Source: Streptomonospora alba (lineage in GTDB: Bacteria; Actinomycetota; Actinomycetes; Streptosporangiales; Streptosporangiaceae). From it: DNA of 64,000 nt. The notes below the pieces were generated by a model. It worked only from the letters and a program-made list of their open reading frames with translations. It searched no databases and was not told the origin of the DNA. Location: assembly GCF_000826685.1 (NCBI RefSeq), contig NZ_JROO01000006.1, forward strand, positions 1-64,000. Direction: 5' to 3'. A program made the position numbers and the translations under genes. Each line of letters opens with the position of its first letter. The stretch's first letter is position 1. This document shows, one piece after another, positions 1-64,000 of this stretch.

Positions 1-39
1 ATCGCCGGGCGGCGGGCGAAGCCTGTGCGGCGCGGGAGC

Positions 40-1329
40 TCAAGCCAGGTCGGTGGCCGAGAAGGTGAAGCGGTCCACGCGGGCGGCGGTGTCGGGCCTG
101 CCGATGTGCTCGTCGTTGACGGTCAGGCGTACAGCGGAGGCCTTGCCCACGTGCAGCCGCAGTTCGTCGGAGTGGGTCCAGGCGCGCACGTCGCCCTTGT
201 CCAGGACGCCGGAGAAGCGGTTGTCGCCCTCGGCGTCGGTGACGCTCACCCACACCCGCTCGGTCGCGCTGACGGTGAGGTGGACCTCCTCGGCCTTGCG
301 CTCACTGCTCGTCATCCCGCTCAGGCCGGTGCCCAGGTCCGTCTCGGCCGGGTCGGCGGTGTCGGCCGGGCCTGCCGGGTCGGCGGTGTCTGCCGGGTCT
401 GCCGGGTCTGCCGGGCGGGTCGGATCGGCCGGAGCGGGCCCGGCCTGTTCCTGCCGATGGGTGGGGGCCGGGGCGGCGTCGCCGGCCCCCTCCCCCGCGC
501 GCTCCACGACGCGGCCCGCGCCCGCGCTCTGGCCGGCGGGGCCCTCGGGCCAGGCGACCAGCGCCGTGACCACCGCCGCGCCGGCGATGGCGACGAACAC
601 CAGCAGCGGCCAGGAGCGGCGTGCCGCGGCGATCGTGGCCGCCAGCAGCGAGGGCTTGCGCTCGCGCCGCGGTTGGGGCACGTCGCCCTCGCCGGAGGCG
701 CCGGCGGCCGCTACGGCGCCCTCGTCCGCGCTGCGGTCCTCGGACCTGCTGTGTCTGGCGTGGCGGGCAGGCTGCGCACCGGCCGCCCCCGGGCCGGACT
801 GCTGAGCGCTCCGGCGTTTGCCCTGCCGCTCGCCGACGTGCTGGGACTCCCCCGCTCCCGACGGCTGCCCGCCGGTGGGCTGCTGGGCGGCTCCTGCTGC
901 GGCGTGTGCGTCCGCTGAGCGCCGGGCCGGGGGCCGGGGTTCGGAGTCCTCCGTGCGGGCGCGGGGGACCTCCTGAGCGCCGCCTGCGGCCTCCGAGCGC
1001 CCCCGGGTGCCGGAGGCGGCGCTCTCGTCGCCGCGGGCGGCCTCGTCCCCGCGCCCGGTGACCGGCTTGTCGGTGAAGGCGGGAACCGTCCGCTCCCGGG
1101 CGTGCTCACGGTCGTAGCGCTCGACCAACTCGGCCGGGTCGAGGCCGAGTTCCCGGCAGACGGCCCGGATGTGTCCGCGGGCGTAGAAGTCGCCGCCGCA
1201 GGGGCGGAAGTCGTCGTTCTCGATGCCGCCGAGTACCGTTCGGCGGATACATGTACGGGAGCTCAGGTCGGCGAGGGTGTAGCCGGCGTTCTCGCGAGCG
1301 GCGGCGATGGTCCGGCCGATCGTGCTCAT
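40..1329 (-). CDS. RodZ-like membrane-anchored helix-turn-helix protein (DUF4115 type)
   Basis: Predicted 429-residue cytoplasmic-membrane protein. Residues 1-70 form an N-terminal HTH of the XRE/RodZ type (MSTIGRTIAAARENAGYTL, then a second part with FYARGHIRAVCRELGLDP). A long low-complexity, charged linker runs from about 80 to 238. A single membrane segment follows at about 240-259 (PLLVFVAIAGAAVVTALVAW), then a second linker of Ala-Asp-Pro repeats, and a C-terminal beta domain of about 85 residues resembling DUF4115. In rods, RodZ links MreB to the wall machinery; the role of this actinobacterial relative is not established and the linker domain order is the main support. The start at 1329 is chosen because GGAAGGGG precedes it and the HTH begins there; an upstream in-frame extension to 1491 has no domain content. 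It lies downstream of ftsK on the same strand, as in streptomycetes. Confidence 0.8.
   Translation of the reverse strand: MSTIGRTIAAARENAGYTLADLSSRTCIRRTVLGGIENDDFRPCGGDFYARGHIRAVCRELGLDPAELVERYDREHARERTVPAFTDKPVTGRGDEAARGDESAASGTRGRSEAAGGAQEVPRARTEDSEPRPPARRSADAHAAAGAAQQPTGGQPSGAGESQHVGERQGKRRSAQQSGPGAAGAQPARHARHSRSEDRSADEGAVAAAGASGEGDVPQPRRERKPSLLAATIAAARRSWPLLVFVAIAGAAVVTALVAWPEGPAGQSAGAGRVVERAGEGAGDAAPAPTHRQEQAGPAPADPTRPADPADPADTADPAGPADTADPAETDLGTGLSGMTSSERKAEEVHLTVSATERVWVSVTDAEGDNRFSGVLDKGDVRAWTHSDELRLHVGKASAVRLTVNDEHIGRPDTAARVDRFTFSATDLA
340..420. repeat. Nonamer-like tandem repeat inside the RodZ-like gene
   Basis: The stretch is built from repeated units close to GCCGGGTCT/GGCGGTGTC. 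On the coding strand they encode a Pro-Ala-Asp-Pro/Thr-Ala-Asp linker between the membrane segment and the C-terminal domain. Repeat number may vary between strains by slippage, because units of 9 nt keep the frame. Confidence 0.7.
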
Positions 1330-1741
1330 ATCCGCCCCTTCCCAGGGTGGGGGTACGGTCGCGGTGCCTCGCGCGCCGGGCGACGCGACCCTCGGCCCCG
1401 CTCCGGTGCGCGGTCGCGCCCGACTGCGCCACACCGCAGAGTAGGTCTTCCACCACTCTGCGTGCCTGCTGACGGATTGGCACTCTGACACACCCCATGA
1501 AGCGGTTAAAACTACGTCAACAGGTCAGAGACCGCCGCACAGCGGGCCCTCCCGCCGGAAGTCGGCACCGCACCCGCCACGCGGCCCGCCGGGGTACGGG
1601 ACACGGCGCACCGGGCACCGGGGCGCGCGGCGTCCCGGCCGGGGGCCCGGGGCGGTGACGGGCGACCGACGGGACACGCGGCACGCAGCGGCCCGGTTCG
1701 GGGGCGGCGGGCAGCGGGCGTGCGTGTGGGCGACCGGCGGG
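1330..1741. other. Intergenic region between ftsK and the RodZ-like gene
   Basis: About 410 bases with no credible gene. On the minus strand a TTGACG hexamer (complement of 1515-1520) could be a -35 element for the RodZ-like gene, but no good -10 follows at 16-18 nt. I see no clear terminator after ftsK. Confidence 0.4.
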
Positions 1742-4258
1742 TCAGCCCTCGGGGTCGTCCCCGCGGACCTGGGCCAGCACCCCGGCCAGGCCGTCGGGCT
1801 GCACCAGCACGTCGCGCGCCTTGGAGCCCTCGCTGGGACCGACCACGTCGCGGCTCTCCATCAGGTCCATCAGCCGCCCCGCCTTGGCGAAGCCCACCCG
1901 CAGCTTGCGCTGAAGCATCGACGTCGAGCCGAACTGGGTGGTCACCACGAGCTCGATGGCCTGCAACAGCAGATCGAGGTCGTCGCCGACCTCCTCGTCG
2001 ATCTCCTTCTTCTTGGCCTCGGCGGCGCCCACGTCCTCGCGGTAGCTGGGCTCGGCCTGCTTCTTGCAGTGGTCGACGATCCCGCGGATCTCCTTCTCGG
2101 TGACCCACGCGTTCTGCAGCCGGATGGGCTTGCCGGCGCCCATCGGCAGAAACAGCGCGTCGCCCTTGCCCACGAGCTTCTCGGCACCGGGTTGGTCGAG
2201 GATGACGCGGCTGTCGGAGAGGCTGGAGGTGGCGAAGGCCAGCCGCGAGGGAACGTTGGCCTTGATCAGCCCGGTGACCACGTCGACGCTGGGGCGCTGG
2301 GTGGCCAGCACCAGGTGGATGCCGGCGGCGCGGGCGAGCTGGGTGATGCGCACGATGGCGTCCTCGACGTCGCGCGGGGCGACCATCATCAAATCGGCCA
2401 GCTCGTCGACGATGACCACCATGTAGGGGTAGGGCTCGTAGACGCGCTCGCTGCCGGGCGGGGCCGTCAGCTCGCCGGCGCGCACCGCGGCGTTGAAGTC
2501 GTCGATGTGGCGGTAGCCCGACGCGGCCAGGTCGTCGTAGCGGCGGTCCATCTCGCCCACCACCCACTGCAGCGCGTCGGCCGCCTTCTTGGGGCTGGTG
2601 ATGATCGGGGTGATCAGGTGCGGGATGCCCTCGTACATGGTCAGCTCGACCCGCTTGGGGTCGACCAGGATCAGCCGGACCTCGTCGGGGGTGGCCCGCA
2701 TCATGACCGAGGTGATCAGCCCGTTGATGCAGGTCGACTTGCCCGCTCCGGTGGCGCCGGCCACCAGCACGTGGGGCATCTTGGCGAGGTTGGCCACCAC
2801 GGTGGAGCCCTCGATGTCCTTGCCCAGGCCCACCACCAGCGGGTGCTCGTCGGAGGTGGCCGGCGAGGAGCGCAGGATGTCGCCGAGGCTGACGATGTCC
2901 TTGTCGGAGTTGGGGATCTCCACGCCGATGGCCGACTTGCCCGGGATGGGCGACTGGATGCGCACGTCGGCGCTCTTGACGGCCAGGGAGATGTTCTTGG
3001 TCAGCGCGGTGACCTTCTCGACCTTCACGGCGGGGCCCAGCTCGATCTCATAGCGGGTGACCGTGGGTCCGCGGGCGAACCCGGTGATCTCGGCGTCGAT
3101 GTTGAACTGCTCCATCACGCCGTTGAGCGCCTCGACCACGGTGTCGTTGGCCTTGGTGCGCGGCTTGGGCGGGGTGCCGGGCTTGAGCATGGGCGGGGGA
3201 GGCAGCTCGTAGTCGCCGTCGACCACGCGCGGCGGGAGGGACAGCTGCTCGGCGGCCTCGGGGGCCGGGGTGTGGTCGGGCACCGCCGCTTGCGCGTCCT
3301 TGGCCGCCACGACCGGGGTGTCGTAAGGGCGCTCGTTGGCGCCGGCCACGCCCGCGCTGTCCTCCGACGCCTTGGCGCCGGACTCCTCGCGCGGCTTGCG
3401 CTTGCGCTTGGGCTTCTCGGCCTTGGTCTGCTTCTCCTCGGGCTCGTCGAGGATGCCCATGCCGGCGTCGGGCCCGCCTTCGCGCTCCATCAGCCCGCCG
3501 AAGAGGGCGCGCAGGCGCTCGGGAATCCGGTAGACGGGGGTGGCGGTGACCACCAGCAGCCCGAACAGCAGCACCAGGCCCAGCAGGAGCCCGGTGATCC
3601 AGGGGGTGATCAGCAGGCTGAGCGGGCCGGAGGCGGCGAAGCCGATGATGCCGCCGGCGCGGCGCACCGCCTCGGCGCCGTCGGAGGGCCAGGGGATGCC
3701 GTGGCCGATGTGGATGAGCCCGAGCAGGCCCACCAGCAGCGCTGTGGAGCCGATGAACAGCCGGCCCGCGTCGGTCTCGCCGCTGCCGGGCGTGCGCATC
3801 AGCCGCCAGGCGAAGGGCAGGAACAGCAGCGGCAGTACCGGGGAGAACGTGCCGAAGGCGCCCACCACGACGGTGCGGGTGGCCTCGGGCAGCAGACCCT
3901 CGGTGTCCCACCAGACCGCTGCGGCGATGAGCACGCCCAGCGCCAGCAGCACCAGGCCCAGCCCGTCGCGGCGCAGGTCGGGGTGGAGATCGCGGGCGCT
4001 GCGCCCGATGGCGCGGGCGAGCCCGCCGACGGTGTGGGCCATCAGCCGCCAGCTCAGCAGCAGACCGCGCCCGGCCCATACGAACAGCAGGGAGACGGGT
4101 CCGTCGGCACCGGCCGGCTTGCGCTTGGCCGCGGATGAGCGGGAGCGCTGGGCGGAGGCCCCCGAGGTCTTGCGCGCCGGCGCCTTCTTCGTGCCGCCGC
4201 CGCCCCGGGACGCTCCGCCGCCGGATCCTTGGGGGGTCTTGGGCGCACGGGTGGCCAT
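1742..4258 (-). CDS. ftsK: DNA translocase FtsK/SpoIIIE family
   Basis: An 838-residue septal DNA pump that moves chromosome ends through the division or sporulation septum. A basic Ala/Lys/Arg-rich tail (1-50) precedes membrane segments between about 55 and 240, then a charged, proline-rich linker (250-370). The motor domain has Walker A GATGAGKST at 501-509 and Walker B VVIVDELADLMM. The C-terminal winged-helix gamma domain includes FGSTSMLQRKLRVGFAKAGR, which in FtsK proteins reads the KOPS/SRS polarity sequences. Length and domain order match full-length actinobacterial FtsK. ATG at 4258 is preferred over an upstream in-frame start at 4336 because the basic FtsK tail begins here, although the ribosome site is weak. 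It lies 156 nt downstream of rnj on the same strand. Confidence 0.95.
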   Translation of the reverse strand: MATRAPKTPQGSGGGASRGGGGTKKAPARKTSGASAQRSRSSAAKRKPAGADGPVSLLFVWAGRGLLLSWRLMAHTVGGLARAIGRSARDLHPDLRRDGLGLVLLALGVLIAAAVWWDTEGLLPEATRTVVVGAFGTFSPVLPLLFLPFAWRLMRTPGSGETDAGRLFIGSTALLVGLLGLIHIGHGIPWPSDGAEAVRRAGGIIGFAASGPLSLLITPWITGLLLGLVLLFGLLVVTATPVYRIPERLRALFGGLMEREGGPDAGMGILDEPEEKQTKAEKPKRKRKPREESGAKASEDSAGVAGANERPYDTPVVAAKDAQAAVPDHTPAPEAAEQLSLPPRVVDGDYELPPPPMLKPGTPPKPRTKANDTVVEALNGVMEQFNIDAEITGFARGPTVTRYEIELGPAVKVEKVTALTKNISLAVKSADVRIQSPIPGKSAIGVEIPNSDKDIVSLGDILRSSPATSDEHPLVVGLGKDIEGSTVVANLAKMPHVLVAGATGAGKSTCINGLITSVMMRATPDEVRLILVDPKRVELTMYEGIPHLITPIITSPKKAADALQWVVGEMDRRYDDLAASGYRHIDDFNAAVRAGELTAPPGSERVYEPYPYMVVIVDELADLMMVAPRDVEDAIVRITQLARAAGIHLVLATQRPSVDVVTGLIKANVPSRLAFATSSLSDSRVILDQPGAEKLVGKGDALFLPMGAGKPIRLQNAWVTEKEIRGIVDHCKKQAEPSYREDVGAAEAKKKEIDEEVGDDLDLLLQAIELVVTTQFGSTSMLQRKLRVGFAKAGRLMDLMESRDVVGPSEGSKARDVLVQPDGLAGVLAQVRGDDPEG

Positions 4259-4414
4259 GGGCGGCAGCTTACAGCGGTCCCGCCCGCCGGTCGCCACCCG
4301 CCGGCCCGGCGTGTCGCCGTCGACAAGAGGCGGCACGCGGTGGCCGCTCTGATGGCGGACGGTCGGCGGGCGGGTGGACGACAGGCGACGGGTCCGGTCG
4401 GCGGCCGGACCGGG

Positions 4415-6100
4415 TCAGACCTCCACGATCACCGGAACGATCATCGGCCGGCGGCGGTACGACTCGTTCACCCAGCGGCCCACCCCGCGCCGCACGAGCT
4501 GGCGCAGCTGGTGGGGGTCGGTGATGCCGTCGGAGGCCGCGTTCTCCAGCGAGTCCTGGATCTTGGGGATGATCTCGTCGTAGGCCTCGACGTCGATACC
4601 GGCTCCCCGGGTGTGGATCTCGGGCTCGCCGACGATCTTGCCGGAGGTGGAGTCGACGGCCACGATGACCGAGATGAACCCCTCCTCGCCGAGGATGCGG
4701 CGGTCCTTGAGCGCGGACTCGGTGACGTCGCCCACCGAGGTGCCGTCGACGTAGACGTAGCCCGCCTGCACCTTGCCGGTGATGCGTGCCCGGCCCTTGT
4801 GCAGGTCGACGACCACGCCGTCCTCGGCCAGGCAGATGCGGTCCCGCTCGAGCCCGACCGACTCCGCGATGCGGGCGTGGGCGCGCATGTGCCGCCATTC
4901 CCCGTGCACCGGCATGAAGTTGCGCGGCCGCACCATGTTGTGCACGTACAGCAGCTCGCCCGCGGGGGCGTGGCCGGAGACGTGCACCAGCGCGTTGCCC
5001 TTGTGCACCACCTGCGCGCCCCAGCGGGTCAGGCCGTTGATTACGCGGTTGACCGAGTTCTCGTTGCCCGGGATCAGCGAGGAGGCCAGCAGGACGGTGT
5101 CGCCCTCCTCGATGCGGATCTGGTGGTCGCGGTTGGCCATGCGGCTCAGCGCCGACATCGGCTCGCCCTGGGACCCGGTGGAGACCAGTACGGCATCGCT
5201 GGGGCGCATGTCGTCGAGCTGTTTGACGTCGACCAGCAGGTCCTCGGGCACGGTCAGATAGCCCAGGTCGCGCGCGATGTTCATGTTGCGCACCATCGAG
5301 CGGCCGACGAAGGCGACCTTGCGGCCGTGTGCCTTGGCCGAGTCGAGCACCTGCTGGACGCGGTGCACGTGTGAGGCGAAGCAGGCAACGATGATGCGCT
5401 GGTCGGCATCGTCGAAGACCTTGTCGATGACCGGCGAGATGTCGCGCTCGCTGGTGACGAACCCGGGGACCTCGGCGTTGGTGGAGTCGGCCAGCAGCAG
5501 GTCGACGCCCTCGCTGCCGACACGGGCGAAACCGGCCAGGTCGGTCAGCCGCCCGTCCAGCGGCAGCTGGTCCATCTTGAAGTCGCCGGTGTGCAGCAGG
5601 GTGCCGGCGTCGGTGCGGACGGCCACGGCCAGCGCATCGGGGATGGAGTGGTTGACCGCCAGGAACTCGAGGTCGAAGGGACCGAAGGAGCGGCGGTCGT
5701 CCTCGCCCACCTGCACCGTCTCGGGCTTGATGCGGTGCTCGCCGAGCTTGGCCGTCAGCAGCGCCAGCGTCAGCCGGGAGCCCACCAGCGGGATGTCGGG
5801 GCGCTCGCGCAGCAGGAACGGCACAGCCCCGATGTGGTCCTCGTGGCCGTGGGTGAGCACGAGGGCCTCAACGTCGTCGAGCCGGTCCCGGATGTAGTCG
5901 AAGTCGGGCAGGATCAGGTCGACTCCCGGCTGCTCCTCCTCGGGGAAGAGCACGCCGCAGTCGACGATCAGCAGCTTGCCGCGGTACTCGAACACCGTCA
6001 TGTTGCGGCCGATCTCGCCCAGCCCGCCCAGCGGAACCACGCGCAGCGTGTCCTGGCTCAGCGGGGGCGGAGGACCGAGTTCGGGGTGGGGATGACTCAT
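4415..6100 (-). CDS. rnj: Ribonuclease J
   Basis: A 561-residue metallo-beta-lactamase/beta-CASP ribonuclease with both 5'-3' exonuclease and endonuclease activity in its family; it acts in mRNA turnover and rRNA maturation in the cytoplasm. The zinc ligand motif HGHEDH is at 84-89, after the N-terminal strand motif RVVPLGGLGEIGRNM. The beta-CASP region contains ACFASHVHRVQQ and STGSQGEPMSALSRM, and the late motif GHAPAGEL is present. The ATG at 6100 overlaps the dapA stop by 4 nt (ATGA), so rnj is probably translationally coupled to dapA. The dapA-rnj pair is a conserved actinobacterial arrangement. Confidence 0.95.
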   Translation of the reverse strand: MSHPHPELGPPPPLSQDTLRVVPLGGLGEIGRNMTVFEYRGKLLIVDCGVLFPEEEQPGVDLILPDFDYIRDRLDDVEALVLTHGHEDHIGAVPFLLRERPDIPLVGSRLTLALLTAKLGEHRIKPETVQVGEDDRRSFGPFDLEFLAVNHSIPDALAVAVRTDAGTLLHTGDFKMDQLPLDGRLTDLAGFARVGSEGVDLLLADSTNAEVPGFVTSERDISPVIDKVFDDADQRIIVACFASHVHRVQQVLDSAKAHGRKVAFVGRSMVRNMNIARDLGYLTVPEDLLVDVKQLDDMRPSDAVLVSTGSQGEPMSALSRMANRDHQIRIEEGDTVLLASSLIPGNENSVNRVINGLTRWGAQVVHKGNALVHVSGHAPAGELLYVHNMVRPRNFMPVHGEWRHMRAHARIAESVGLERDRICLAEDGVVVDLHKGRARITGKVQAGYVYVDGTSVGDVTESALKDRRILGEEGFISVIVAVDSTSGKIVGEPEIHTRGAGIDVEAYDEIIPKIQDSLENAASDGITDPHQLRQLVRRGVGRWVNESYRRRPMIVPVIVEV

Positions 6101-7074
6101 GCGGATCCTTCCGTCAGCCGTTCGACGCCCACCACGCTGCCCGGCACCTCTTGGTGGGGCGCCAGTCCGATCGGGCCCTTGACGCCGGCCGCAGCGAGGT
6201 CCTCGCGCAGCAGCGCCTGCAGTTCGGGCGAGGCGTCGGCCAGCGGAGTGCGCACCGGGCCGCCGGGCAGTCCGAACATGTTCAGCACCGCCTTGGTGGT
6301 GATCACGCCCTGGGTGCGGAAGATCCCGGTGTAGACGGGCGTGAGCCGGCGGTGGATGGCCAGGGCGCGGGCGACGTCGCCGTCCTGGTAGGCGTCGAGC
6401 ATGTCGTGCAGGTCGGAGCCGACGATGTGGCCCACGACGCTGACGAACCCGGACGCGCCCACCGACAGCAGCGGCAGGTTGAGGATGTCGGAGCCGCAGT
6501 AGAAGGCCATGTCGGTGCGCTCCATCACCCAGGAGCTGGCGCCGAGGTCGTCCTTGGCGTCCTTGTTGGCCACGATGCGGGGATGCTCGGCCAGCCGCAC
6601 GAGCGTCTCCGAAGCGATCGGCGTACCGGTGCGCTGCGGGATGTCGTACAGCATCACGGGCAGGTCGGCGGCGTCGGCGATCGCGGTGAAGTGCCGGAGC
6701 AGGCCTTCCTGCGGGGGCTTGTTGTAGTACGGGGTGACCAGGAGCAGGCCGTGCGCGCCGGCCCGTTCGGCGCTTTGGGCCAGCCTGATGCTGTGCCGGG
6801 TGTCGTTGGTACCGACCCCCGCCACGACCACGGCCCGGTCGCCGACGGCATCCAGCACGGCGCGCAGCAACCGGTCCTTCTCCTCGTCACTGGTGGTCGG
6901 CGACTCTCCAGTGGTACCGCTGATGATGAGGCCGTCATTGCGCTGCTCATCGACCAGGTAGGTAGCGAGGCGGGCGGCGCCGTCGTAGTCGACGTCACCG
7001 TCCTCCTGCATGGGTGTGACCATTGCGGTCAACATCTGGCCGAAAGGCGCGCTCGGCGAAGTGCTGCCTGACAT
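6097..7074 (-). CDS. dapA: 4-hydroxy-tetrahydrodipicolinate synthase
   Basis: A 325-residue TIM-barrel class I aldolase that condenses pyruvate with aspartate semialdehyde, the first committed step of the diaminopimelate/lysine pathway. Visible are the nucleotide-sugar-aldolase motif GTTGESPT, the catalytic tyrosine region LLLVTPYYNKPPQEG, and the Schiff-base lysine in IVANKDAKDDLG. Start at ATG 7074 (MSGSTSPSAPFGQML) fits the family N-terminus; an upstream in-frame codon at 7113 would add 13 unconserved residues. It is the first gene of a dapA-rnj unit. The partner dapB lies about 5.4 kb away at 12486-13229, and no thyX is found upstream of dapA. Confidence 0.94.
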   Translation of the reverse strand: MSGSTSPSAPFGQMLTAMVTPMQEDGDVDYDGAARLATYLVDEQRNDGLIISGTTGESPTTSDEEKDRLLRAVLDAVGDRAVVVAGVGTNDTRHSIRLAQSAERAGAHGLLLVTPYYNKPPQEGLLRHFTAIADAADLPVMLYDIPQRTGTPIASETLVRLAEHPRIVANKDAKDDLGASSWVMERTDMAFYCGSDILNLPLLSVGASGFVSVVGHIVGSDLHDMLDAYQDGDVARALAIHRRLTPVYTGIFRTQGVITTKAVLNMFGLPGGPVRTPLADASPELQALLREDLAAAGVKGPIGLAPHQEVPGSVVGVERLTEGSA

Positions 7075-7512
7075 AGGGAAAACGTATCGCGCCTCGACCC
7101 CACCTGCGCCCATGCGACCTTCACCGAAGTGGATTTTCCCTCCTTTCTCCCATCATCCGACGTGTCGGTGCGGGGGGTCGGTACGGGGCGGAGCAGCCTC
7201 GGGTGCCGCGGCGCCCGCTGGAGCCGGTCCCCGCCCGCGCTCCCGCGGACCGGGCGCACGGGCGGATGTGCGCGCCCCACGGGTCCAAGGGCACCTGAGC
7301 GGGTCAACACGATCTTGACTCGGCAGTGAGCTGCGTTACACACTTCCAGCGCACATCGGGGCGGCCGTGGTTCCTGCGGCGCCGGCCCGGCCCCCCGCCC
7401 GCGGCCCGCGCAGTTCCAGCCACGATCGCGCGGGCCGCTTGCCACCACCCGCGCCCCATCCCACCGACCCCCATGCGCCCCTGCCCGCCACCCTTCCCGA
7501 TGGAGACTCGTC
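7075..7512. other. Divergent intergenic region dapA/atoE
   Basis: About 440 bases with no credible coding sequence. It must hold the dapA promoter (minus strand) and the promoter of the permease gene on the plus strand. The only convincing element seen is TTGACT-16-TACACA at 7315-7342 on the plus strand. Confidence 0.45.
7315..7342 (+). promoter_or_regulatory. Candidate sigma-70-type promoter for the AtoE-like permease
   Basis: TTGACT (7315-7320) and TACACA (7337-7342) are separated by 16 nt and point towards the gene starting at 7513, leaving a leader of about 160 nt. Prediction by consensus only. Confidence 0.35.
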
Positions 7513-8961
7513 TTGCGCCGGATCGGCAATGCCCTCGCCGCGTTCAGTACGCGGTGGATCCCTGATGCGTTCGTCTTCGCGATCGCGCTGACGGTACTCG
7601 TCTACCTGCTCGCCCTCGGATTGACCGACCACGGGCCGATAACCCTCGTCGACGACTGGTACTCCGGCTTCTGGGGACTGCTGGAGTTCGCCATGCAGAT
7701 GTCCCTGGTGCTGGTGACCGGCTACGCGCTGGCGTCGTCGCCGCCCGCCAAGCGCGGTATCGCGGCGCTGGCCCGACTGCCGCGCGGGCCCCGCTCGGCC
7801 TATGTGCTCACCGCGGCCGGAGCCACCCTGCTGGGGATGGTCCACTGGGGCCTGGGACTGATCGCCGGTGCGCTGCTGGCACTGGAGGTGGCCCGCTCCT
7901 GCAAGGCGCGCGGCATCAAGGTGCACTTCCCGCTGCTGGCGGCGGGCGGCTACGCGGGCCTCCTCGTCTGGCACAGCGGACTCTCGGGATCGGCTCCCCT
8001 GCTGGTCAACACCGAGGGGCACTTCCTCGAGGACTCCATCGGCGTGCTGCCGCTGAGCGAGACGCTGCTCCAGCCGTTCAACCTCGTCTTCCTGGCGGCG
8101 ATGCTCATCGGCGCGCCGCTGCTGATCCTGAGCATGCACCCGCGCGCCGAGCAGGCCGAGGAACTCGTCGAGGAGCGCGAGACCGCCGGCGCGCCCGCCC
8201 GGAACCAGGCCGAGGCCGACAACGGCGAAGGCGGCCGAGGGCTCACCGGCGCCCAGCGGCGCCGGGAGCGCAAGAAGCAGCTGGGCCGCAAGAACGGCGG
8301 CTCCTCGGGCGACCGCGGCGCCGGCGGGTCCAGGGCACCGGCCGAACGCCTGATGCACAGCCGCATCCCGGTTCTGGTGGTCGTGGCCGCGGGCGCCGTC
8401 TACCTGGTGCCCGAACTGGTGCGCGGCGGCATCGTGGGCATGGACCTCAACCTGCTCAATTTCACGTTCTTGATGCTGGGCCTGGCGCTGCACGGCACCC
8501 TGGCGGGCTACGCCGCGTCGGCGGCCGAGGGCGCCCGCAACGCGTCCTCGGTGATCGTCCAGTTCCCCTTCTACGCAGGGATCATGGGCATCATGGAGCA
8601 CTCGGGGCTGCTGCAGCTCATCGCCGAGTGGTTCGTGTCCTTTTCGACGCCGCTGACCTACCCCTTCTGGGCGATGCTGAGCGCCGGCCTGGTCAACCTG
8701 GCGGTGCCCTCCGGCGGCGGCCAGTGGGCGGTGCAGGGGCCGATCGTCACCGACGCCGCAGCGTCGCTGGGGCTTGCTCCGGGCGTGGCCGTGATGGCCG
8801 TGGCCATGGGCGACCAGCTCACCAACGGAATCCAGCCGTTCTGGGCGCTGCCGCTGCTGGCGCTGACCCGCCTGCGCGCCGGCCAGGTGCTGGGTTACAC
8901 CGCGGTGGTGATGCTCTTCGGGCTCGTCGTGGCGTCGCTGTGCATCACGTTCCTGCGGTGA
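7513..8961 (+). CDS. atoE: AtoE/TIGR00366-type short-chain fatty acid permease
   Basis: A 482-residue polytopic inner-membrane protein resembling the AtoE short-chain fatty acid transporter family. Conserved hydrophobic blocks include ALTVLVYLLALGL near the start, GMVHWGLGLIAGALLALE, and the family hallmark NLAVPSGGGQWAVQGPI near 400. Unlike compact relatives, it has a hydrophilic, strongly charged insert of about 75 residues around 205-280 (rich in Glu, Arg, Gly) between two membrane halves. The start is a TTG with GGAG 7 nt upstream (7502-7505); the ATG at 7500 is out of frame. The gene stands alone and ends at a strong bidirectional terminator. Substrate (acetoacetate, butyrate or other short acids) is an inference from the family; the acetoacetyl-CoA synthetase in this window is 48 kb away. 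Confidence 0.82.
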   Translation: MRRIGNALAAFSTRWIPDAFVFAIALTVLVYLLALGLTDHGPITLVDDWYSGFWGLLEFAMQMSLVLVTGYALASSPPAKRGIAALARLPRGPRSAYVLTAAGATLLGMVHWGLGLIAGALLALEVARSCKARGIKVHFPLLAAGGYAGLLVWHSGLSGSAPLLVNTEGHFLEDSIGVLPLSETLLQPFNLVFLAAMLIGAPLLILSMHPRAEQAEELVEERETAGAPARNQAEADNGEGGRGLTGAQRRRERKKQLGRKNGGSSGDRGAGGSRAPAERLMHSRIPVLVVVAAGAVYLVPELVRGGIVGMDLNLLNFTFLMLGLALHGTLAGYAASAAEGARNASSVIVQFPFYAGIMGIMEHSGLLQLIAEWFVSFSTPLTYPFWAMLSAGLVNLAVPSGGGQWAVQGPIVTDAAASLGLAPGVAVMAVAMGDQLTNGIQPFWALPLLALTRLRAGQVLGYTAVVMLFGLVVASLCITFLR

Positions 8962-8981
8962 GCATCCACCGGCCGTGCGAA

Positions 8982-9013
8982 GCGGCGGCCCGGGACCGGT
9001 CCCGGGCCGCCGC
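8982..9013. terminator. Bidirectional terminator hairpin
   Basis: A perfect dyad with 16-nt arms (left arm begins GCGGCGGCCCGGG) lies between two convergent genes. There is no U-run, as is usual for high-GC actinobacterial terminators. Confidence 0.75.
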
Positions 9014-9042
9014 TGTGTGGCAAGGCGGACTGCTGTGGTCGG

Positions 9043-9426
9043 TCAGTCGTCGTCGCCGGGCAGCACGAGGCTGAGCACCCAGCTGACGACGGCGACGACG
9101 ATGGCGCCGAGCAGGGCCGGCCAGAACCCGGCGATGGTGAACGGAAGGCCGACCACGCCCGCGATCCATGCGGTCAGCAGGAGCAGCAGGGCGTTGACGA
9201 CCAGGGAGATCAGGCCGAGGGTCAGCACGTAGAAGGCGCACCCGACCGTTTTGACGATCGGCTTGATCACCGCGTTGACCACGCCGAAGATGACGCCGAG
9301 GGCGAGGTAGACGACGATCAGCTCGCCGGTGGACGTGGTGTCGACGTCGAGTCCGTCGATCAGGAAGACCGCCGCGGCGAGGGCGACGGCGTTGACGAGG
9401 ATTCGGATGATGATGCTCACTCGCAC
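9043..9426 (-). CDS. Phage-holin-4-family small membrane protein
   Basis: A 127-residue protein with four hydrophobic segments (about 6-25, 36-58, 63-88, 98-120) and an acidic tail. The block VVNAVIKPIVKTVGCAFYVLTLGLI is typical of the phage holin family 4 superfamily/DUF360 proteins, which are common as chromosomal genes in actinobacteria and are not evidence of a prophage. Function unknown; membrane-located. The start is GTG at 9426 with a poor ribosome site; GTG at 9420 is an alternative. Monocistronic, ending at the shared terminator at 8982-9013. Confidence 0.8.
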   Translation of the reverse strand: MRVSIIIRILVNAVALAAAVFLIDGLDVDTTSTGELIVVYLALGVIFGVVNAVIKPIVKTVGCAFYVLTLGLISLVVNALLLLLTAWIAGVVGLPFTIAGFWPALLGAIVVAVVSWVLSLVLPGDDD

Positions 9427-9623
9427 GATGCTGCCATGCTCACGGCGCAGGGTGAACGCAGCCGCGGGGTATTGCGGGCAGATCCGGGGATTTCCCTTAG
9501 GGCCCGGGGCGGGGGTCCCGGTTTTGCCGGGGGCCGAGGCGGACTGAAAGCATGCGTGGCGCGCCGCCTGCCTGGACGGGTGCGCGCCGGCCGGCGGAAT
9601 GAGACGAATCGAGGGGCGTAGCG

Positions 9624-10166
9624 GTGTCGCAGGAGCGCTTTGTCAGGTCCGCCCGGGAGGCGGACATCGACACCGTGGTCGAAGTGCAGGTCGCCGCGTG
9701 GCAGGCGATGTACGGTCCGCTGCTGCCCGATCCGGTGCGCGAGGAGATCGGCAGCGAGGAGGCCTTCGCCCGGTTCCGCGAGCAGTGGCAGGCGTCGCTG
9801 GGCAACCCGCCGACTTCCCGGCACAGGCTGGTGGTGGCCACCGACCAGCGCGCCGTGGTGGGCTTCGCCGCGTTGGGACCGGCCGCCGACGAGGACTGCT
9901 GGCCCGGCACCGACGCGGAGGTCTACGCGCTGCATGTGCACCCCGACCACACTCGCCGGGGGCACGGCAGCCGGCTGCTGAACGCGGCGGTGGACCACCT
10001 GGTGGACGACGGGTTCCACGCCGCGCTGCTGTGGGTGCTGGAGCAGGAAAACCCGCTGCGGACCTTCGCCGAAGCCGCGGGGTGGCGCGCCGACGGCACG
10101 ACGCGGGAGCTGAATCTGGGCGCGCCGCTGCCCATGGTGCGGCTGCACGCCTCCATCAGCGCCTGA
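9624..10166 (+). CDS. GNAT-family N-acetyltransferase
   Basis: A 180-residue cytoplasmic acetyltransferase of unknown substrate. The GNAT fold is shown by an N-terminal R-x-A-R-E-x-D-I start, the beta4 strand EVYALHVHPDHTRRGHGSRLL (acetyl-CoA pyrophosphate loop R-R-G-H-G-S) and a C-terminal NPLRTFAEAAGWRADG block, where the Ala-Gly-Trp matches the usual F-Y-E-x-x-G-F position. The GTG start follows GAGGGG at 9611-9616. It is separated from menA by about 115 nt on the same strand; co-transcription is possible but not evident. Confidence 0.85.
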   Translation: MSQERFVRSAREADIDTVVEVQVAAWQAMYGPLLPDPVREEIGSEEAFARFREQWQASLGNPPTSRHRLVVATDQRAVVGFAALGPAADEDCWPGTDAEVYALHVHPDHTRRGHGSRLLNAAVDHLVDDGFHAALLWVLEQENPLRTFAEAAGWRADGTTRELNLGAPLPMVRLHASISA

Positions 10167-10281
10167 CCGCGCGGCGGCAGCGGCCGCGCCCCGCGCTTGC
10201 GCTGTCTCCGGCGGCGCTAACGTGGATTTCCGGCCTCGGGCGCACCGCTCGGGGCGGCCGGAACAAGGAGGAAGGGCGACG

Positions 10282-11163
10282 GTGGCCACGGTCAGCGAGT
10301 GGGTGGCGGGGGCGCGTCCCCGGACGTTGCCGAATTCGATCGTCCCGGTGGCGGTGGGCGCCGGCGTGGCGGTGGGCGCCGGCGGTGCCGTGTGGTGGAA
10401 GGCGCTGCTGGCGGCGGGCGTGGCGCTGGCGCTGCAAGTGGGCGTGAACTACGCCAACGACTACAGCGACGGAATCCGCGGCACCGACACCGAGGAGCGC
10501 GTGGGCCCCGTCCGGCTGACGGCCGCCCGGCTGGCGGCGCCGCAGCGGGTGCTCGCGGCGGCCTGGGTGTGCTTCGCGGTGGCGGCCGTGCTGGGGCTGG
10601 TGCTGGCGGTGACCACCGCGTGGTGGCTGGTTCTGGTGGGCGCCGTCGCGATCGTGGCGGCGTGGTTCTACACCGGCGGTCGGCGGCCCTACGGGTACCG
10701 CGCGCTGGGCGAGCTTTCGGTGTTCGTCTTCTTCGGCCTGGTGGCCGTGGTGGGCACGGTGTTCGTGCAGCTGGAGGCGGTCCCGTGGCAGGGGTGGGTG
10801 GCGGCGGTCCCGGTGGGGCTGCTGTCGTGCTCGGTGCTGGTGATCAACAACGTGCGCGACCTCGACACCGACGCGCAGACGGGCAAGCACACCCTTGCGG
10901 TGCGCCTGGGCGACACCGGCGCCCGCCGGTTGTACGCGGGGTGCGTGGCGGGAGCCTTCGCGGGCGGGCTCGTGACCGCCGCGGCGAGCTGGTGGGCGGC
11001 GCTGGTGCTGCTGGCCCTGCCGGCGGCGGTGCCGCCGGTGCGGCGGGTGCTGACCGGTCAGCAGGGCCGCGACCTGGTGGCGGGCCTGGGTGAGACCGGT
11101 CGGCTGCAGCTGGTGTTCGGCGCCCTGTTCACGGCGGGTCTGGCTTTGGGCGCCCTGGGCTGA
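10282..11163 (+). CDS. menA: 1,4-dihydroxy-2-naphthoate polyprenyltransferase
   Basis: A 293-residue UbiA-superfamily membrane prenyltransferase that attaches the polyprenyl chain to DHNA to make demethylmenaquinone. The first Mg/diphosphate motif lies in NDYSDGIRGTD and the second in NNVRDLDTDAQTGKHTLA; GPVRLTAARLAAP matches the MenA-specific stretch. About eight to nine hydrophobic helices are visible. GTG at 10282 is chosen because AAGGAGGAAGG sits 8 nt upstream and the family start V/M-A-T-V-x-E-W begins there. Other men genes are not in the window. Confidence 0.92.
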   Translation: MATVSEWVAGARPRTLPNSIVPVAVGAGVAVGAGGAVWWKALLAAGVALALQVGVNYANDYSDGIRGTDTEERVGPVRLTAARLAAPQRVLAAAWVCFAVAAVLGLVLAVTTAWWLVLVGAVAIVAAWFYTGGRRPYGYRALGELSVFVFFGLVAVVGTVFVQLEAVPWQGWVAAVPVGLLSCSVLVINNVRDLDTDAQTGKHTLAVRLGDTGARRLYAGCVAGAFAGGLVTAAASWWAALVLLALPAAVPPVRRVLTGQQGRDLVAGLGETGRLQLVFGALFTAGLALGALG

Positions 11164-11701
11164 GGCGACCCGCTGCGGCGAGGCCCCGGGACTCGTGCGG
11201 CGGGGCCGTGGTTCCCGATTCGGCGCCCGACACGCCTGCGGAGCAGCTCGCCGCGGTGCGGATCCCCCGCGCGGACGAGCGATCACGGTGGCAGCGGCCC
11301 CGCGGCACGGCCGCGCCTGTTGACCGCCGAGGGCACCGGCGACCGGGCGCCCCGGGCCCCTCCCCCGCACAGCTCGGTCGGGCGCCGATGCGCCTTCCCC
11401 GGGCGTTCGTCGCGGGGGCTTTGCGTGCCGTGGGTCCGGCGTGGTGGCGGTGGCCGGATGCGGGCGGCGTTGTTTGCCGGGCAGTTCGGCCGGAAACGTC
11501 TAGAACGCCTCGGCTTTCGCGGGACGTGTGACAAACACCGGAACAATCATTGACAATGAGTGTGACCTGGATCACACTCTTTTCAGCGTTCCGCACTGCC
11601 CCCAGAGTGCGGGTCCGCTGCGGCCGCGGGAGGCCACCACGCCCCTCGCAGCCGGTTTCCGCGTCCCACCCGGCCGCGGCGGCGTCACGGCGGAGGTCCT
11701 C
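11164..11701. other. Intergenic region upstream of glpF
   Basis: About 540 bases without a convincing gene. The last 150 bases are less GC-rich and hold a TTGACA hexamer (11550-11555), the Crp-like dyad (11558-11579) and a 7-bp hairpin (arms 11591-11597 and 11606-11612). The first 350 bases show nothing I can name. Confidence 0.5.
11558..11579. promoter_or_regulatory. Crp/FNR-type operator (TGTGA-N6-TCACA)
   Basis: TGTGACCTGGATCACA at 11561-11576 is an exact match to the Crp half-site rule TGTGA-N6-TCACA, and the arms extend to 8 nt each (GAGTGTGA/TCACACTC). It lies about 130 nt before the glpF start. A TTGACA hexamer at 11550 places the dyad in the spacer of a possible weak promoter (TTGACA-17-CACACT), which would suggest repression; activation of a more downstream start is equally possible. 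Confidence 0.6.
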
Positions 11702-12454
11702 ATGATTTATCTGGCCGAGTTCGTCGGAACGGCGATCCTGACGCTGCTGGGGTGCGGCGTCGTCGCCGGCGTCACACTCGCGCACTCCAAGGCCGCCGGC
11801 GGCGGCTGGATCGTCATCACGTTCGGCTGGGGCCTCGCCGTGGCCATGGCCGTCTACACCGTCGGGCAGTACAGCGGCGCCCACATCAACCCCGCCGTCA
11901 CCCTGGGCATGGCCTCCATCGGCCAGATGCCCTGGAGCCAGGTGCCCGGCTACTTCGCAGCACAGATCGCCGGCGGCTGCTTCGGCTCCGTGGTGGTCTA
12001 CCTCGTCTACCTTCCGCACTGGCGCGAGACCCCCGAGGCCGAGACCAAGCTCGGGGTCTTCAGCACCATTCCCGCGGTGCGCAACATCGCGGCCAACTTC
12101 ATCACCGAGGTCGTCGGCACGTTCATGCTGATCTTCGGGATCCTGGGCATCAACGCCAACATGAACCCGCTGGGCGAAGCCGGCAACGGCACCCTCGCCG
12201 ACCTGTTCGGCACCGGATTCGCGCCCCTGCTGGTCGGCTTCCTGGTGCTGGCCATCGGGCTGTCGCTGGGCGGACCGACCGGGTATGCCATCAACCCCGC
12301 CCGCGACCTCGGGCCGCGCATCGCGCACGCGCTCCTGCCCATCCCCGGCAAAGGCGGTTCGGACTGGTCCTACTCCTGGGTGCCCGTCGTGGCGCCGCTC
12401 CTCGGCGGGGTGCTGGCCGCCCAGACCTTCGTGCTGCTGGGCTTCACGGTGTAG
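11702..12454 (+). CDS. glpF: MIP-family aquaglyceroporin (glycerol facilitator type)
   Basis: A 250-residue channel with six membrane helices and the two half-helix NPA boxes: GAHINPAVTLG near 60-70 and GYAINPARDLGPR near 198-210. The Asp after the second NPA (NPARD) and a glycine-rich selectivity region favour the glycerol-facilitator branch over water-only aquaporins. The ATG at 11702 follows GGAGG with a 6-nt spacer. No glpK or glpD lies beside it, so the substrate is inferred. The upstream Crp-like dyad suggests carbon-source control. It converges on dapB with only 31 nt between the stops. Confidence 0.9.
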   Translation: MIYLAEFVGTAILTLLGCGVVAGVTLAHSKAAGGGWIVITFGWGLAVAMAVYTVGQYSGAHINPAVTLGMASIGQMPWSQVPGYFAAQIAGGCFGSVVVYLVYLPHWRETPEAETKLGVFSTIPAVRNIAANFITEVVGTFMLIFGILGINANMNPLGEAGNGTLADLFGTGFAPLLVGFLVLAIGLSLGGPTGYAINPARDLGPRIAHALLPIPGKGGSDWSYSWVPVVAPLLGGVLAAQTFVLLGFTV

Positions 12455-12485
12455 CGGCCCGGCCGATGGCGGCGGCTTCGGGCGT

Positions 12486-13229
12486 TCAATCCAGGCCGAG
12501 CAGGGGTTCCAGGCCCACCGTCACCCGCTCGGGCAGCTCGGCGACCCGGCGCACGCCCAGCAGCACGCCCGGCATGAACGACTCGCGGTTCATGGAGTCG
12601 TGCCGGATGCGCAGCGTCTCGCCGTGGGTGCCGAAGACCACCTCCTGGTGCGCGATCATGCCGGTCATGCGCAGCGCGTGCACCCGCACCCCCTCGACCT
12701 CGGCGCCGCGGGCGCCGGGGATCTCGGAGGTCGTGGCGTCGGGCATCGGCTCGGCGCCGGCCTGCTGCCGGGCGTCGGCGACCAGCTCGGCGGTGCGGTA
12801 GGCGGTACCGCTGGGTGCGTCGGCCTTGTTGGGGTGGTGCAGCTCGACGATCTCGGTGGACTCGAAGTAGGGCGCCGCCTTGGCGGCGAAGTTCATCATC
12901 AGCACGGCGGCGATGCCGAAGTTGGGCGCGATCAGCACGTTGGGGCCGGGATTGGCGGCCAGGACCTCGCGCAGCTCGGCGATGCGGGCGTCGTCGAAGC
13001 CGCTGGTGCCCACGACGGCGTGGATGCCGTTCTCGGCGAGCCAGCGGAGGTTGCCCATGACCTCGCCGGGGTGGGTGAAGTCGACGACGACGTCGGCGCC
13101 GCGCACTTTGTCGCGTTCGGCCGCGTCGTCGATCGCCGCGACCAGTTCGGTGTCGGCGGCCGCTTGGACCGCCGTGACGACTTCGGACCCCATGCGCCCG
13201 CGGGCGCCGAACACTCCTACCTTGATCAC
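12486..13229 (-). CDS. dapB: 4-hydroxy-tetrahydrodipicolinate reductase
   Basis: A 247-residue cytoplasmic NAD(P)H-dependent reductase acting directly after DapA. The Rossmann motif VGVFGARGRMG is at the N-terminus; DFTHPGEV and GTSGF follow; the catalytic region is ELHHPNKADAPSGTA with the paired histidines and the Lys of the substrate site. A GTG start at 13229 gives the family-typical V-I-K-V-G-V-F beginning. It lies 3' of the ergothioneine cluster on the same strand, separated by 132 nt and a strong hairpin, so it is probably transcribed separately. Confidence 0.94.
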   Translation of the reverse strand: MIKVGVFGARGRMGSEVVTAVQAAADTELVAAIDDAAERDKVRGADVVVDFTHPGEVMGNLRWLAENGIHAVVGTSGFDDARIAELREVLAANPGPNVLIAPNFGIAAVLMMNFAAKAAPYFESTEIVELHHPNKADAPSGTAYRTAELVADARQQAGAEPMPDATTSEIPGARGAEVEGVRVHALRMTGMIAHQEVVFGTHGETLRIRHDSMNRESFMPGVLLGVRRVAELPERVTVGLEPLLGLD

Positions 13230-13283
13230 GGGGATACCGTACCGGAGCGCGCGCACCGCGCGTCCGCCCGGCGCGCCCCGCCT

Positions 13284-13347
13284 CCGCCGCCCGCCGCCCG
13301 CGGTGAAGGGGGCGGCGGGCGGCGGGCGGCGGGCGGCGGGCGGCGGT
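13284..13347. terminator. Terminator hairpin with GGCGGGC heptad repeat after egtD
   Basis: The left arm 13284-13300 pairs with 13316-13332 over 17 bp, or in a closer register with 13310-13325 over 16 bp. The right side is a run of about five GGCGGGC heptads, so several registers can pair. It probably ends the egt transcript on the minus strand; length may vary by slippage. Confidence 0.6.
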
Positions 13348-13361
13348 GCTCAGGCTCTGGC

Positions 13362-14324
13362 CTACGGCCGGGCCAGCAGCACCGCGAAGTCGCCGGCGCT
13401 GTCGGTCCACCACTCCTGCAGGCTGAACCCGGCGGCGCCGAGTTCGGCCTCGATCCGCTCGCGGCGGAACTTCGCGGATATCTCGGTGCGCATCTCCTCG
13501 CCCGCGGCGAATTCGACGGTCGACTCCAGTGCGGCGACGCGTACGCGCCGGCGGGTGCGGGAGCGCAGCCGCATCTCGACCCACTCGGCGTCGGGATCCC
13601 ACGCCGCGACGTGGTCGAAGCCCTCGGGCTCGAACTCGGCGCCGAGTTCGCGGTTGAGCACGCGCAGGACGTTGCGGTTGAACTCGGCGGTCACGCCGCG
13701 GGGGTCGTCGTAGGCGGCGACCAGGCGCGCGGGGTCCTTGACCAGGTCCACGCCCAGCAGCAGGGTGTCGCCTTCGGTGCATCCGCTGTGCAGGTCGCCG
13801 AGGAAGGACACACGCTCGGCGGGCGGCTGATTGCCCAGTGTGGAGCCTAGGACGGCCACCAGCCGCCGTCCGCCGGAGGGCAGCAGGTGCAGGTGGCGTT
13901 CGAAGTCGGCGACGACGGCGTGCACCTCCAGACCGGGGTAGGCGCCGCCGATCGCGGCGGCGGCCTCGCCCAGGAAGTCGCCGCTGACGTCGACGGGCAC
14001 GAACCGGTTCAGGGTGCCTGCGCCGCTGAGCGCGTCCAGCAGCAGCCGGGTCTTCTCCCCCGATCCGGCCCCCAGCTCCACGAGCGTGTCGGCTCCGGAT
14101 TCGGCGGCGATCTCGCCGGCGCGCTCGCGCAGGATCCGGCGCTCGGCCCGGGTGGGGTAGTACTCAGCCAGCCGTGTGATCTCCTCGAACAGCTCGCTGC
14201 CGCGTTCGTCGTAGAACCATTTGGGCGGCAGCGACTTGGGACGTGACGTCAGCCCCTCCGCGGCGTCGCTCCGCAGCGCCTTGGCGAGGTCGTCGGGTGT
14301 CAGGTGGTGGTCGGTGCGCAGCAT
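13362..14324 (-). CDS. egtD: L-histidine N-alpha-methyltransferase EgtD
   Basis: A 320-residue SAM-dependent enzyme that trimethylates histidine to hercynine, the first step of ergothioneine synthesis. It begins with the family pattern L-R-S-D-x-x-x-G-L-T-x-x-P-K-x-L-P-P-K-W-F-Y-D, has YPTRAERRIL, the SAM-binding loop LVELGAGSGEKTRLLL, the VLGSTLGN block and a YDDPRGVTAEFNRNVL block (substrate-binding Tyr/Asn region). Length equals mycobacterial EgtD. ATG 14324 follows GAGGAC and is 10 nt after the egtC stop; it is the last gene of the egtABCD unit. Confidence 0.95.
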   Translation of the reverse strand: MLRTDHHLTPDDLAKALRSDAAEGLTSRPKSLPPKWFYDERGSELFEEITRLAEYYPTRAERRILRERAGEIAAESGADTLVELGAGSGEKTRLLLDALSGAGTLNRFVPVDVSGDFLGEAAAAIGGAYPGLEVHAVVADFERHLHLLPSGGRRLVAVLGSTLGNQPPAERVSFLGDLHSGCTEGDTLLLGVDLVKDPARLVAAYDDPRGVTAEFNRNVLRVLNRELGAEFEPEGFDHVAAWDPDAEWVEMRLRSRTRRRVRVAALESTVEFAAGEEMRTEISAKFRRERIEAELGAAGFSLQEWWTDSAGDFAVLLARP

Positions 14325-14334
14325 GGATCCGTCC

Positions 14335-15078
14335 TCAGGTGGCCGCGGTGATCGGGCGGGTGCGCAGGCCGTCCCGGTCGGCTGTGACCAGGCAGCCGTC
14401 GGGTACCTCCTGCCAGGCGGGGTCGTCGTCGAGGGGTTCGGAGGCCAGCCATACGCCGTCGGCGCCGTGGCGGGCGTAGAGGCTGTCGCCGTCGGCCGTG
14501 GCCGCCAGGCGGTGGCCGTCGGAGGCGAGCAGGTTGTAGCGGCCGGGCGAGCAGGCGCGGGCGTCGACGACCACCCGCGCCAGGGCTTCGCCCAGTCCGG
14601 CGCCCGCGCGCCACAGCCGCAGCGCCGCGGCGAACAGCGGTGCGGAGTCCACGGGCGTGCGGGCGTCGAGCGCCCCCGGCGGCGCGGGGGCGCCCAGGCG
14701 GGCGGCGAGTGCTTCGTCGTCCTTGGCGGCGCCGTTGTGCGAGAACAGCCAGGTGTCGCCGCGGAAGGGCTGCGCGCAGGACTCGTCGGTGCCGAATCCC
14801 GGGGTGGCGTCGCGCACCGCCGCCACCGCGCAGGACGCGGTGACGGCCCGGGCGGCGTCGGCGAAGGACCCGTCGGCCCAGATCGGCATGGCGCGGCGGT
14901 AGCGCAGCGGCTCGGCGCGGTCCGGGCTGTACCAGCCGGCGCCGAACCCGTCGGCGTTGACGGTGCCGTGGCGCTGCTCGCGCGGCGCGTAGGACTGGGT
15001 GTGCAGCGAGTGGGGGCCGGCGTAGAGCAGCGTGTGCAGGGTGCGGGGCGTGCCGAGGTAGGCGAGGTGGCGGCACAT
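14335..15078 (-). CDS. egtC: Gamma-glutamyl-hercynylcysteine S-oxide hydrolase EgtC
   Basis: A 247-residue class-II glutamine-amidotransferase-fold (Ntn) hydrolase that removes the gamma-glutamyl group. Cys2 directly after the start Met (MCRHLAYLG) is the catalytic nucleophile. NADGFGAGWY, AAVRDATPG and WLFSHNGA are the conserved glutaminase-fold motifs. Start ATG 15078 is fixed by the need for Cys2. It sits 46 nt after egtB and 10 nt before egtD, all on one strand. Confidence 0.95.
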   Translation of the reverse strand: MCRHLAYLGTPRTLHTLLYAGPHSLHTQSYAPREQRHGTVNADGFGAGWYSPDRAEPLRYRRAMPIWADGSFADAARAVTASCAVAAVRDATPGFGTDESCAQPFRGDTWLFSHNGAAKDDEALAARLGAPAPPGALDARTPVDSAPLFAAALRLWRAGAGLGEALARVVVDARACSPGRYNLLASDGHRLAATADGDSLYARHGADGVWLASEPLDDDPAWQEVPDGCLVTADRDGLRTRPITAAT

Positions 15079-15124
15079 CAGACCACCGCCGCTTCGGTCG
15101 CCGCGCCCGATGTTTCGACCGGGT

Positions 15125-16483
15125 TCACCGCCGCCCTCCCCCGCCGTCGCCCCCGGCGTCGCGGGCGCAGCGGAACCCGCTGAAGATCTGCCGCCGGACG
15201 GGGTGGTCCCAGTTGCGGAAGGTGGCGCGCACGGCGGTGGGGTGGGTGGCCCAGGACCCGCCGCGCAGCACCTTGTAGTCGCCGTCGAAGAACACCTCGG
15301 AGTACTCGCGGTAGGGGAAGGCCGTGAAGCCCGGGTAGCCGGTGAAGTCCGAGGAGGTCCACTCCCACACGTCGCCGAGCATCTGCAGCGCGCCGCAGGG
15401 CGCGGCGCCTGCCGGGTAGGTTCCGGCCGGCGTCGGACGCAGCAGGCGCTGACCGAGGTTGGCGTGACCGGCGCCGGGCTCCTCGGCGCCCCAGGGGAAG
15501 CGGCGGCTTTCGCCGGTGGCCGCGTCGAAGCGGGCGGCCTTCTCCCATTCGGCCTCGGTGGGCAGGCGCTTGCCGGCCCAGCGGGCGTAGGCCTCGGCCT
15601 CGTGGAAGCTCACGTGCTGCACCGGCTCGTCCATGGGCAGCGGCTCCACGCGGCCCAGGCGGTGCCGCAGCCAGGTGCCGGCGCCGTCGCGGTCCCAGAA
15701 GGCGGGCGTGCGCTTGCCCGAGCGGGTGCGCCAGTCCCAGCCGCGCTCGCTCCACCAGCGGGGGTCGTCGTAGCCGCCGTCGGCGACGAACTCCAGGTAC
15801 CGGCCGTTGGTGACGGCGCGCGTGTCGATCCAGAACGGCGGCAGGTCGACGGTGTGGGCGGGGCGCTCGTTGTCGTAGGCCCACGGGTCGGCGGTGGTGC
15901 CCATGGTGAAGGGACCCGCTTCGACGAGTACCTCGCCGGGGCCGGTGAATGCGGGTGGCGCGGGCGGTGCGGGCGGGTCCTGCAGCGCCGGGTCGCCGCG
16001 GCGCAGCTGGTGGGTGGCGAGCATGGTCTCGTCGTGCTGGTGCTCGTGCTGGATGACCATGTGGTAGACGAATCCGCTGCCCAGCAGCGGATCGTCGGAG
16101 TCCAGAGCGGCGCGGTCCAGCGAGTCCAGCACGCGGTCGCGGACGCGGGCGTTGTAGTCCTCGGCCTCGCGCGGGGACAGCAGCGGAAGGCTGACGCGCT
16201 CGGCGCGCGGGTTCTCGAACGCGTCGTAGAGGACGTCGATGTCGGGGCGCAGCGCAGCGCCGCCCGCGGCGGTGCGCAGCAGCCACTGCTCCTCGTAGTT
16301 GCCGACGTGGGCGAGGTCCCACACCAGCGGGGACATCAGGGGCGAGTGCTGGGTGACGAGCTCGGCCTCGTCGAGGGCTTCCAGGGTCAGGCCGACGCTG
16401 CGGGCACGTCCGGAGTCGAGTTCGGCGGCGATGCGGGTGCGCAGCTCCTCGGCTGCGGCGCGGTCTCCGGTGTTGGCGGTCAT
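15125..16483 (-). CDS. egtB: Ergothioneine synthase EgtB (hercynine oxygenase)
   Basis: A 452-residue non-haem iron sulfoxide synthase joining hercynine to gamma-glutamylcysteine with O2. The N-terminal DinB-like domain contains WDLAHVGNYEEQWLL and the iron-binding cluster MVIQHEHQHDETML. A formylglycine-generating-enzyme/sulfatase-modifying domain follows (FTMGTTADPWAYDNE, FWIDTRAVTNGRYLEF, RLPTEAEWEKAARF, LRGGSWATHP, RATFRNWD at the end). ATG 16483 follows GGGAGGAG. Using gamma-glutamylcysteine (rather than cysteine) fits with egtA and egtC being present. Confidence 0.96.
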   Translation of the reverse strand: MTANTGDRAAAEELRTRIAAELDSGRARSVGLTLEALDEAELVTQHSPLMSPLVWDLAHVGNYEEQWLLRTAAGGAALRPDIDVLYDAFENPRAERVSLPLLSPREAEDYNARVRDRVLDSLDRAALDSDDPLLGSGFVYHMVIQHEHQHDETMLATHQLRRGDPALQDPPAPPAPPAFTGPGEVLVEAGPFTMGTTADPWAYDNERPAHTVDLPPFWIDTRAVTNGRYLEFVADGGYDDPRWWSERGWDWRTRSGKRTPAFWDRDGAGTWLRHRLGRVEPLPMDEPVQHVSFHEAEAYARWAGKRLPTEAEWEKAARFDAATGESRRFPWGAEEPGAGHANLGQRLLRPTPAGTYPAGAAPCGALQMLGDVWEWTSSDFTGYPGFTAFPYREYSEVFFDGDYKVLRGGSWATHPTAVRATFRNWDHPVRRQIFSGFRCARDAGGDGGGGRR

Positions 16484-16498
16484 GGTGGTCTCCTCCCT

Positions 16499-16553
16499 GC
16501 CGCGGGCGCCCGGCGCGTCGGAACAGGACGCGCGGCGCGGGCGGGCCCGCGGC
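16499..16553. other. Hairpin between egtA and egtB
   Basis: Nine-base arms (16499-16507 and 16545-16553, GCCGCGGGC and its complement) bracket the 87-nt egtA-egtB gap. It could tune readthrough or RNA stability inside the operon; chance pairing in GC-rich DNA cannot be excluded. Confidence 0.3.
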
Positions 16554-16570
16554 GGTGTTCGAAGGGCGGT

Positions 16571-17776
16571 TCAGGCGGCCATGTCCAGGCGCTGCAGGTC
16601 GGCGGGGCAGCGCCCGCGCTCGACGAACTGCTCGCGGTACTCGTCGACGACGCCGACCAGGTCTGGGGCGTCCATGCGCCGCAGCGCCTCGGCAGCGGCG
16701 GTGAAGCAGGTGCGGGCGCATTCGGCCAGCGCGGGATCGGTCAGCGCGGCGCGGGCGGCCCGCCGCCACAGCCCGTGGTCGGGGTCGGCGCCGCGGCCGA
16801 GCCGGTCGACGGCTTCAGCCGCGGTCCGGGCGGCCGCCGGGTCGTCCAGCAGCGCTGCGGCCACGGCGATGGGCACCGGCCACCAGCGCGCGGGCAGCGC
16901 GTCGATCATCCGCAGTTCCAGCCATCCCCGCGGCCGCACCGGCGGGAACAGCGTGCTCAGGTGGTAGACGAGGTCGTCGCGTGTGGGCGGGCGGGGCCGG
17001 CGCTGGGCCAGCCACTCGCCGAAGGCGATGCCGGGGTCGACCACCCAGGGCCCGGCGTCGTCGCGGATGGACATGATCCGTGCGCGCATGGCGTAGCCGG
17101 TCCAGGCGGCCACGGGGTCGCCGGAGGCGACGGGGCTGGTACGGGTGGGATCGATGGCGTCCCAGATGGCCCAGCGGGTGGAGCGCCACCCGGTACTGCG
17201 GCCGCGGTGGATGGGCGAGTTGGCGAAGGCGGCGACGAACAGCGGTCCCAGCCGGTTGGCCAGTCGCCAGCGGTGCGCGGCGTCGTGGGCGTCGGCGCCG
17301 ATGTCCAGGCACACCTGCAGTGATGCGGTGCTGCACATCATCAGCGGGCCGGTGGCGCATCCGGCGGAGTGGAAGTAGTCCTCCATCGCGGCGTAGCGCG
17401 GGAGGGTGAGCTGGCGGATGGGCGGCCGCCGCGGGTCCAGGCCGTTTCCGTCGAGGACGAGGCCGGCGGCGTGCAGCCGGGTGCGGATCAGAGTGAGGTC
17501 GCGCGCCAGGGCGGTGTGAGCGGCCCCGGGGCCGCGGAGGGGCGGCGAGCTGAGCTCCAGCTGCCCTCCGGGTTCGAAGGTGACTGCGCTGTTTCCGGGA
17601 AGCGGTCCGATCTCGTCGACCAGTGACGACAGCCGGGCCAGTGGGACGGGTTCGCGAGGACGCAGCGGGTCGCGGACGAGCCATTCGGTCTCGGCTCCGA
17701 CGCGTCCGGGCGGGCCTGTTTTGAAGCAGATGCCGTGGATGTAGTTCTGCACGTCGTTCGCGGTGATGTAGTCCAA
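16571..17776 (-). CDS. egtA: Ergothioneine-pathway glutamate-cysteine ligase EgtA
   Basis: A 401-residue GCS2-type ligase making gamma-glutamylcysteine for EgtB. Visible family motifs are AETEWLVRDP, VTFEPGGQLELSSPP, STASLQVCLDIG, FANSPIHRG and a late WLELRMIDALP block. The start is TTG at 17776, chosen because GGAGG lies 7 nt upstream and the conserved region begins at once; an in-frame GTG at 17824 would add 16 residues without a ribosome site. First gene of egtA-egtB-egtC-egtD. Actinobacteria that make mycothiol usually need EgtA only for this pathway. Confidence 0.93.
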   Translation of the reverse strand: MDYITANDVQNYIHGICFKTGPPGRVGAETEWLVRDPLRPREPVPLARLSSLVDEIGPLPGNSAVTFEPGGQLELSSPPLRGPGAAHTALARDLTLIRTRLHAAGLVLDGNGLDPRRPPIRQLTLPRYAAMEDYFHSAGCATGPLMMCSTASLQVCLDIGADAHDAAHRWRLANRLGPLFVAAFANSPIHRGRSTGWRSTRWAIWDAIDPTRTSPVASGDPVAAWTGYAMRARIMSIRDDAGPWVVDPGIAFGEWLAQRRPRPPTRDDLVYHLSTLFPPVRPRGWLELRMIDALPARWWPVPIAVAAALLDDPAAARTAAEAVDRLGRGADPDHGLWRRAARAALTDPALAECARTCFTAAAEALRRMDAPDLVGVVDEYREQFVERGRCPADLQRLDMAA

Positions 17777-17930
17777 GGCGCATCCTCCGTCTCTGAGACG
17801 CAGCACTATCCCTGCCCCCGGCACGCCGCTTTACAACATTGCCGGGCTGGCGACATCTCCGGGAGGAGACGGCGCGAAGCCCGGGTGAAGGGTGCGCGGC
17901 GCCGGAGCGGACGGCGGGTGGTCCGGGGGG

Positions 17931-18425
17931 TCAGCCCAGCGGCGCCTGGTAGCACTCGGAGGCCAGCGCCAGGCCCGAGCGCCACAGGAAGGCCTGCTTG
18001 GGCGAGTCGTGGCCGCCCGCCTCGACGACGATGCGCGCGGCGCCCAGCGCGCTGAGCCGGGGGCGGGCCTCCTCCAGCAGCGCGGCGCCTGTGTCCCACC
18101 AGTCGGCGGGGTCGGCGACCCAGAAGTCGTCGATGTAGGCGAGCTTGCCGCCGGGTGCGTAGATGTCGGCGGCCGGGCCCAGCACCGACAGCAGGCATCC
18201 GGCCAGCTCCGGCCCGCGTGATGCCACCAGGACCAGTCCGCTCCTGCGGTCGGCGACGATCCCGCTGACGCGGGCGCGGTGGCGTTCGCGGGCGTCGGGG
18301 GCGGGATCCCAGAAGCCGGGGGCGTGGCGCCGGTAGTCGCGGCGCCGCTGGTCGACGAGTTCGACGATCGCCTCGATGTGGGAGGCGTCGGCCTGTGCCA
18401 CGTCCGGACGCTGCTGGGTCTCCAT
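17931..18425 (-). CDS. GNAT-family N-acetyltransferase
   Basis: A 164-residue protein with GNAT features: an N-terminal V-A-Q-A-D-A-S-H-I-E-A-I strand-helix start, a central YIDDFWVADPADWWDTGAALLEEARPRL segment replacing the usual V-x-P-x-x-R-G-x-G, and a C-terminal PKQAFLWRSGLALASECY helix-strand. The acetyl-CoA loop is atypical (A-D-W-W-D-T-G-A instead of R-G-x-G-x-A/G), so cofactor binding may be weakened or altered. Substrate unknown. It lies upstream of egtA on the same strand with a 154-nt gap and is not known to act in ergothioneine synthesis. Confidence 0.75.
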   Translation of the reverse strand: METQQRPDVAQADASHIEAIVELVDQRRRDYRRHAPGFWDPAPDARERHRARVSGIVADRRSGLVLVASRGPELAGCLLSVLGPAADIYAPGGKLAYIDDFWVADPADWWDTGAALLEEARPRLSALGAARIVVEAGGHDSPKQAFLWRSGLALASECYQAPLG

Positions 18426-18730
18426 CGCACAACCCCTCTGCCCACCGCACCGGGCGAAGGGCGCCGGCGCATCGTGTTTTCACCGGTCATCCGCTCCCGC
18501 CCGGCTCGGGAGGGAGGGTCTCCCGCCTCCTCAGACGAAAACGGATGAATTCCGCGTGGTTCGTACCTTTCCCGCGGGAAGCGGGTTCTACGACATCTCG
18601 CCGTATCTTCGCTGCAATCGGTCGCCGTGCGGCGGTGCGTCCACCCGCGCGGGCGGCGGCCCTACGTGGTACGACGGTGCGAGGCCCGAGGGACGCGCCA
18701 GGCCCCGGCCCGGCCGCAGAAGGGGGAACG
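18426..18730. other. Divergent intergenic region between a GNAT gene and the acyl-CoA oxidase gene
   Basis: Roughly 300 bases with no coding sequence of merit. It contains the 12-bp perfect palindrome at 18569-18580 and a locally AT-richer stretch (18535-18615) where promoters are likely; no clear -35/-10 pair was identified. Confidence 0.4.
18569..18580. promoter_or_regulatory. Palindrome TTCCCGCGGGAA, candidate operator
   Basis: A perfect 12-bp dyad 150 nt upstream of the acyl-CoA oxidase-like gene, in the divergent promoter region. It could be a repressor site; no regulator gene adjoins it, and GC-rich palindromes arise easily by chance. Confidence 0.3.
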
Positions 18731-20710
18731 ATGACCCACGCCGACGACAGCACCGGTTACCCCGCGGAGCTGCGCTCACTGCTGGACGGGCGCTGGCACC
18801 GCATCCGCGAGCTCGCGCGCGAGCACTTGCGCGGCGAGCGGTTCCGCCCCGTGGCGGGGCTGGGCGTGCAGGAGCACCGCGAGCGCGTGCTGGACCAGAT
18901 CACCGCGATCGCCGGCAGCGAGATGTCCAGCTACGGGTTCTCCGCCGACTACGGCGGCAAGGACGACGTCGGCGGCTCGGTGGTCGCCTTCGAGATGCTG
19001 GTGTGCGACCTGTCCCTGATGGTCAAGGTCGGCGTGCAGTGGGGGCTGTTCGGCGGGGCGATCCAGGCGCTGGGCACCGACCGCCACCACGCCGCATACC
19101 TGCCGCGGGTGATGTCGATGGAGCTGCCGGGCTGCTTCGCCATGACCGAGACCGGCCACGGTTCCGACGTGCAGGGCCTGCGCACCACGGCCGAGTACGA
19201 TCCGGCCACCGAGGAGTTCGTCGTCACCACGCCCGACGACGCCGCCCGCAAGGACTACATCGGCAACGCCGCCCGCGACGGGCGCATGGCCGTCGTCTTC
19301 GCCCAGCTGATCACCGAGGGTGTGAGCCACGGAGTGCACGCGCTGCTGGTGCCCATCCGCGACGAGGACGGCGCGCCGATGCCCGGCGTGCGCATCGCCG
19401 ACTGCGGTCCCAAGGCCGGGCTCAACGGAGTGGACAACGGCCGGCTGTGGTTCGACTCGGTGCGGGTGCCCCGCGAGGCCCTGCTGAACCGCTACGGCGA
19501 CGTCGCCCCCGACGGCACCTACTCCAGCCCCATCGACAGCGACAACCGCCGCTTCTTCACCATGCTCGGCACCCTGGTGCGCGGCCGCATCAGCGTCGCG
19601 GGCGGCGCCGGCAGCGCGACCAAGGCGGCGCTGGCGATCGCGGTCAAGTACGGCGACGTCCGCCGCCAGTTCGACAGGCCCGACACCGGCGAGGAGGTCG
19701 TGCTGCTGGACTACCGGGCCCATCAGCGGCGGCTGCTGCCGGCGCTGGCGCGCACCTACGCTCTGCACTTCGCCCAAGAGGAACTGGTCTCCACCCTGCA
19801 CGAGCGCCACAGCGGCGACGCCGCCCGCGACGAGCGCGGCCAGCGCGAACTGGAGGCGCGCGCCGCCGGGATCAAGGCGCTGTCGACCTGGCACGCCACC
19901 CGCACCATCCAGACCTGCAGGGAGGCCTGCGGCGGCGCGGGCTATCTGGAGGAGAACCGGCTTCCCCAGCTCAAGGCCGACACCGACGTCTTCACCACCT
20001 TCGAGGGCGACAACACGGTGCTGCTGCAGCTGGTGGCCAAGGGGCTGCTGACCGACTACCGCCAGGAGTTCGGCGAGCTGGATCCGCTGGGCGTGGCGCG
20101 TTTCGCCGCCGGACAGTTCCTGGGTGCGGTCATCGAGCGCACCGCCGCCCGCTCGCTGATCGAGCGGCTGGTCAACGCCGCGCCCGGTCGCGACGACGAG
20201 TCCGACCTGTACAACCGAGGGTGGCAGCTGCGCCTGCTGGAGGACCGCGAGAAGCACGTCCTCGACGGTCTCGCGCGGCGGCTGCGCCGGGCCGGGTCCT
20301 CGTCGGACCCGCAGGCCTGGGACGTCTTCAACGAGGCCCAGGACCATGTGCTGTCGGCCGCGCGGGCGCACATGGAGCGCGTGGTGCTGGAGGCCTTCGT
20401 CGCCGCGATCGACCGCTGCTCCGACGAGCGCACCCGAGAGCTGCTGGACACGGTGTGCGACCTGTTCGTGCTCTCGGCCGTCGAGGAGGACCGCGCCTGG
20501 TTCCTGGAGCACGAGCGGCTGACCGCCACCCGCGCCAAGACGGTCACCCAGCAGGTCGACCGGCTGTGCGCGCGGCTGCGTCCGCACGCCGGGGCGCTGG
20601 TCGACGCGTTCGGGTTCCCCGACGAGTGGCTGGCGGCGCCCATCGCGCTGGGCGAGGAGGAGCGCCGCCAGCGCGAGCAGCGCGAGCGCACCGCCGCCGC
20701 GCAGGGCTGA
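18731..20710 (+). CDS. Acyl-CoA oxidase-like acyl-CoA dehydrogenase
   Basis: A 659-residue FAD enzyme of the acyl-CoA oxidase branch of the acyl-CoA dehydrogenase superfamily, introducing the 2,3-double bond into acyl-CoA in beta-oxidation. The flavin/substrate region contains CFAMTETGHGSDVQGLRTTA, KAGLNGVDNGRLWFDSVRVPR and VKYGDVRRQF. The diagnostic oxidase block CREACGGAGYLEENRLPQLK followed by TFEGDNTVLLQLVAKGLL is intact, and an oxidase-type C-terminal helical domain extends it to 660 residues rather than the 380-400 of simple dehydrogenases. ATG 18731 follows AGGGGGA. Whether it reduces O2 or an electron-transfer flavoprotein cannot be told from sequence. Confidence 0.9.
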   Translation: MTHADDSTGYPAELRSLLDGRWHRIRELAREHLRGERFRPVAGLGVQEHRERVLDQITAIAGSEMSSYGFSADYGGKDDVGGSVVAFEMLVCDLSLMVKVGVQWGLFGGAIQALGTDRHHAAYLPRVMSMELPGCFAMTETGHGSDVQGLRTTAEYDPATEEFVVTTPDDAARKDYIGNAARDGRMAVVFAQLITEGVSHGVHALLVPIRDEDGAPMPGVRIADCGPKAGLNGVDNGRLWFDSVRVPREALLNRYGDVAPDGTYSSPIDSDNRRFFTMLGTLVRGRISVAGGAGSATKAALAIAVKYGDVRRQFDRPDTGEEVVLLDYRAHQRRLLPALARTYALHFAQEELVSTLHERHSGDAARDERGQRELEARAAGIKALSTWHATRTIQTCREACGGAGYLEENRLPQLKADTDVFTTFEGDNTVLLQLVAKGLLTDYRQEFGELDPLGVARFAAGQFLGAVIERTAARSLIERLVNAAPGRDDESDLYNRGWQLRLLEDREKHVLDGLARRLRRAGSSSDPQAWDVFNEAQDHVLSAARAHMERVVLEAFVAAIDRCSDERTRELLDTVCDLFVLSAVEEDRAWFLEHERLTATRAKTVTQQVDRLCARLRPHAGALVDAFGFPDEWLAAPIALGEEERRQREQRERTAAAQG

Positions 20711-21107
20711 GTTCCCCGACCCGGAGCGGGAGCCGGTAGGGCGTGGGGGCGTCCTCCTCTTTTCGGCGTCCGCCCCGGGGGCCGGGTCTTCCCACAGCCG
20801 CGCGGCTACCGGCGCGCGCCTCGCGGCGTCCGCCGGTTGTCGTTCCACCGGTGGGCGCCCCGCCCCAGGAATCGTGGTCGTGCCCGGCCTCCGCCCGCGA
20901 CCGCGCCGCCCTCCATCCGCCTATGCGGCAGTCCGCTCATGAGGGGCCGGTGCCATCGTGCGCCCGCACCGCCCGTCGGGTGGCGCGGCTCGGGCGCGGC
21001 GGTTCGGCCCCGGCCCGGAACGGCCGCCGCAGAAGGCGGATCCGGCTCCTGCGGTGCCCGTACGCACCGAGGACGTGATCATTGCGTTGCCGGCCGATGA
21101 CACGCCG

Positions 21108-21136
21108 TTGACACCGCCGTTACCGTCCCGTACTTT
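21108..21136 (+). promoter_or_regulatory. Sigma-70-type promoter for the pectate lyase
   Basis: TTGACA (21108-21113) and TACTTT (21131-21136) are separated by exactly 17 nt, the best vegetative-type promoter seen in the window. The start point is expected near 21143-21146. Confidence 0.6.
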
Positions 21137-21145
21137 ACCGAGCAC

Positions 21146-21161
21146 TGGAAAGCGCTTCCCA
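21146..21161. promoter_or_regulatory. LacI-family operator over the pectate lyase start point
   Basis: TGGAAAGCGCTTCCCA is a near-perfect dyad with the AAGCGCTT core and central CG typical of LacI/CcpA-family sites. It begins about 10 nt after the -10 box, where a bound repressor would block initiation. A related perfect dyad is found after the gene at 22382. Confidence 0.6.
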
Positions 21162-21326
21162 GATCTCCGTGACGACGGAGTTCCGGCCCGTCGGCCGTTC
21201 GCGGCGCCCGGCGGCCCCCTGGGGACACCGTGCCCGGGGTCACCTGAGGGCGGTTCCGACCGCGGAACCGCCGTGTCCGGCCCGAACCATCGGGCGTTTA
21301 CCTCTCCCCGCTAGGAGACCCGAAGC

Positions 21327-22340
21327 ATGAACAGCACCAGGAAGAACCGTCGTTCCACCCGCACGCGGTTCCTCGCCTACACCGGCGGCTTCGTCGCGCT
21401 GTGCGCCGGGGCCGCGCTGATCGCCGGCACCCTGGCGACGGCCGGCGAGACCGGCACCGAGGCCGCCACCGTCGCCGAGACCGCGCAGGCCGCGGGCTCG
21501 CCGGAGGGATGGGCGTCGGAGAACGGCGGCACCACCGGCGGCGCCGGCGGCGACACCGTCACCGTCTCCAGCGCCCAAGCCCTGGTCGAGGCCATCTCCG
21601 CCGACGGCCCCGCCGTGGTCGAGATCCAGGGCAGCATCGACCTGGACGGCATGAACGACGTCGCCTCCAACAAGACCGTCATCGGCGCCCCCGGCGCCGA
21701 AATCACCGGCGGCGGCCTCGACATCGACGAGGCCCACAACGTCATCGTGCAGAACATCGCCTTCGCCGACTGGGGCGACGACGCGATCAACGTCCAAGAC
21801 GGCTCCACCAACGTGTGGATCGACCACAACAGCTTCACCGGCGGCTACGACGGCGCCGTGGACATCAAACGCGAATCCGACTACGTCACCGTCTCCTGGA
21901 ACCACGTCTTCGACCACGACAAGTCCATGCTGCTGGGCCACTCCGACGGCCACACCGCCGACGAGGGCCACCTGCGGGTGAGCTACCACCACAACTTCTT
22001 CGACGGCTCCGACACCCGCCACCCCCGCGTGCGCTTCGGCGAGACCGTCCACGTCTACAACAACTACTACCGCGACAACGAGGAGTACGGCGTGGCCTCC
22101 ACCATGGACGCCGGAGTCCTGGTCGAGGACAACTACTTCGAAAACGTCCAGACCCCCACCGAGGTGGGCTACGGCTCCTCCGACGACGGCCGCCTGGAGG
22201 CCTCCGGCAACGTCTACGACAACTCCGGCCAGCCCGAGACCGCCGGCAGCGTCGCCGACGTGCCCTACTCCTACAATCCCGATCCGGCCCAGGACATCCC
22301 CGCCATCGTCACCGACGGCGCCGGACCCGGAAACCTGTAG
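21327..22340 (+). CDS. Secreted pectate lyase, polysaccharide lyase family 1
   Basis: A 337-residue extracellular enzyme cleaving polygalacturonate by beta-elimination. An N-terminal signal (basic NRRSTRTR, hydrophobic YTGGFVALCAGAALIAG, cleavage likely in the Ala-rich region near 30-55) is followed by an acidic/Gly-rich linker and a parallel beta-helix domain. PL1 hallmarks are WIDHNSF, GAVDIKRESDYVTVSWN (calcium-binding Asp region), and HHNFFDGSDTRHPRVRFG with the catalytic arginine of R-H-P-R-V-R-F-G. ATG 21327 follows AGGAG. It is monocistronic with its own promoter and operator. Outside the cell it would feed galacturonate oligomers to uptake systems; no uronate pathway genes are in the window. 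Confidence 0.93.
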   Translation: MNSTRKNRRSTRTRFLAYTGGFVALCAGAALIAGTLATAGETGTEAATVAETAQAAGSPEGWASENGGTTGGAGGDTVTVSSAQALVEAISADGPAVVEIQGSIDLDGMNDVASNKTVIGAPGAEITGGGLDIDEAHNVIVQNIAFADWGDDAINVQDGSTNVWIDHNSFTGGYDGAVDIKRESDYVTVSWNHVFDHDKSMLLGHSDGHTADEGHLRVSYHHNFFDGSDTRHPRVRFGETVHVYNNYYRDNEEYGVASTMDAGVLVEDNYFENVQTPTEVGYGSSDDGRLEASGNVYDNSGQPETAGSVADVPYSYNPDPAQDIPAIVTDGAGPGNL

Positions 22341-22354
22341 CACCTCGCCCGCTG

Positions 22355-22379
22355 GAGAGTGCTCCCCCACGGCACTCTC
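22355..22379. terminator. Hairpin after the pectate lyase gene
   Basis: Eight-base arms GAGAGTGC (22355-22362) and GCACTCTC (22372-22379) with a 9-nt loop, 14 nt after the stop codon and before a convergent gene. Confidence 0.55.
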
Positions 22380-22381
22380 GG

Positions 22382-22395
22382 GGTAAGCGCTTACC
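22382..22395. promoter_or_regulatory. LacI-type palindrome GGTAAGCGCTTACC
   Basis: A perfect 14-bp dyad sharing the AAGCGCTT core with the operator at 21146. It lies about 1.23 kb downstream of that site, just after the hairpin, in the gap between the convergent pectate lyase and Lrp genes. It may be a second site for the same repressor (looping) or a remnant. Confidence 0.45.
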
Positions 22396-22470
22396 GAAGG
22401 TGCGCAGCGCCGCGCCCGCCGGAGCCTCCGGCGGGCGCGGTCGCGTGCGGTCGGCGGGGTGCAGGCCCGC

Positions 22471-23052
22471 TCACTCCGCGGGCCGCACCACCGGGCGGTG
22501 GACCACCTCGTCGATGACGGTGAGCGTCTGGGTCGAGGTGACGCCCGGCAGCGCCTGCAGCCGGGTGAGGATCAGATCGCGCAGCTGATCGGTGTCGGCC
22601 ACGCGCACCAGGAGCACGATGTCGGCCGAGCCCACCACGTACCAGCAGTATTCGACCTCGGGGTAGGAGGAGAGCACCTCGCGGTTGGCCCGCCAGTCGG
22701 GCTGGCTTCCCGAGATCAGCACCAGCGCCGTGACGCCCAGGCCCATCTTGGCGTGGTCGGCCACCACCGAATAGCCGCGGATGACGCCGTCGTCGGTGAG
22801 CCGCTTGATGCGGTTGTAGGCGGTCGCGCGCGACACGTTGGCCATGCTCGCGATCTCGGTGATGCCGGTGCGGGCGTCGTCGGCGAGGGCACCGATGATG
22901 ATCTCGTCGGTGGCGTCGGGCAGCCGCCCTCCGCGCCGTCGGGAGCGCTCGCCGTCCGAGCCCGCCGAGGAGGGCCGCAGGGGCCCCGTGCGTTCGGATT
23001 CCGCGGCGTTGTGGGCACGCCCGCTCTCCTGCCACTGCTGGCCGTCGGCCAT
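22471..23052 (-). CDS. Lrp/AsnC-family transcriptional regulator
   Basis: A 193-residue DNA-binding regulator. After a disordered, basic/acidic N-terminal extension of about 45 residues (unusual; most Lrp proteins are about 150-165 residues), the HTH runs DATDEIIIGALADDARTGI...NVSRATAYNRIKRL and the RAM ligand-binding domain includes YPEVEYCWYVVGSADIVLLV and LPGVTSTQT. The ATG at 23052 has AGGAG 6 nt upstream; a TTG two codons earlier is less likely. Its neighbourhood next to an E1 alpha/beta operon resembles BkdR-type arrangements, where Lrp proteins sense branched-chain amino or keto acids and control the oxidative complex; this link is inference. Confidence 0.88.
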   Translation of the reverse strand: MADGQQWQESGRAHNAAESERTGPLRPSSAGSDGERSRRRGGRLPDATDEIIIGALADDARTGITEIASMANVSRATAYNRIKRLTDDGVIRGYSVVADHAKMGLGVTALVLISGSQPDWRANREVLSSYPEVEYCWYVVGSADIVLLVRVADTDQLRDLILTRLQALPGVTSTQTLTVIDEVVHRPVVRPAE

Positions 23053-23252
23053 TCCCAACTCCTGGGGTCTCGCCTCGAGCGACGGCCGGGCGGGCGACCA
23101 TCGGCATGCGGTCGTTTCCGGGCAATTATCGAGACCGCGGGTGCGGTTTGGCCACCCGGGCCGCGGATTCGGTACTCGGCCGCCGAAGGCGGCGCGCTTA
23201 CCATGGTGGCAGGACGCGCGGTGTACGCGTGCTCTGACCGCTAGGAGGCGCC

Positions 23253-23612
23253 ATGCCCATCTCGCCCGAGGTCCGCGAGCGAGCTCGGGGCTTCCTGCCG
23301 GCCGGAGCCCGCATCCGCTACATCTTCCCCGCGTCGTGGAACGAATCGAGCTTCTTCGTGGTCGCGGTGACCGACGCGACGGTCACCGTACTGGTCAACC
23401 GGCTCTGGAGCCGTACGCGGCCCAAGCGCATCTGGCGCGTCTTCCCCCGCAACGTGCGGATCGGCCCCGTCGACACCCACCTCATCCCCACCTTCCACCT
23501 GGGCGGCAGCACTTTCGAGGTCGACGAGGAGTACGTCTCGGTGATCAACGCCTGCGACGCCGAACTGGAGGGCGCGGCTTCGCTCCCGCCCGACCCGCTG
23601 CCCGACCTGTAG
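23253..23612 (+). CDS. Small conserved protein, possible PH-like fold
   Basis: A 119-residue protein of no assigned function. No signal peptide or membrane span is seen. Alternating hydrophobic strands (ARIRYIFPAS, FFVVAVTDATVTVLVN, KRIWRVFPRNVRIGPVD, STFEVDEEYVSVINAC) suggest a small beta-barrel resembling bacterial PH-type domains, where an l-x-x-G-E/A start and an F-x-V-T-D strand recur. ATG 23253 follows AGGAGG with good spacing, so translation is credible. It lies between the Lrp gene (divergent) and the dehydrogenase operon (same direction, 235 nt gap). Confidence 0.65.
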   Translation: MPISPEVRERARGFLPAGARIRYIFPASWNESSFFVVAVTDATVTVLVNRLWSRTRPKRIWRVFPRNVRIGPVDTHLIPTFHLGGSTFEVDEEYVSVINACDAELEGAASLPPDPLPDL

Positions 23613-23702
23613 CACGCACCGGCCGCCCCTGACCGGCGGCGGGACCCGCCTTCGCAGCATGTCTCGGTGGCACCGGCGTGCGCCATGCACAGTTAGACAA
23701 AC

Positions 23703-23729
23703 GCGGACCAAATGACCATATTCGTCCGC
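23703..23729. promoter_or_regulatory. AT-rich inverted repeat upstream of the E1 operon
   Basis: GCGGAC (23703-23708) and GTCCGC (23724-23729) flank a 15-nt AT-rich centre (CAAATGACCATATTC), in one of the least GC-rich stretches of the window, 120-145 nt before the E1 alpha start. Lrp-type regulators prefer imperfect dyads with AT-rich centres, so this is a candidate site for the nearby Lrp protein. Confidence 0.4.
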
Positions 23730-23847
23730 TTCTGTATGCATTTTCCGCGACAATCTAGCGCAAGTGTCGATGTTCGGCGCACAATCAGGGGTGTCAAGAT
23801 CATCACCGGGGCACCCGCCCCGCCACCGCACCAGGAAGGCGCCGCAC

Positions 23848-24879
23848 ATGCTCACCCGTGAGGAGGCCCCCCGGTTGGACGGCGACCCCGCGCTGCCGGC
23901 CGAGTCGGCGCGCCGTCTGTACCGGACGATGCTCACCGCGCGGCTGCTGGACACCGAGGCCGTGGCCCTGCAGCGCCAGGGCGTCTTTCCCGCCTACGTC
24001 TCGCTGCGCGGCCAGGAGGCCGCCCAGGTGGGCAGCGCGGCCGCCATGGACGCCCGCCGCGACTTCGCCTTCCCCACCTACCGCGAGATGGCCGTCGCGC
24101 TGGCCCTGGGCGTGGACATGGCGGGCTACATGGCCAGCCACCGCGCACTGTGGCACGGCGGCCTCTACGACCCCATGGCTGCACGCTTCGCTCCCGTCAA
24201 CGCCGTGGTCGGCGGCCCCGTACCGCACGCCGTGGGATGGGCGCTGGGCGAGAAGCTGGCCGGGCGCAGCGGCTGCGCGGTGTCCTACTTCGGCGACGGC
24301 GCCAGTTCCGAGGGCGACGTGCACGAGGCGATGAACCTCGCCGGCGTCATGGGCGCACCGGTGGTGTTCGTGTGCCAGAACAATCAATGGGCCTTGTCGG
24401 TGCCCAACGAGCGCCAGATCGCGGGCGGATCGGTCGCCGCGCGCGCAGCCGGGTACGGCATGCCCGGCGTCGCCGTCGACGGAGACGACGTCGCCGCCGT
24501 CTACACCGCCGTGCGCGAAGCGCTGGAGCGCGCCCGCTCCGGCGACGGTCCCAGCCTGGTCGAAGCGCTGACCTACCGGGCAGCACCGCACTCCACTTCC
24601 GACGACACCTCCCGCTACCGCGACCCGGACGAGGAGCGCGCCTGGGCCGAACGCGATCCCCTGCCCCGTGCGCGCGCCGCGCTGGAGGCGGCCGGGCACG
24701 CCGACGCCGCGTTCTTCGAGCAGGCCGAGGCCGAGTGCCGCGCCGAGGCCGAGCGCATCCGCGACACGGTCAGCGCCGCCCCCGAGCCGCCGGGTTCGGA
24801 CCTGTTCGCCCACGTCTACCGCGAACCCACCGAGGAGCTGGCCCGCCAGCGCCGCGTCTGGCAGGAGGAGGTCGCATGA
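23848..24879 (+). CDS. 2-oxoacid dehydrogenase E1 component, alpha subunit
   Basis: A 343-residue thiamine-diphosphate enzyme subunit that decarboxylates a 2-oxoacid and passes the acyl group to lipoyl-E2. Visible are ARLLDTEAVALQRQG, YVSLRGQEAAQVGSA (the branched-chain/pyruvate branch pattern), and the ThDP-Mg motif GDGASSEGDVHEAMN...QNNQWALS, plus the phospho-loop region HSTSDDTSRYR. ATG 23848 follows AGGAAGG. The stop overlaps the beta-subunit start (ATGA), so both subunits are coupled. Sequence pattern favours BCKDH/PDH over acetoin dehydrogenase E1, but substrate cannot be fixed. Confidence 0.92.
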   Translation: MLTREEAPRLDGDPALPAESARRLYRTMLTARLLDTEAVALQRQGVFPAYVSLRGQEAAQVGSAAAMDARRDFAFPTYREMAVALALGVDMAGYMASHRALWHGGLYDPMAARFAPVNAVVGGPVPHAVGWALGEKLAGRSGCAVSYFGDGASSEGDVHEAMNLAGVMGAPVVFVCQNNQWALSVPNERQIAGGSVAARAAGYGMPGVAVDGDDVAAVYTAVREALERARSGDGPSLVEALTYRAAPHSTSDDTSRYRDPDEERAWAERDPLPRARAALEAAGHADAAFFEQAEAECRAEAERIRDTVSAAPEPPGSDLFAHVYREPTEELARQRRVWQEEVA

Positions 24880-25901
24880 GCCCGACCGCGACGGACACGC
24901 CCGGTGCCGCCTCGGCGCCCGCTGTTCCGGCCACGATGCGCGAGGCGCTGAACCGGGCGCTGGACGAAGCGCTGGCCGAGGACCCGGCGACCCTGGTCTT
25001 CGGCGAGGACGTCGGCCGGCTCGGCGGCGTCTTCCGCGTGACCGAGGGCCTGCAGCGGCGCCACGGCGAGCACCGCGTCTTCGACACCCCGCTGGCCGAG
25101 GCCGCGATCGCGGGGATGTCCGTGGGACTGGCGATGAACGGCTGGCGCCCCGTGCCCGAGCTGCAGTTCGACGGCTTCGCCTATCCCGCCATGGACCAGA
25201 TCGTCAACCAGATCGCGCGGATGAACTACCGCTCGCGCGGCGCCGCCCCCATGCCGGTCACCGTGCGGATCCCCAGCTTCGGGGGCATCCAGGCGCCCGA
25301 ACACCACGGCGAGAGCCTGGAGGCGGTCTTCGCCCACGTGCCCGGCCTGAAGGTCGCCGCGCCCTCCGACGCCCCCGACGCCTACCGCCTGCTGCTGCAG
25401 TCGGTGCGCTGTGACGACCCAGTGGTGTTCCTGGAGCCCAAGGCGCGCTACTGGGACCGCAGCCCCTCCCCCGCCGGCGCGGGCCCGGTCGAGGACGCCG
25501 CGGTGGGCACCAGCCGCGTGGTACGCCCCGGCCGCCACGCCACACTGGTGGCCTGGGGCGCGATGGTTCACCGCTGCCTGCAGGCGGCCGAGGCCGCCGC
25601 CGAGGACGGTGTGGAGCTGGAGGTGGTGGACCTGCGCTGGCTCAAACCGATCGACGCCGCGGGGCTGGCGGAATCGGTGGGCCGCACCCGGCGCGCGGTG
25701 GTGGTGCACGAGGCACCGCTGACAGCGGGGCTGGGCGGCGAGGTGAGCGCGCTGATCACCGAAGGGGCGTTCTCGCGGCTGGCCGCGCCGGTGCAGCGGG
25801 TCGCCGGCTTCGACGTGGTCTACCCGGCGGGTCCGCTGGAGCCGCAGTACCTGCCCACGGTCGACCGCATCCTGTTCGCGGTGCAGCGGACCTTCGAATA
25901 G
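24876..25901 (+). CDS. 2-oxoacid dehydrogenase E1 component, beta subunit
   Basis: A 341-residue partner of the alpha subunit. It carries LVFGEDVGRLGGVFRVTEGL (the ThDP-contact Glu in F-G-E-D-V-G), FDTPLAEAAIAGMSVGLA, ELQFDGFAYPAMDQIVNQ, the potassium-site-like RIPSFGGIQAPEHHGES, EPKARYW, and a transketolase C-terminal domain with VDLRWLKPIDAAGLAES and VVVHEAPLTAGLGGEV. The family usually has 325-340 residues. ATG 24876 overlaps the alpha stop; a GGAGGAGG lies just inside the upstream gene. It is 14 nt before the lipoyl-domain gene. Confidence 0.93.
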   Translation: MSPTATDTPGAASAPAVPATMREALNRALDEALAEDPATLVFGEDVGRLGGVFRVTEGLQRRHGEHRVFDTPLAEAAIAGMSVGLAMNGWRPVPELQFDGFAYPAMDQIVNQIARMNYRSRGAAPMPVTVRIPSFGGIQAPEHHGESLEAVFAHVPGLKVAAPSDAPDAYRLLLQSVRCDDPVVFLEPKARYWDRSPSPAGAGPVEDAAVGTSRVVRPGRHATLVAWGAMVHRCLQAAEAAAEDGVELEVVDLRWLKPIDAAGLAESVGRTRRAVVVHEAPLTAGLGGEVSALITEGAFSRLAAPVQRVAGFDVVYPAGPLEPQYLPTVDRILFAVQRTFE

Positions 25902-25915
25902 GGGGAATCACGGCG

Positions 25916-26251
25916 ATGGCGACGAACGAGACGACGTTCCACCTTCCCGACCTGGGCGAGGGCCTGGTCGAGGCGACCGTGCTGGAGTGGCTCGTGCGCC
26001 CGGGCGAACGCGTCGAGCGCAACGGTCCGCTGGTCGAGGTCGAGACGACCAAATCGGCGGCGGAGATCCCCTCGCCGCATGCCGGCGTGGTCGCGCGACT
26101 GCACGCCGAGGAGGGAGAGGCGGTGGCCGTCGGGGCGCCGCTGGTCACCTTCGAGGTCGAGGAGGAAGCCGCGGGGATCGTGGGCACGGTCCCCGCGGAA
26201 GAGGCCCCGAAGCGCCGCCGCGTGCGGCTGACCCCGCCCGAAGACGAGTGA
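25916..26251 (+). CDS. Stand-alone lipoyl-domain protein (E2 fragment without catalytic domain)
   Basis: A 111-residue protein consisting of one biotinyl/lipoyl domain (about 6-84) and a short charged tail. The lipoyl-lysine lies in VETTKSAAEIPSP, with the typical opening FHLPDLGEGLVEATVLEW. There is no peripheral-subunit-binding domain and no CAT acyltransferase domain (no H-x-x-x-D-G), so it is not a full E2. It follows the E1 beta gene by 14 nt and precedes an alpha/beta hydrolase. In PRK14875-type acetoin dehydrogenase E2 proteins (AcoC) a lipoyl domain is fused to an alpha/beta hydrolase; here the same two parts appear as separate genes. No frameshift or stop suggests decay. Confidence 0.88.
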   Translation: MATNETTFHLPDLGEGLVEATVLEWLVRPGERVERNGPLVEVETTKSAAEIPSPHAGVVARLHAEEGEAVAVGAPLVTFEVEEEAAGIVGTVPAEEAPKRRRVRLTPPEDE

Positions 26252-26339
26252 TCCCGTTGCCGTCACGACCGAGCCGAGTGCGCCGGGCGCCGGGCGCACG
26301 CGGCGCCGGCCGCCCGGTCCGACCCCGATGGGAGCGCCC

Positions 26340-27086
26340 ATGACCCGACACACGCTGCAGGCCGAGGTGCCGCTGCGCTACGCCCCTCCCGCACCGGACG
26401 CCGCGGGCGTGCCGGTGCTGCTGGTGCACGGGTTCGGTTCGGATTACGAGCTGAACTGGGAGCGCACCGGCTGGACGCGGGCGCTCGCCGACCTGCCGGT
26501 CTTCGGCTGCGACCTGCGCGGGCACGGAGGCAGCGGCAAGCCGCACGATCCGGCGGCCTACACCCCCGGCGCCTTCGTCGGCGACCTGGTGGCGCTGCTC
26601 GACGCGCTGGACATCGAGTGCGCCGACGTCGTGGGGTACTCGCTGGGCGCGCGGCTGGCCTGGGAGCTGGCCGTGCAGCGGCCGCAGCGGGTGCGCCGCG
26701 CGGTGCTGGCCGGGTTCGGGCCCCGCGACGCGTTCGCCGGCACCGACCTGGACGACCTGGAGGCCGACGGCTCTCCGTTCGGGCAGGTCTATCGGACCGC
26801 CGCCGCGCTGCCCGGGGGCGATCCCGAGGCGCTGGCGGCGTGCGCGCGCGGGCAGGCCGCCCATCCGTTCTCGGTCGAGCCGGCGCCCGCGGGGATCCCG
26901 ACGCTGCTGCTGGCCGGCGAGCGCGACGAGCTCGCCGAGGGCATGGAGGACCTCGCCCAAGCCGTGGGCGCGACGGCGCTGCGGGCGCCGGGGCGCGACC
27001 ACGCTACGGCCGTCGCGGCGCGGCGCCTCAAGAATGCCGCCGCGGATTTCCTCGCCGCCGAAGCGGGTGCGCCTTCCCGGTTGTAA
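26340..27086 (+). CDS. Alpha/beta hydrolase at the end of the E1-lipoyl operon
   Basis: A 248-residue alpha/beta-hydrolase-fold protein. The oxyanion region is VLLVHGFGSD, the nucleophile elbow GYSLGAR (Ser), the acid in LLAGERDELAEG (Asp) and the base in GRDHATAV (His), so the catalytic triad appears complete. No signal peptide, so cytoplasmic. ATG 26340 is preferred over 26328 because GGGAG lies 5 nt upstream. It is 88 nt after the lipoyl gene, same direction. It may release the acyl group from the lipoyl domain or substitute for the acyltransferase part of E2 as in AcoC fusions; a plain esterase role is also possible. Confidence 0.85.
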   Translation: MTRHTLQAEVPLRYAPPAPDAAGVPVLLVHGFGSDYELNWERTGWTRALADLPVFGCDLRGHGGSGKPHDPAAYTPGAFVGDLVALLDALDIECADVVGYSLGARLAWELAVQRPQRVRRAVLAGFGPRDAFAGTDLDDLEADGSPFGQVYRTAAALPGGDPEALAACARGQAAHPFSVEPAPAGIPTLLLAGERDELAEGMEDLAQAVGATALRAPGRDHATAVAARRLKNAAADFLAAEAGAPSRL

Positions 27087-27275
27087 AAGGCGGGCACCGC
27101 AACGACGCGCCCGTCACCCTCCGCCACCGGGCGGGGACGCGCGAGTTGGGCGAGAATTGCCCTTGCGCACCAGCTGCCGACCTGCTGAGACAGTGGCGGG
27201 AGCCACAGCGGACAAGCGAACCGGTAACGTCCGTTTCGCTTGGCTCTCGCCTTCATAACAACCGTTCCCCGGTGA

Positions 27276-27358
27276 TTGGTGACATTTCACGGAACGTATA
27301 TCGTCCGGCAGCAGAACCCGGCGGTCCCCCACAAGCGTGGGCCGCTTCAGGGCTGAAG
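27276..27358 (+). promoter_or_regulatory. Candidate promoter and structured leader of the nucleoside uptake operon
   Basis: TTGGTG (27276-27281) and TATCGT (27299-27304) are 17 nt apart in an AT-richer region. The leader then holds two adjacent small hairpins: CCCAC/GTGGG (27328-27341) and CTTCAG/CTGAAG (27345-27358), the second ending just before the ribosome site GGGGAG. Masking of translation start is possible; no known riboswitch class was recognised. Confidence 0.3.
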
Positions 27359-27369
27359 GGGAGTGAAGA

Positions 27370-28440
27370 GTGAACAAGCGAGCCGCCAAGCTCGCCGCCG
27401 CCACAGCGGCAGGCGTGCTGGCCCTGGCCTTGACGGCCTGTGACAATCCCGAAGGCGGTGGCGCCGAGGGCGACGGCGGAGGCGGAGGCGACGACGAGAT
27501 CCGCGTCGGCCTCGCCTACGACGTCGGCGGACGGGGCGACAAGTCGTTCAACGACTCGGCCTATCGGGGCCTTCAGCAGGTCCAGGAGGAGCTGGGTATC
27601 AGCTCCGAGAACGTCCAGGACTTCGAGCCCAGCGAGGGCGAGTCGGACGTCGACAAGGAAGAACGTCTCAAGAACATGGCCGACCAGGGCTTCGACGTGG
27701 TCATCGGGGTGGGCTTCGCCTACACCCAGCCGATGATCAACGTGGCCGGCGAGGAGGCCTACTCCGACGTCGACTTCGCCATCGTCGACTCCGAGATCAC
27801 CGATCTGGAGAACGTCACCAGCCTGGTCTTCACCGAGGAGGAGGCCTCCTACCTGGTCGGCGCGGCGGCCGCGCTGAAGACCGAGGAGGACCACATCGGC
27901 TTCGTCGGCGGTGTCGAGACCCCGCTGATCCACAAGTTCGAGGCCGGGTACGTGGCCGGGGCGGAGAAGATCAACCCCGACGTCGAGATCGAGACCGCCT
28001 ACCTCACCCAGCCGCCGGACATGAGCGGCTTCTCCGACCCTGCGACGGGCCGCAGCACCGCCCAGGGCCAGCTGGACAAGGGCGCCGACGTCATTTACCA
28101 CGCGGCGGGCGCCTCGGGCAACGGCGTGCTGGAGGCCGTGGCCGGCGCCGAGAAGATGTTCATCGGCGTCGACAGCGACCAGTACAAGACCGCGCCGGAG
28201 GACCAGAAGCAGTACGTCGTCACCTCGGCGGTCAAGCGTGTGGACACCGCGGTGTTCGAGTACGTGAAGTCGGTGCAGGACGGCGAGGCGCAGTCGGGCA
28301 TTCAGCGCTTCGACCTCGAAAGCGGCGGCGTCGGCTACGCCAAGTCCAACGAGGAGGCGATCTCCGACATCGAGGACCGCCTCGACGAGCTCAAGCAGCA
28401 GATCATCGACGGCGAGATCGAGGTCCCGAGCGAGCCCTGA
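27370..28440 (+). CDS. BMP-family nucleoside-binding lipoprotein
   Basis: A 356-residue lipoprotein that captures nucleosides outside the membrane for the ABC importer encoded next. Signal peptide with lipobox L-T-A-C (Cys25), then a Gly/Asp-rich linker and a type-I periplasmic-binding fold of the PnrA/Med/BMP family: GLAYDVGGRGDKSFNDSAY, VVIGVGFAYTQPM, DFAIVDSEI, HIGFVGGVETPLIHKFEAGYVAGA, YHAAGASGNGVLEA and GVDSDQYKTAPE. The start is GTG 27370 after a GGGGAG site. A strong hairpin separates it from the ATPase gene, which is common where the binding protein is needed in excess. Confidence 0.93.
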   Translation: MNKRAAKLAAATAAGVLALALTACDNPEGGGAEGDGGGGGDDEIRVGLAYDVGGRGDKSFNDSAYRGLQQVQEELGISSENVQDFEPSEGESDVDKEERLKNMADQGFDVVIGVGFAYTQPMINVAGEEAYSDVDFAIVDSEITDLENVTSLVFTEEEASYLVGAAAALKTEEDHIGFVGGVETPLIHKFEAGYVAGAEKINPDVEIETAYLTQPPDMSGFSDPATGRSTAQGQLDKGADVIYHAAGASGNGVLEAVAGAEKMFIGVDSDQYKTAPEDQKQYVVTSAVKRVDTAVFEYVKSVQDGEAQSGIQRFDLESGGVGYAKSNEEAISDIEDRLDELKQQIIDGEIEVPSEP

Positions 28441-28500
28441 GGCTCATAGGCCCTAAGGTGGTCCCCGCGTTGTCGGGTCCGCCCGACCGCAGAGCGTCCG

Positions 28501-28536
28501 TCACCGGGGCCCGGGAGAGCGCCCGGGCCCCGGTGA
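28501..28536. terminator. Intra-operon hairpin after the binding-protein gene
   Basis: A perfect 15-bp stem (28501-28515 with 28522-28536; left arm begins TCACCGGGGCC) and a 6-nt loop lie 60 nt after the lipoprotein stop. It may partially terminate transcription or protect the upstream mRNA, raising lipoprotein over ATPase/permease levels. Confidence 0.6.
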
Positions 28537-28628
28537 CGCGGTCCGCCCTCCCCCAGCTCCGCCGCCGGCGGCCGCGCCTTCGCGCGCAACGGCCGTCGGC
28601 GGCCTGATTTACGCCAACTAGGAGTCGG

Positions 28629-30203
28629 ATGAGCAGCGCACCGTCCGGCGGCGGGGAGGCACCTCCCGCCGTCGAGCTGCGCGGGATAACCAAGAGGTTC
28701 CCGGGGGTCGTGGCCAACCACGACATCGACATCTCCGTGGACGCCGGGACGGTCCACGCCATCGTGGGTGAGAACGGCGCCGGCAAGTCCACTCTGATGA
28801 AGACCCTCTACGGCATGCACCGGCCGGACGAGGGCACGATCGCCGTCAAAGGCGGAGTCGTACGGCTCGGTTCGCCCTCCGACGCCATCAAGCACGGCAT
28901 CGGCATGGTGCACCAGCACTTCATGCTCGCCGACAACCTGACCGTGCTGGAGAACGTGGTGCTGGGGGCCGAGCGCCGCGGGGGCATCGGCCACGCCGCG
29001 CGTGCGCGCATCGCGGCCCTGTCCGACCAGTACGGGCTGGGCGTGGAGCCCGACCGGCTGATGGAGGAGCTGGGCGTGGGCCAGCGCCAGCGCGTGGAGA
29101 TCCTCAAGGTGCTCTACCGCGGCGCCGACATCGTCATCCTGGACGAGCCCACCGCGGTCCTGGTGCCCCAGGAGGTCGACGAGCTGTTCGACAACCTGCG
29201 CGAGCTCAAGCGCGAGGGCCTGACCGTCATCTTCATCTCCCACAAGCTCGACGAGGTGCTCTCGGTCGCCGACACCATCACCGTCATCCGTCGCGGCACC
29301 ACGGTGGCCACCGTCGACCCGAGCCGCACCAGCGCCCGCGAACTGGCCACCCTCATGGTCGGCGGCGAGCTGCCCGTGCCCGAGCTGCGCGAGTCCACGG
29401 TCACCGATCGCCCGATGCTGGAGATCGGCGGACTGCGGGTGAGCGATCCCGGCGGCCGGCGGGTCGTCGACGACGTGTCCCTGGATATCCGCGAGGGCGA
29501 GATCGTGGGCATCGCGGGCGTCGAGGGCAACGGCCAGTCGGAGCTGATCGAGGCCGTCATGGGCATGCGGTCGGTCGAGGCCGGAAGCGTGCGGCTGAAC
29601 GGCGGCGACATCACCGGCTGGGGCACGCTGGCGATCCGCGAGGCGGGGGTCGGCTACATCCCCGAGGACCGGACCCGCCACGGCATGCTGCTGGAATCCC
29701 CGCTGTGGGAGAACCGCATCCTCGGCCACCAGGGCGAGCGGCCCAACTCCCGCGGCATCTGGATCGACTGCGCCGGCGCGCGCGCCGACACCGAGCGGAT
29801 CGTGGCCGACTACGACGTGCGCACCCCCGGCATCGAAGTCATCGCCGAGGCGCTCAGCGGCGGCAACCAGCAGAAGCTGATCGTGGGGCGCGAAATGAGC
29901 GGGCGGCCCAAGGTACTGGTGGCGGCCCACCCCACCCGAGGTGTGGACGTGGGCGCCCAGGCGGCCATCTGGGACCATCTGCGGCGGGCGCGAAGCGACG
30001 GGCTCGCGGTGCTGCTGGTCTCGGCGGACCTGGACGAGCTGATCGGCATGTCCGACACGCTGCACGTCATCCTGCGCGGTCGGCTGGTGGCGCGGGCCGA
30101 CCCGATGACGGTGACCCCCGAGGAACTGGGCGCCGCGATGACCGGCGCCGGCCTGGACGAGGGAGCCGGCAGCGGCGGCAGTGAAGGCGAGGACGGCGAA
30201 TGA
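28629..30203 (+). CDS. Nucleoside ABC transporter ATPase, two nucleotide-binding domains
   Basis: A 524-residue fused ATPase with two ABC modules. Module 1 (about 14-245) has Walker A GENGAGKST, signature LGVGQRQRVEIL and Walker B ADIVILDEPTAVL. Module 2 (260-500) has a degenerate Walker A (GVEGNGQSEL, no Lys), an intact signature LSGGNQQKL and Walker B VLVAAHPTRGVD with His for the catalytic Glu. The one-active, one-degenerate pattern is normal for the sugar/nucleoside CUT2-type importers. ATG 28629 follows AGGAG. Its stop overlaps the first permease start by 4 nt. Confidence 0.94.
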   Translation: MSSAPSGGGEAPPAVELRGITKRFPGVVANHDIDISVDAGTVHAIVGENGAGKSTLMKTLYGMHRPDEGTIAVKGGVVRLGSPSDAIKHGIGMVHQHFMLADNLTVLENVVLGAERRGGIGHAARARIAALSDQYGLGVEPDRLMEELGVGQRQRVEILKVLYRGADIVILDEPTAVLVPQEVDELFDNLRELKREGLTVIFISHKLDEVLSVADTITVIRRGTTVATVDPSRTSARELATLMVGGELPVPELRESTVTDRPMLEIGGLRVSDPGGRRVVDDVSLDIREGEIVGIAGVEGNGQSELIEAVMGMRSVEAGSVRLNGGDITGWGTLAIREAGVGYIPEDRTRHGMLLESPLWENRILGHQGERPNSRGIWIDCAGARADTERIVADYDVRTPGIEVIAEALSGGNQQKLIVGREMSGRPKVLVAAHPTRGVDVGAQAAIWDHLRRARSDGLAVLLVSADLDELIGMSDTLHVILRGRLVARADPMTVTPEELGAAMTGAGLDEGAGSGGSEGEDGE

Positions 30204-31636
30204 GAATCCCCCTTCCCCCGCCGGCGGCGGCCGGTGCGGCCGCCGTGCTCGGCGCGGGTGTCACCGCCGCCGCTGATTTGGGCCTGCTCGCGCCCGCGGC
30301 GGCGGCTCTGGGTGTGGCGGCGGCCTTCGCCCTGGTGGTGCCGACGACCCGGCCCACGACCGACGACGCCGAGACGCGGATGCACCGGCTGCTGGTGGCG
30401 CCGATCGCGCTGGTGCTGTCGGTGGTCGCGGGCCTGCTGGCAGGCGGGATCCTCGACTGGTGGCTGATCGAGCCGGTGGCCTACCCGCTGGGCGCGCTCA
30501 TCGGCTCGGTGGCGGCTTTCTGGCTGTACCGGCGGCTGTCGACCACGCTGGCGCTGTCCTTCGGCGCCGTGGTCGCGGCCGGCGTGCTGGCGCTGGCGGT
30601 CACGGCGCTGGTGCTGCAGATCAGCGGCGTGGCGCCCTTCCACGCGTTCAGCAGGATGCTGGAGTTCGGGCTGCAGCCCGACAGCCTGGTCATCATGGTC
30701 AACTCCGGCACCACCTTCTACCTGTCCGCGGTGGCGGTGGCGATCGGCTTCAAGATGAAGCTGTTCAACATCGGCGTGGACGGCCAGTACCGGCTGGCGG
30801 CGCTGCTGGCCGCAGCCGTGGGCGGCGCCTGGGTGATGCCGCCGGTCGTCCACCAGATCGTCATCGTCATGGTGGCGGTGGCCGTCGGCGGCTTCTGGGC
30901 GGGCATCGCGGGCTATCTGAAGGTGGCCCGCGGCGTCTCCGAAGTGATCTCCACGATCATGCTGAACTCGGTGGCCACGGGGATCACCGCCTACCTGCTC
31001 AACACCGACCGGCTGGCGGTGCAGATCAGCACCAACAACATCGGTACCCCCGAGATCCCGGCGTCGGGGCAGGTGCCGGGCATCCCCGCCGGGTTCATGG
31101 GCGCCGACCGCGACATCTTCGGGCTGGTCTTCCTGGCGGCCGCGGTGGGTGTGGGCTACTGGCTCATGCTCAACCGCACCCGGTTCGGCTTCGACCTGCG
31201 CGCCACCGGCCAGTCGCCCACGGCGGCACGGGCCAGCGGCATCGACATCAAGCGCATGGTGCTGCTTTCGATGGTCATCTCCGGGATGGTCGCCGGCCTG
31301 GTGGGAATGCCCCAGCTGCTCGGCCAGTCGCATTACTACGCGCTGGACTTCCCCACCGGCCTCGGATTCACCGGCATCGCGATCGCGCTGCTGGGGCGCA
31401 ACCACCCGGTAGGGATCGCGTTCGCCGCGCTGTTCTGGGCGTTTTTGGACCAGTCCAGCCAGATCCTGGACTTCGAGGGCATCCCCAAGGAGATCGCCGT
31501 GGTCACCCAGGCCACCATCGTGCTGACCGTGGTCGTGGTGTACGAGGTCGTGCACCGCTGGGGTCTGCGCTACCAGCAGCAGCAGGTCGGCCGGGAGCTG
31601 GCCCGCGGCGAGCGTGAGGAGGCGGCGGCGTCATGA
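30200..31636 (+). CDS. Nucleoside ABC transporter permease 1
   Basis: A 478-residue BPD_transp_2-type membrane permease. Family motifs: FYLSAVAVAIGFKMKLFNIGVDGQY, ARGVSEVISTIMLNSVATG, RATGQSPTAARASGIDIKRM and LGFTGIAIALLGRNHPVGI. It is longer than the usual 350-400 residues because of an extra hydrophobic N-terminal part (about 1-125, four possible spans). ATG 30200 overlaps the ATPase stop (ATGA) and its own stop overlaps permease 2 in the same way, so the three are translated as a coupled set. Confidence 0.92.
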   Translation: MRIPLPPPAAAGAAAVLGAGVTAAADLGLLAPAAAALGVAAAFALVVPTTRPTTDDAETRMHRLLVAPIALVLSVVAGLLAGGILDWWLIEPVAYPLGALIGSVAAFWLYRRLSTTLALSFGAVVAAGVLALAVTALVLQISGVAPFHAFSRMLEFGLQPDSLVIMVNSGTTFYLSAVAVAIGFKMKLFNIGVDGQYRLAALLAAAVGGAWVMPPVVHQIVIVMVAVAVGGFWAGIAGYLKVARGVSEVISTIMLNSVATGITAYLLNTDRLAVQISTNNIGTPEIPASGQVPGIPAGFMGADRDIFGLVFLAAAVGVGYWLMLNRTRFGFDLRATGQSPTAARASGIDIKRMVLLSMVISGMVAGLVGMPQLLGQSHYYALDFPTGLGFTGIAIALLGRNHPVGIAFAALFWAFLDQSSQILDFEGIPKEIAVVTQATIVLTVVVVYEVVHRWGLRYQQQQVGRELARGEREEAAAS

Positions 31637-33108
31637 GCCAGGATCTGACGGTCACCGACGCGCCCCCGCCCCCGACCGGGGCCCGGCGCGGCACCCGGTC
31701 GCGGTGGCGCTTCGTCAGCATCGCCCTCGCGGCGTTCGTGGCGCTGGCGGGGGTGCGGGCCATCACCGGCCAGCCGATGCTGACCAGCCCCGGCACCATC
31801 CAGGCGACGCTCGCGTTCGCCGTGCCGATCGGGCTGGCGGGCCTGGGCGGTGTGTGGGCCGAACGCGCCGGGATCATCAACATCGGCCTCGAAGGCATGA
31901 TGGTGCTGGGCACCTGGTTCGGCGCCTACTTCGCCTTCACCTTCGACAACCCGTGGGCGGGGCTGGTCGCCGGGGTCCTGGGCGGCATGGCCGGCGGGCT
32001 CATCCACGCGGTGGCCACGGTCACCTTCGGCGTGGACCACATCGTCTCGGGCGTGGCGATCAACATCCTTGCGGTAGGCGCGATGCGCTACCTGTCGCTG
32101 CTGTTCTTCGTCGACACTCCCGGCGGCGGCGCCGCCCAGTCGCCGCAGCTGCCGGAGTTCCCGCAGGTCGGGCTGCCGTTCGTGGCCCAGATGCTGGCGC
32201 CGGTGCGCGATTCGGGCGTGTTCCTGCTCGCCGACACCGCCTCCCTGATCACCGGGCTGACCACGGGCATGTCGGTGATGACGCTGCTGGCGATCCTGCT
32301 TGCGCCGCTGACGTTCGCGGTGCTGTGGCACACCCCGTTCGGGCTCCGGCTGCGCTCGTGCGGGGAGAACCCCGACGCCGCCGAGTCGCTGGGCGTGCCG
32401 GTTTACGCCTACAAGTTCACCGCGGTGGTGTTCTCCGGCGGGTTCGCCGGGATGGGCGGGGTGTTCCTCGCGATGGTGGCCTCGTCGGTGTACCAGGAGG
32501 GGCAGACCGGCGGACGCGGCTACATCGGCCTGGCCGCGATGATCTTCGGCAACTGGCGGCCGGGCGGGCTGGCGATGGGTGCCGGACTGTTCGGGTTCAC
32601 CGACGCGCTGCAGGTGCGCGGCGGCGGTGGCGCGGTCCACGCGCTGCTGCTGCTGATCGCGCTGGCGCTGCTGGTGGGTGCTGTGGCCAGGCTGGCGATG
32701 GCGGCGCGGCGCTTGCGCGGCACCGCCGACTTCGCCAGCGTGGCGACCGTGGGCGGCGTGTTCGCCGCGGGCACCGCGATCGCGGCCGTCGGCGGCGCGG
32801 TGGCCGTCACGGGCGGCGCCGTGTGGTGGTGGGCCGTCGCGGCGCTGGGTGTGGCCGTCGGCGCGGTCGCGGCGGTGCGGGCGGTGCGCGCACGGCCCGC
32901 GGCGGCCGGGAGCCTGCCGGTGCCGGCGCTCGCCGCGGCGGCCGCGGGCGTCGTCGTGCTGGTGTGGTACTTCGCCACCGACTCTCTTCCGGGGCAGCTG
33001 GTCACCTACAGCCCGCATATCGCGACCCTGCTGGTGCTGGCGCTGGCCTCCCAGCGCCTGCGCCCGCCGGCGAACGTGGGCCGCCAGTGGCGCAAGGGGC
33101 GCGCGTGA
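31633..33108 (+). CDS. Nucleoside ABC transporter permease 2
   Basis: A 491-residue partner permease. Conserved blocks: AFAVPIGLAGLGGVWAERAG, INIGLEGMMVLGTWFGAY, DHIVSGVAINILAVGAMRYL, RSCGENPDAAESLGVPVY, RGYIGLAAMIFGNW. The C-terminal 130 residues, after RLAMAARRLRG, form three or four extra hydrophobic segments not needed in the core fold. It heterodimerises with permease 1 in this family. ATG 31633 overlaps the previous stop. A 260-nt gap follows before cdd. Confidence 0.92.
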   Translation: MSQDLTVTDAPPPPTGARRGTRSRWRFVSIALAAFVALAGVRAITGQPMLTSPGTIQATLAFAVPIGLAGLGGVWAERAGIINIGLEGMMVLGTWFGAYFAFTFDNPWAGLVAGVLGGMAGGLIHAVATVTFGVDHIVSGVAINILAVGAMRYLSLLFFVDTPGGGAAQSPQLPEFPQVGLPFVAQMLAPVRDSGVFLLADTASLITGLTTGMSVMTLLAILLAPLTFAVLWHTPFGLRLRSCGENPDAAESLGVPVYAYKFTAVVFSGGFAGMGGVFLAMVASSVYQEGQTGGRGYIGLAAMIFGNWRPGGLAMGAGLFGFTDALQVRGGGGAVHALLLLIALALLVGAVARLAMAARRLRGTADFASVATVGGVFAAGTAIAAVGGAVAVTGGAVWWWAVAALGVAVGAVAAVRAVRARPAAAGSLPVPALAAAAAGVVVLVWYFATDSLPGQLVTYSPHIATLLVLALASQRLRPPANVGRQWRKGRA

Positions 33109-33368
33109 GCGGCGAGTGCCCGGCCGCGCGCGGGTGGATCGGCGGCACGCGCCTCGTGGCCTGCGATACGCGGGCCCGGCGCCTGCCCCGGCGGCCCCGC
33201 CGGTCGGACTGCGCCCGGATCTTCGCCGACCGCCGCTCCGCGCGACGCTGCCACGGACGGCGGTAGCACGAGGGCCAGGCAGCGGCCGCCCCCGGCGGCG
33301 GCCGCGATCGGACGGGCGGCGCCGACGGCGGTCCGTTCGCACGGCACAGCGAGAGCAGAGGTGGCACG

Positions 33369-33794
33369 ATGGCGGTGTCCGCGCCCGGCGGCGGGTACGA
33401 GCCCGCCCCGATCGACTGGTCCGGGTTGCGCGAGGCGGCGGCGCAGGCGCGGGAGCGCGCTTACGCGCCCTATTCGGGTTTCCCGGTAGGGGCGGCCGCG
33501 CTGGTGGACGACGGCCGGACGGTCTCCGGCTGCAACGTCGAGAACGCCTCCTACGGGCTGGGATTGTGCGCCGAGTGCGGTCTGGTCTCGGCCCTGCACG
33601 CCACCGGAGGCGGGCGGCTGCGCGCCTTCGCCTGCGTGGGCCGCACCCAAGCGCCCCTGATGCCCTGCGGGCGGTGCCGCCAACTCCTCTACGAGCACGG
33701 CGGGGGCGACCTGCTGGTGGACACCCCGCGCGGTGTGCTGCCGCTGGGCGAACTGCTTCCGCAGGCGTTCGGACCCGACGACCTGGGGCGGTGA
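33369..33794 (+). CDS. cdd: Cytidine deaminase
   Basis: A 141-residue homotetramer-type zinc deaminase converting (deoxy)cytidine to (deoxy)uridine. Zinc site: NVENASYGLGLCAECG (first Cys and catalytic Glu) and MPCGRCRQLL (two more Cys), the three-cysteine tetrameric pattern. AYAPYSGFPVGAA is the conserved nucleoside-binding opening. ATG 33369 follows AGAGG. Located right behind the nucleoside importer and before thymidine phosphorylase, consistent with pyrimidine nucleoside salvage. Confidence 0.95.
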   Translation: MAVSAPGGGYEPAPIDWSGLREAAAQARERAYAPYSGFPVGAAALVDDGRTVSGCNVENASYGLGLCAECGLVSALHATGGGRLRAFACVGRTQAPLMPCGRCRQLLYEHGGGDLLVDTPRGVLPLGELLPQAFGPDDLGR

Positions 33795-34040
33795 GCCGGC
33801 GCGGCTCTGACCACGCGGCTGGGGCGGCGCACCCCCGGCCGCGGACGCCCGGCGGGCACCCGGCCCACGCCTCTTGACCGAGAGCCTGGACCGCCGTACC
33901 CGCGCAGGGCGATGATGGCCCCACTGCTGCGGGGCTCCGGTTTCCGTCATCGCCGCGGCGGGCCCGGGGGAGCTTTCGGCGCCGCGGGGCCGCGGACCGG
34001 CGGCGCACGCAGACCACGACCACTGCCCACGGGAGGACCC

Positions 34041-35312
34041 ATGGAGGCCATCGACGTCATCATCGCCAAGCGTGACGGCGGCGAGCTCACCGACGAGCAG
34101 ATCGGATGGGTGGTCGACGCCTACACCCGCGGCGCGGTGGCCGAGGAGCAGATGGCGGCGCTGAGCATGGCCATCGTGTGGCGGGGCATGACGCGCGCCG
34201 AGACCAGCGCGTGGACCCGGGCGATGCTGGATTCCGGCGAGCGGCTCGACTTCACCGGGCTCGACCGGCCCACCACCGACAAGCACTCCACCGGCGGTGT
34301 CGGCGACAAGATCACCCTGCCGCTGACGCCGGCGGTCGCCGCCTGCGGCGCGGCGGTGCCGCAGCTGTCGGGGCGCGGGCTCGGCCACACCGGCGGCACC
34401 CTGGACAAGCTGGAGTCGATCCCGGGCTGGCGCGCCGACCTCACGCCGGAGGGGATGCGCCGCCAACTCGGCGACGTGGGGGGAGTCGTCTGCGCGGCGG
34501 GGTCGGGCCTGGCGCCCGCCGACCGCAAGCTCTACGCGCTGCGCGACGTGACCGGAACCGTGGAGTCGATCCCGCTGATCGCCGCGTCGATCATGTCCAA
34601 GAAGCTCGCCGAGGGCACAGCGTCGCTGGTGCTGGACGTCAAGGTCGGTTCGGGCGCGTTCATGAAGGACATCGCCTCGGCGCGGGAGCTCGCCGAGACG
34701 ATGGTGGCCATCGGCACCGACCACGGCGTGCGCACCCGCGCGCTGCTCACCGCGATGGACACCCCCCTGGGCCGCCGCGTGGGCAACGCCCTGGAGGTCG
34801 CCGAGGCCGTGGAGGTGCTCTCCGGGGGCGGGCCCTCCGACGTCGTGGAACTGACCGTGGAGTTGGGGCGGGAGATGCTGCGGGCCGCCGGCCTGCAGGA
34901 CGCGCGCGACCCCGCCGAGGCGCTGCGCGACGGCTCGGCCATGGACTCGTGGCGGCGGATGATCGCCGCCCAGGGCGGCGATCCCGACGCCCCTCCGCCT
35001 GTCGCCGCCGAACAGCGCGACATCCTCGCCCCGGCGACCGGGACGCTGACACGTCTGGACGCCTACGCGGTGGGCGTGGCCGCGTGGCGACTGGGCGCGG
35101 GCCGGGCACGCAAGGAGGACCCGGTCTCTGCGGGCGCCGGGATCGAACTGCACGCCGCGCCGGGCGAGGAGATCCGCGCCGGCCGCCCGCTGTTCACCCT
35201 GCACACCGACGACCCCGCCCGCCTCGAACACGCAGCCGAGGTCCTCGCCCACGCCTTCGCGATCGACGGCCCCGAGGACCGGCTGCCCCTGGTGATCGAC
35301 CGGATCGGGTGA
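34041..35312 (+). CDS. deoA: Thymidine/pyrimidine-nucleoside phosphorylase
   Basis: A 423-residue class-II nucleoside phosphorylase splitting thymidine or (deoxy)uridine with phosphate to base plus (deoxy)ribose-1-phosphate. It shows DKHSTGGVGDKITLPL, LSGRGLGHTGGTLDKLE, SIMSKKLAEG and DVKVGSGAFMKD, plus the C-terminal PYNP domain with GIELHAAPGEEIRAG. Start ATG 34041 follows GGGAGGA; an upstream in-frame extension has no family content. Converges on the phosphosugar mutase gene. Confidence 0.95.
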   Translation: MEAIDVIIAKRDGGELTDEQIGWVVDAYTRGAVAEEQMAALSMAIVWRGMTRAETSAWTRAMLDSGERLDFTGLDRPTTDKHSTGGVGDKITLPLTPAVAACGAAVPQLSGRGLGHTGGTLDKLESIPGWRADLTPEGMRRQLGDVGGVVCAAGSGLAPADRKLYALRDVTGTVESIPLIAASIMSKKLAEGTASLVLDVKVGSGAFMKDIASARELAETMVAIGTDHGVRTRALLTAMDTPLGRRVGNALEVAEAVEVLSGGGPSDVVELTVELGREMLRAAGLQDARDPAEALRDGSAMDSWRRMIAAQGGDPDAPPPVAAEQRDILAPATGTLTRLDAYAVGVAAWRLGAGRARKEDPVSAGAGIELHAAPGEEIRAGRPLFTLHTDDPARLEHAAEVLAHAFAIDGPEDRLPLVIDRIG

Positions 35313-35386
35313 CGCCGCCGCCTCCGGGGAGCCGCGGTTCCCTCCCGGGTGTGTCCGACGGGTCCGTCCGGAGGCCTCTGCGGGCC

Positions 35387-37078
35387 TTATCCCGCCTCGG
35401 TGCGCTCCGGCTCCTCCGGGAACAGGGCCCGCACGGCACGGTCCAGGGCGTCGAGGCGGGCCTCGGCGTCGGCGCGGACGTCGGCGACGTCCGCGGCGTC
35501 GGGGTCCACCGGCAGGACGACCTCCAGGTAGGCCTTCAGCTTGGGTTCGGTGCCCGACGGACGCAGGGTGAGGCGGCCCTGCACCGGGCCTCCCAGGCGG
35601 TAGCGCAGCGCATCGGTGGCGGGCAGGCCGCCGAGGCCGGTGGAGAAGTCCTCCACCGCTTCGACCGCCAGCGCCCCCAACGCGTCCGGGGCCCGCACAC
35701 GCAGGCGGTGCATGGTGTCGGTGAGCAGGGCCACCTCGCCGACCCGGACCGACACCTGGCGGGTGGCGTGCAGCCCGTAGCGGCGCGCCTGGTCGTCGAG
35801 CAGGTCGAGCAGGGTGCGTCCGCCGCGTTTGGCCTCTGCTGCCAGCGCCGCCACGGCCAGCGCCGCGCCGATGCCGTCCTTGTCGGCCACCGGGCGGCCG
35901 CCGTCGCCGGCCAGGCAGTAGCCCAGGGCCTCCTCGTAGGCGAAGACGCACCGCTCGCCGGGACCGGCGGCGCGCGCCAGCCACTTGAAACCGGTCAGGG
36001 TCTCGGTGCAGCGCACCCCGTGCGCTGCGGCGATCTTGGGCAGCAGCCCGGCGGAGACGATGGTGGTCGCCACCGTCCTGTCGTCGCCCGAGGTGCGGCC
36101 CAGCACGTACTCGGCCAGCAGCCCGCCCACCTGGTCGCCGGTCAGCAGCCCGTACCCCGGCACGGCCACCGCCAACCGGTCGGCGTCGGGATCGTTGGCC
36201 AGGACGACGTCGGTGCCCTCGTCGCGCGCGGCGGCCAGGGCCAGGTCCATGGCGCCGGGTTCCTCGGGGTTGGGGAACCGCACCGTGGGGAAGTCGGGAT
36301 CGGGCCTCCGCTGCTCACCCACCACGCGCGGCGGCGGGAAGCCCTCCCAGTCGAAGGCGGTCAGCAGGGTCTGCGCGCCGACGCCGTGCAGCGGGGTGTA
36401 GGTGGTGGTGACGTCCCTGTCGCGGCCGAGCGGAAGGGCGCACACCGCGGAGAGGTAGCGTTCCACGGCCTCTTCCCCCAGCAAGCGCCGATCCCGCGAC
36501 AGGCGAAGCGTGTCGACAGGGCCCGCCGCCTCGATGGCCGCGGAGATCTCGGTGTCGGCCGGCGGGATGATCTGGCTGCCGGCGTGCTCGCCGGTACCGC
36601 CGACGTAGACCTTGTAGCCGTTGTCCTCGGGCGGGTTGTGGCTGGCGGTGACCATGATCCCGGCGTCGGCGCCGAGGTCGCGGACGGTGAATGCCAGCAC
36701 CGGCGTGGGCAGCGGGCGCGGCAGCAGCAGCACGGTGCAGCCCGCGCCGGCCAGCACGGCGGCGGAGTCGTGGGCGAAGTCGGCGGAGCGGTGGCGTGCG
36801 TCGTAGCCGATCACCACGGTGGCGCCGGGCCCGGCCCACTGCGCGACGCCCGCTGCGGCGCGCATGACCGTCACCCGGTTCATCCGGTTGGGACCGGCGC
36901 CGAGCCTGCCGCGCAGCCCGGCGGTGCCGAACTCCAGCCGGGCGCCGAACCGCTCGGCCAGCCCGTCCTCGTCACCGGCCTCCAGCAGCGCGGCCAGCTC
37001 CTCGCGGGTCACCGGATCGGGGTCCTGGGCCAGCCAGGCCCGCGCCGCCGCGCGGTGGGAGTCGTCGACCTCGCCCAT
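35387..37078 (-). CDS. Phosphohexomutase-family enzyme, possible phosphopentomutase
   Basis: A 563-residue alpha-D-phosphohexomutase. Active-site serine loop GIMVTASHNPPEDNGYKVY, metal loop VVLANDPDADRLAVA, sugar loop CVFAYEEALGYCL, phosphate loop LRPSGTEPKLKAYLE; GTAGLRGRLGAGPNRMN near 50 is typical of the PGM/PMM group that includes PgmB-type and phosphopentomutase-like members. Position beside punA, deoA and deoC suggests it moves phosphate between C1 and C5 of (deoxy)ribose, filling the DeoB step missing here; phosphoglucomutase activity is the alternative. ATG 37078, 49 nt after punA. Confidence 0.88.
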   Translation of the reverse strand: MGEVDDSHRAAARAWLAQDPDPVTREELAALLEAGDEDGLAERFGARLEFGTAGLRGRLGAGPNRMNRVTVMRAAAGVAQWAGPGATVVIGYDARHRSADFAHDSAAVLAGAGCTVLLLPRPLPTPVLAFTVRDLGADAGIMVTASHNPPEDNGYKVYVGGTGEHAGSQIIPPADTEISAAIEAAGPVDTLRLSRDRRLLGEEAVERYLSAVCALPLGRDRDVTTTYTPLHGVGAQTLLTAFDWEGFPPPRVVGEQRRPDPDFPTVRFPNPEEPGAMDLALAAARDEGTDVVLANDPDADRLAVAVPGYGLLTGDQVGGLLAEYVLGRTSGDDRTVATTIVSAGLLPKIAAAHGVRCTETLTGFKWLARAAGPGERCVFAYEEALGYCLAGDGGRPVADKDGIGAALAVAALAAEAKRGGRTLLDLLDDQARRYGLHATRQVSVRVGEVALLTDTMHRLRVRAPDALGALAVEAVEDFSTGLGGLPATDALRYRLGGPVQGRLTLRPSGTEPKLKAYLEVVLPVDPDAADVADVRADAEARLDALDRAVRALFPEEPERTEAG

Positions 37079-37127
37079 CGTCGGCGCGCCCCTTTCGTAT
37101 CGTGCCTGCTACCGGCCCGGCTCCCGG

Positions 37128-37940
37128 CTATCCGCGCCGGGGGGCCAGGCGCTCCACGACCGAGGCCAGCAGGGGCCCCACGTCGGCCGCGGAGTCGCGG
37201 CCGGTGGCCAGCACCTCCTCGTGGTCCAGCGGCCGGCCGGACAGCCCGGCCGCCACGTTGGTCACCAGGGAGAGGGCCATCACGGATGCACCGGCCTCGC
37301 GGGCGGCGATCGCCTCCAGGACGGTGGACATGCCCACCAGGTCGGCGCCCATCGCCCGCAGCATCCGGATCTCGGCGGGCGTCTCGAAGTGCGGCCCGCG
37401 CATGGCGGCGTAGACGCCTTCGGCCAGGGACGGGTCGGCCTCCTTGGCGATCGCGCGCAGTCGGGCCGAGTAGGTCTCGGTGAGGTCGACGAAGGTCGCG
37501 CCGCGCAGCGGCGACTGCCCGGTGAGGTTGATGTGGTCGGCCACGAGCACCGGCGAGCCCACGGTCAGGGCGGGGTTGAGCGACCCCGCGGCGTTGGTGA
37601 GGACGATCGTCGAGGCGCCCGCGGCGGCGGCCGTGCGCACACCGTGGGCGACGGCCTGGGGGCCGTGCCCCTCGTAGAGGTGGGTGCGGCCCAGGAACAC
37701 CAGCAGGTCGCTCTCGCCGCTGCGTACGCTGCGCGCGGTGCCGCTGTGGCCTTCCACCGCCGGGGGCAGGAAGCCTGTCAGTTCGCTGGTAGGCACCTCG
37801 GTACCGCCGGCGCCGAGGGCGTCGGCGGCGGGCCCCCACCCCGATCCCATGACGAGGGCGACGTCGTAGGAGTCGACTCCCGTGCGGGAGCGCAGCTCCT
37901 CGGCTGCCTTCGCGGCTGCGGTGTGCTGATCGGTCGTCAC
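37128..37940 (-). CDS. punA: Purine-nucleoside phosphorylase
   Basis: A 270-residue trimeric-type PNP cleaving (deoxy)inosine/guanosine to base and (deoxy)ribose-1-phosphate. Motifs: DVALVMGSGWGPAAD, the phosphate/ribose loop FLGRTHLYEGHG, VLTNAAGSLNPAL, GPHFETPAEIRMLRAMGADLVGMST, LVTNVAAG (Asn243-like base site). GTG start at 37940 with GGAGG 9 nt upstream. Forms a minus-strand pair with the mutase gene, facing deoA. Confidence 0.94.
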   Translation of the reverse strand: MTTDQHTAAAKAAEELRSRTGVDSYDVALVMGSGWGPAADALGAGGTEVPTSELTGFLPPAVEGHSGTARSVRSGESDLLVFLGRTHLYEGHGPQAVAHGVRTAAAAGASTIVLTNAAGSLNPALTVGSPVLVADHINLTGQSPLRGATFVDLTETYSARLRAIAKEADPSLAEGVYAAMRGPHFETPAEIRMLRAMGADLVGMSTVLEAIAAREAGASVMALSLVTNVAAGLSGRPLDHEEVLATGRDSAADVGPLLASVVERLAPRRG

Positions 37941-38069
37941 GGGAGCTTACCTCCAGGGTCATGGCTGTCGCGGTCGGCCCGCTCAGCGATCTTGGCGCGC
38001 CGCGCCCCCGCCTGGCAACGTCGAACCGCCATAAGGCGGGGAACCGGGCGTCGGGGGCGGCGGCGCGGC

Positions 38070-38621
38070 TCAGGCCACCGGTTTGCGCAGTACGGTCCGC
38101 GGTCCGGCGACGGGGTCGGCCAGGCGCGTCCCGAGGGCGGCGAACCCCGCGGCGGCATAGGCGCGCTCTGCGGCGCGGTTGCCCTCGTTGACCAGAACGA
38201 ACACCTCGGCGGCGCCGGGGTGGACGTCGAGCACCAGGGGGTCGATTCCGGCGCAGGCACGCCGCCCGATGCCGCGGCCCTGCCATTGGGGAGCGAGGTA
38301 GAAGGCGCGCAGCAGGACGGCGCGCGCCGTGTCGGCGGCGATGCCGGCGAGGTCGGCCAGGGCGCCGCCCCGGTCGATGATGCCGAAGCCCGCGGGCTCG
38401 CCGCCGACCAGCACCGCGAACGGGGTCCGGCCGGGGTCGGCGTCGGCGCGCGGCAGCGTCTCGACGGCTTCGGTCACCAGGCTGCGCTGGCCGGGTGCCA
38501 CCCGGATGCGCAGCACGGCCGCGCGCAGCCGCTCGACCTCGGGCCCGGACCCGTCCAGGCGCACCAGGTCGACCGCCGCGTCGGTACGCGCGGCGCCCGT
38601 GTCCTCGGTCGCCTCGGCCAC
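38070..38621 (-). CDS. GNAT-family N-acetyltransferase
   Basis: A 183-residue acetyltransferase with a clear acetyl-CoA loop QWQGRGIGRRACAGID and the C-terminal NEGNRAAERAYAAAGFAALG helix-turn typical of the family. The N-terminal half (ERLRAAVLRIRVAPGQRSL, ETLPRADADPGRTPFAVL) resembles acetyltransferases that begin with a substrate-recognition segment; substrate unknown. GTG 38621 is chosen because AGGAG is 9 nt upstream; GTG at 38630 would abut the ribosome site. It lies between punA and the aldehyde dehydrogenase pair on the same strand. Confidence 0.82.
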   Translation of the reverse strand: MAEATEDTGAARTDAAVDLVRLDGSGPEVERLRAAVLRIRVAPGQRSLVTEAVETLPRADADPGRTPFAVLVGGEPAGFGIIDRGGALADLAGIAADTARAVLLRAFYLAPQWQGRGIGRRACAGIDPLVLDVHPGAAEVFVLVNEGNRAAERAYAAAGFAALGTRLADPVAGPRTVLRKPVA

Positions 38622-38665
38622 CGCGATCACCTCCTGCTACACGGCCGCGGACCCGCCGGCCCGGA

Positions 38666-39769
38666 TCAGACGCCGATGGGGTGCCAGACGGTCTTGGTCT
38701 CGAGGAACGGTGTCATCCGCGAGATCCCGGGGTCGGCGAGCCAGTCCTCGCGGCCGCCGGGGCGCAGAACGCGCTTGAGTGTCTGGGCGGCGCTGCGTTC
38801 GAGCTCGGCGGCGGTCTCGGGATCGGCTCCGGTGAGGTCCAGGCCGTTGACGTCGGCGTGGGAGGCCAGGTGGGGCGCGATCTCGCCGGTCGTACCGGTG
38901 AGGATGTTGACCACGCCGCCGGGCAGGTCGGAGGTCGCCAGCGCTTCGGCCAGGGTCAGGGCGGGCAGGGGCGCCCGCTCGCCGGCCACGACCACGGCGG
39001 TGTTGCCGGTGGCGATCACGGGCGCCACGACCGACACCAGGCCCAGCAGCGGCGCCGCGGGCGGCGCGAGGATCGCCACGACCCCGGAGGGCTCGGGCTG
39101 GGACAGGTTGAAGTAGGGGCCCGAGACCGCGTTGGCGGCACCGAGGACCTGGCCGATCTTGTCGGGCCAGCCCGCGTAGTACACCCACCGGTCCACGGCC
39201 GCGGCGACGAGTTCGTCGGCGCGCTCGGCGCCGATGCCGTCGGTCTCGGCGATCTCGGCGGCGAACTGGGCGCTGCGGCCCTCCATCATCTCCGCTACGC
39301 GGTAGAGGATCTGGCCGCGGTTGTAGGCGGTGCGGCCAGACCAGCCGGAGAAAGCCGAGCGTGCGGCCACGACGGCGTCGCGGGCGTCCTTGCGGGAGGC
39401 GAGTGCGGCGTTGGCGAGGTGGGCGCCGCCGGATCCGGTCACGGGGTAGCACCTGCCTGACTCGGAGCGGGGGAAGGCACCGCCCATGTAGAGCTTGTAG
39501 GTCTTGCGCACCGGGATGCGCCCCGCGGCCGGCGCCTCGGCGGGCACGCCGGCACCGGAGCGGGCGGGGCCGGCCGGTTCGCCGGGCCGGGCGGCTTCGG
39601 CGCCGTCGAGCGGTTCGGCGAGCTCGGCGGCTTCGGCGTGCACCTCGGGCCGGCCGGAGGGCACCCGGGGGCCGGAGCCCGCGGCCGCGTCGGAGGCCGC
39701 GGCGCGCTCGCGCTCCTCCTCGCCGGATGCGGCGGAGGAGGGTCCGGGGTTGTCAGGCGGCGTGGACAA
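38666..39769 (-). CDS. Truncated aldehyde dehydrogenase-like protein lacking the catalytic cysteine
   Basis: A 367-residue protein. Residues 1-85 are a low-complexity Ala/Glu/Pro/Gly tail; residues 86-335 align with the NAD-binding half of aldehyde dehydrogenases (KTYKLYMGGAFPRSESG, ATGNTAVVVAGERAPLPALTLAEAL, LPGGVVNILTG), then a short end MTPFLETKTVWHPIGV. The E-L-G-G and G-x-x-C catalytic half is absent and the only Cys is near the start of the domain, so it cannot be a normal ALDH. Start is TTG 39769 with GGAGG 6 nt upstream, overlapping the complete ALDH gene by 17 nt. It likely pairs with or regulates that enzyme; conserved ends argue against recent decay. Confidence 0.82.
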   Translation of the reverse strand: MSTPPDNPGPSSAASGEEERERAAASDAAAGSGPRVPSGRPEVHAEAAELAEPLDGAEAARPGEPAGPARSGAGVPAEAPAAGRIPVRKTYKLYMGGAFPRSESGRCYPVTGSGGAHLANAALASRKDARDAVVAARSAFSGWSGRTAYNRGQILYRVAEMMEGRSAQFAAEIAETDGIGAERADELVAAAVDRWVYYAGWPDKIGQVLGAANAVSGPYFNLSQPEPSGVVAILAPPAAPLLGLVSVVAPVIATGNTAVVVAGERAPLPALTLAEALATSDLPGGVVNILTGTTGEIAPHLASHADVNGLDLTGADPETAAELERSAAQTLKRVLRPGGREDWLADPGISRMTPFLETKTVWHPIGV

Positions 39770-41210
39770 GGTATGCCTCCAGTCCGTGGCGGCCGCCCTC
39801 CCGGCCGTAGCCGGATTCCTTGTATCCGCCGAAAGGGCTGGCCGGATCGAACTTGTTGAACGTGTTGGACCAGATGACGCCCGCGCGCAGCCGTTCGGCG
39901 GTCCAGAGCATGCGCGAGCCCTTCTCGGTCCACACGCCCGCCGAGAGCCCGTAGGGGGTGTTGTTGGCCTTGGCCACGGCCTCGTCGGGGGTGCGGAAGG
40001 TCAGCACCGACAGCACGGGCCCGAAGATCTCCTCGCGGGCGACGCGGTGGGCCTGGGTGACGCCGGTGAACACGGTGGGCGCGAACCAGTAGCCCTTCTC
40101 GGGCAGCGGGCACTGCGGCGACCAGCTTTCGGCGCCCTCCTCGTCCCCGGCCCGGACCAGCTCGCGGATGCGTTCGAGCTGCTCGGCGGAGTTGATGGCG
40201 CCGATGTCGGTGTTCTTGTCCAGCGGGTCGCCCAGGCGCAGCCGCTCGATGCGGGCGCGCAGCCGCTCAAGCAGCTCGTCGGCGACCGACTCCTGCACCA
40301 ACAGGCGCGATCCGGCGCAGCACACGTGGCCCTGGTTGAAGAAGATGCCGGAGACGACGCCCTCGACGGCCTGGTCGAGTGCGGCGTCGTCGTAGACGAT
40401 GTTGGCGCCCTTGCCGCCCAGTTCCAGGGTGAGGCGCTTGTCGGTGCCGGCGACCGAGCGCGCGATCTCGCGGCCGACCGCGGTGGATCCGGTGAAGGCG
40501 ACCTTGTCGGCGCCGGGGTGGCCGACCAGGCTCCGGCCCGTCGCACCGGCGCCGGTGAGGATGTTGACGACCCCGGGCGGGAGGCCGGTCTCCTGGCAGA
40601 TCTCGGCGAAGACCAGGGCCGACAGCGGGGTGGTCTCGGCGGGCTTGAGCACGACGGTGTTGCCGGCCGCCAGGGCCGGTGCGATCTTCCACGCCAGCAT
40701 CAGCAGCGGGAAGTTCCACGGGATGACCTGGGCGGCCACGCCGACGGGCCGCGGCGCGGGCCCCATGCCGGCGTAGTCGAGCTTGTCGGCCCATCCGGCG
40801 TGGTAGAAGAAGTACGCGGCGACCATCGGGATGTCGACGTCGCGGGTCTCCTTGATGGGTTTGCCGTTGTCCAGGGTCTCCAACACGGCGAGTTCGCGGG
40901 CGCGCTCCTGCAGGATGCGGGCGATGCGGAAGAGGTACTTGCCGCGTTCCGCGCCGGGCATCGCTCCCCACGCCCCCTCGAACGCGCGCCGGGCCGCGGC
41001 CACGGCGCGGTCCACGTCGGGCTCGCCGGCTACGGAGACCTGGGCGAGGTGCTCCTCGTCGGCGGGGTTGAGGGTGGCCATGCGCTCGCCGGACTCGGCA
41101 GGTGTGAACTCGCCGTCGATGAACAGCTCGTAGCTGGAGCGCAGCCGCACGACGGCGCGGGACTCGGGCGCCGGCGCGTACTCGAAGATCGGGTCGGCCT
41201 GTTCTTCCAC
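39753..41210 (-). CDS. Aldehyde dehydrogenase (NAD-dependent)
   Basis: A 485-residue, full-length ALDH oxidising an aldehyde to the acid. Motifs: YELFIDGEFTPAESGE, VIPWNFPLLMLAWKIAPALAAGN, KPAETTPLSAL, FTGSTAVGREI, TLELGGKGANIV (general base Glu), FFNQGHVCCAGSRLLV (nucleophile Cys), EEIFGPVLSVL and PFGGYKESGYGREGG. GTG start at 41210, 11 nt after deoC. Following deoC directly, it is well placed to oxidise the acetaldehyde released by DeoC, though substrate is not proven by sequence. Confidence 0.93.
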   Translation of the reverse strand: MEEQADPIFEYAPAPESRAVVRLRSSYELFIDGEFTPAESGERMATLNPADEEHLAQVSVAGEPDVDRAVAAARRAFEGAWGAMPGAERGKYLFRIARILQERARELAVLETLDNGKPIKETRDVDIPMVAAYFFYHAGWADKLDYAGMGPAPRPVGVAAQVIPWNFPLLMLAWKIAPALAAGNTVVLKPAETTPLSALVFAEICQETGLPPGVVNILTGAGATGRSLVGHPGADKVAFTGSTAVGREIARSVAGTDKRLTLELGGKGANIVYDDAALDQAVEGVVSGIFFNQGHVCCAGSRLLVQESVADELLERLRARIERLRLGDPLDKNTDIGAINSAEQLERIRELVRAGDEEGAESWSPQCPLPEKGYWFAPTVFTGVTQAHRVAREEIFGPVLSVLTFRTPDEAVAKANNTPYGLSAGVWTEKGSRMLWTAERLRAGVIWSNTFNKFDPASPFGGYKESGYGREGGRHGLEAYLVHAA

Positions 41211-41221
41211 TGCTCGGCCTC

Positions 41222-42166
41222 TCAGTCCAGGGTGTAGTAGTCGGGGCCGGGGTAGGTGCCCGTGGACAGCCGGGTGCGCTGCATCAGCAGGTCGTTGAGC
41301 AGGCTGGAGGCGCCGAGGCGGAAGTGGTCGGGGTCCAGCCAGCCGTCGCCGGCGACCTCGTTGACCAGGACCAGGTTCTTCAGCGCGTCCTTGGCGGTGC
41401 GGATGCCGCCGGCGGGTTTGACGCCCACGCGGCGGCCGGTGGCGGCGTAGTGGTCGCGCACCGCTTCGAGCATGATCAGGGTGACGGGCAGCGTCGCCGA
41501 CGGCGCGACCTTGCCGGTGGAGGTCTTGACGAAGTCGGCGCCGGCGAGGATGGCCAGCCACGAGGCGCGGCGGACGTTGTCGTAGGTGGCGAGCTCGCCG
41601 GTTTCGAGGATGACCTTGAGGTGGGCGTCGCCGCAGGCTTCCTTGATCGCTGTGATCTCGTCGTAGACCGCGCGGTAGTCGCCGGCGAGGAACGCGCCGC
41701 GGTCGATGACCATGTCGATCTCGGCGGCGCCGTCGGCGACCGCGAGCCGGGTGTCGGCGAGCTTGGCCTCCAGCGGCGCCCGACCCGACGGGAAGGAGGT
41801 GGCCACCGAGGCCACCTTGACGCCTGAGCCGGCCAGCGCCTCGGCGGCCGCGGCGACGCGGTCGGAGTAGACGCACACGGCGGCGACCGAGGGGACGGTG
41901 GGGTCGTCGGGGTCGGGGCGCACGGCCTTGGCGGAGAGCGCGCGCACTTTGCCGGGGGTGTCGGCGCCCTCCAGCGTGGTGAGGTCGATCATCCTGATGG
42001 CCAGGTCGATGGCCCGAGCCTTGGCGCCGGTTTTGATGGAGCGCGTGGCCAGGTCCGCGGCGCGCTCCTTGGCTCCTACTTCGTCGACACCGGGCAGCCC
42101 GTGCAGCAGCGCCCGCAGCGACGTGTTCGACGCCGCCGGATCGGGGGGAAGGACGGTCTCGGGCAC
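41222..42166 (-). CDS. deoC: Deoxyribose-phosphate aldolase
   Basis: A 314-residue class I aldolase splitting 2-deoxyribose-5-phosphate to glyceraldehyde-3-phosphate and acetaldehyde. The Schiff-base Lys is in ADFVKTSTGKVAPSAT and the proton-relay Lys in VGVKPAGGIRT; EIDMVIDRGAFLAGDY and LKVILETGEL are also conserved. It is longer than E. coli DeoC (about 260) owing to an N-terminal extension and a C-terminal NDLLMQRTRLSTGTYPGPDYY tail, as in other actinobacterial forms. Among several GTG codons, 42166 has GAGG(TGG) 5 nt upstream; 42172 and 42193 remain possible. First gene of deoC-aldh-aldh'. Confidence 0.93.
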   Translation of the reverse strand: MPETVLPPDPAASNTSLRALLHGLPGVDEVGAKERAADLATRSIKTGAKARAIDLAIRMIDLTTLEGADTPGKVRALSAKAVRPDPDDPTVPSVAAVCVYSDRVAAAAEALAGSGVKVASVATSFPSGRAPLEAKLADTRLAVADGAAEIDMVIDRGAFLAGDYRAVYDEITAIKEACGDAHLKVILETGELATYDNVRRASWLAILAGADFVKTSTGKVAPSATLPVTLIMLEAVRDHYAATGRRVGVKPAGGIRTAKDALKNLVLVNEVAGDGWLDPDHFRLGASSLLNDLLMQRTRLSTGTYPGPDYYTLD

Positions 42167-42398
42167 GGCCACCTCACGCGTTTCGCGGGTCACGGGCGCC
42201 CCGCCGGACGCTTGTGGCACCGGCGGGTATCGCCCCCATGGTGCCACGCCACGACCGCGCGGCGGTGGCGGGCAAGCGGGCTGTGGAGCGGTGGTGCGAA
42301 GCGTCCCCGGAGCCGGTCGGGCATGATGGGTGTGCGGGAGTACCGCGACGCGAGGGACCGCGCGGCCGGCGCGGCGCCCGTGGGGAAAGGCGGCGAGT

Positions 42399-43094
42399 GT
42401 GGCCGAGTTTCGCATCAGCTCAGACGACAGCGGCGATCTGGATCTGCGGCGGCTCGCGGCCGATCTCGTGGAGTCCCAGGGCTGGCCGCGCGACCAGGTG
42501 AGCATCTGGCAGAACCGGGGCGGCGGCGACGTGGTGGTGACGGTGGACCAGGCGCTGCTGGAGCGGCGCGCGCCGGATCCGCTGGCGGCCTCGGTGCACA
42601 CCCGCAGCGACGTCCACCGGGCCTGCGAGACGCTGCGCCGCAGCGACCCGTCGCTGCGCGGCGTGGACTTCGCCGAGCTGCGCGACGAGGCGGCGCGCTT
42701 CTTCTCCGCGGGCTGGACGCTGGGCGACCTGCTGCACGCGTTGGGCCACCGCCACGACGGCACGCCCTGGCCCCAGGGCGAGGGCTACGAGGGCGTCGAG
42801 TGGCTGCAGCACCGGCTGCGCAATTGGAAGTCGGAGTCGGGAGACATCCGTCCGTCGGTGTCGCAGGAAGGCGCTCAGATGCGCATCGTCGGCCGGATCG
42901 GGCTGCCCGACGACGTGGGCGCACCGGCCGGCGCGGGATCGGGCGCGTCGTCGCAGGGGGCGGCCTCGCCCGAGACGGCGCGCGCCTCCGCCGACGACGC
43001 GCGCCGTCTGATGCGCGCCCAGTCGCGCATCACCAGCGACGCGCTGGAGCACCGGGAGCGCACGGCCTCCAACATCACCCGCCGGCGGCACTGA
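42399..43094 (+). CDS. Conserved hypothetical protein
   Basis: A 231-residue soluble protein without a recognised domain. Residues 1-125 look helical and charged; the segment FFSAGWTLGDLLHALGHRHDG (near 105-125) then PWPQGEGYEGVEWLQHRLRNW resembles a small motif I recall in other actinobacterial hypotheticals. The last 60 residues are Ala/Ser/Arg-rich and probably disordered. GTG 42399 follows GGAAAGG. It is divergent from deoC (232-nt gap) and 79 nt upstream of a TetR gene; no function is proposed. Confidence 0.6.
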   Translation: MAEFRISSDDSGDLDLRRLAADLVESQGWPRDQVSIWQNRGGGDVVVTVDQALLERRAPDPLAASVHTRSDVHRACETLRRSDPSLRGVDFAELRDEAARFFSAGWTLGDLLHALGHRHDGTPWPQGEGYEGVEWLQHRLRNWKSESGDIRPSVSQEGAQMRIVGRIGLPDDVGAPAGAGSGASSQGAASPETARASADDARRLMRAQSRITSDALEHRERTASNITRRRH

Positions 43095-43173
43095 GTCGGC
43101 GGCGGACGGCGGACACGTCCTCGCGGCCCGGCGTTGGGGGCGGTGTTCCGACCGACTGGTACGTTCTCTGTCC

Positions 43174-43815
43174 ATGGGGTCGGATTCCAGCCCGGACGGC
43201 CAGAAGAAGCGCTCCTTCATCGAGGAGGCGCGGCGCGCGCAGATCGTCTCCGCGGCGATAGCCACGATCGCTGAGACGGGCTACCCCGGCGCCTCGCTCT
43301 CGCGCATCGCGCAGCGCGCCGGCATCAGCAAGGGGGTCATCTCCTACCACTTCGCCGGCAAGGACGAGCTGATGGAGCAGGTCGTCGATCGGGTCTACAC
43401 GGAGATCGCGGAGTTCGTACTGCCGCGTGTGGCTGAGGCGCCCGACGAGCGCGCCGCGCTGCGGTCCCTCATCCTGGCCGTGGCCGATTACATGCGCGGG
43501 CACCGCGAGCGGCTTGTGGCCCTCGGCGGCATCTTCAACGGCATGCAGACCCCTGAGGGCAACCGGCGCTACGGCTTCGCGGCCAACGAGCCGATCTATC
43601 TGAGCACGGAGGAGATGCTGCGCGCCGGGCAGGAGCGGGGCCTCTTCCGCGCCTTCGACGTGCGTGTGATAGCGGTCACTCTGCAGGCCGCCATCGACGG
43701 CATGTTCGGTTACTGGGCGACCTACCCCGACCACGATCTGGAGGCGCACGCCGCAGAGCTGGCCGAGTTCATCGACCGCTCCGTGCGCACCGATCCGCCC
43801 GACTCCCCAGGCTGA
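43174..43815 (+). CDS. TetR-family transcriptional regulator
   Basis: A 213-residue repressor. The N-terminal HTH spans about 17-65: ARRAQIVSAAIATIAETGYPGASLSRIAQRAGISKGVISYHF, the usual TetR DNA-binding pattern. The C-terminal ligand-binding half (70-205) resembles the TetR_C_6-type group with GHRERLVALGGIFNG. Just upstream, ACCGACTGGTACG at 43149-43161 is a loose dyad that could be its own site. The next gene in the same direction, an acyltransferase 271 nt on, is a plausible target. Confidence 0.88.
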   Translation: MGSDSSPDGQKKRSFIEEARRAQIVSAAIATIAETGYPGASLSRIAQRAGISKGVISYHFAGKDELMEQVVDRVYTEIAEFVLPRVAEAPDERAALRSLILAVADYMRGHRERLVALGGIFNGMQTPEGNRRYGFAANEPIYLSTEEMLRAGQERGLFRAFDVRVIAVTLQAAIDGMFGYWATYPDHDLEAHAAELAEFIDRSVRTDPPDSPG

Positions 43816-44002
43816 GCGGCCTCAGCGGCCCGCCGCCCCGGCCGCGGCCGCCCGCCGCCGCCGCACTGCGGCACCCTGCCCGAGGGCCGCCCCCGTACCC
43901 GTGGCCCGACCGGTCCGGGAACGCGTCGACTCCCTCCGGTGGACATCGCCCATTGCCGAACAGTCCGTGTGTATAGAAAACTGACCGGGTGGCCAAAAAA
44001 GA

Positions 44003-44014
44003 GTCCGCGCGGAC
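44003..44014. promoter_or_regulatory. Palindrome GTCCGCGCGGAC before the acyltransferase gene
   Basis: A perfect 12-bp dyad 72 nt before the start codon, next to an AT-rich stretch (43968-44000) likely to hold the promoter. It is a candidate site for the upstream TetR regulator; chance occurrence is possible. Confidence 0.3.
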
Positions 44015-44086
44015 AGGTGCGCTGCCGCCTCCCCGGCCGCTCCGCTGCACCACAGGACGCATCCCGACCACCCCGATCGGAGAACC

Positions 44087-45274
44087 ATGGCACCGGACCG
44101 GCTCGCCGACTCCTCGCCCAGGACCGACACAGGCCCGCCCACCGAGACCGCGGCGCCGACCACCCGGCCGCGGCTGTACTACCTGGACCACCTGCGCGTC
44201 GTGCTTACGGCGCTGGTGGTGCTGCACCACTCGGCGATCATCTACGGCAACATCCCGCTCTTCTACTACACCGAACCCGCCGACGACCCCAGCGGCGCCC
44301 TCCTGGACGTCTTCCTCGTCCTCAACCAGGCGTTCTTCATGGGCTTCTTCTTCTTGATCTCCGGGTTCTTCACACCCGGCTCCCTCGACCGCAGGGGCGC
44401 CCGCGGCTTCCTCCGCGGCAGGCTGATGCGGCTGGGAGTGCCGCTGCTGCTCTTCCTCGTGCTTCTGCGGCCCGTGGTCTATCTGGGGATCTACCTGGCC
44501 GATCCCGACGCGCCGCCCTACTGGCTCCACTACGTGCAGACGTGGGAGCCGGGCCCCATGTGGTTCGTCGAGACGCTCCTGGTGTTCGCCCTGGTATACG
44601 CGCTGATCAGGCGGTTCCGGCCGCCGAGGGAGGGCGCGCCTGCGGCGGCCGTCCGCCCGGACAGGCCGGCTCGCGTGCCCGGACCGTTGGCCGTCGCCGG
44701 TTTCGTCGCCGTCCTCGCGGCGCTCACCTACCTGTGGCGCATCGCGGTGCCCATCGGCGCAACCTGGCCGATCGTCGGGCTGCCCACCCCTGCTTACATG
44801 CCGCAGTACGTGCTGCTGTTCGCCGCGGGCGCGCTGGCTTTCCGCAGGGGCTGGCTCGACGCCGTCCCGCGCTGGGCGGGCTGGGGCGGCGCGGGCACCG
44901 CCCTGCTCATGGCGCCGGTCATCATGCTCGCGATCAGCGCGCCGCGTGAGGCGGCCCTCCAGCCGGGGACGTGGCAGTCGCTGCTGCTGGCGGCCGCGGA
45001 GTGCGCCTTCGCCGTCGGCGCCGTGCTTACGCTGCTGGCCGTGTTCCAGCGGCGGTTCAACCGGCGCTCACGCGCGTGGACGTTCCTCTCCGAGCACGCC
45101 TACGCGGTCTACTTCCTGCACATCCTGGTGGTGGTCGGCCTGGGTCACGCCTTCTCCTGGTGGGAGGCCCCGGCGATCGCCAAGTTCGCTGCTGTGGGCG
45201 CGCTCGCGCTGCCGCTGTGCTGGGGCGCGGCCTATGCGCTGCGCTCGCTGCCCCGAGCCGACCGCGTGTTCTAG
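44087..45274 (+). CDS. Acyltransferase-3 family integral membrane protein
   Basis: A 395-residue polytopic protein of the acyltransferase-3 (OafA/WecH-like) family, which moves acyl groups onto extracytoplasmic sugars or other envelope molecules. It shows the N-terminal RLYYLDHLRVVLTALVVLHHSA block (with the paired His of the family), then FFFLISGFFTPGSLDRRG and RLMRLGVPLLL, and about ten hydrophobic spans. The C-terminal span set ends with EHAYAVYFLHILVVVGLGHAF. No extracellular SGNH domain is fused. ATG 44087 follows GGAGAACC. Substrate unknown. Confidence 0.86.
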   Translation: MAPDRLADSSPRTDTGPPTETAAPTTRPRLYYLDHLRVVLTALVVLHHSAIIYGNIPLFYYTEPADDPSGALLDVFLVLNQAFFMGFFFLISGFFTPGSLDRRGARGFLRGRLMRLGVPLLLFLVLLRPVVYLGIYLADPDAPPYWLHYVQTWEPGPMWFVETLLVFALVYALIRRFRPPREGAPAAAVRPDRPARVPGPLAVAGFVAVLAALTYLWRIAVPIGATWPIVGLPTPAYMPQYVLLFAAGALAFRRGWLDAVPRWAGWGGAGTALLMAPVIMLAISAPREAALQPGTWQSLLLAAAECAFAVGAVLTLLAVFQRRFNRRSRAWTFLSEHAYAVYFLHILVVVGLGHAFSWWEAPAIAKFAAVGALALPLCWGAAYALRSLPRADRVF

Positions 45275-45291
45275 CCGCTCGGCACGGCGCG

Positions 45292-45324
45292 CCGCGGCGG
45301 GCGCGCAGCACCCGCCCGCCGCGG
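45292..45324. terminator. Bidirectional terminator between acyltransferase and HAD genes
   Basis: Arms of 12 nt (45292-45303 and 45313-45324; CCGCGGCGGGCG and its complement) with a 9-nt loop between convergent stop codons. Confidence 0.65.
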
Positions 45325-45347
45325 TGCCCGCCGTCGCCGGGGCCGTG

Positions 45348-46040
45348 TCAGAAGATCTCGACGAGCCGCCGGATGGGGGTGACCTCGCGGTAGCGCTCGT
45401 GGTCGGTGGGCGGTTCGGCGTGTTCCAGGACCCACGTTGCCGGGTGCGGCACCAGCACCGCGCCCAGACCCGCTTCCAGCGCGGGCAGCACGTCTGAGCG
45501 CACCGAGTTTCCGATCATCCAGGTGTGCTCGGGATCGAGCCCGTGGGTGCGCCCGAAGTCGCGGTAGGCGCCGGGGTCCTTCTCGGGGACGATCCCGGTG
45601 CCCGAGAACAGCGAAGCCAGCCCCGAACGGTCGATCTTGTCCTGCTGGTCCTGGCGGTGCCCCTTGGTCAGCAGGTACAGCGGGTGCCGTTCCCGCAGGG
45701 TGTGCAGGGTCTCCAGCACCCCCTCCAGCAGGATGGTCTCGCCCTCCACGATGCGCTGGCACAGCCGGTGCAGGTAGGCGCGGTCGGCGTCGCTCAGTGG
45801 CGTGCCGGGCCGCAGCCGCACCAGGCAGTCGCCGAGGCTGCGCTCGAAGACGCGGGCGCCGTACCCGTAGGCCGCGCTGTTCTCGCGTTCGATCTCGGTC
45901 AGCGCCGCGCGGACCTGGCCGCGCGAGAGCTCGGGATGGGCCACATAGTCCACGAACTCCTCGATCGCCTGCTCGAAGAGGATGTTGCACTCCCAGAGCG
46001 TGTCGTCGGCGTCGAAGATCAGGTTCATCCGACGCGGCAT
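45348..46040 (-). CDS. HAD-superfamily hydrolase
   Basis: A 230-residue haloacid-dehalogenase-fold phosphatase. Motif I is LIFDADDTLWECN (nucleophile and acid Asp), motif II LLTKGHR, motif III Lys in VPEKDPGAYR, motif IV WMIGNSVRSDVLPALEAG. A helical cap occupies 16-100. The DDTLWE and IGNSVRSDV signatures resemble YjjG/YfnB-like small-molecule phosphatases; substrate unknown. ATG 46040 follows GGAGGG at 5 nt. Divergent from the PTS genes with a 186-nt gap. Confidence 0.87.
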   Translation of the reverse strand: MPRRMNLIFDADDTLWECNILFEQAIEEFVDYVAHPELSRGQVRAALTEIERENSAAYGYGARVFERSLGDCLVRLRPGTPLSDADRAYLHRLCQRIVEGETILLEGVLETLHTLRERHPLYLLTKGHRQDQQDKIDRSGLASLFSGTGIVPEKDPGAYRDFGRTHGLDPEHTWMIGNSVRSDVLPALEAGLGAVLVPHPATWVLEHAEPPTDHERYREVTPIRRLVEIF

Positions 46041-46226
46041 GCGAACCCTCCCCTCTACGGCGCCCGTTACGCCACGCGAGCGTACCGGGGCGCGTGCGGC
46101 GCCGGAGGTCGGTAGTGTCCTGCATCACAGCCCTAGCGAGATCGCCGACCGTGAATGCGCGCGCCTGTCCACGGGCATATCCCGACAGCGCACACGGCGA
46201 GCCGCGCCCACCACCGGGAGGAATCC

Positions 46227-46700
46227 ATGGCGGAACCGCCGCTTTCGCAACTGCTGCCCGAGGACGCGATCGCCACCGGTGTCGAGGCCGCCGACTGGCG
46301 CGCGGCGATCCGGGCGGCCGGCGAACTCCTCGCCGCCACGGGCGCCACCACCGACGACTACATCGGCGAGATGCACGCGGCGGTGGAGGAGTACGGCCCC
46401 TACATCGTGATCGCACCCGGGCTCGCGCTGGCCCATTCCCGCCCCTCCCCTGCCGTGCTGCGCACGGGGCTGTCGTGGGCGGGGTTGAAGAGCCCCGTCT
46501 CCTTCGGCCACAGCACGAACGACCCGGTCCGGCTGGTGATCGGGCTCGCCGCCGTCGACCACGACGGCCACTCCTCCGCGCTGTCGCGGCTGGCGCGGCT
46601 GCTGTCCGATCCCGGCCGGCGCGAGCGCCTGACCGGAGCCACCGGGGCCGCGGAGATCCACCACACCATCAGCGAGTACGAAACGAGCGAAGACACATGA
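46227..46700 (+). CDS. PTS sugar transporter subunit IIA (type 2, Ula/SgaA-like)
   Basis: A 157-residue cytoplasmic phosphocarrier. The active-site His70 is in APGLALAHSRPS, the PTS_EIIA type-2 pattern; DWRAAIRAAGELLAATGA and YIVIAPG are also family-like. It takes phosphate from HPr and passes it to IIB. ATG 46227 follows GGGAGGA. Its stop overlaps the IIB start (ATGA). No EI or HPr gene is in the window. Confidence 0.9.
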   Translation: MAEPPLSQLLPEDAIATGVEAADWRAAIRAAGELLAATGATTDDYIGEMHAAVEEYGPYIVIAPGLALAHSRPSPAVLRTGLSWAGLKSPVSFGHSTNDPVRLVIGLAAVDHDGHSSALSRLARLLSDPGRRERLTGATGAAEIHHTISEYETSEDT

Positions 46701-46972
46701 GAATCCTCGCGGTATGCGGAATGGGCATCGGCACGAGCATCATGCTCAAGGGGAACGCCGAAAAGGCCGCACGCGACCTGGGGCTGGACGCCGACGTGGA
46801 GGTCGCCGACATCGGCACGGCCCGCGGCGCCGCAACCACCGCGGACGTCGTGCTGACCTCCGGCGAACTCGCCGCCGAGATCGGCGACGTCGGCATCCCG
46901 GTGGTCGTCGTGGACAACTTCGTGGACGGCGACGAGGTCCGCCGGAAGCTGAGCACCGCGATCGGCCGCTAG
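46697..46972 (+). CDS. PTS sugar transporter subunit IIB (lactose/ascorbate type)
   Basis: A 91-residue protein with the phospho-accepting Cys7 in the P-loop AVCGMGIGTSIMLK. The rest follows the Ula/SgaB pattern (ADVVLTSGELAAEIG, VVVVDNF). It is translationally coupled to IIA by a 4-nt overlap and precedes the IIC gene by 145 nt. Confidence 0.9.
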   Translation: MRILAVCGMGIGTSIMLKGNAEKAARDLGLDADVEVADIGTARGAATTADVVLTSGELAAEIGDVGIPVVVVDNFVDGDEVRRKLSTAIGR

Positions 46973-47117
46973 CGGCGGGCCCGGCCCGCGACCCCGGCCG
47001 ACTCCCGCACCGCCCCGCCCCGACACGAGGCCGCGCTCGCGCGCGGCACCGCGGCCGGACGCTCCCGGGCTCCGGCCGCCAGTGGCCGAACGACTCCCCG
47101 ATCCCAGGAGCGGCTCT

Positions 47118-48671
47118 ATGGACTGGCTCGTGGCCGTCGCGCAGTTCATCGTCAACGAAATCCTGAGCGTCCCGGCCTACATGGTCGGCCTGATCACCGC
47201 GGTGGGCCTGATCGCCCTGCGCCGGTCGACGGGCCAGATCATCGGCGGCGGCCTCAAAGCGGTGCTGGGCTTCCTGCTGATCGGCGCCGGCGCCGACATC
47301 GTCGTCGCGGCTCTGGACCCGCTGGGGCAGATGATCCAGGGGGCCGCCGGCGCCCAGGGCGTCGTGCCCACCAACGAGGCGATCGTGGCCATCGCCCAGG
47401 AGCGCTTCGGCGCGCAGGTCGCCTGGATCATGATCGCCGGCTTCGCGCTGAGCCTGGTGCTGGCGCGCGTCACGACCCTGCACTACGTCTTTCTGACCGG
47501 CCACCACATCCTGTTCATGGCCACGCTGCTGACCATGGTCCTGGCCACCACCGCCCTGCCCACGTGGCTGGCGGTGGCGCTGGGCGCGTTGCTGCTGGCG
47601 GTGGTGATGGTGTCGCTGCCGGCTCTGGCCCAGCCCTGGACGCGCCGGGTCGGCGGCGACGGCAAGATCGCCATCGGGCACTTCGGCACGCTCGGCTATG
47701 TCGCCTCGGGCGCCACGGGCCAGCTCGTGGGGCGCACCAGCCGCAGCACCGAGGACCTGAAGCTGCCCGAGGGGCTGCGGTTCCTGCGCGACTCGATGGT
47801 GGCCACGGCACTGTCGATGGTGCTCATCTACGTCGTGGTGGCTCTGGTGTTCTGGGCGCGCCAGGGCACCGCCGCCGCGTTGGACATGTTCCCGCCCGCC
47901 GAAGGGCTGGACCCCACCATCGGGCACTTCCTCATGCAGTCGCTGATGCAAGGCCTGCAGTTCGGCATCGGCGTCGCGGTGATCCTCTACGGCGTGCGCA
48001 CCATCCTGGGCGAGCTGGTGCCCGCCTTCCAGGGCATCGCCGACCGCGTGGTGCCGGGTGCGGTCCCGGCGCTGGACGCGCCGATCGTCTTCCCCTACGC
48101 GCAGAACGCGGTGCTGGTGGGCTTCCTCTCCAGCTTCGTCGGAGGTCTGGCCACGCTGGCGGTGATGGCGTCGGTCGTCAACCCGGTGTTCGGGCTGGCG
48201 CTGATCCTGCCGGGGCTGGTGCCGCACTTCTTCACCGGCGGCGCGGCGGGCGTCTACGGCAACGCCACCGGCGGCCGGCGCGGCGCTGTGGCGGGCGCGT
48301 TCGTCAACGGCGTGCTGATCACGCTGCTGCCCGCGTTCCTGCTGGGCGTGCTGGGCGACTTCGGCACCGCCAACACGACCTTCGGCGACGCCGACTTCGG
48401 CTGGTTCGGCATGGCGATCGGCTACGCGTTCCGCGCCGGCGACACCGGCGGTGTGGTGATCGCGCTGCTGCTGGCGGCGGTGCTGCTGGCCGGTGCGATG
48501 GCGGTCCAGAAGCGCGCCGTCAAGGGCGGCTGGGACCCCGGCGCCCGCCACGAGAAGGCCCTTGCCGAGCGCGCCGAGCGGACCCGTGCCGAGCAGGAGG
48601 CGCAGAAGGCCCGAGAGGCGGGGCCCTCCCCGGACAACGGCGGCGAGGGCTCCCAACCGCCCCGAGAGTAG
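47118..48671 (+). CDS. PTS ascorbate-family subunit IIC (UlaA/SgaT type)
   Basis: A 517-residue membrane transporter with about eleven hydrophobic spans. Family-typical blocks: VPAYMVGLITAVGLIALRR, GGLKAVLGFLLIGAGADIV, QVAWIMIAGFALSLVLARVT, FLTGHHILFMATLLTMVL, GHFGTLGYVASG, PGLVPHFFTGGAAGVYGNATGG. A charged C-terminal tail of about 45 residues is extra. Transports and phosphorylates ascorbate or a similar sugar acid in the family; the ulaDEF catabolic genes are not here, so the substrate remains open. ATG 47118 follows AGGAG. Confidence 0.9.
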   Translation: MDWLVAVAQFIVNEILSVPAYMVGLITAVGLIALRRSTGQIIGGGLKAVLGFLLIGAGADIVVAALDPLGQMIQGAAGAQGVVPTNEAIVAIAQERFGAQVAWIMIAGFALSLVLARVTTLHYVFLTGHHILFMATLLTMVLATTALPTWLAVALGALLLAVVMVSLPALAQPWTRRVGGDGKIAIGHFGTLGYVASGATGQLVGRTSRSTEDLKLPEGLRFLRDSMVATALSMVLIYVVVALVFWARQGTAAALDMFPPAEGLDPTIGHFLMQSLMQGLQFGIGVAVILYGVRTILGELVPAFQGIADRVVPGAVPALDAPIVFPYAQNAVLVGFLSSFVGGLATLAVMASVVNPVFGLALILPGLVPHFFTGGAAGVYGNATGGRRGAVAGAFVNGVLITLLPAFLLGVLGDFGTANTTFGDADFGWFGMAIGYAFRAGDTGGVVIALLLAAVLLAGAMAVQKRAVKGGWDPGARHEKALAERAERTRAEQEAQKAREAGPSPDNGGEGSQPPRE

Positions 48672-48743
48672 AGGGGGCGGCCCGCAGCGGCGCCTGCGGC
48701 GCGGCCCCGGTACGCCGCCCCCTCGGTCGGACCGCCGCACGGC

Positions 48744-48787
48744 GCCGACACGGCGGACGAGTCGGCGCGCCCGCCCGCCGTGTCGGC
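48744..48787. terminator. Hairpin after the PTS IIC gene
   Basis: Arms of 13 nt (48744-48756, GCCGACACGGCGG, with 48775-48787) and an 18-nt loop lie between the convergent IIC gene and the 65-residue orphan, so it may serve both strands. Confidence 0.55.
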
Positions 48788-48819
48788 GGACGGGCGCGCG
48801 GCGTGCTTCCGGCGCTCGG

Positions 48820-49017
48820 TCAGGTGCCGGCGGACTCGACGATGCGCCAGCCGCCCACCTCGGTGAAACCCGAGTCGTAGCAGTCCGCGCCGTCGCCGGG
48901 CTTGAGGTCGTAGTGGTGCAGGTTGCCGCCCCAGTACCGCAGGATGCGGCCCAGTTCCCGGGCGGCGTCTCCGCCGAACGCGTCCTCGCCCATCTCGACT
49001 TCCAGAACGAATTTCAT
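48820..49017 (-). CDS. Small conserved hypothetical protein (65 residues)
   Basis: A 65-residue acidic protein with no signal or membrane span. It begins KFVLEVEMGEDAFGG, then ARELGRILRYWGGNLHHYDLK, and ends YDSGFTEVGGWRIVESAG, an alpha/beta look. The ribosome site GAGGAGG is 6 nt before ATG 49017, stronger than for the longer in-frame start at 49092. I recall similar short orphans in other actinobacteria, but no function is known. Confidence 0.65.
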   Translation of the reverse strand: MKFVLEVEMGEDAFGGDAARELGRILRYWGGNLHHYDLKPGDGADCYDSGFTEVGGWRIVESAGT

Positions 49018-49130
49018 CGTGCGCCTCCTCGGCACCGTGCCGGTCTGCGGCGGCCGCAGCGGGACCGCCTCCATCACCTTCAATCGTTTCATTGAAGTGC
49101 TTTAAGTGACTTTTTCGCGGTGATCCGCTG

Positions 49131-49163
49131 TTTGAGGCACCGGCTGGGGATCGAACCCTCAAA
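49131..49163. terminator. Inverted repeat after the sugar ABC operon
   Basis: TTTGAGG (49131-49137) and CCTCAAA (49157-49163) form a 7-bp stem with a 19-nt loop immediately after the last permease stop on the minus strand. Weak compared with other hairpins here; no T-run. Confidence 0.4.
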
Positions 49164-49169
49164 TCGGGG

Positions 49170-50186
49170 TCATCGTGCAGAGCGCGGAGCCAAGGCACGT
49201 TGAAGCAGGATGAAGACCAGGAGGAGGGCTCCGGCGACGATCTTGGTCCACCAGGAGCTGAGGGTGCCCTCGAAGACCAGGATCGTCTGGATGGTTCCCA
49301 GGGTCAGTACACCCACGACGCTGCCCAGGACGTAACCGAACCCGCCCGTGAGCAGCGTCCCCCCGATCACCACCGCGGCGATCGCGTCGAGCTCCATACC
49401 CAGGCCGTGCAGGCTGTTTCCGGAGGCGATGTAGAACGTGTACAGCACGCCGCCCAGCGCCGCGCAGAAGCCGCTGACCGTGTAGACGCCCACTTTCACG
49501 CGGCCCACGGCAAGGCCCATGAGCATCGCCGAGGACTCGCTTCCGCCGACCGCGTACACGCTGCGGCCGAATCTGGTGCGGTGCAGCACGTAGGCCGCCG
49601 CGCCCGCGACCGCCAGTGCGACCACCGCGCCGACGCTGAGCGAGGTGCCGCCCGGCAGCGGGATGCGCGTCTGCGCCAGGGCGCCGAACAGCGGGTCGGT
49701 GATCGGGATCGACTCGGTGCTGATGAGATAGCACAGTCCGCGGGCGAAGAACATGCCCCCGAGCGTGGCGATGAAGGGCTGCACTCCGTAGAAGTGGATG
49801 ATGCAGCCTTGGGCCGCCCCCAGGACGACACCCGACAGCAGTGCTGCGGGGATCACCAGCACCGGAGGCCAGCCTTCGCGCAGCAGCCAGGCGCAGATCA
49901 TCGCCGACAGTGCCAGCACCGATCCGGTGGACAGGTCGATGCCGCCGGCCAGGATCACGAACGTCACCCCCACCGCCAGCACGATGAGGAAGGCGTTGTT
50001 CACCAGCAGGTTCAGCGCGACCTGCGGTTCCAGGAACCCGGTGTAGCGCGCGGAGCCGGCCGCGAAGAGCAGCACGAGTACGAGCCCGGCCATGGACACG
50101 GGGATGAATCGGCGCCGGCGCTCCGCCAGTTCACGGGTGCGGGACAGGGCGACCGACAGGCCGGGCAGGGTGGACGGCGGGGTCAT
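49170..50186 (-). CDS. yjfF: Sugar ABC transporter permease (YjfF-like)
   Basis: A 338-residue CUT2-type permease. Conserved segments: VGVTFVILAGGIDLSTGSVLALSAM, VQPFIATLGGMFFARGLCYLIS, RTRFGRSVYAVGGSESSAMLMGL, GFCAALGGVLYTFYIASGNSLHGLGMELDAIAAVVIGGTLLTGGFG. Length matches E. coli YjfF (about 330). ATG 50186 follows AGGAGGTG and overlaps the stop of the other permease by 4 nt. Last gene of the ytfQ-R-T-yjfF-like operon. Confidence 0.9.
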   Translation of the reverse strand: MTPPSTLPGLSVALSRTRELAERRRRFIPVSMAGLVLVLLFAAGSARYTGFLEPQVALNLLVNNAFLIVLAVGVTFVILAGGIDLSTGSVLALSAMICAWLLREGWPPVLVIPAALLSGVVLGAAQGCIIHFYGVQPFIATLGGMFFARGLCYLISTESIPITDPLFGALAQTRIPLPGGTSLSVGAVVALAVAGAAAYVLHRTRFGRSVYAVGGSESSAMLMGLAVGRVKVGVYTVSGFCAALGGVLYTFYIASGNSLHGLGMELDAIAAVVIGGTLLTGGFGYVLGSVVGVLTLGTIQTILVFEGTLSSWWTKIVAGALLLVFILLQRALAPRSAR

Positions 50187-51292
50187 CGCGGCACCTCCTG
50201 CCGGCCCGGTTCGTCGGCACCGGTCGCGGTGGGTCTCACAGCGTCCTCCTCGGACGGGGCGAGGCCGGGGCCGGTCGGCGCCGGCCGTGGTGGCCGGCCG
50301 CGCCCGAACGGTGCCGCGACCTGTGCGCGGAACCGCGGCGACTGCAGCAGGCACACCAGGAACACCACGACCGCCTTGAACACCAGGGCGCTCTCCGGCG
50401 GGACCCCCATGGTGTAGACCGTCGTGGACAGGCTCTGCACGATGACCGCGCCCAGCACGGTCCCGGCGATCGAGAACCGCCCGCCGCTGAGCAGTGTTCC
50501 GCCGATGACGACGGCGAGGATGGCGTCCAGCTCGATCCACAGTCCGGCGTTGTTGCCGTCGGCGCTGCCGGTGTTGGCGCTGATGACGACCCCGGCGAGC
50601 CCGGCGCACACCCCGCAGAAGGTGTAGGCCGCCACGGTCATGCCGGTCGCGCGGATTCCCGCCAGGCGGCCGGCCTCGGCGTTGCCGCCGATCGCCTCGA
50701 TGAGCAGGCCCAGCGCGGTACGGCGCACCAGCAGCCACATCAGCAGCACGGTGGCCGCCGCCACGACGAGGGTGACCGGGACGGCGGCGACATCGCCGGC
50801 CGCGATCCGCCGGTAGGGTTCGCTGCGGACCGTGGTGATCTGGCCGCCGGTGATCAGCTGGGCGACGCCGCGGCCGGCGATCATGAGGATCAGCGTCGCC
50901 ACGATCGGCTGGATGCGCAGCACCGCGACCAGGAACCCGTTCCACAGGCCCAGCAGGGCCGAGGCCCCCAGGGCGGTGGCGACCGCCGCGGCCACCGTCG
51001 CCGGTGATCCCGGGTGGTCGGCGGCGGCGATCATCTCGCAGGCGAGGGCCGCGGACACGGCCACCACGGCACCCACCGACAGGTCGATGCCGCGCAGCGC
51101 GATCACCAGGGTCATGCCAAGCGAGATGAGCAGCAGGGGCGTACCGAAGTGCAGGATGTCGACGAGGCTTCCGTAGAGCCGGCCGTCCTTGACGCTGATC
51201 TCGAAGAACCCCGGGGTGACGGCCAGGTTGGCGGCCAGCAGCCCCGCGAGCACCAGCAGCGGCCACATCAGCCGCCGCATCTGCGCTGACAT
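50183..51292 (-). CDS. ytfT: Sugar ABC transporter permease (YtfT-like)
   Basis: A 369-residue partner permease: GMTLVIALRGIDLSVGAVVAVSAAL, RIQPIVATLILMIAGRGVAQLITGGQ, IGGNAEAGRLAGIRATGMTVAAYTFCGVCAGLAG, ELDAILAVVIGGTLLSGGRFS. The last 45 residues are Pro/Gly-rich and cytoplasmic. ATG 51292 shares its A with the ATPase stop (TGATG); GTG at 51295 lies closer to the AAGGAGG site and is an alternative. Confidence 0.9.
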   Translation of the reverse strand: MSAQMRRLMWPLLVLAGLLAANLAVTPGFFEISVKDGRLYGSLVDILHFGTPLLLISLGMTLVIALRGIDLSVGAVVAVSAALACEMIAAADHPGSPATVAAAVATALGASALLGLWNGFLVAVLRIQPIVATLILMIAGRGVAQLITGGQITTVRSEPYRRIAAGDVAAVPVTLVVAAATVLLMWLLVRRTALGLLIEAIGGNAEAGRLAGIRATGMTVAAYTFCGVCAGLAGVVISANTGSADGNNAGLWIELDAILAVVIGGTLLSGGRFSIAGTVLGAVIVQSLSTTVYTMGVPPESALVFKAVVVFLVCLLQSPRFRAQVAAPFGRGRPPRPAPTGPGLAPSEEDAVRPTATGADEPGRQEVPR

Positions 51293-52818
51293 CACTGCGC
51301 GCCTCCTTCCGCGATCTCGGCGAGCACCCGGTCCATGTCCAGATCGCCTTCGTTGTCCAGCGCGTTGACCACCCGCCGGTCGCGCAGCACCACCACCCGG
51401 TGGCTCAGCCGCAGCACCTCCTCGAGCTCGGAGGAGATGAACAGCACCGCCGTGCCCTCCTGCGCTTGGGCGGCCACCAGGCGCTGCACCTCGGCCTTCG
51501 CCCCGACGTCGATCCCGCGGGTGGGTTCGTCGAGGATGAGCAGCCGGGGCTGCATGATCAGCCACCGCCCCAGCAGCACCTTCTGCTGGTTGCCGCCGCT
51601 GAGCGAGCCCGCCGGAGTGTCGGGCGCGGCAGGGCGGATGCGCAGGGCCCGGATGTAGCGTTCGACCAGCTCGGAGCGGGTCTTGGCGGGAAGCGGCCGC
51701 ATCCAGCCGCGGGCGGCCTGCATGGCCAGCAGCAGGTTGTCGGCGATCGACAGGTCGGCCACCAGCCCTTCTGCCTTGCGGTCCTCCGAGCAGTAGGCCA
51801 GTCCCGCGGCGATCGCCGCACGCGGCGTGCGCAGCGGTACCGGCCGCCCGTCCACGTGCACGCCGCCGGTGTCGGGGCGGTCCGCACCGAACAGCAGCCG
51901 CGCGGCTTCGGTCCGCCCTGAGCCCAGCAGCCCGGCCAGGCCGACGATCCGGCCCGGGGCGATGTCCAGGTCGTAGGGGGCGATACCGCCCGATCGGCCC
52001 AGCCCGCGCGCCCGCAGCAGCGGCTCCGTACCCGGCGGCGGAGCCTCGCGGTGGGCGCGCTCCTCCACCCGGTCCAGCTCACCCGCCTGTTCGCCGAGCA
52101 TGTGCCCGATAAGCGCACGCTGGTCCAGCTCGGCTGTGGCGAACTCCCCGACCAGCCTCCCGTTGCGCAGCACGGTCATGCGCTGGCACAGCTCGTAGAC
52201 CTGGTCGAGGAAGTGGGTGACGAACAGGATCGCCACGCCGCGCGAGCGCAACCGCTCGACCAGGTCGAACAGGATGCGGACCTCGTCGCGGTCCAGGCTG
52301 GAGGTGGGTTCGTCCAGCACGAGCACCCGGGCGTCGAGGTCGATCGCCCGCAGGATGGAGACGAGTTGCTGGACGGCGATGGGGTAGTCGCCCAGCGCCC
52401 GCGTGACGTCCAGGTCCAGCTCCAGCCCGGTGGCCAGTTCGGCCGCCCGGCGGTTCATGCGCCGCGGCGAGATCCCGAACCGTCCGCGCGGCTCGCGGCC
52501 CAGCAGGATGTTCTCCGCCACCGACAGATTCGGGCACAGATTCACCTCCTGGTAGACGGTGGCGATTCCGTTGCGTTCGGCATCCAGCGGGCCGGCGATG
52601 TCGGCCGGCCGGCCCCCGATACTGATGCGACCGCCGTCCGGGGGGTGCACCCCGGTCAGGACCTTGATCAGGGTGGACTTGCCGGCCCCGTTCTCACCCA
52701 GCAGCGCGTGGACCTCGCCGGGGTCGAGCCGCAGGCCGGCGCCGTCCAGGGCCCGGACGCCGGGGAAGTCCTTCACGATCCCGCTCATGTGCACGGCGGG
52801 CTCGGCCGTGGTCTCCAC
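51292..52818 (-). CDS. ytfR: Sugar ABC transporter ATPase (YtfR-like, two ABC domains)
   Basis: A 508-residue fused ATPase. Module 1: Walker A GENGAGKSTLIK, VYQEVNLCPNLSVAENI (typical of the YtfR/RbsA group), Walker B ARVLVLDEPTSSLD. Module 2: a degenerate P-loop region GLLGSGRTEAARLLF, SEDRKAEGL, signature LSGGNQQKVLLG, Walker B LLILDEPTRGID. GTG start at 52818 with GGAGG just upstream. Drives import of the sugar bound by the YtfQ-like protein encoded 30 nt upstream. Confidence 0.93.
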   Translation of the reverse strand: METTAEPAVHMSGIVKDFPGVRALDGAGLRLDPGEVHALLGENGAGKSTLIKVLTGVHPPDGGRISIGGRPADIAGPLDAERNGIATVYQEVNLCPNLSVAENILLGREPRGRFGISPRRMNRRAAELATGLELDLDVTRALGDYPIAVQQLVSILRAIDLDARVLVLDEPTSSLDRDEVRILFDLVERLRSRGVAILFVTHFLDQVYELCQRMTVLRNGRLVGEFATAELDQRALIGHMLGEQAGELDRVEERAHREAPPPGTEPLLRARGLGRSGGIAPYDLDIAPGRIVGLAGLLGSGRTEAARLLFGADRPDTGGVHVDGRPVPLRTPRAAIAAGLAYCSEDRKAEGLVADLSIADNLLLAMQAARGWMRPLPAKTRSELVERYIRALRIRPAAPDTPAGSLSGGNQQKVLLGRWLIMQPRLLILDEPTRGIDVGAKAEVQRLVAAQAQEGTAVLFISSELEEVLRLSHRVVVLRDRRVVNALDNEGDLDMDRVLAEIAEGGAQ

Positions 52819-52848
52819 GGCCCCTCCTTCGTGTCGGTGGCGGACGGA

Positions 52849-53826
52849 TCAGTACTTGCGGTCGGGCAGCTCTTCCTCGGCCTCGTCCTGGGTGTAGACG
52901 CCCTCCTCCACCGTGATGCGCTCCTCGACCTCCTCACCGGCGTGCACCTTGCCGACGAGGTCCATCAGCTGGGGGCCGATCAGCGGGTTGCACTCCACGA
53001 CGAGGTTGATCTTGCCGTCGGCCATGGCCTGGAACGCGTCCTTGATCCCGTCGATCGAGATGATCGTGATGTCCTCGCCCGGTTCGAGCCCCGCCGATTC
53101 GATGGACTCGATGGCGCCCAGCGCCATGTCGTCGTTGTGGGCGTAGAGGACGTCGATGTCGTCGTCGGAGCTGAGGAAGGCCTGCATGACCTCCTGGCCG
53201 CCCGAGCGGGTGAAATCGCCGTCCTGGGAGGCGGTGATCTCGAAGTTGTCGTGCTCCGAGATGATCTCGGTGAAGCCCTCCTTTCGGTCGATGGCCGGAG
53301 CGGACCCGGTGGTGCCCTGCAGCTCGACGATGTTGACGTCCTCCTCGGAGTCCGCGTACTCCTCGACCAGCCACTGGCCGGCCTTGCGGCCCTCTTCGAC
53401 GAAGTCGGAGCCGAGGAAGGTCTCGTAGACGTCCTTCTGGTCGGTCTCGACCGCCCGGTCGGTCAGTACGACGGGGATGCCGGCGGACTTGGCTTCGGCG
53501 AGGACGGTGTCCCAGCCGGACTCCACGACGGGCGAGAAGGCGATCACATCGACGCCCTGCTGGATGAAGCTGCGGATGGCCTGGATCTGGTTCTCCTGCT
53601 GCTGCTGGGCGTCGGAGAACTTCAGCTCGATGCCCGCGTCCTTCGCTGCGTTCTTGATGGATTCGGTGTTGGCGGTGCGCCAGCCGCTTTCGGCTCCCAC
53701 CTGCGAAAAGCCGAGGACGATGGCGTCGTCGCCGCCGCCTTGGCCCTCGCCGCCGCCTCCTCCGCACGCGGTCGCCGCTGTGACGAGCGCGATGGCGGCC
53801 GCGGCCGTCGAGAGTGTCTTGTTCAT
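52849..53826 (-). CDS. ytfQ: Sugar-binding lipoprotein (YtfQ-like, galactofuranose type)
   Basis: A 325-residue lipoprotein with signal and lipobox-like A-T-A-C near 21. The mature part follows E. coli YtfQ closely: LGFSQVGAESGWRTANTESI, DAQQQQENQIQAIRSFIQQG, VELQGTTGSAPAIDRKEGF, GDFTRSGGQEVMQAFL, VLYAHNDDMALGAIESIESAG. It probably binds galactofuranose or a similar pentose/hexose. ATG 53826 follows AAGGAGT. Two identical LacI-type operators lie upstream, so the operon is likely induced by its sugar. First gene of the four-gene unit. Confidence 0.92.
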   Translation of the reverse strand: MNKTLSTAAAAIALVTAATACGGGGGEGQGGGDDAIVLGFSQVGAESGWRTANTESIKNAAKDAGIELKFSDAQQQQENQIQAIRSFIQQGVDVIAFSPVVESGWDTVLAEAKSAGIPVVLTDRAVETDQKDVYETFLGSDFVEEGRKAGQWLVEEYADSEEDVNIVELQGTTGSAPAIDRKEGFTEIISEHDNFEITASQDGDFTRSGGQEVMQAFLSSDDDIDVLYAHNDDMALGAIESIESAGLEPGEDITIISIDGIKDAFQAMADGKINLVVECNPLIGPQLMDLVGKVHAGEEVEERITVEEGVYTQDEAEEELPDRKY

Positions 53827-53864
53827 GGGGGACTCCTTTGCGCGGGCGTCGGCCCACGGCCGAT

Positions 53865-53878
53865 TGTTAGCGCTAACA
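53865..53878. promoter_or_regulatory. LacI-type operator 1 (TGTTAGCGCTAACA)
   Basis: A perfect 14-bp palindrome with central CG, the form bound by LacI/GalR regulators. It lies about 40 nt before the ytfQ start codon, where a bound repressor would block transcription or elongation. Confidence 0.75.
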
Positions 53879-53984
53879 TTTGCCGATCGACCCGGTAGGG
53901 GCCGGATTCCGGAGGTGGATGTGAACGGGGGACGACTACGGCGGTATGGCCCGGCGCCACCTTCGAGTGACGCGTGCCACACAC

Positions 53985-53998
53985 TGTTAGCGCTAACA
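53985..53998. promoter_or_regulatory. LacI-type operator 2 (TGTTAGCGCTAACA)
   Basis: An identical second copy, 120 bp from operator 1 (about 11.4 helical turns). Two sites at this spacing allow repression by looping. It is also about 150 nt from the divergent hydratase gene, which it might affect. Confidence 0.75.
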
Positions 53999-54149
53999 TG
54001 TCGCGTGTCAAGGTGCGTTTACCGCTCTGATACACCGGCGTCCGGTTCCGGACGCCGGCCGCGGACCGCTCCCCCGCCCCCGGCGGAGCGGGACGATCTC
54101 TCGGCGCGCTCCCCTACGCCGCGCGGCCGCGGCGGCGTAGCGTCGGGTT

Positions 54150-54923
54150 ATGAGCGATGAACCCGTCCTCGTCGAACGCGACGGCGCCGTAGTGACGATC
54201 ACCATGAACCGGCCCCGGCGTCGCAACGCGCTGTCACTGGAGCAGATGCGCCGGCTGATCGAGGCCTTCGAACAGGTAGCCGCCTCCGACGCCACGGGGG
54301 TGGTCCTGGCCGGCAGCGGTCCGGTCTTCAGTGCCGGCCACGACTTCGCCGACGTGGCCGAGGCCGACCTCGACGGCGCCCGGGAACTGCTGCGCACCTG
54401 CGTGCGCCTGATGGAGACGATCCAATCGGTGCCGCAGGTGGTACTGGCGCGGGTGCACGGGCTGGCGACCGCCGCCGGATGCCAACTGGTCGCCGACTGC
54501 GACCTGGCGGTGGCCGGGCACAGCGCCGGCTTCGCCGCGCCCGGCGGCAAGGGCGGCTGGTTCTGCCACACCCCGATGGTGGCGGTCTCGCGCTGCATCG
54601 GCCGCAAGCGGGCGATGGAGATGGCGCTGACCGGCGACACCTTCGACGCCGACAGCGCTGCCGAGTGGGGTCTGGTCAACCGGGCGGTGCCCGACGCCGA
54701 GCTGGAGTCGGCGTCGCTGGATCTGCTGGAGCGCGCCACCCGCGGCGCGCCGCGCAGCACCGCGCTGGGCAAGCAGACCCTCTACGCCCAGTTCGACCGC
54801 CCCGAGCGCGACGCCTACAGCCACGCATTGGAGGTGATGGCGGCCAGCAGCCAGACTCCCGAGGCGCGCGAAGGCATCGCCGCGTTCCTGGAGAAGCGCA
54901 CGCCGAACTGGCGTGAGGCGTGA
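54150..54923 (+). CDS. Enoyl-CoA hydratase/isomerase-family protein
   Basis: A 257-residue crotonase-fold protein. VTITMNRPRRRNALSLEQM, the oxyanion-hole half GPVFSAGHDFADV, and LARVHGLATAAGCQLVADCDLAVAG match the family, and GKGGWFCHTPMVAVSRCIGRKRAMEMALTGD fits the ECHDC3-like subgroup. In that subgroup the classic hydratase Glu pair is often incomplete, so hydratase activity is uncertain. Weak ribosome site before ATG 54150. Converges on the DUF418-like gene. Confidence 0.87.
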   Translation: MSDEPVLVERDGAVVTITMNRPRRRNALSLEQMRRLIEAFEQVAASDATGVVLAGSGPVFSAGHDFADVAEADLDGARELLRTCVRLMETIQSVPQVVLARVHGLATAAGCQLVADCDLAVAGHSAGFAAPGGKGGWFCHTPMVAVSRCIGRKRAMEMALTGDTFDADSAAEWGLVNRAVPDAELESASLDLLERATRGAPRSTALGKQTLYAQFDRPERDAYSHALEVMAASSQTPEAREGIAAFLEKRTPNWREA

Positions 54924-54969
54924 GGCGAATGCACTCAGGCGCGCTGCCGGGCGGCGGGCGCCTGCCGCC

Positions 54970-56244
54970 TCAGCCGCCGGGCGGCCGCCCCGAGCCGCCC
55001 TCGACGGGCGGTCGGGCGGCGGCGACCAGTTCGGCGACCGCGTCGCCGGCCGATCCCAGTGCGCGCTCCAGGGGGCCGCGCCCCAGCAGCATGCGCCACA
55101 GGGTGGCCAGCAGCAGCGCCCCGATGACGAAGATCTCCAGCCGGAAGGGCGCCACGTCGGTGAAGGAGAACCCCAGCGCGGCGATGACCAGGATGTGGCC
55201 GGTGTAGATGGTCAGCGCCATGGACCCGGCGGCGGCCAGCGGGTACAGCGGCGCGGCCGCGATGTCGGCGGCGGCCATGCACGCCACCAGCACCAGCAGC
55301 GCGGTGCCCAGGGCGCCGGCGATCTCCAGGCCGGTGCCGCTGTGCGGTGTGGCCACCACCAGGTACCACGGGGAATCGGTGGGCACCTGGCCGTGCAGGT
55401 CGTTCAGCTCGGTGGCGATGTCGCTGCGCAGCGGACCGCGCAGCGCGGGGTCGGTATCCGAGAGGTCGATCGCTCCGCCCAGCCGGACCTGGATCAGCCG
55501 GTCGATGCCGCCCAGCGGGTACAGCAGCAGCCAGGAGCCTCCGTAGCCCAGCAGCGCGAGCCCGGCGCCGCCCGCTGCCAGGGCTGCGCGGACGCGCGGC
55601 GCCGCGAGGTCGAGGCGGCCCGCCGCCATGCCGGCGACGACGAAGGCCATGAATGTCGCGGCGGGGTAGTAGCCGGTCAGCAGGAAGTCGGTGATGCCGC
55701 CGATGGAGCCCACACGGGGGCCCGGCTCGCCCATCCGGTCGCGGATCGCGAACGACAGCACCGGACCCAGCACGGCCACCGCGGCGGCGACGGCGCCCAG
55801 GGCGGCGGCGCGCAACCGCAGCAGGGGCAGTGCGAGCAGGAAGAAGCCGCCGTAGTAGGTGAGGATGACGGCGATCGGCGCGCCGGTGAGGTCGAGCATC
55901 ACGCCGAGCAGTGCCAGCACCAGCGCGCGCACGAGGATGCGGGCGCGCGCCCGCTGCAGCTCGGTGCCCTCGACCGGCCGGGTGCGGCCGGTCATCAGTG
56001 CAAGCGAGACGCCGGCCAGGAAGGCGAACAGCGCAGACGAGCGCCCGCGGGTGAGCTGGTGGAAGGTCTCGGCGGCGGACTCGCCGAAGGCGTCGCCGCC
56101 GAAGACGCCGATGGATCCGACGCCGAGGTGGACGGTGAACATGCCGAACACCGCGAGCGCGCGGGCGACGTCGATGCCGACGATCCGCCCGCCCCGGGCG
56201 TCGGGGGAGCTATGGGCTCCGCGCTGGGGAATCTGCTGCGCCAC
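54970..56244 (-). CDS. DUF418/HGSNAT-like multipass membrane protein
   Basis: A 424-residue protein with roughly ten to eleven hydrophobic spans. The opening RIVGIDVARALAVFGMFTVHLG and FHQLTRGRSSALFAFLAGVSLALM resemble heparan-alpha-glucosaminide N-acetyltransferase-like (DUF1624) and DUF418 proteins, which have an R-I-x-x-I-D-x-x-R-G/A-L-A start with a conserved His in the first helix pair. It may transfer acyl groups across the membrane; the substrate is unknown. GTG 56244 is favoured because the conserved part begins soon after; GTG 56310 would add 22 residues. Confidence 0.8.
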   Translation of the reverse strand: MAQQIPQRGAHSSPDARGGRIVGIDVARALAVFGMFTVHLGVGSIGVFGGDAFGESAAETFHQLTRGRSSALFAFLAGVSLALMTGRTRPVEGTELQRARARILVRALVLALLGVMLDLTGAPIAVILTYYGGFFLLALPLLRLRAAALGAVAAAVAVLGPVLSFAIRDRMGEPGPRVGSIGGITDFLLTGYYPAATFMAFVVAGMAAGRLDLAAPRVRAALAAGGAGLALLGYGGSWLLLYPLGGIDRLIQVRLGGAIDLSDTDPALRGPLRSDIATELNDLHGQVPTDSPWYLVVATPHSGTGLEIAGALGTALLVLVACMAAADIAAAPLYPLAAAGSMALTIYTGHILVIAALGFSFTDVAPFRLEIFVIGALLLATLWRMLLGRGPLERALGSAGDAVAELVAAARPPVEGGSGRPPGG

Positions 56245-56352
56245 GCGGCCCAGACTAGGCGGGTTGGCGCGTGTTTGTCCCCTCGTGTCCTCGGCACCCG
56301 GCCCCGGCACCCCCGGCGACAGCCGCTGCGCCGGGGCCTCGCCCCGCCGCGG

Positions 56353-58323
56353 TCAGGCGTCGGAGGAGCGCTCGGCGGCCAGCCGGGTGAAGTAGTCCAG
56401 CGCCTCGGGATTGGCCAGGGAGTCGCGGCTGGCGACCCGCTCGGGGGGCTCGCCCGTCAGGATGCGCTTGACCGGGACCTCCAGGATCTTACCGGAGAGG
56501 GTGCGCGGCACCTGCCCCACAGCGCGCACGGCGTCGGGGACGTGGCGGGGCGAGCAGTCCTCGCGGATGCCGCGGGCCAGGCGCCGGGTCAGGTCGTCGT
56601 CGAGGTCGGCGCCCTCGCGCAGGACCACGAACAGCTCGATGCGCGAGCCGCCGTCGGCATGGGGCACGTCGACCACGAGCGCGTCGGTGATCTCCTCCAG
56701 CGCCAGCACCGCGCGGTATATCTCGCTGGTGCCCATGCGGATGCCGCCGCGGTTGATGGTGGAGTCGGAGCGCCCGTAGATGACGGCGGTGCCGCGGTCG
56801 GTGATCCTGATCCAGTCGCCGTGGCGCCAGACGCCGGGGTACATGGAGAAGTAGCTGTCGCGCAGCCGCTCGCCGTCGGGGTCGTTCCAGAAGTAGATCG
56901 GCATTGACGGGGCCGGCCGGGTCACCACCAGCTCGCCGACCTCCTCGATCAGCTCGTTTCCGTCGGGGTCCCATGCGGCCACGGCCATGCCCAGGCAGCG
57001 GGCCTGGATCTCGCCCTCGTAGACGGGCAGGGTGGGCACCCCGCCGACCAGGCAGCTGCAGATGTCGGTGCCGCCGCTGGTGGAGAACAGCCACAGGTCG
57101 CGTCCGAGTTCGCTGTAGCACCACTCGAAGCCCTCGGGGCTGAGCGGCGAGCCGGTGGAACCCACCGCGTGCAGGCGGGACAGGTCGCGCCCCTGGGCGG
57201 GGTGGACGCCCTCCTTCATGCAGGAGGACAGGAAGCCGGCGCTGGTGCCGAAGACCGTGATCTGGGCGCGTTCGGCCAGGTCCCACAGCGCCCCCAGATC
57301 CGGGTGTCCGGGGCTGCCGTCGTAGAGGACGATCGAGGCGTCGGTCAGCAGCACGCTGACCAGGAAGTTCCACATCATCCAGCCGGTGGTGGTGTACCAG
57401 AACACGCGGTCGCCGGCCTGGGCGTCCAGGTGCAGGTTCAGGTTCTTCAGCTGCTCCAGCAGGATGCCGCCGTGCCCGTGGACGATGGCCTTGGGCAGGC
57501 CGGTGGTGCCCGAGGAGTACAGCACCCACAGCGGGTGGTCGAAGGGCACCTCGGCGAAGGCGAGTTCGGCGCCGACCCCCGCCGACTCCAGCTCCTCCCA
57601 GGACAGGGTGCCGTCGACGGGCGTGTCGCGCAGGTAGTTCAGCACGACGGTGTGCTCGACGGTGGGCAGCTGCTCGCGCAGTTCGGCGATGACGTCGGCG
57701 CGGTCGAAGTCCTTGCCGCCGTAGCGGTAGCCGTCGACGGCCAGCAGCACCTTCGGTTCGATCTGGGCGAACCGGTCGACGACGCTTCGCACGCCGAAGT
57801 CGGGGGAGCAGGACGACCACACGGCGCCGATGGAGGCGCAGGCGTAGAACGCGGCCACGGTCTCGGCGACGTTGGGCAGGTAGGCCACGACGCGGTCCCC
57901 GGGCCGGACGCCGAGGTGGCGCAGGCCCTGGGCGATGGCCGCGGTGCGCTCGCGCAGCTCCCCCCAGGTCCACTCCCCCATCATGCGCAGCTCCGAGGCG
58001 TGCCGGACGGCCACGGCGTCGTCGTCGCGCCCGGCGAAGATGTGGCGGGCGTAGTTGAGCCGCGCGCCGGGGAACCAGGAGTCTCCGGGCATGGCGGCGT
58101 CGGCGAGCACCCGCTCGTAGGGGGTCTCGGCGCTGACGCCGTAGTACTGCCAGATCGCCGACCAGAAACCGTCGAGGTCGGTGACCGACCACCGCCACAG
58201 CGCGTCGTAGTCCTCGACCTCGACGCCGCGGTGCTCGCGCACCCACCGGGTGAAGGGGGTGATGTTGGCGCGCTCGCGCCGCTTCTCGTCCGGCTTCCAC
58301 AGCATCGGGGGCGCTGTCGGCAT
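56353..58323 (-). CDS. aacS: Acetoacetyl-CoA synthetase
   Basis: A 656-residue AMP-forming ligase making acetoacetyl-CoA from acetoacetate. N-terminal ACAS region (PMLWKPDEKRRERANITPFTRWV) and the long family length; P-loop VLYSSGTTGLPKAIVHGHGG; the A5 region YFWNDPDGERLRDSYFSMYPGVWRHGDW; GRSDSTINRGGIRMGTSEIYR; and the C-terminal Lys in LSGKILEVPVKRILTG. WYTTTGWMMWNFLVSVLL is typical of acetoacetate ligases. ATG 58323 follows GGAGGA. Could link ketone-body use with the fatty-acid genes nearby. Confidence 0.92.
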   Translation of the reverse strand: MPTAPPMLWKPDEKRRERANITPFTRWVREHRGVEVEDYDALWRWSVTDLDGFWSAIWQYYGVSAETPYERVLADAAMPGDSWFPGARLNYARHIFAGRDDDAVAVRHASELRMMGEWTWGELRERTAAIAQGLRHLGVRPGDRVVAYLPNVAETVAAFYACASIGAVWSSCSPDFGVRSVVDRFAQIEPKVLLAVDGYRYGGKDFDRADVIAELREQLPTVEHTVVLNYLRDTPVDGTLSWEELESAGVGAELAFAEVPFDHPLWVLYSSGTTGLPKAIVHGHGGILLEQLKNLNLHLDAQAGDRVFWYTTTGWMMWNFLVSVLLTDASIVLYDGSPGHPDLGALWDLAERAQITVFGTSAGFLSSCMKEGVHPAQGRDLSRLHAVGSTGSPLSPEGFEWCYSELGRDLWLFSTSGGTDICSCLVGGVPTLPVYEGEIQARCLGMAVAAWDPDGNELIEEVGELVVTRPAPSMPIYFWNDPDGERLRDSYFSMYPGVWRHGDWIRITDRGTAVIYGRSDSTINRGGIRMGTSEIYRAVLALEEITDALVVDVPHADGGSRIELFVVLREGADLDDDLTRRLARGIREDCSPRHVPDAVRAVGQVPRTLSGKILEVPVKRILTGEPPERVASRDSLANPEALDYFTRLAAERSSDA

Positions 58324-58392
58324 ATCCGGCTTCCTCCTTCGTGGTGCGCGCCGGAGCGCGGGGTCCGGCCCAGCGGGTGTGACGCCCATCAT

Positions 58393-59112
58393 CTAACAAC
58401 AGACGCCGCAGGTGACACGCGGGCGGGGTGGTGGGGGCCCGCCACATTCCGTGCACCCCGGTGGTGTGAGTGCCGATTCCGCCGCGGCGGCGAAGTCGCG
58501 CGGGCGGAGTGCGGCCGCGCCTTCGGGCAGCGCCCCCAGCAGCGGCAGGCCCGAGACCTCCTCAAGGTCGGCGATGTTGCAGCGGGCGGCCAGGTCGGGG
58601 CGGGCGGGCCAACTGCCGACGACCGTGCCCGCACAGCTCAGACCGCGGGCGGCGATCGCCTCCACGGCCATGGCGGTGTCGTTGAGGGTGCCCAGCCCGG
58701 CGCGGACGACCAGCAGCAGCGGGGCACCCAGCTCGGCGGCGACGTCGGCGAGCGTGTCGCCGGCGGCGTGCAAGCGCACCAGCAGGCCTCCGGCCCCCTC
58801 GACGAGCACGAGGTCGTGGTCGCGGGCCAGGGCACGGGCGGCGCGGGCGGCGTCGGCGGCGCGCACGCCCGGCCGGCCCGCCCGCGTCGCGGCCGTCGCC
58901 GGTGCAAGGGGGTCGGGATAGCGCTCCAGTTCGCACACGGCGGTTCCGGGGGCCAGGCGCGCCACCTCGTCGGCGTCGCCCGCCTCGCCGGGTACGACCC
59001 CGGTCTGGGCGGGTTTGAGGGCGGCTGCGCGACCGGGGTGCAGGGCGGCGAGTGCGGCGGTGACCGCGGTCTTGCCCACCCCGGTCCCGGTGCCGGCGAC
59101 GATGAGGATCAC
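58393..59112 (-). CDS. bioD: Dethiobiotin synthetase with a cysteine-rich tail
   Basis: A 239-residue ATP-dependent carboxylase forming the ureido ring of dethiobiotin. P-loop GTGTGVGKT at 7-15; Lys and Thr of [22 protein letters not shown] with the Mg-binding Glu. Family proteins usually end near 215-230; here the last 20 residues carry five cysteines (C-T-E-C, a Pro/Arg stretch, then C-G-V-C-C), resembling paired metal knuckles. GTG 59112 overlaps the bioA stop (GTGA), so bioA and bioD are coupled. Confidence 0.92.
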
Positions 59113-60491
59113 CGCTGCCGCCGGGCCAGGCTCGCGCGGGCGGCGGCGAGCATGCCCGCGGTGATGCGGGCGGTGTCGTCGCTGCCGCAGACGTAGGGCG
59201 GCATGGTGTAGATCATGTCGCCGAAGGGCCGCAGCCAGACTCCTGCGTCGAGCGCGGCGGCGGTCGCGGCCGCCGCGTCGACAGGGCCGTCGAGCTGGAT
59301 GACGCCGATCGCGCCCAGCACCCGCACGTCGGCGACTCCGGGCAGCTCGCGCGCGGGGGCCAGGCCGTCCTCGAGTTCGCGGGCGATACGGGCGACACGG
59401 CCGCGCCAGTCGCCGTCGGCGAGCAGTCCGATGGAGGCGGCCGCCACCGCGCAGGCCAAGGGGTTGGCCATGAACGTGGGGCCGTGGGCGAGGACGGGAA
59501 CCTCGCCTCGCGCGATGCCCTGGGCGACCTCGGCGGTGCACAGGGTGGCCGCCAGTGTCATGTATCCCCCGGTCAGGGCTTTGCCCAGGCACAGCACGTC
59601 GGGCACGACGCCGGCGTGGTCGGCGGCGAACAGCTCACCGGTGCGGCCGAATCCGGTGGCGATCTCGTCGAAGACCAGCAGCACGCCGTACCTCCGGGTG
59701 ATGCGGCGCAGTTCGGCTAGGTAGGCGGGATGGTGGAAGCGCATGCCGCCGGCGCCCTGCACGACGGGTTCGACGATGACCGCGGCCAGCTCGTCGGCGT
59801 GCTCGGCGACCAGTTCTTCCAGCCGGGCGGTGTAGGCGGGGTCGGGTGCGGCGCCGAAGCCGGCGGGCGGCCGCTCGGCGAAGACCTGGCGGGGCAGCAC
59901 GTCGCCCCACAGCGTGTGCATGCCGCCGTCGGGGTCGCAGACCGACATGGCATGGAAGGTGTCGCCGTGGTAGCCGCCGCGCCAGGTGAGCACGCGCCGC
60001 TTGGCGGGGCGGCCGGCTGAGCGCTGGTACTGCAGGCACATCTTCAGCGCCACCTCCACCGACACCGATCCGGAGTCGGCGAGGAAGACGTGCCGGAGCG
60101 GGTCGGGGGTGCATCCGACCAGGGCCGCGGCGAGCCGGGCGGCGGGCTCGTGGGTGAGCCCGCCGAACATGACGTGGCTGAATGCGGCGGTCTGGGCGCG
60201 CACCGCCTCGTCCAGGACGGGGTGGGCGTAGCCGTGGATCGCCGACCACCACGACGACATGGCGTCGACGACGTCGTATTCGGCGCCGGTTTCGGGTTCG
60301 GCCAGCCGCAGCCGGGCGCCCGAGGCGCCCAGGACGACGCGGGGCCGATCGGCGGTGTCGATACGGGAGTAGGGGTGCCACAGGTGCGCGCGGTCGATGC
60401 GCCCGATCCAGTCGGCTCCGAGGCCGGGCCCGGGCGCCGCCTCCGGCGGGGTCGGGGCCGCGGCTCCTGCGGGCGGGAGGCTGTCGCTCAT
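59109..60491 (-). CDS. bioA: Adenosylmethionine-8-amino-7-oxononanoate aminotransferase
   Basis: A 460-residue class III PLP aminotransferase using SAM as amino donor. Substrate/PLP motifs: [77 protein letters not shown], and PLP-Lys in [30 protein letters not shown] closes the active site. The ATG 60491 has a weak ribosome site; residues 1-35 are Pro/Ala-rich and lie outside the fold. Divergent from bioF with a 343-nt control region. Confidence 0.94.
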
Positions 60492-60834
60492 GGTCGGCGA
60501 TGGTGCCGAGGGCGCGCGGCGCGGCGGAAGACGGTTCACCCCAGATTTCGGCGCCGGTTCTTTGTCGCTTTCCGCAGGTGACCGCGGTGCTTCAGGCGTG
60601 TGACAGTGGCTTTCGGCCCTCGGGCGGCCCGGCAGCCGGCCGGGCCGGTGCGGACAGGAGGCGCGCTGCCCGCACAGGGCCGGATCAGCGCGGCCCGGCC
60701 GCCGCGCCGACGGCGTCGCGACGGCCGGGCATGCGCAACGGGCCGTCGGCGCCGGCGGGGCCGGGCGCTGCGCGACCCGGACACCGCGTGCGACGGGCCG
60801 GCGCCCGCACGCGTGCATCCACGACGAGGACGGC
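60492..60834. other. Divergent bioA/bioF control region
   Basis: About 340 bases without a gene. It should contain promoters for both bioA-bioD and bioF. I found no convincing BirA, BioR or BioQ-like operator, and no clear -35/-10 pair. Confidence 0.45.
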
Positions 60835-62004
60835 ATGGGCGACAGCGACCCCTTCGAGCGGCTCGGCGCCGCGGCGGCCGAGCGCGCCGCCGCGGGCCTG
60901 ACACGGCGGCTGCGTCCGCGCCCGCCGCAGGAGGCGCCGGATGCGGTCGACCTGGCCGGAAACGACTACCTCGGCTTCTCACGCCACCCCGAGGTGGCTG
61001 AGGCGGCGGCCGCGGCCGCGCGGCGCTGGGGTGCGGGCGCGACCGGGTCGCGCCTTGTCACCGGGGACACGCTGCTGCACCGCGAACTGGAGGAGGAACT
61101 GGCCGACTTCTCCGGCGCCGAGGCCGCTCTGGTCTTCTCCTCGGGCTACACCGCCAACCTGGGCGTGGTCACGGCCCTGGCCGACGGCTCGACGGCGCTG
61201 GTGTGCGACCGCCACAACCACGCCTCCCTCATCGACGCCGCGCGCCTGGCCAAGGCGCGGGGCGCGCAGGTGCTGCTGTTCGACCACGCCGACTCCGCCA
61301 CGGCCGAAGCGGCACTGGCCGGCAGCGCGCGCGAGCACCGGATTCTGCTCAGCGACACCGTGTTCTCCGTGGACGGCGACCTGACCGACATCGCGGCCTT
61401 GGCCCGAGCCTGCGCCGAGGACGGCGCCGCGCTGGTGGTCGACGACGCCCACGGCCTCGGGGTGGTGGGTGAGGGCGGCGCGGGGGCGTTGAGCGCCGCC
61501 GGGTTGCGCGGTGCGCCGGGGACGGCCGCGGCGGTGACGCTGTCGAAGGCGCTGGGCGCCCAGGGCGGCGCGGTGCTGGGCCCGCGCCCGCTGATCCGCC
61601 ACCTCGTCGAGACGGCGCGCACGTTCATCTTCGACACCGGGCTGGCCCCGCCCGCCGCCGGCGCCGCGCTTGCGGCGCTGCGGTTGCTGCGGGCCGAACC
61701 CGAGCGGCCCCGCCGACTGCGCTCCCTCGCGCGGCGGATCTCGGCGGAGCTGACGAGCGCCGGGTTGGCGGCGACCGCGCCGGACGCGGCGGTGGTGTCG
61801 GTCCTTGCGGACTCGCGCGAGGAAGCGGTGGCCTGGGCCGGGGCCTGCCGCGCGGCGGGAGTGGACGTGGGCTGCTTCCGGCCGCCGTCGGTGCCCGACG
61901 GCCGATCACGACTGCGGCTGACGGTGCGCGCCGACCTCACCGACGCGCAGGTGGACCGCGCGTTGGAGACCGTGGTCGGCACCCGGCCCCGCGGGTCGGG
62001 CTGA
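60835..62004 (+). CDS. bioF: 8-amino-7-oxononanoate synthase
   Basis: A 389-residue alpha-oxoamine synthase joining pimeloyl-thioester and alanine. It shows [61 protein letters not shown], and PLP-Lys in [13 protein letters not shown]. Length is normal. ATG 60835 follows GAGGA. Oppositely oriented to bioA-bioD; bioB and pimelate genes are not in the window. Confidence 0.93.
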
Positions 62005-62188
62005 GCCGGCGCGTCCGGTCCGCCCGCCGGCGTTCCTCGGCCCGCACGCGGCCCCGTCCCGTGCGGCCCCCGGCCGACGGTCGCAGCCGCCCGGGTAGCC
62101 TTCGTGCAGTGGACGCCGGTCCGCCGCGCCGTGCGCCGGAGAGGCCGCACGGCCGCGAACGCGCTGAGAAGGGAAGGCAGAGCAAGCG

Positions 62189-63304
62189 GTGCGCATCCCC
62201 GAAATCAGTCGGCGGACACGGATCATCAGCGCAACGGCGGCGGCCGTGGTGCTGGTGTGCGTCGCCGTCCTGCTGGTGCCGGTCACCCGCGAAGGCCTGC
62301 AGGACACCTGGTGCGCGCTCACCGGCCAGGGCTGCTCGCGGCTGGAGGATCCCGACCGCCGCGACTACGCCGACGGCTCGGGCTGGCGCCAGCGTCTGGC
62401 CCCCGACGAGGCGGCGGCCTGGGGCAACTACGTCGCCCTGGGCGACTCCTACTCTTCGGGCGAGGGCGCCGGCGACTACATCGAGGGCACGGCCGGCGAG
62501 GGCGACTGCCGGCGCTCGTCCCACGCCTACCCGACCCGTGTGGCCGACTCCTTCGACTTCGCGGGGCAGCTCGGCTTCTACGCCTGCAGCCGCCAGCGCG
62601 GCGCGTCGATGCTGGAGTCGCTGGAGAAAGCCGACTCCCAGATCTCCCAGGCGGGACCGCACACCTCGCTGGTCACGCTCGGCATCGGCGGCAACGACCT
62701 CGGGTTCACCAACGTGCTGCGGGCCTGCATGGTGCGGGTGCCGCTGATGGAGGCGACGGCCTGCCGCGACCAGGAGGAGGAGATCCTCTCGCGGATGGAG
62801 GAGTTCGACGCGACCCTGGAGGACATCGTCCGCGAGGTCCGCGACCGCGCGCCGGACGCGCGCATCCTGGTCGTGGGCTACCCGCGGATCTTCCCCGCGG
62901 ACCCGTCGGGCATGTACTACACCCTGGCGCCGGGCGATCAGGAGTGGCTCAACGAGACGCTCCGGGACTTCAACACCCGCGTGCGCACGAACGTCGCCGA
63001 ACTGGACGCCGAGATCGTCGCGGAGAGCCAGACCGGCAGCGTCGAGTACGTCCGGATGTCCACGGCGATCGAGGGCCACGAGGTGGGCACCGACGAACCC
63101 TGGCTCAACGGCGTGCTGCTGGGCGGCTTCGCCGAGGGCGTGGAGGTCGACCACGGCACCTTCCACCCCAACGCACGCGGGCACAAGGCCTTCGCCCAGC
63201 GCGTCCTGCGCCAGCTGAACCAGGGCCCCGACCGCAAGCTCTACGTGGCCGAGCAGACGCTGGACAACGCCGACCCCGAGGTGCTGGCGAGCGAGCTGGA
63301 CTGA
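62189..63304 (+). CDS. Secreted or membrane-anchored SGNH/GDSL hydrolase
   Basis: A 371-residue protein with a basic start, a hydrophobic N-terminal segment (IISATAAAVVLVCVAVLLVP, about 13-32) that acts as signal or anchor, and an SGNH domain: block I YVALGDSYSSGEG (Ser), the GIGGNDLGF block (Asn), and block V HGTFHPNARGHKAFA (catalytic His region; the Asp/His pair lies nearby). Paired Cys positions (DCRRSSHAYP, FYACS, ACMV, ACRD) suggest disulfides as in actinobacterial lipases. GTG 62189. Substrate unknown; ends at a strong bidirectional terminator. Confidence 0.87.
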   Translation: MRIPEISRRTRIISATAAAVVLVCVAVLLVPVTREGLQDTWCALTGQGCSRLEDPDRRDYADGSGWRQRLAPDEAAAWGNYVALGDSYSSGEGAGDYIEGTAGEGDCRRSSHAYPTRVADSFDFAGQLGFYACSRQRGASMLESLEKADSQISQAGPHTSLVTLGIGGNDLGFTNVLRACMVRVPLMEATACRDQEEEILSRMEEFDATLEDIVREVRDRAPDARILVVGYPRIFPADPSGMYYTLAPGDQEWLNETLRDFNTRVRTNVAELDAEIVAESQTGSVEYVRMSTAIEGHEVGTDEPWLNGVLLGGFAEGVEVDHGTFHPNARGHKAFAQRVLRQLNQGPDRKLYVAEQTLDNADPEVLASELD

Positions 63305-63322
63305 TCCGCGCCCGGTATGGGA

Positions 63323-63357
63323 CCGGTCCCGCTCCCGGCGCAGGGGAGCGGGACCGG
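63323..63357. terminator. Bidirectional terminator between the SGNH and rocD genes
   Basis: A perfect 14-bp stem (63323-63336 with 63344-63357; left arm CCGGTCCCGCTCCC) and a 7-nt loop lie between convergent stops. Confidence 0.75.
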
Positions 63358-63378
63358 CTGGAGCCGAGGCGACGAAGG

Positions 63379-64000
63379 TCAGGCCCGAGCGGCGCCCAGC
63401 TCGGACAGCACCGCCGCGACCTGGTCCAAGGCCCATTCGAGGTCGTCCTCGGAGATCACCAGCGGAGGTGACAGCCGGATCGTGGAACCGTGGGTGTCCT
63501 TGACCAGGACCCCGCGCTGGGCGAGCAGCTCGCACAGCCGCCGACCGCTGGCCAGCTCCGGCGCCACGTCGATGCCCGCCCACAGGCCGATGGAGCGCGT
63601 GGCGACGGCGCCCTGTCCCTCCAGCTCCTTGAGCCGGGTACGCAGCAGCTCGCCGAGCCGCCGCGCGTTGTCCAGGTAGGGGCCGTCGCGCAGCATGCGC
63701 ACCACGGTGCCGCCGATCGCGCAGGCCATGGGGTTGCCGCCGAAGGTGCTTCCGTGTTGGCCGGGGTGGACCACGCCCAGCACGTCGTCGTCGGCGACCA
63801 TCGCCGAGACGGGCATGATGCCGCCGCCCAGCGCCTTGCCGAACAGGTAGGCGTCGGGCACCACGCCGGTGTGCTCGCAGGCCCGCACGGTTCCGGTACG
63901 GCCCAGGCCCGACTGGACCTCGTCGGCGATCAGCAGCACCCGGTTGCGGTCGCACAGCTCGCGCAGGCGCGGCAGGTAGTCCGGTGGCGGGACGATCACG
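63379..64000 (-). CDS. rocD: Ornithine aminotransferase (partial, 5' end outside window)
   Basis: The C-terminal 206 residues plus a reading frame still open at the right edge. It has the class III aminotransferase core: CDRNRVLLIADEVQSGLGRTG, then PLP-Lys in AYLFGKALGGGIMPVSAM, GQHGSTFGGNPMACAIG, and GVLVKDTHGSTIRLSPPLVI near the end, a pattern of ornithine-oxoacid aminotransferases (ornithine to glutamate semialdehyde). The codon at 63997-63999 is an internal Val, not a start. Acetylornithine aminotransferase is the main alternative. Confidence 0.88.
   Translation of the reverse strand, partial: VIVPPPDYLPRLRELCDRNRVLLIADEVQSGLGRTGTVRACEHTGVVPDAYLFGKALGGGIMPVSAMVADDDVLGVVHPGQHGSTFGGNPMACAIGGTVVRMLRDGPYLDNARRLGELLRTRLKELEGQGAVATRSIGLWAGIDVAPELASGRRLCELLAQRGVLVKDTHGSTIRLSPPLVISEDDLEWALDQVAAVLSELGAARA

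Follow-up and report, generated by a model that had tools for sequence, protein, structure and literature searches.

A four-gene operon of Streptomonospora alba, lying in the 64,000-nucleotide stretch of DNA that we analysed (the window), encodes the alpha and beta subunits of a 2-oxoacid dehydrogenase (E1), a free lipoyl carrier and an alpha/beta hydrolase, and we tentatively read it, with somewhat less than even confidence, as an arylpyruvate dehydrogenase without an E2 acyltransferase core, in which the hydrolase would off-load arylacetyl-lipoyl as the free acid. In this proposal the substrate of E1 alpha-beta would be a bulky 2-oxoacid, most probably an arylpyruvate that stems from phenylalanine, tyrosine or tryptophan; the enzyme would decarboxylate it and reductively acylate the lipoyl group of the free 111-residue carrier; the Ser nucleophile of the hydrolase would then release the arylacetyl group as the free acid, and a dihydrolipoyl dehydrogenase (E3) encoded elsewhere, presumably in shared use, would reoxidise the carrier. 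The genes are laid out as follows.

22471..23058, minus strand: Lrp/AsnC-family regulator, divergent from the operon (Pfam AsnC_trans_reg and HTH)
23253..23612, plus strand: 119-residue protein between the Lrp gene and E1 alpha (open reading frame)
23848..24879, plus strand: E1 alpha, thiamine-diphosphate 2-oxoacid dehydrogenase with the small pocket residue A49 (Pfam E1_dh)
24876..25901, plus strand: E1 beta (Pfam Transket_pyr and Transketolase_C)
25916..26251, plus strand: free lipoyl carrier protein of 111 amino acids, lipoyl Lys46 (Pfam Biotin_lipoyl)
26328..27086, plus strand: alpha/beta hydrolase with the triad S105-D200-H225, proposed acyl-lipoyl thioesterase (Pfam Abhydrolase_1)

Open reading frames and Pfam matches bore out the coordinates and gene order given in an earlier note on this DNA, namely E1 alpha, E1 beta, a 111-residue lipoyl protein and a hydrolase with a Ser-Asp-His triad. 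The start of E1 beta and the stop of E1 alpha overlap by 4 bases, and both subunits have the thiamine-diphosphate fold, as indicated by Pfam and by relatives of solved structure; E1 alpha has two further thiamine-enzyme Pfam matches, weaker than E1_dh, and scores 388.7 bits against TIGR03181, below the cut-off of 411. Biotin_lipoyl spans residues 7-78 of the carrier, which has a weak HlyD_3 match besides, and the Pfam search found neither a subunit-binding nor a catalytic (CAT) domain in its 111 residues. In the hydrolase, a Hydrolase_4 match overlaps that of Abhydrolase_1. A Pfam scan also agreed with the note that an E2 CAT domain, a subunit-binding domain and an E3 gene are all absent beside the four genes. 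All 20 family loci read have a match to the Lrp regulator upstream and in the opposite orientation; the 119-residue protein, which gave zero Pfam matches at E 0.001, was found in 13 of them.

The set is well conserved. Of 120 sampled family genomes 24 carry it, and in all 24 the coordinates put the lipoyl gene directly next to the hydrolase gene; among 394 genomes sampled from the class, all 22 with a free lipoyl protein have the hydrolase adjoining it; a free lipoyl protein without the hydrolase was found in neither sample. This adjacency excludes a strain-specific truncation, which the note had raised as a possible objection. The order of a divergent Lrp gene, E1 alpha, E1 beta, lipoyl protein and hydrolase is kept in 20 of the 20 family loci read (E1 alpha identity 70-92%), with lipoyl protein and hydrolase as separate genes in all of these and in the window, and the set is intact in the 4 of these 20 where the downstream BMP-type transporter was not found. 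Of 43 named Nocardiopsaceae-type loci, 42 have E1 alpha, E1 beta and the lipoyl gene together with the hydrolase; the remaining one, L135, has its hydrolase at the contig end. The note's other objection, that the hydrolase might belong to an unrelated context, held in part: among 35 Micrococcales genomes that encode a relative of the hydrolase, 30 have no free lipoyl protein, so the hydrolase can exist without it, which counts against a strict partnership. E1 alpha had 21 matches from other classes, and in 11 of the 14 loci fetched the gene after E1 beta encodes a full-length E2 that has both a lipoyl and a CAT part, the other three ending at a contig edge; the E2-less form therefore looks derived. 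Conserved adjacency and domain content support a distinct arrangement without an E2 catalytic domain, as the note had proposed, one whose hydrolase might serve to off-load the acyl group. In the titles and abstract beginnings of the literature searched, we found no description of this gene set.

A profile search for the E2 CAT domain (PF00198) gave no match on the window contig (C68), in keeping with the absence of such a gene beside the operon, and seven matches elsewhere in the host genome, on contigs C18, C36, C44, C49, C60 and C78. Three other host E1 alpha genes (C49, C44 and C36) each lie near a PF00198 match; the E1/E2 genes of C44 also adjoin an Lrp-like gene, and C60 holds another E2-like gene. 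C18 is the sole PF00198 place in the host that is without a lipoyl match and resembles a stand-alone CAT; we rejected it as a partner, its place being, by eye, between an FkbH-like gene and another alpha/beta hydrolase, surroundings that we take to resemble tetronate-type clusters.

The substrate was approached through the E1 alpha pocket and gene neighbourhoods. A49 of the window E1 alpha aligns with a Phe that is found both in the E1 of Thermus thermophilus and in Bacillus-type PDH E1, a residue that presumably has a pocket role in the T. thermophilus enzyme. All 69 cluster E1 alphas have Ala or Gly in this column, and all 14 near classical E1 alphas have Val; the host paralogue on C36 has Gly there too, which counts against the pocket argument. 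The pocket residue and the Micrococcaceae context point away from a BCKDH/PDH-like substrate, such as the note's likening of this E1 to BCKDH/PDH would suggest, and, together with co-occurrence, make a bulky aromatic 2-oxoacid the most likely substrate.

In Sinomonas (L162, L180 and L186), an Lrp gene, an amino-acid permease, E1 alpha, E1 beta, the lipoyl gene and the hydrolase form one block that runs on into hpa genes (HpaG-like, GntR, HpaE, HpaD, HpaH and HpaI-like), and in Arthrobacter L179 HpaG-like, GntR and HpaE follow as far as the locus end. The hpa genes constitute the homoprotocatechuate pathway, whose enzymes take free acids, and from these substrates we infer hydrolysis over transfer to CoA. 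Within 19 kb, L274 (genome G301) has the set together with an Lrp gene, a TrpX-like transporter and a HisC-type aminotransferase. The loci read for L274 and L163 contain no hpa gene, L163 stopping about 3 kb past the hydrolase. E1 alpha, E1 beta and the lipoyl gene sit exactly between permease and hydrolase in 5 of the 24 loci with both on one strand, the NCBIfam matches of the permease all being below cut-off, and in many Micrococcales loci relatives of the hydrolase stand by permease or hpa genes without E1 or lipoyl genes. Outside the family, HpaD occurred in 18 of 32 hydrolase-bearing genomes and in 6 others (raw counts, kinship ignored); it was not seen in 14 of the 32, the second sample being slightly smaller and possibly omitting some. 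The HpaD sample included family cluster genomes as well, and of these G006 and G008 alone have it; a family profile search found no HpaD over cut-off in the window genome, so the hpa evidence reaches the window set only by homology. PaaA is present in 24 of 24 family cluster genomes, compared to 38 of 96 other family genomes (raw counts, kinship ignored), and should the paa pathway be the sink in Nocardiopsaceae, passing the acyl group to CoA would fit as well as hydrolysis.

The catalytic residues of the hydrolase, S105, D200 and H225, show no variation across all 20 family sequences or in wider alignments of 50 and 49 sequences, and alignments, an AlphaFold2 model (mean pLDDT 95.5) and Foldseek place them in an alpha/beta-hydrolase fold. 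The Foldseek matches listed (50 rows, query TM-scores 0.63-0.78) are generic alpha/beta hydrolases, among them the C-C bond hydrolases HsaD, DxnB2 and CumD and many other kinds; this comparison does not separate a thioesterase from other activities. The best NCBIfam match is AcoC/PRK14875 at 69 bits (cut-off 307), followed by PcaDC at 65, and the nearest esterase model, PRK10673 (YbfF), which we take to be kin of ABHD11, gives only 32.6 bits. Identity between the window hydrolase and those of Micrococcales is only about 39-45%. Twelve hydrolase rows with internal stops were left out (L062 from alignment A3 and 11 in the other set); these stops all fall in the last 4% of the matches, past the natural end, and so give no sign of broken genes.

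In the carrier, the lipoyl Lys K46 and 12 positions of the tail (motif GIVGTVP...RRVRLxPP) are invariant in 21 of 21 family sequences. Block-mean pLDDT is 82-95 in the domain and 46-59 in the tail, which is thus probably disordered in the predicted structure. Against the AcoC/PRK14875 model the carrier scores 56 bits, and two other NCBIfam E2 models score higher.

By eye, the tail is like the linker of classical E2s (VLVGYG...RRRPRLTPP in L269). In shuffle tests of the window tail against 12 E2 linkers (300 shuffles each; one more linker was too short), the score was reached by 4 of 300 shuffles for the L269 linker, by 18 of 300 for that of L270 and by at least 38 of 300 for the remaining 10; the consensus tail matched L269 best, at 19 of 300. 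The idea of a carrier that is an E2 cut off before its subunit-binding domain was not borne out generally by these tests, and homology of the tail to an E2 linker is suggestive only.

Several other readings were weighed against the acyl off-loading proposal. The set might be a split AcoC-like E2 whose hydrolase-fold protein moves the acyl group from lipoyl to CoA, for example delivering phenylacetyl-CoA to the paa pathway, and the top NCBIfam match of the hydrolase, the match of the lipoyl protein to the same model and the presence of PaaA throughout the family cluster genomes speak for this; we nevertheless consider it unlikely, with the hydrolase far short of the AcoC cut-off, barely over PcaDC, and the Sinomonas neighbours serving free-acid substrates. 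It is rather improbable that the hydrolase has another target in aromatic catabolism, for instance an ester or a product of ring cleavage, and is linked to the E1 and lipoyl genes by nothing more than a common operon: Nocardiopsaceae keep them together though only two sampled cluster genomes have HpaD, none of the sampled genomes had a free lipoyl protein but no hydrolase, and the operon would be left without an off-loading partner. It is the hydrolase relatives beside permease or hpa genes in Micrococcales, and the presence of HsaD, DxnB2 and CumD among the Foldseek matches listed, that argue for such a role.

We give still less credence to a carrier that serves a housekeeping E2/E3 core in trans, with the hydrolase as a repair enzyme stripping stuck or wrong acyl groups from lipoyl, a part for which ABHD11, as reported, provides a precedent (PMC12643935). 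The host does have E1 alpha genes near PF00198 matches and the E2-like gene on C60, but the carrier is without a subunit-binding domain for docking, and so strict a pairing with it would be unexpected of a repair enzyme for housekeeping complexes. Least probable is a relic or unusual branched-chain 2-oxoacid dehydrogenase with a truncated E2, served by a CAT protein encoded elsewhere. The Lrp regulator and E1 type of the set presumably resemble those of bkd operons, and the E1/E2 genes on C44 likewise have an Lrp-like neighbour; against this stand the strong conservation across genera, the changed pocket residue and the by-eye position of the lone CAT-like candidate, on C18, between an FkbH-type gene and another hydrolase.

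If the off-loading proposal is right, the E2-coreless system might, as a more doubtful extension, yield free arylacetate and NADH, not acyl-CoA, and in some Gram-positive bacteria carry out the step from 4-hydroxyphenylpyruvate (4-HPP) to 4-hydroxyphenylacetate; the set could in this way contribute to a tyrosine-degradation step for which, according to a report, no gene has been located. Most Arthrobacter-type genomes examined are without the E1-lipoyl set, which is thus not their general answer to the missing step. A 4-HPP oxidase uses O2, as its EC name says, and would differ from an E3/NAD-linked system. Plant constructs with the A. globiformis 4-HPP oxidase are mentioned in one report (PMC9338888), so that a sequence may exist in patents.

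Among known systems, the anaerobic route of Clostridium scatologenes (HpdDEFG, HpdJ and HpdK) likewise converts p-hydroxyphenylpyruvate to p-hydroxyphenylacetate via an activated acyl group, but does so with a ferredoxin oxidoreductase, a phosphate transferase and a kinase, its abstract naming no lipoyl carrier or hydrolase (PMC13285125). Mitochondrial ABHD11, reported as a glutaryl-lipoyl thioesterase, is an alpha/beta hydrolase acting on acyl-lipoyl and so a precedent for the activity proposed for the window hydrolase; it differs in that, as there described, it strips glutaryl adducts and keeps a complete complex working, with no tie to a free carrier (PMC12643935). In the plasmid loci of 8 of the 60 E1 beta matches listed, E2 acyltransferase genes are annotated and none as a hydrolase-fused E2; two of these, on Aminobacter (L289) and Phaeobacter (L290) plasmids, resemble the window in that a lipoyl-containing protein is annotated as a gene of its own, and differ, as compared by annotation, in that an E2 acyltransferase gene is still there.

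In AcoC (PRK14875/NF011457), the E2 of acetoin dehydrogenase, a lipoyl domain is fused to an alpha/beta hydrolase. The window set shares with it a lipoyl protein and an alpha/beta hydrolase instead of a CAT domain, beside E1 alpha and beta, but has them as two genes, each far below the NF011457 cut-off of 307 and each only half of the fused protein. A clear kinship with AcoC, the E2 with which the note compared the set, is not upheld by these scores; the NF011457 profile (E 1e-60) matched nothing in 148 class genomes and likewise nothing in all 14 controls, so this result does not show absence. Textbook 2-oxoacid dehydrogenases are complexes built on an E2 acyltransferase core, with acyl-CoA as the end product. 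The operon shares both E1 subunits and a lipoyl domain with the PDH and BCKDH complexes (alpha2beta2 E1), and it differs from them in its smaller pocket residue and in having a hydrolase in place of subunit-binding domain, CAT domain and E3; this conserved coreless version would, if our reading is correct, represent the E1-lipoyl half reaction rewired to free acids.

The 2-oxoacid dehydrogenase genes form a set, delimited by gene calls and domain searches, in which E1 alpha and E1 beta are followed by a free lipoyl protein and an alpha/beta hydrolase:

23848-27086, + strand: four-gene set E1 alpha, E1 beta, lipoyl protein, hydrolase
First gene of the set, + strand: E1 alpha, 343 aa
Second gene, + strand: E1 beta, 341 aa, with a 4-base overlap with E1 alpha
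Third gene, + strand: lipoyl protein, 111 aa, a lipoyl domain plus a short tail
Last gene, + strand: alpha/beta hydrolase, 252 aa

A profile search of the genome for the E2 catalytic (CAT) domain (PF00198) gave seven matches, spread over six contigs, and none on the contig that holds the window; the genome's three other E1 alpha genes lie on contigs C49, C44 and C36. A 119-residue conserved protein without a Pfam family is encoded at 23253-23612, between the divergent Lrp/AsnC regulator (Lrp) and E1 alpha, and is found in 13 of 20 family loci. The regions 27370-33108 and 33912-37078 hold a BMP-type ABC transporter gene (16/20 family loci) and two further genes (18/20 and 15/20) that, judged by their first residues, we take to resemble nucleoside salvage genes. 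ARAGORN also called a tRNA-Cys inside the hydrolase gene (26647-26735) and a tRNA of unknown type at 45214-45290, both probably chance matches in GC-rich DNA.

Within the family, the lipoyl protein (E 1.4e-36 or better) and the hydrolase (E 4e-66 or better) were found in the same 24 of 120 genomes, adjoining by coordinates in 24/24, and the order Lrp (reverse strand), E1 alpha, E1 beta, lipoyl protein, hydrolase was retained in all 20 loci read at length, in four of which the downstream BMP transporter gene was not found. A genome scan gave 80 loci, 43 Nocardiopsaceae-type and 37 Micrococcales: E1 alpha, E1 beta and the lipoyl protein were present in 42 of the 43 (in the remaining one, L135, the hydrolase is at the contig end), and all four genes in 5 of the 37. 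Among 394 class-sample genomes, the free lipoyl protein occurred in 22 (E 3e-32 or better), with the hydrolase adjoining in 22/22, and the hydrolase in 53 (E 1e-30 or better). The 37 Micrococcales loci come from 35 genomes; a match to the free lipoyl protein at E below 1e-40 was obtained in five of these genomes and in none of the other 30. Therefore, in these samples the lipoyl protein implies the hydrolase, and not the reverse. In the hydrolase tree, a record titled Glycomyces fuscus (L126) clusters with Nocardiopsis alborubida (100/93) and is possibly a mislabelled genome.

Both proteins are conserved at defined residues. K46 of the lipoyl protein and 12 tail positions are invariant in 21/21 family sequences, and the Micrococcaceae lipoyl protein of locus L274 retains GIVGTVP and RRVRL, without the final PP. 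The tail is probably disordered, because its prediction confidence is low (block means 46-59), and may be a docking motif. The hydrolase S105, D200 and H225 are invariant in 20/20 family sequences and in a 49-sequence set including Micrococcales; its model has a mean pLDDT of 95.5, and the solved-structure relatives among the matches listed for it are generic alpha/beta hydrolases. In E1 alpha, A49 aligns opposite a Phe of the T. thermophilus E1 and of the Bacillus-type PDH E1 (1w85), a Phe that we take to form part of the T. thermophilus pocket for the substrate side chain. Among 69 cluster E1 alphas this position is occupied by Ala in 66 and by Gly in 3; it is Val in 14/14 near classical E1 alphas, and Leu, Val and Gly in the three own-genome paralogues. 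The larger pocket suggested by the alignment suits an aromatic side chain, without proving one.

As to the origin of the set, 21 E1 alphas of other classes were matched at E 1e-112 or better in a 296-genome sample of the phylum. Fourteen of these loci were fetched: in 11, the gene after E1 beta encodes both a lipoyl and a CAT portion, and the other three (L261, L264, L272) stop before that gene could be judged. In a 40-row E1 alpha tree, the six Micrococcaceae cluster sequences group together (100/99), and a single clade of all 23 cluster E1 alphas is neither rejected (p-AU 0.449) nor displayed. Unlike their E1 alphas, the hydrolases of five Micrococcaceae clusters fall in two spots among other Micrococcaceae hydrolases. 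Of 24 loci with a permease and the hydrolase on the same strand, five carry E1 alpha, E1 beta and the lipoyl gene exactly between the two. Of the 19 without these genes there, 18 have a gap of 52-273 bases before the hydrolase match, and L160 has one of 891 bases in which none of the query proteins gave a hit better than E 0.2. The three genes have therefore been gained or lost together, with the hydrolase retained. Elsewhere, on contig C18 of the window's genome (about 102500-106000; L007/L068), three genes were seen by eye in tandem: one FkbH-like, one E2-CAT-like but lacking a lipoyl domain, and one for an alpha/beta hydrolase. The trio presumably resembles a tetronate-type biosynthetic cluster. 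Operons with lipoyl-containing and E2 acyltransferase genes annotated apart were noted on an Aminobacter plasmid (L289, 5002-5873) and a Phaeobacter plasmid (L290, 4974-6260 and 7717-8595).

The surroundings of the set in Micrococcaceae point to aromatic catabolism. Three Sinomonas loci (L162, L180, L186) share the order Lrp, amino-acid permease, E1 alpha, E1 beta, lipoyl protein, hydrolase, HpaG-like, GntR, HpaE, HpaD, HpaH, HpaI-like. In L186, HpaE, HpaD and HpaH score above their NCBIfam cut-offs, the HpaG-like protein solely above that of the general fumarylacetoacetate-hydrolase model, and the permease above that of no NCBIfam model; the HpaI-like protein of locus L155, used as query, is under the HpaI cut-off. 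L274 also carries a HisC-type aminotransferase (above cut-off) and a TrpX-like transporter protein (under cut-off). Of 42 hydrolase loci from Micrococcales (the 37 scanned plus five more, three of them from one genome), 16 contain one or more hpa genes. Outside the family, HpaD (E 1e-80 or better) was found in 18 of 32 hydrolase-bearing genomes and in six others, two of these six under the curated cut-off; a Fisher test gave p ~1e-15 under assumed totals, ignoring relatedness, taking two samples of unequal size (394 and 364) and assuming shared membership of each genome. Within the family, PaaA occurs in 24/24 cluster genomes vs 38/96 others, counts that ignore shared ancestry.

Among open-licence papers, no description of this gene set was found. 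The best-supported mechanism is one in which E1 would decarboxylate an arylpyruvate, the acyl group would pass from E1 to the free lipoyl carrier and the hydrolase would free arylacetate by hydrolysis, with E3 presumably supplied from elsewhere. Because many Micrococcales retain the hydrolase without E1 and the lipoyl protein, this enzyme may also cleave thioesters of other origin or have a different role, such as acting on another aromatic-catabolism compound while merely sharing the operon. On the arylpyruvate mechanism, the sink for an arylacetyl product is less clear in the window's organism, whose genome has no HpaD above cut-off and does have PaaA, than in the Sinomonas loci. The substrates of the hpa enzymes are free acids, and for this reason, together with the precedent of ABHD11, we prefer a free acid over an acyl-CoA as the product. 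ABHD11 is reported as a case of an alpha/beta hydrolase working on acyl-lipoyl (PMC12643935).
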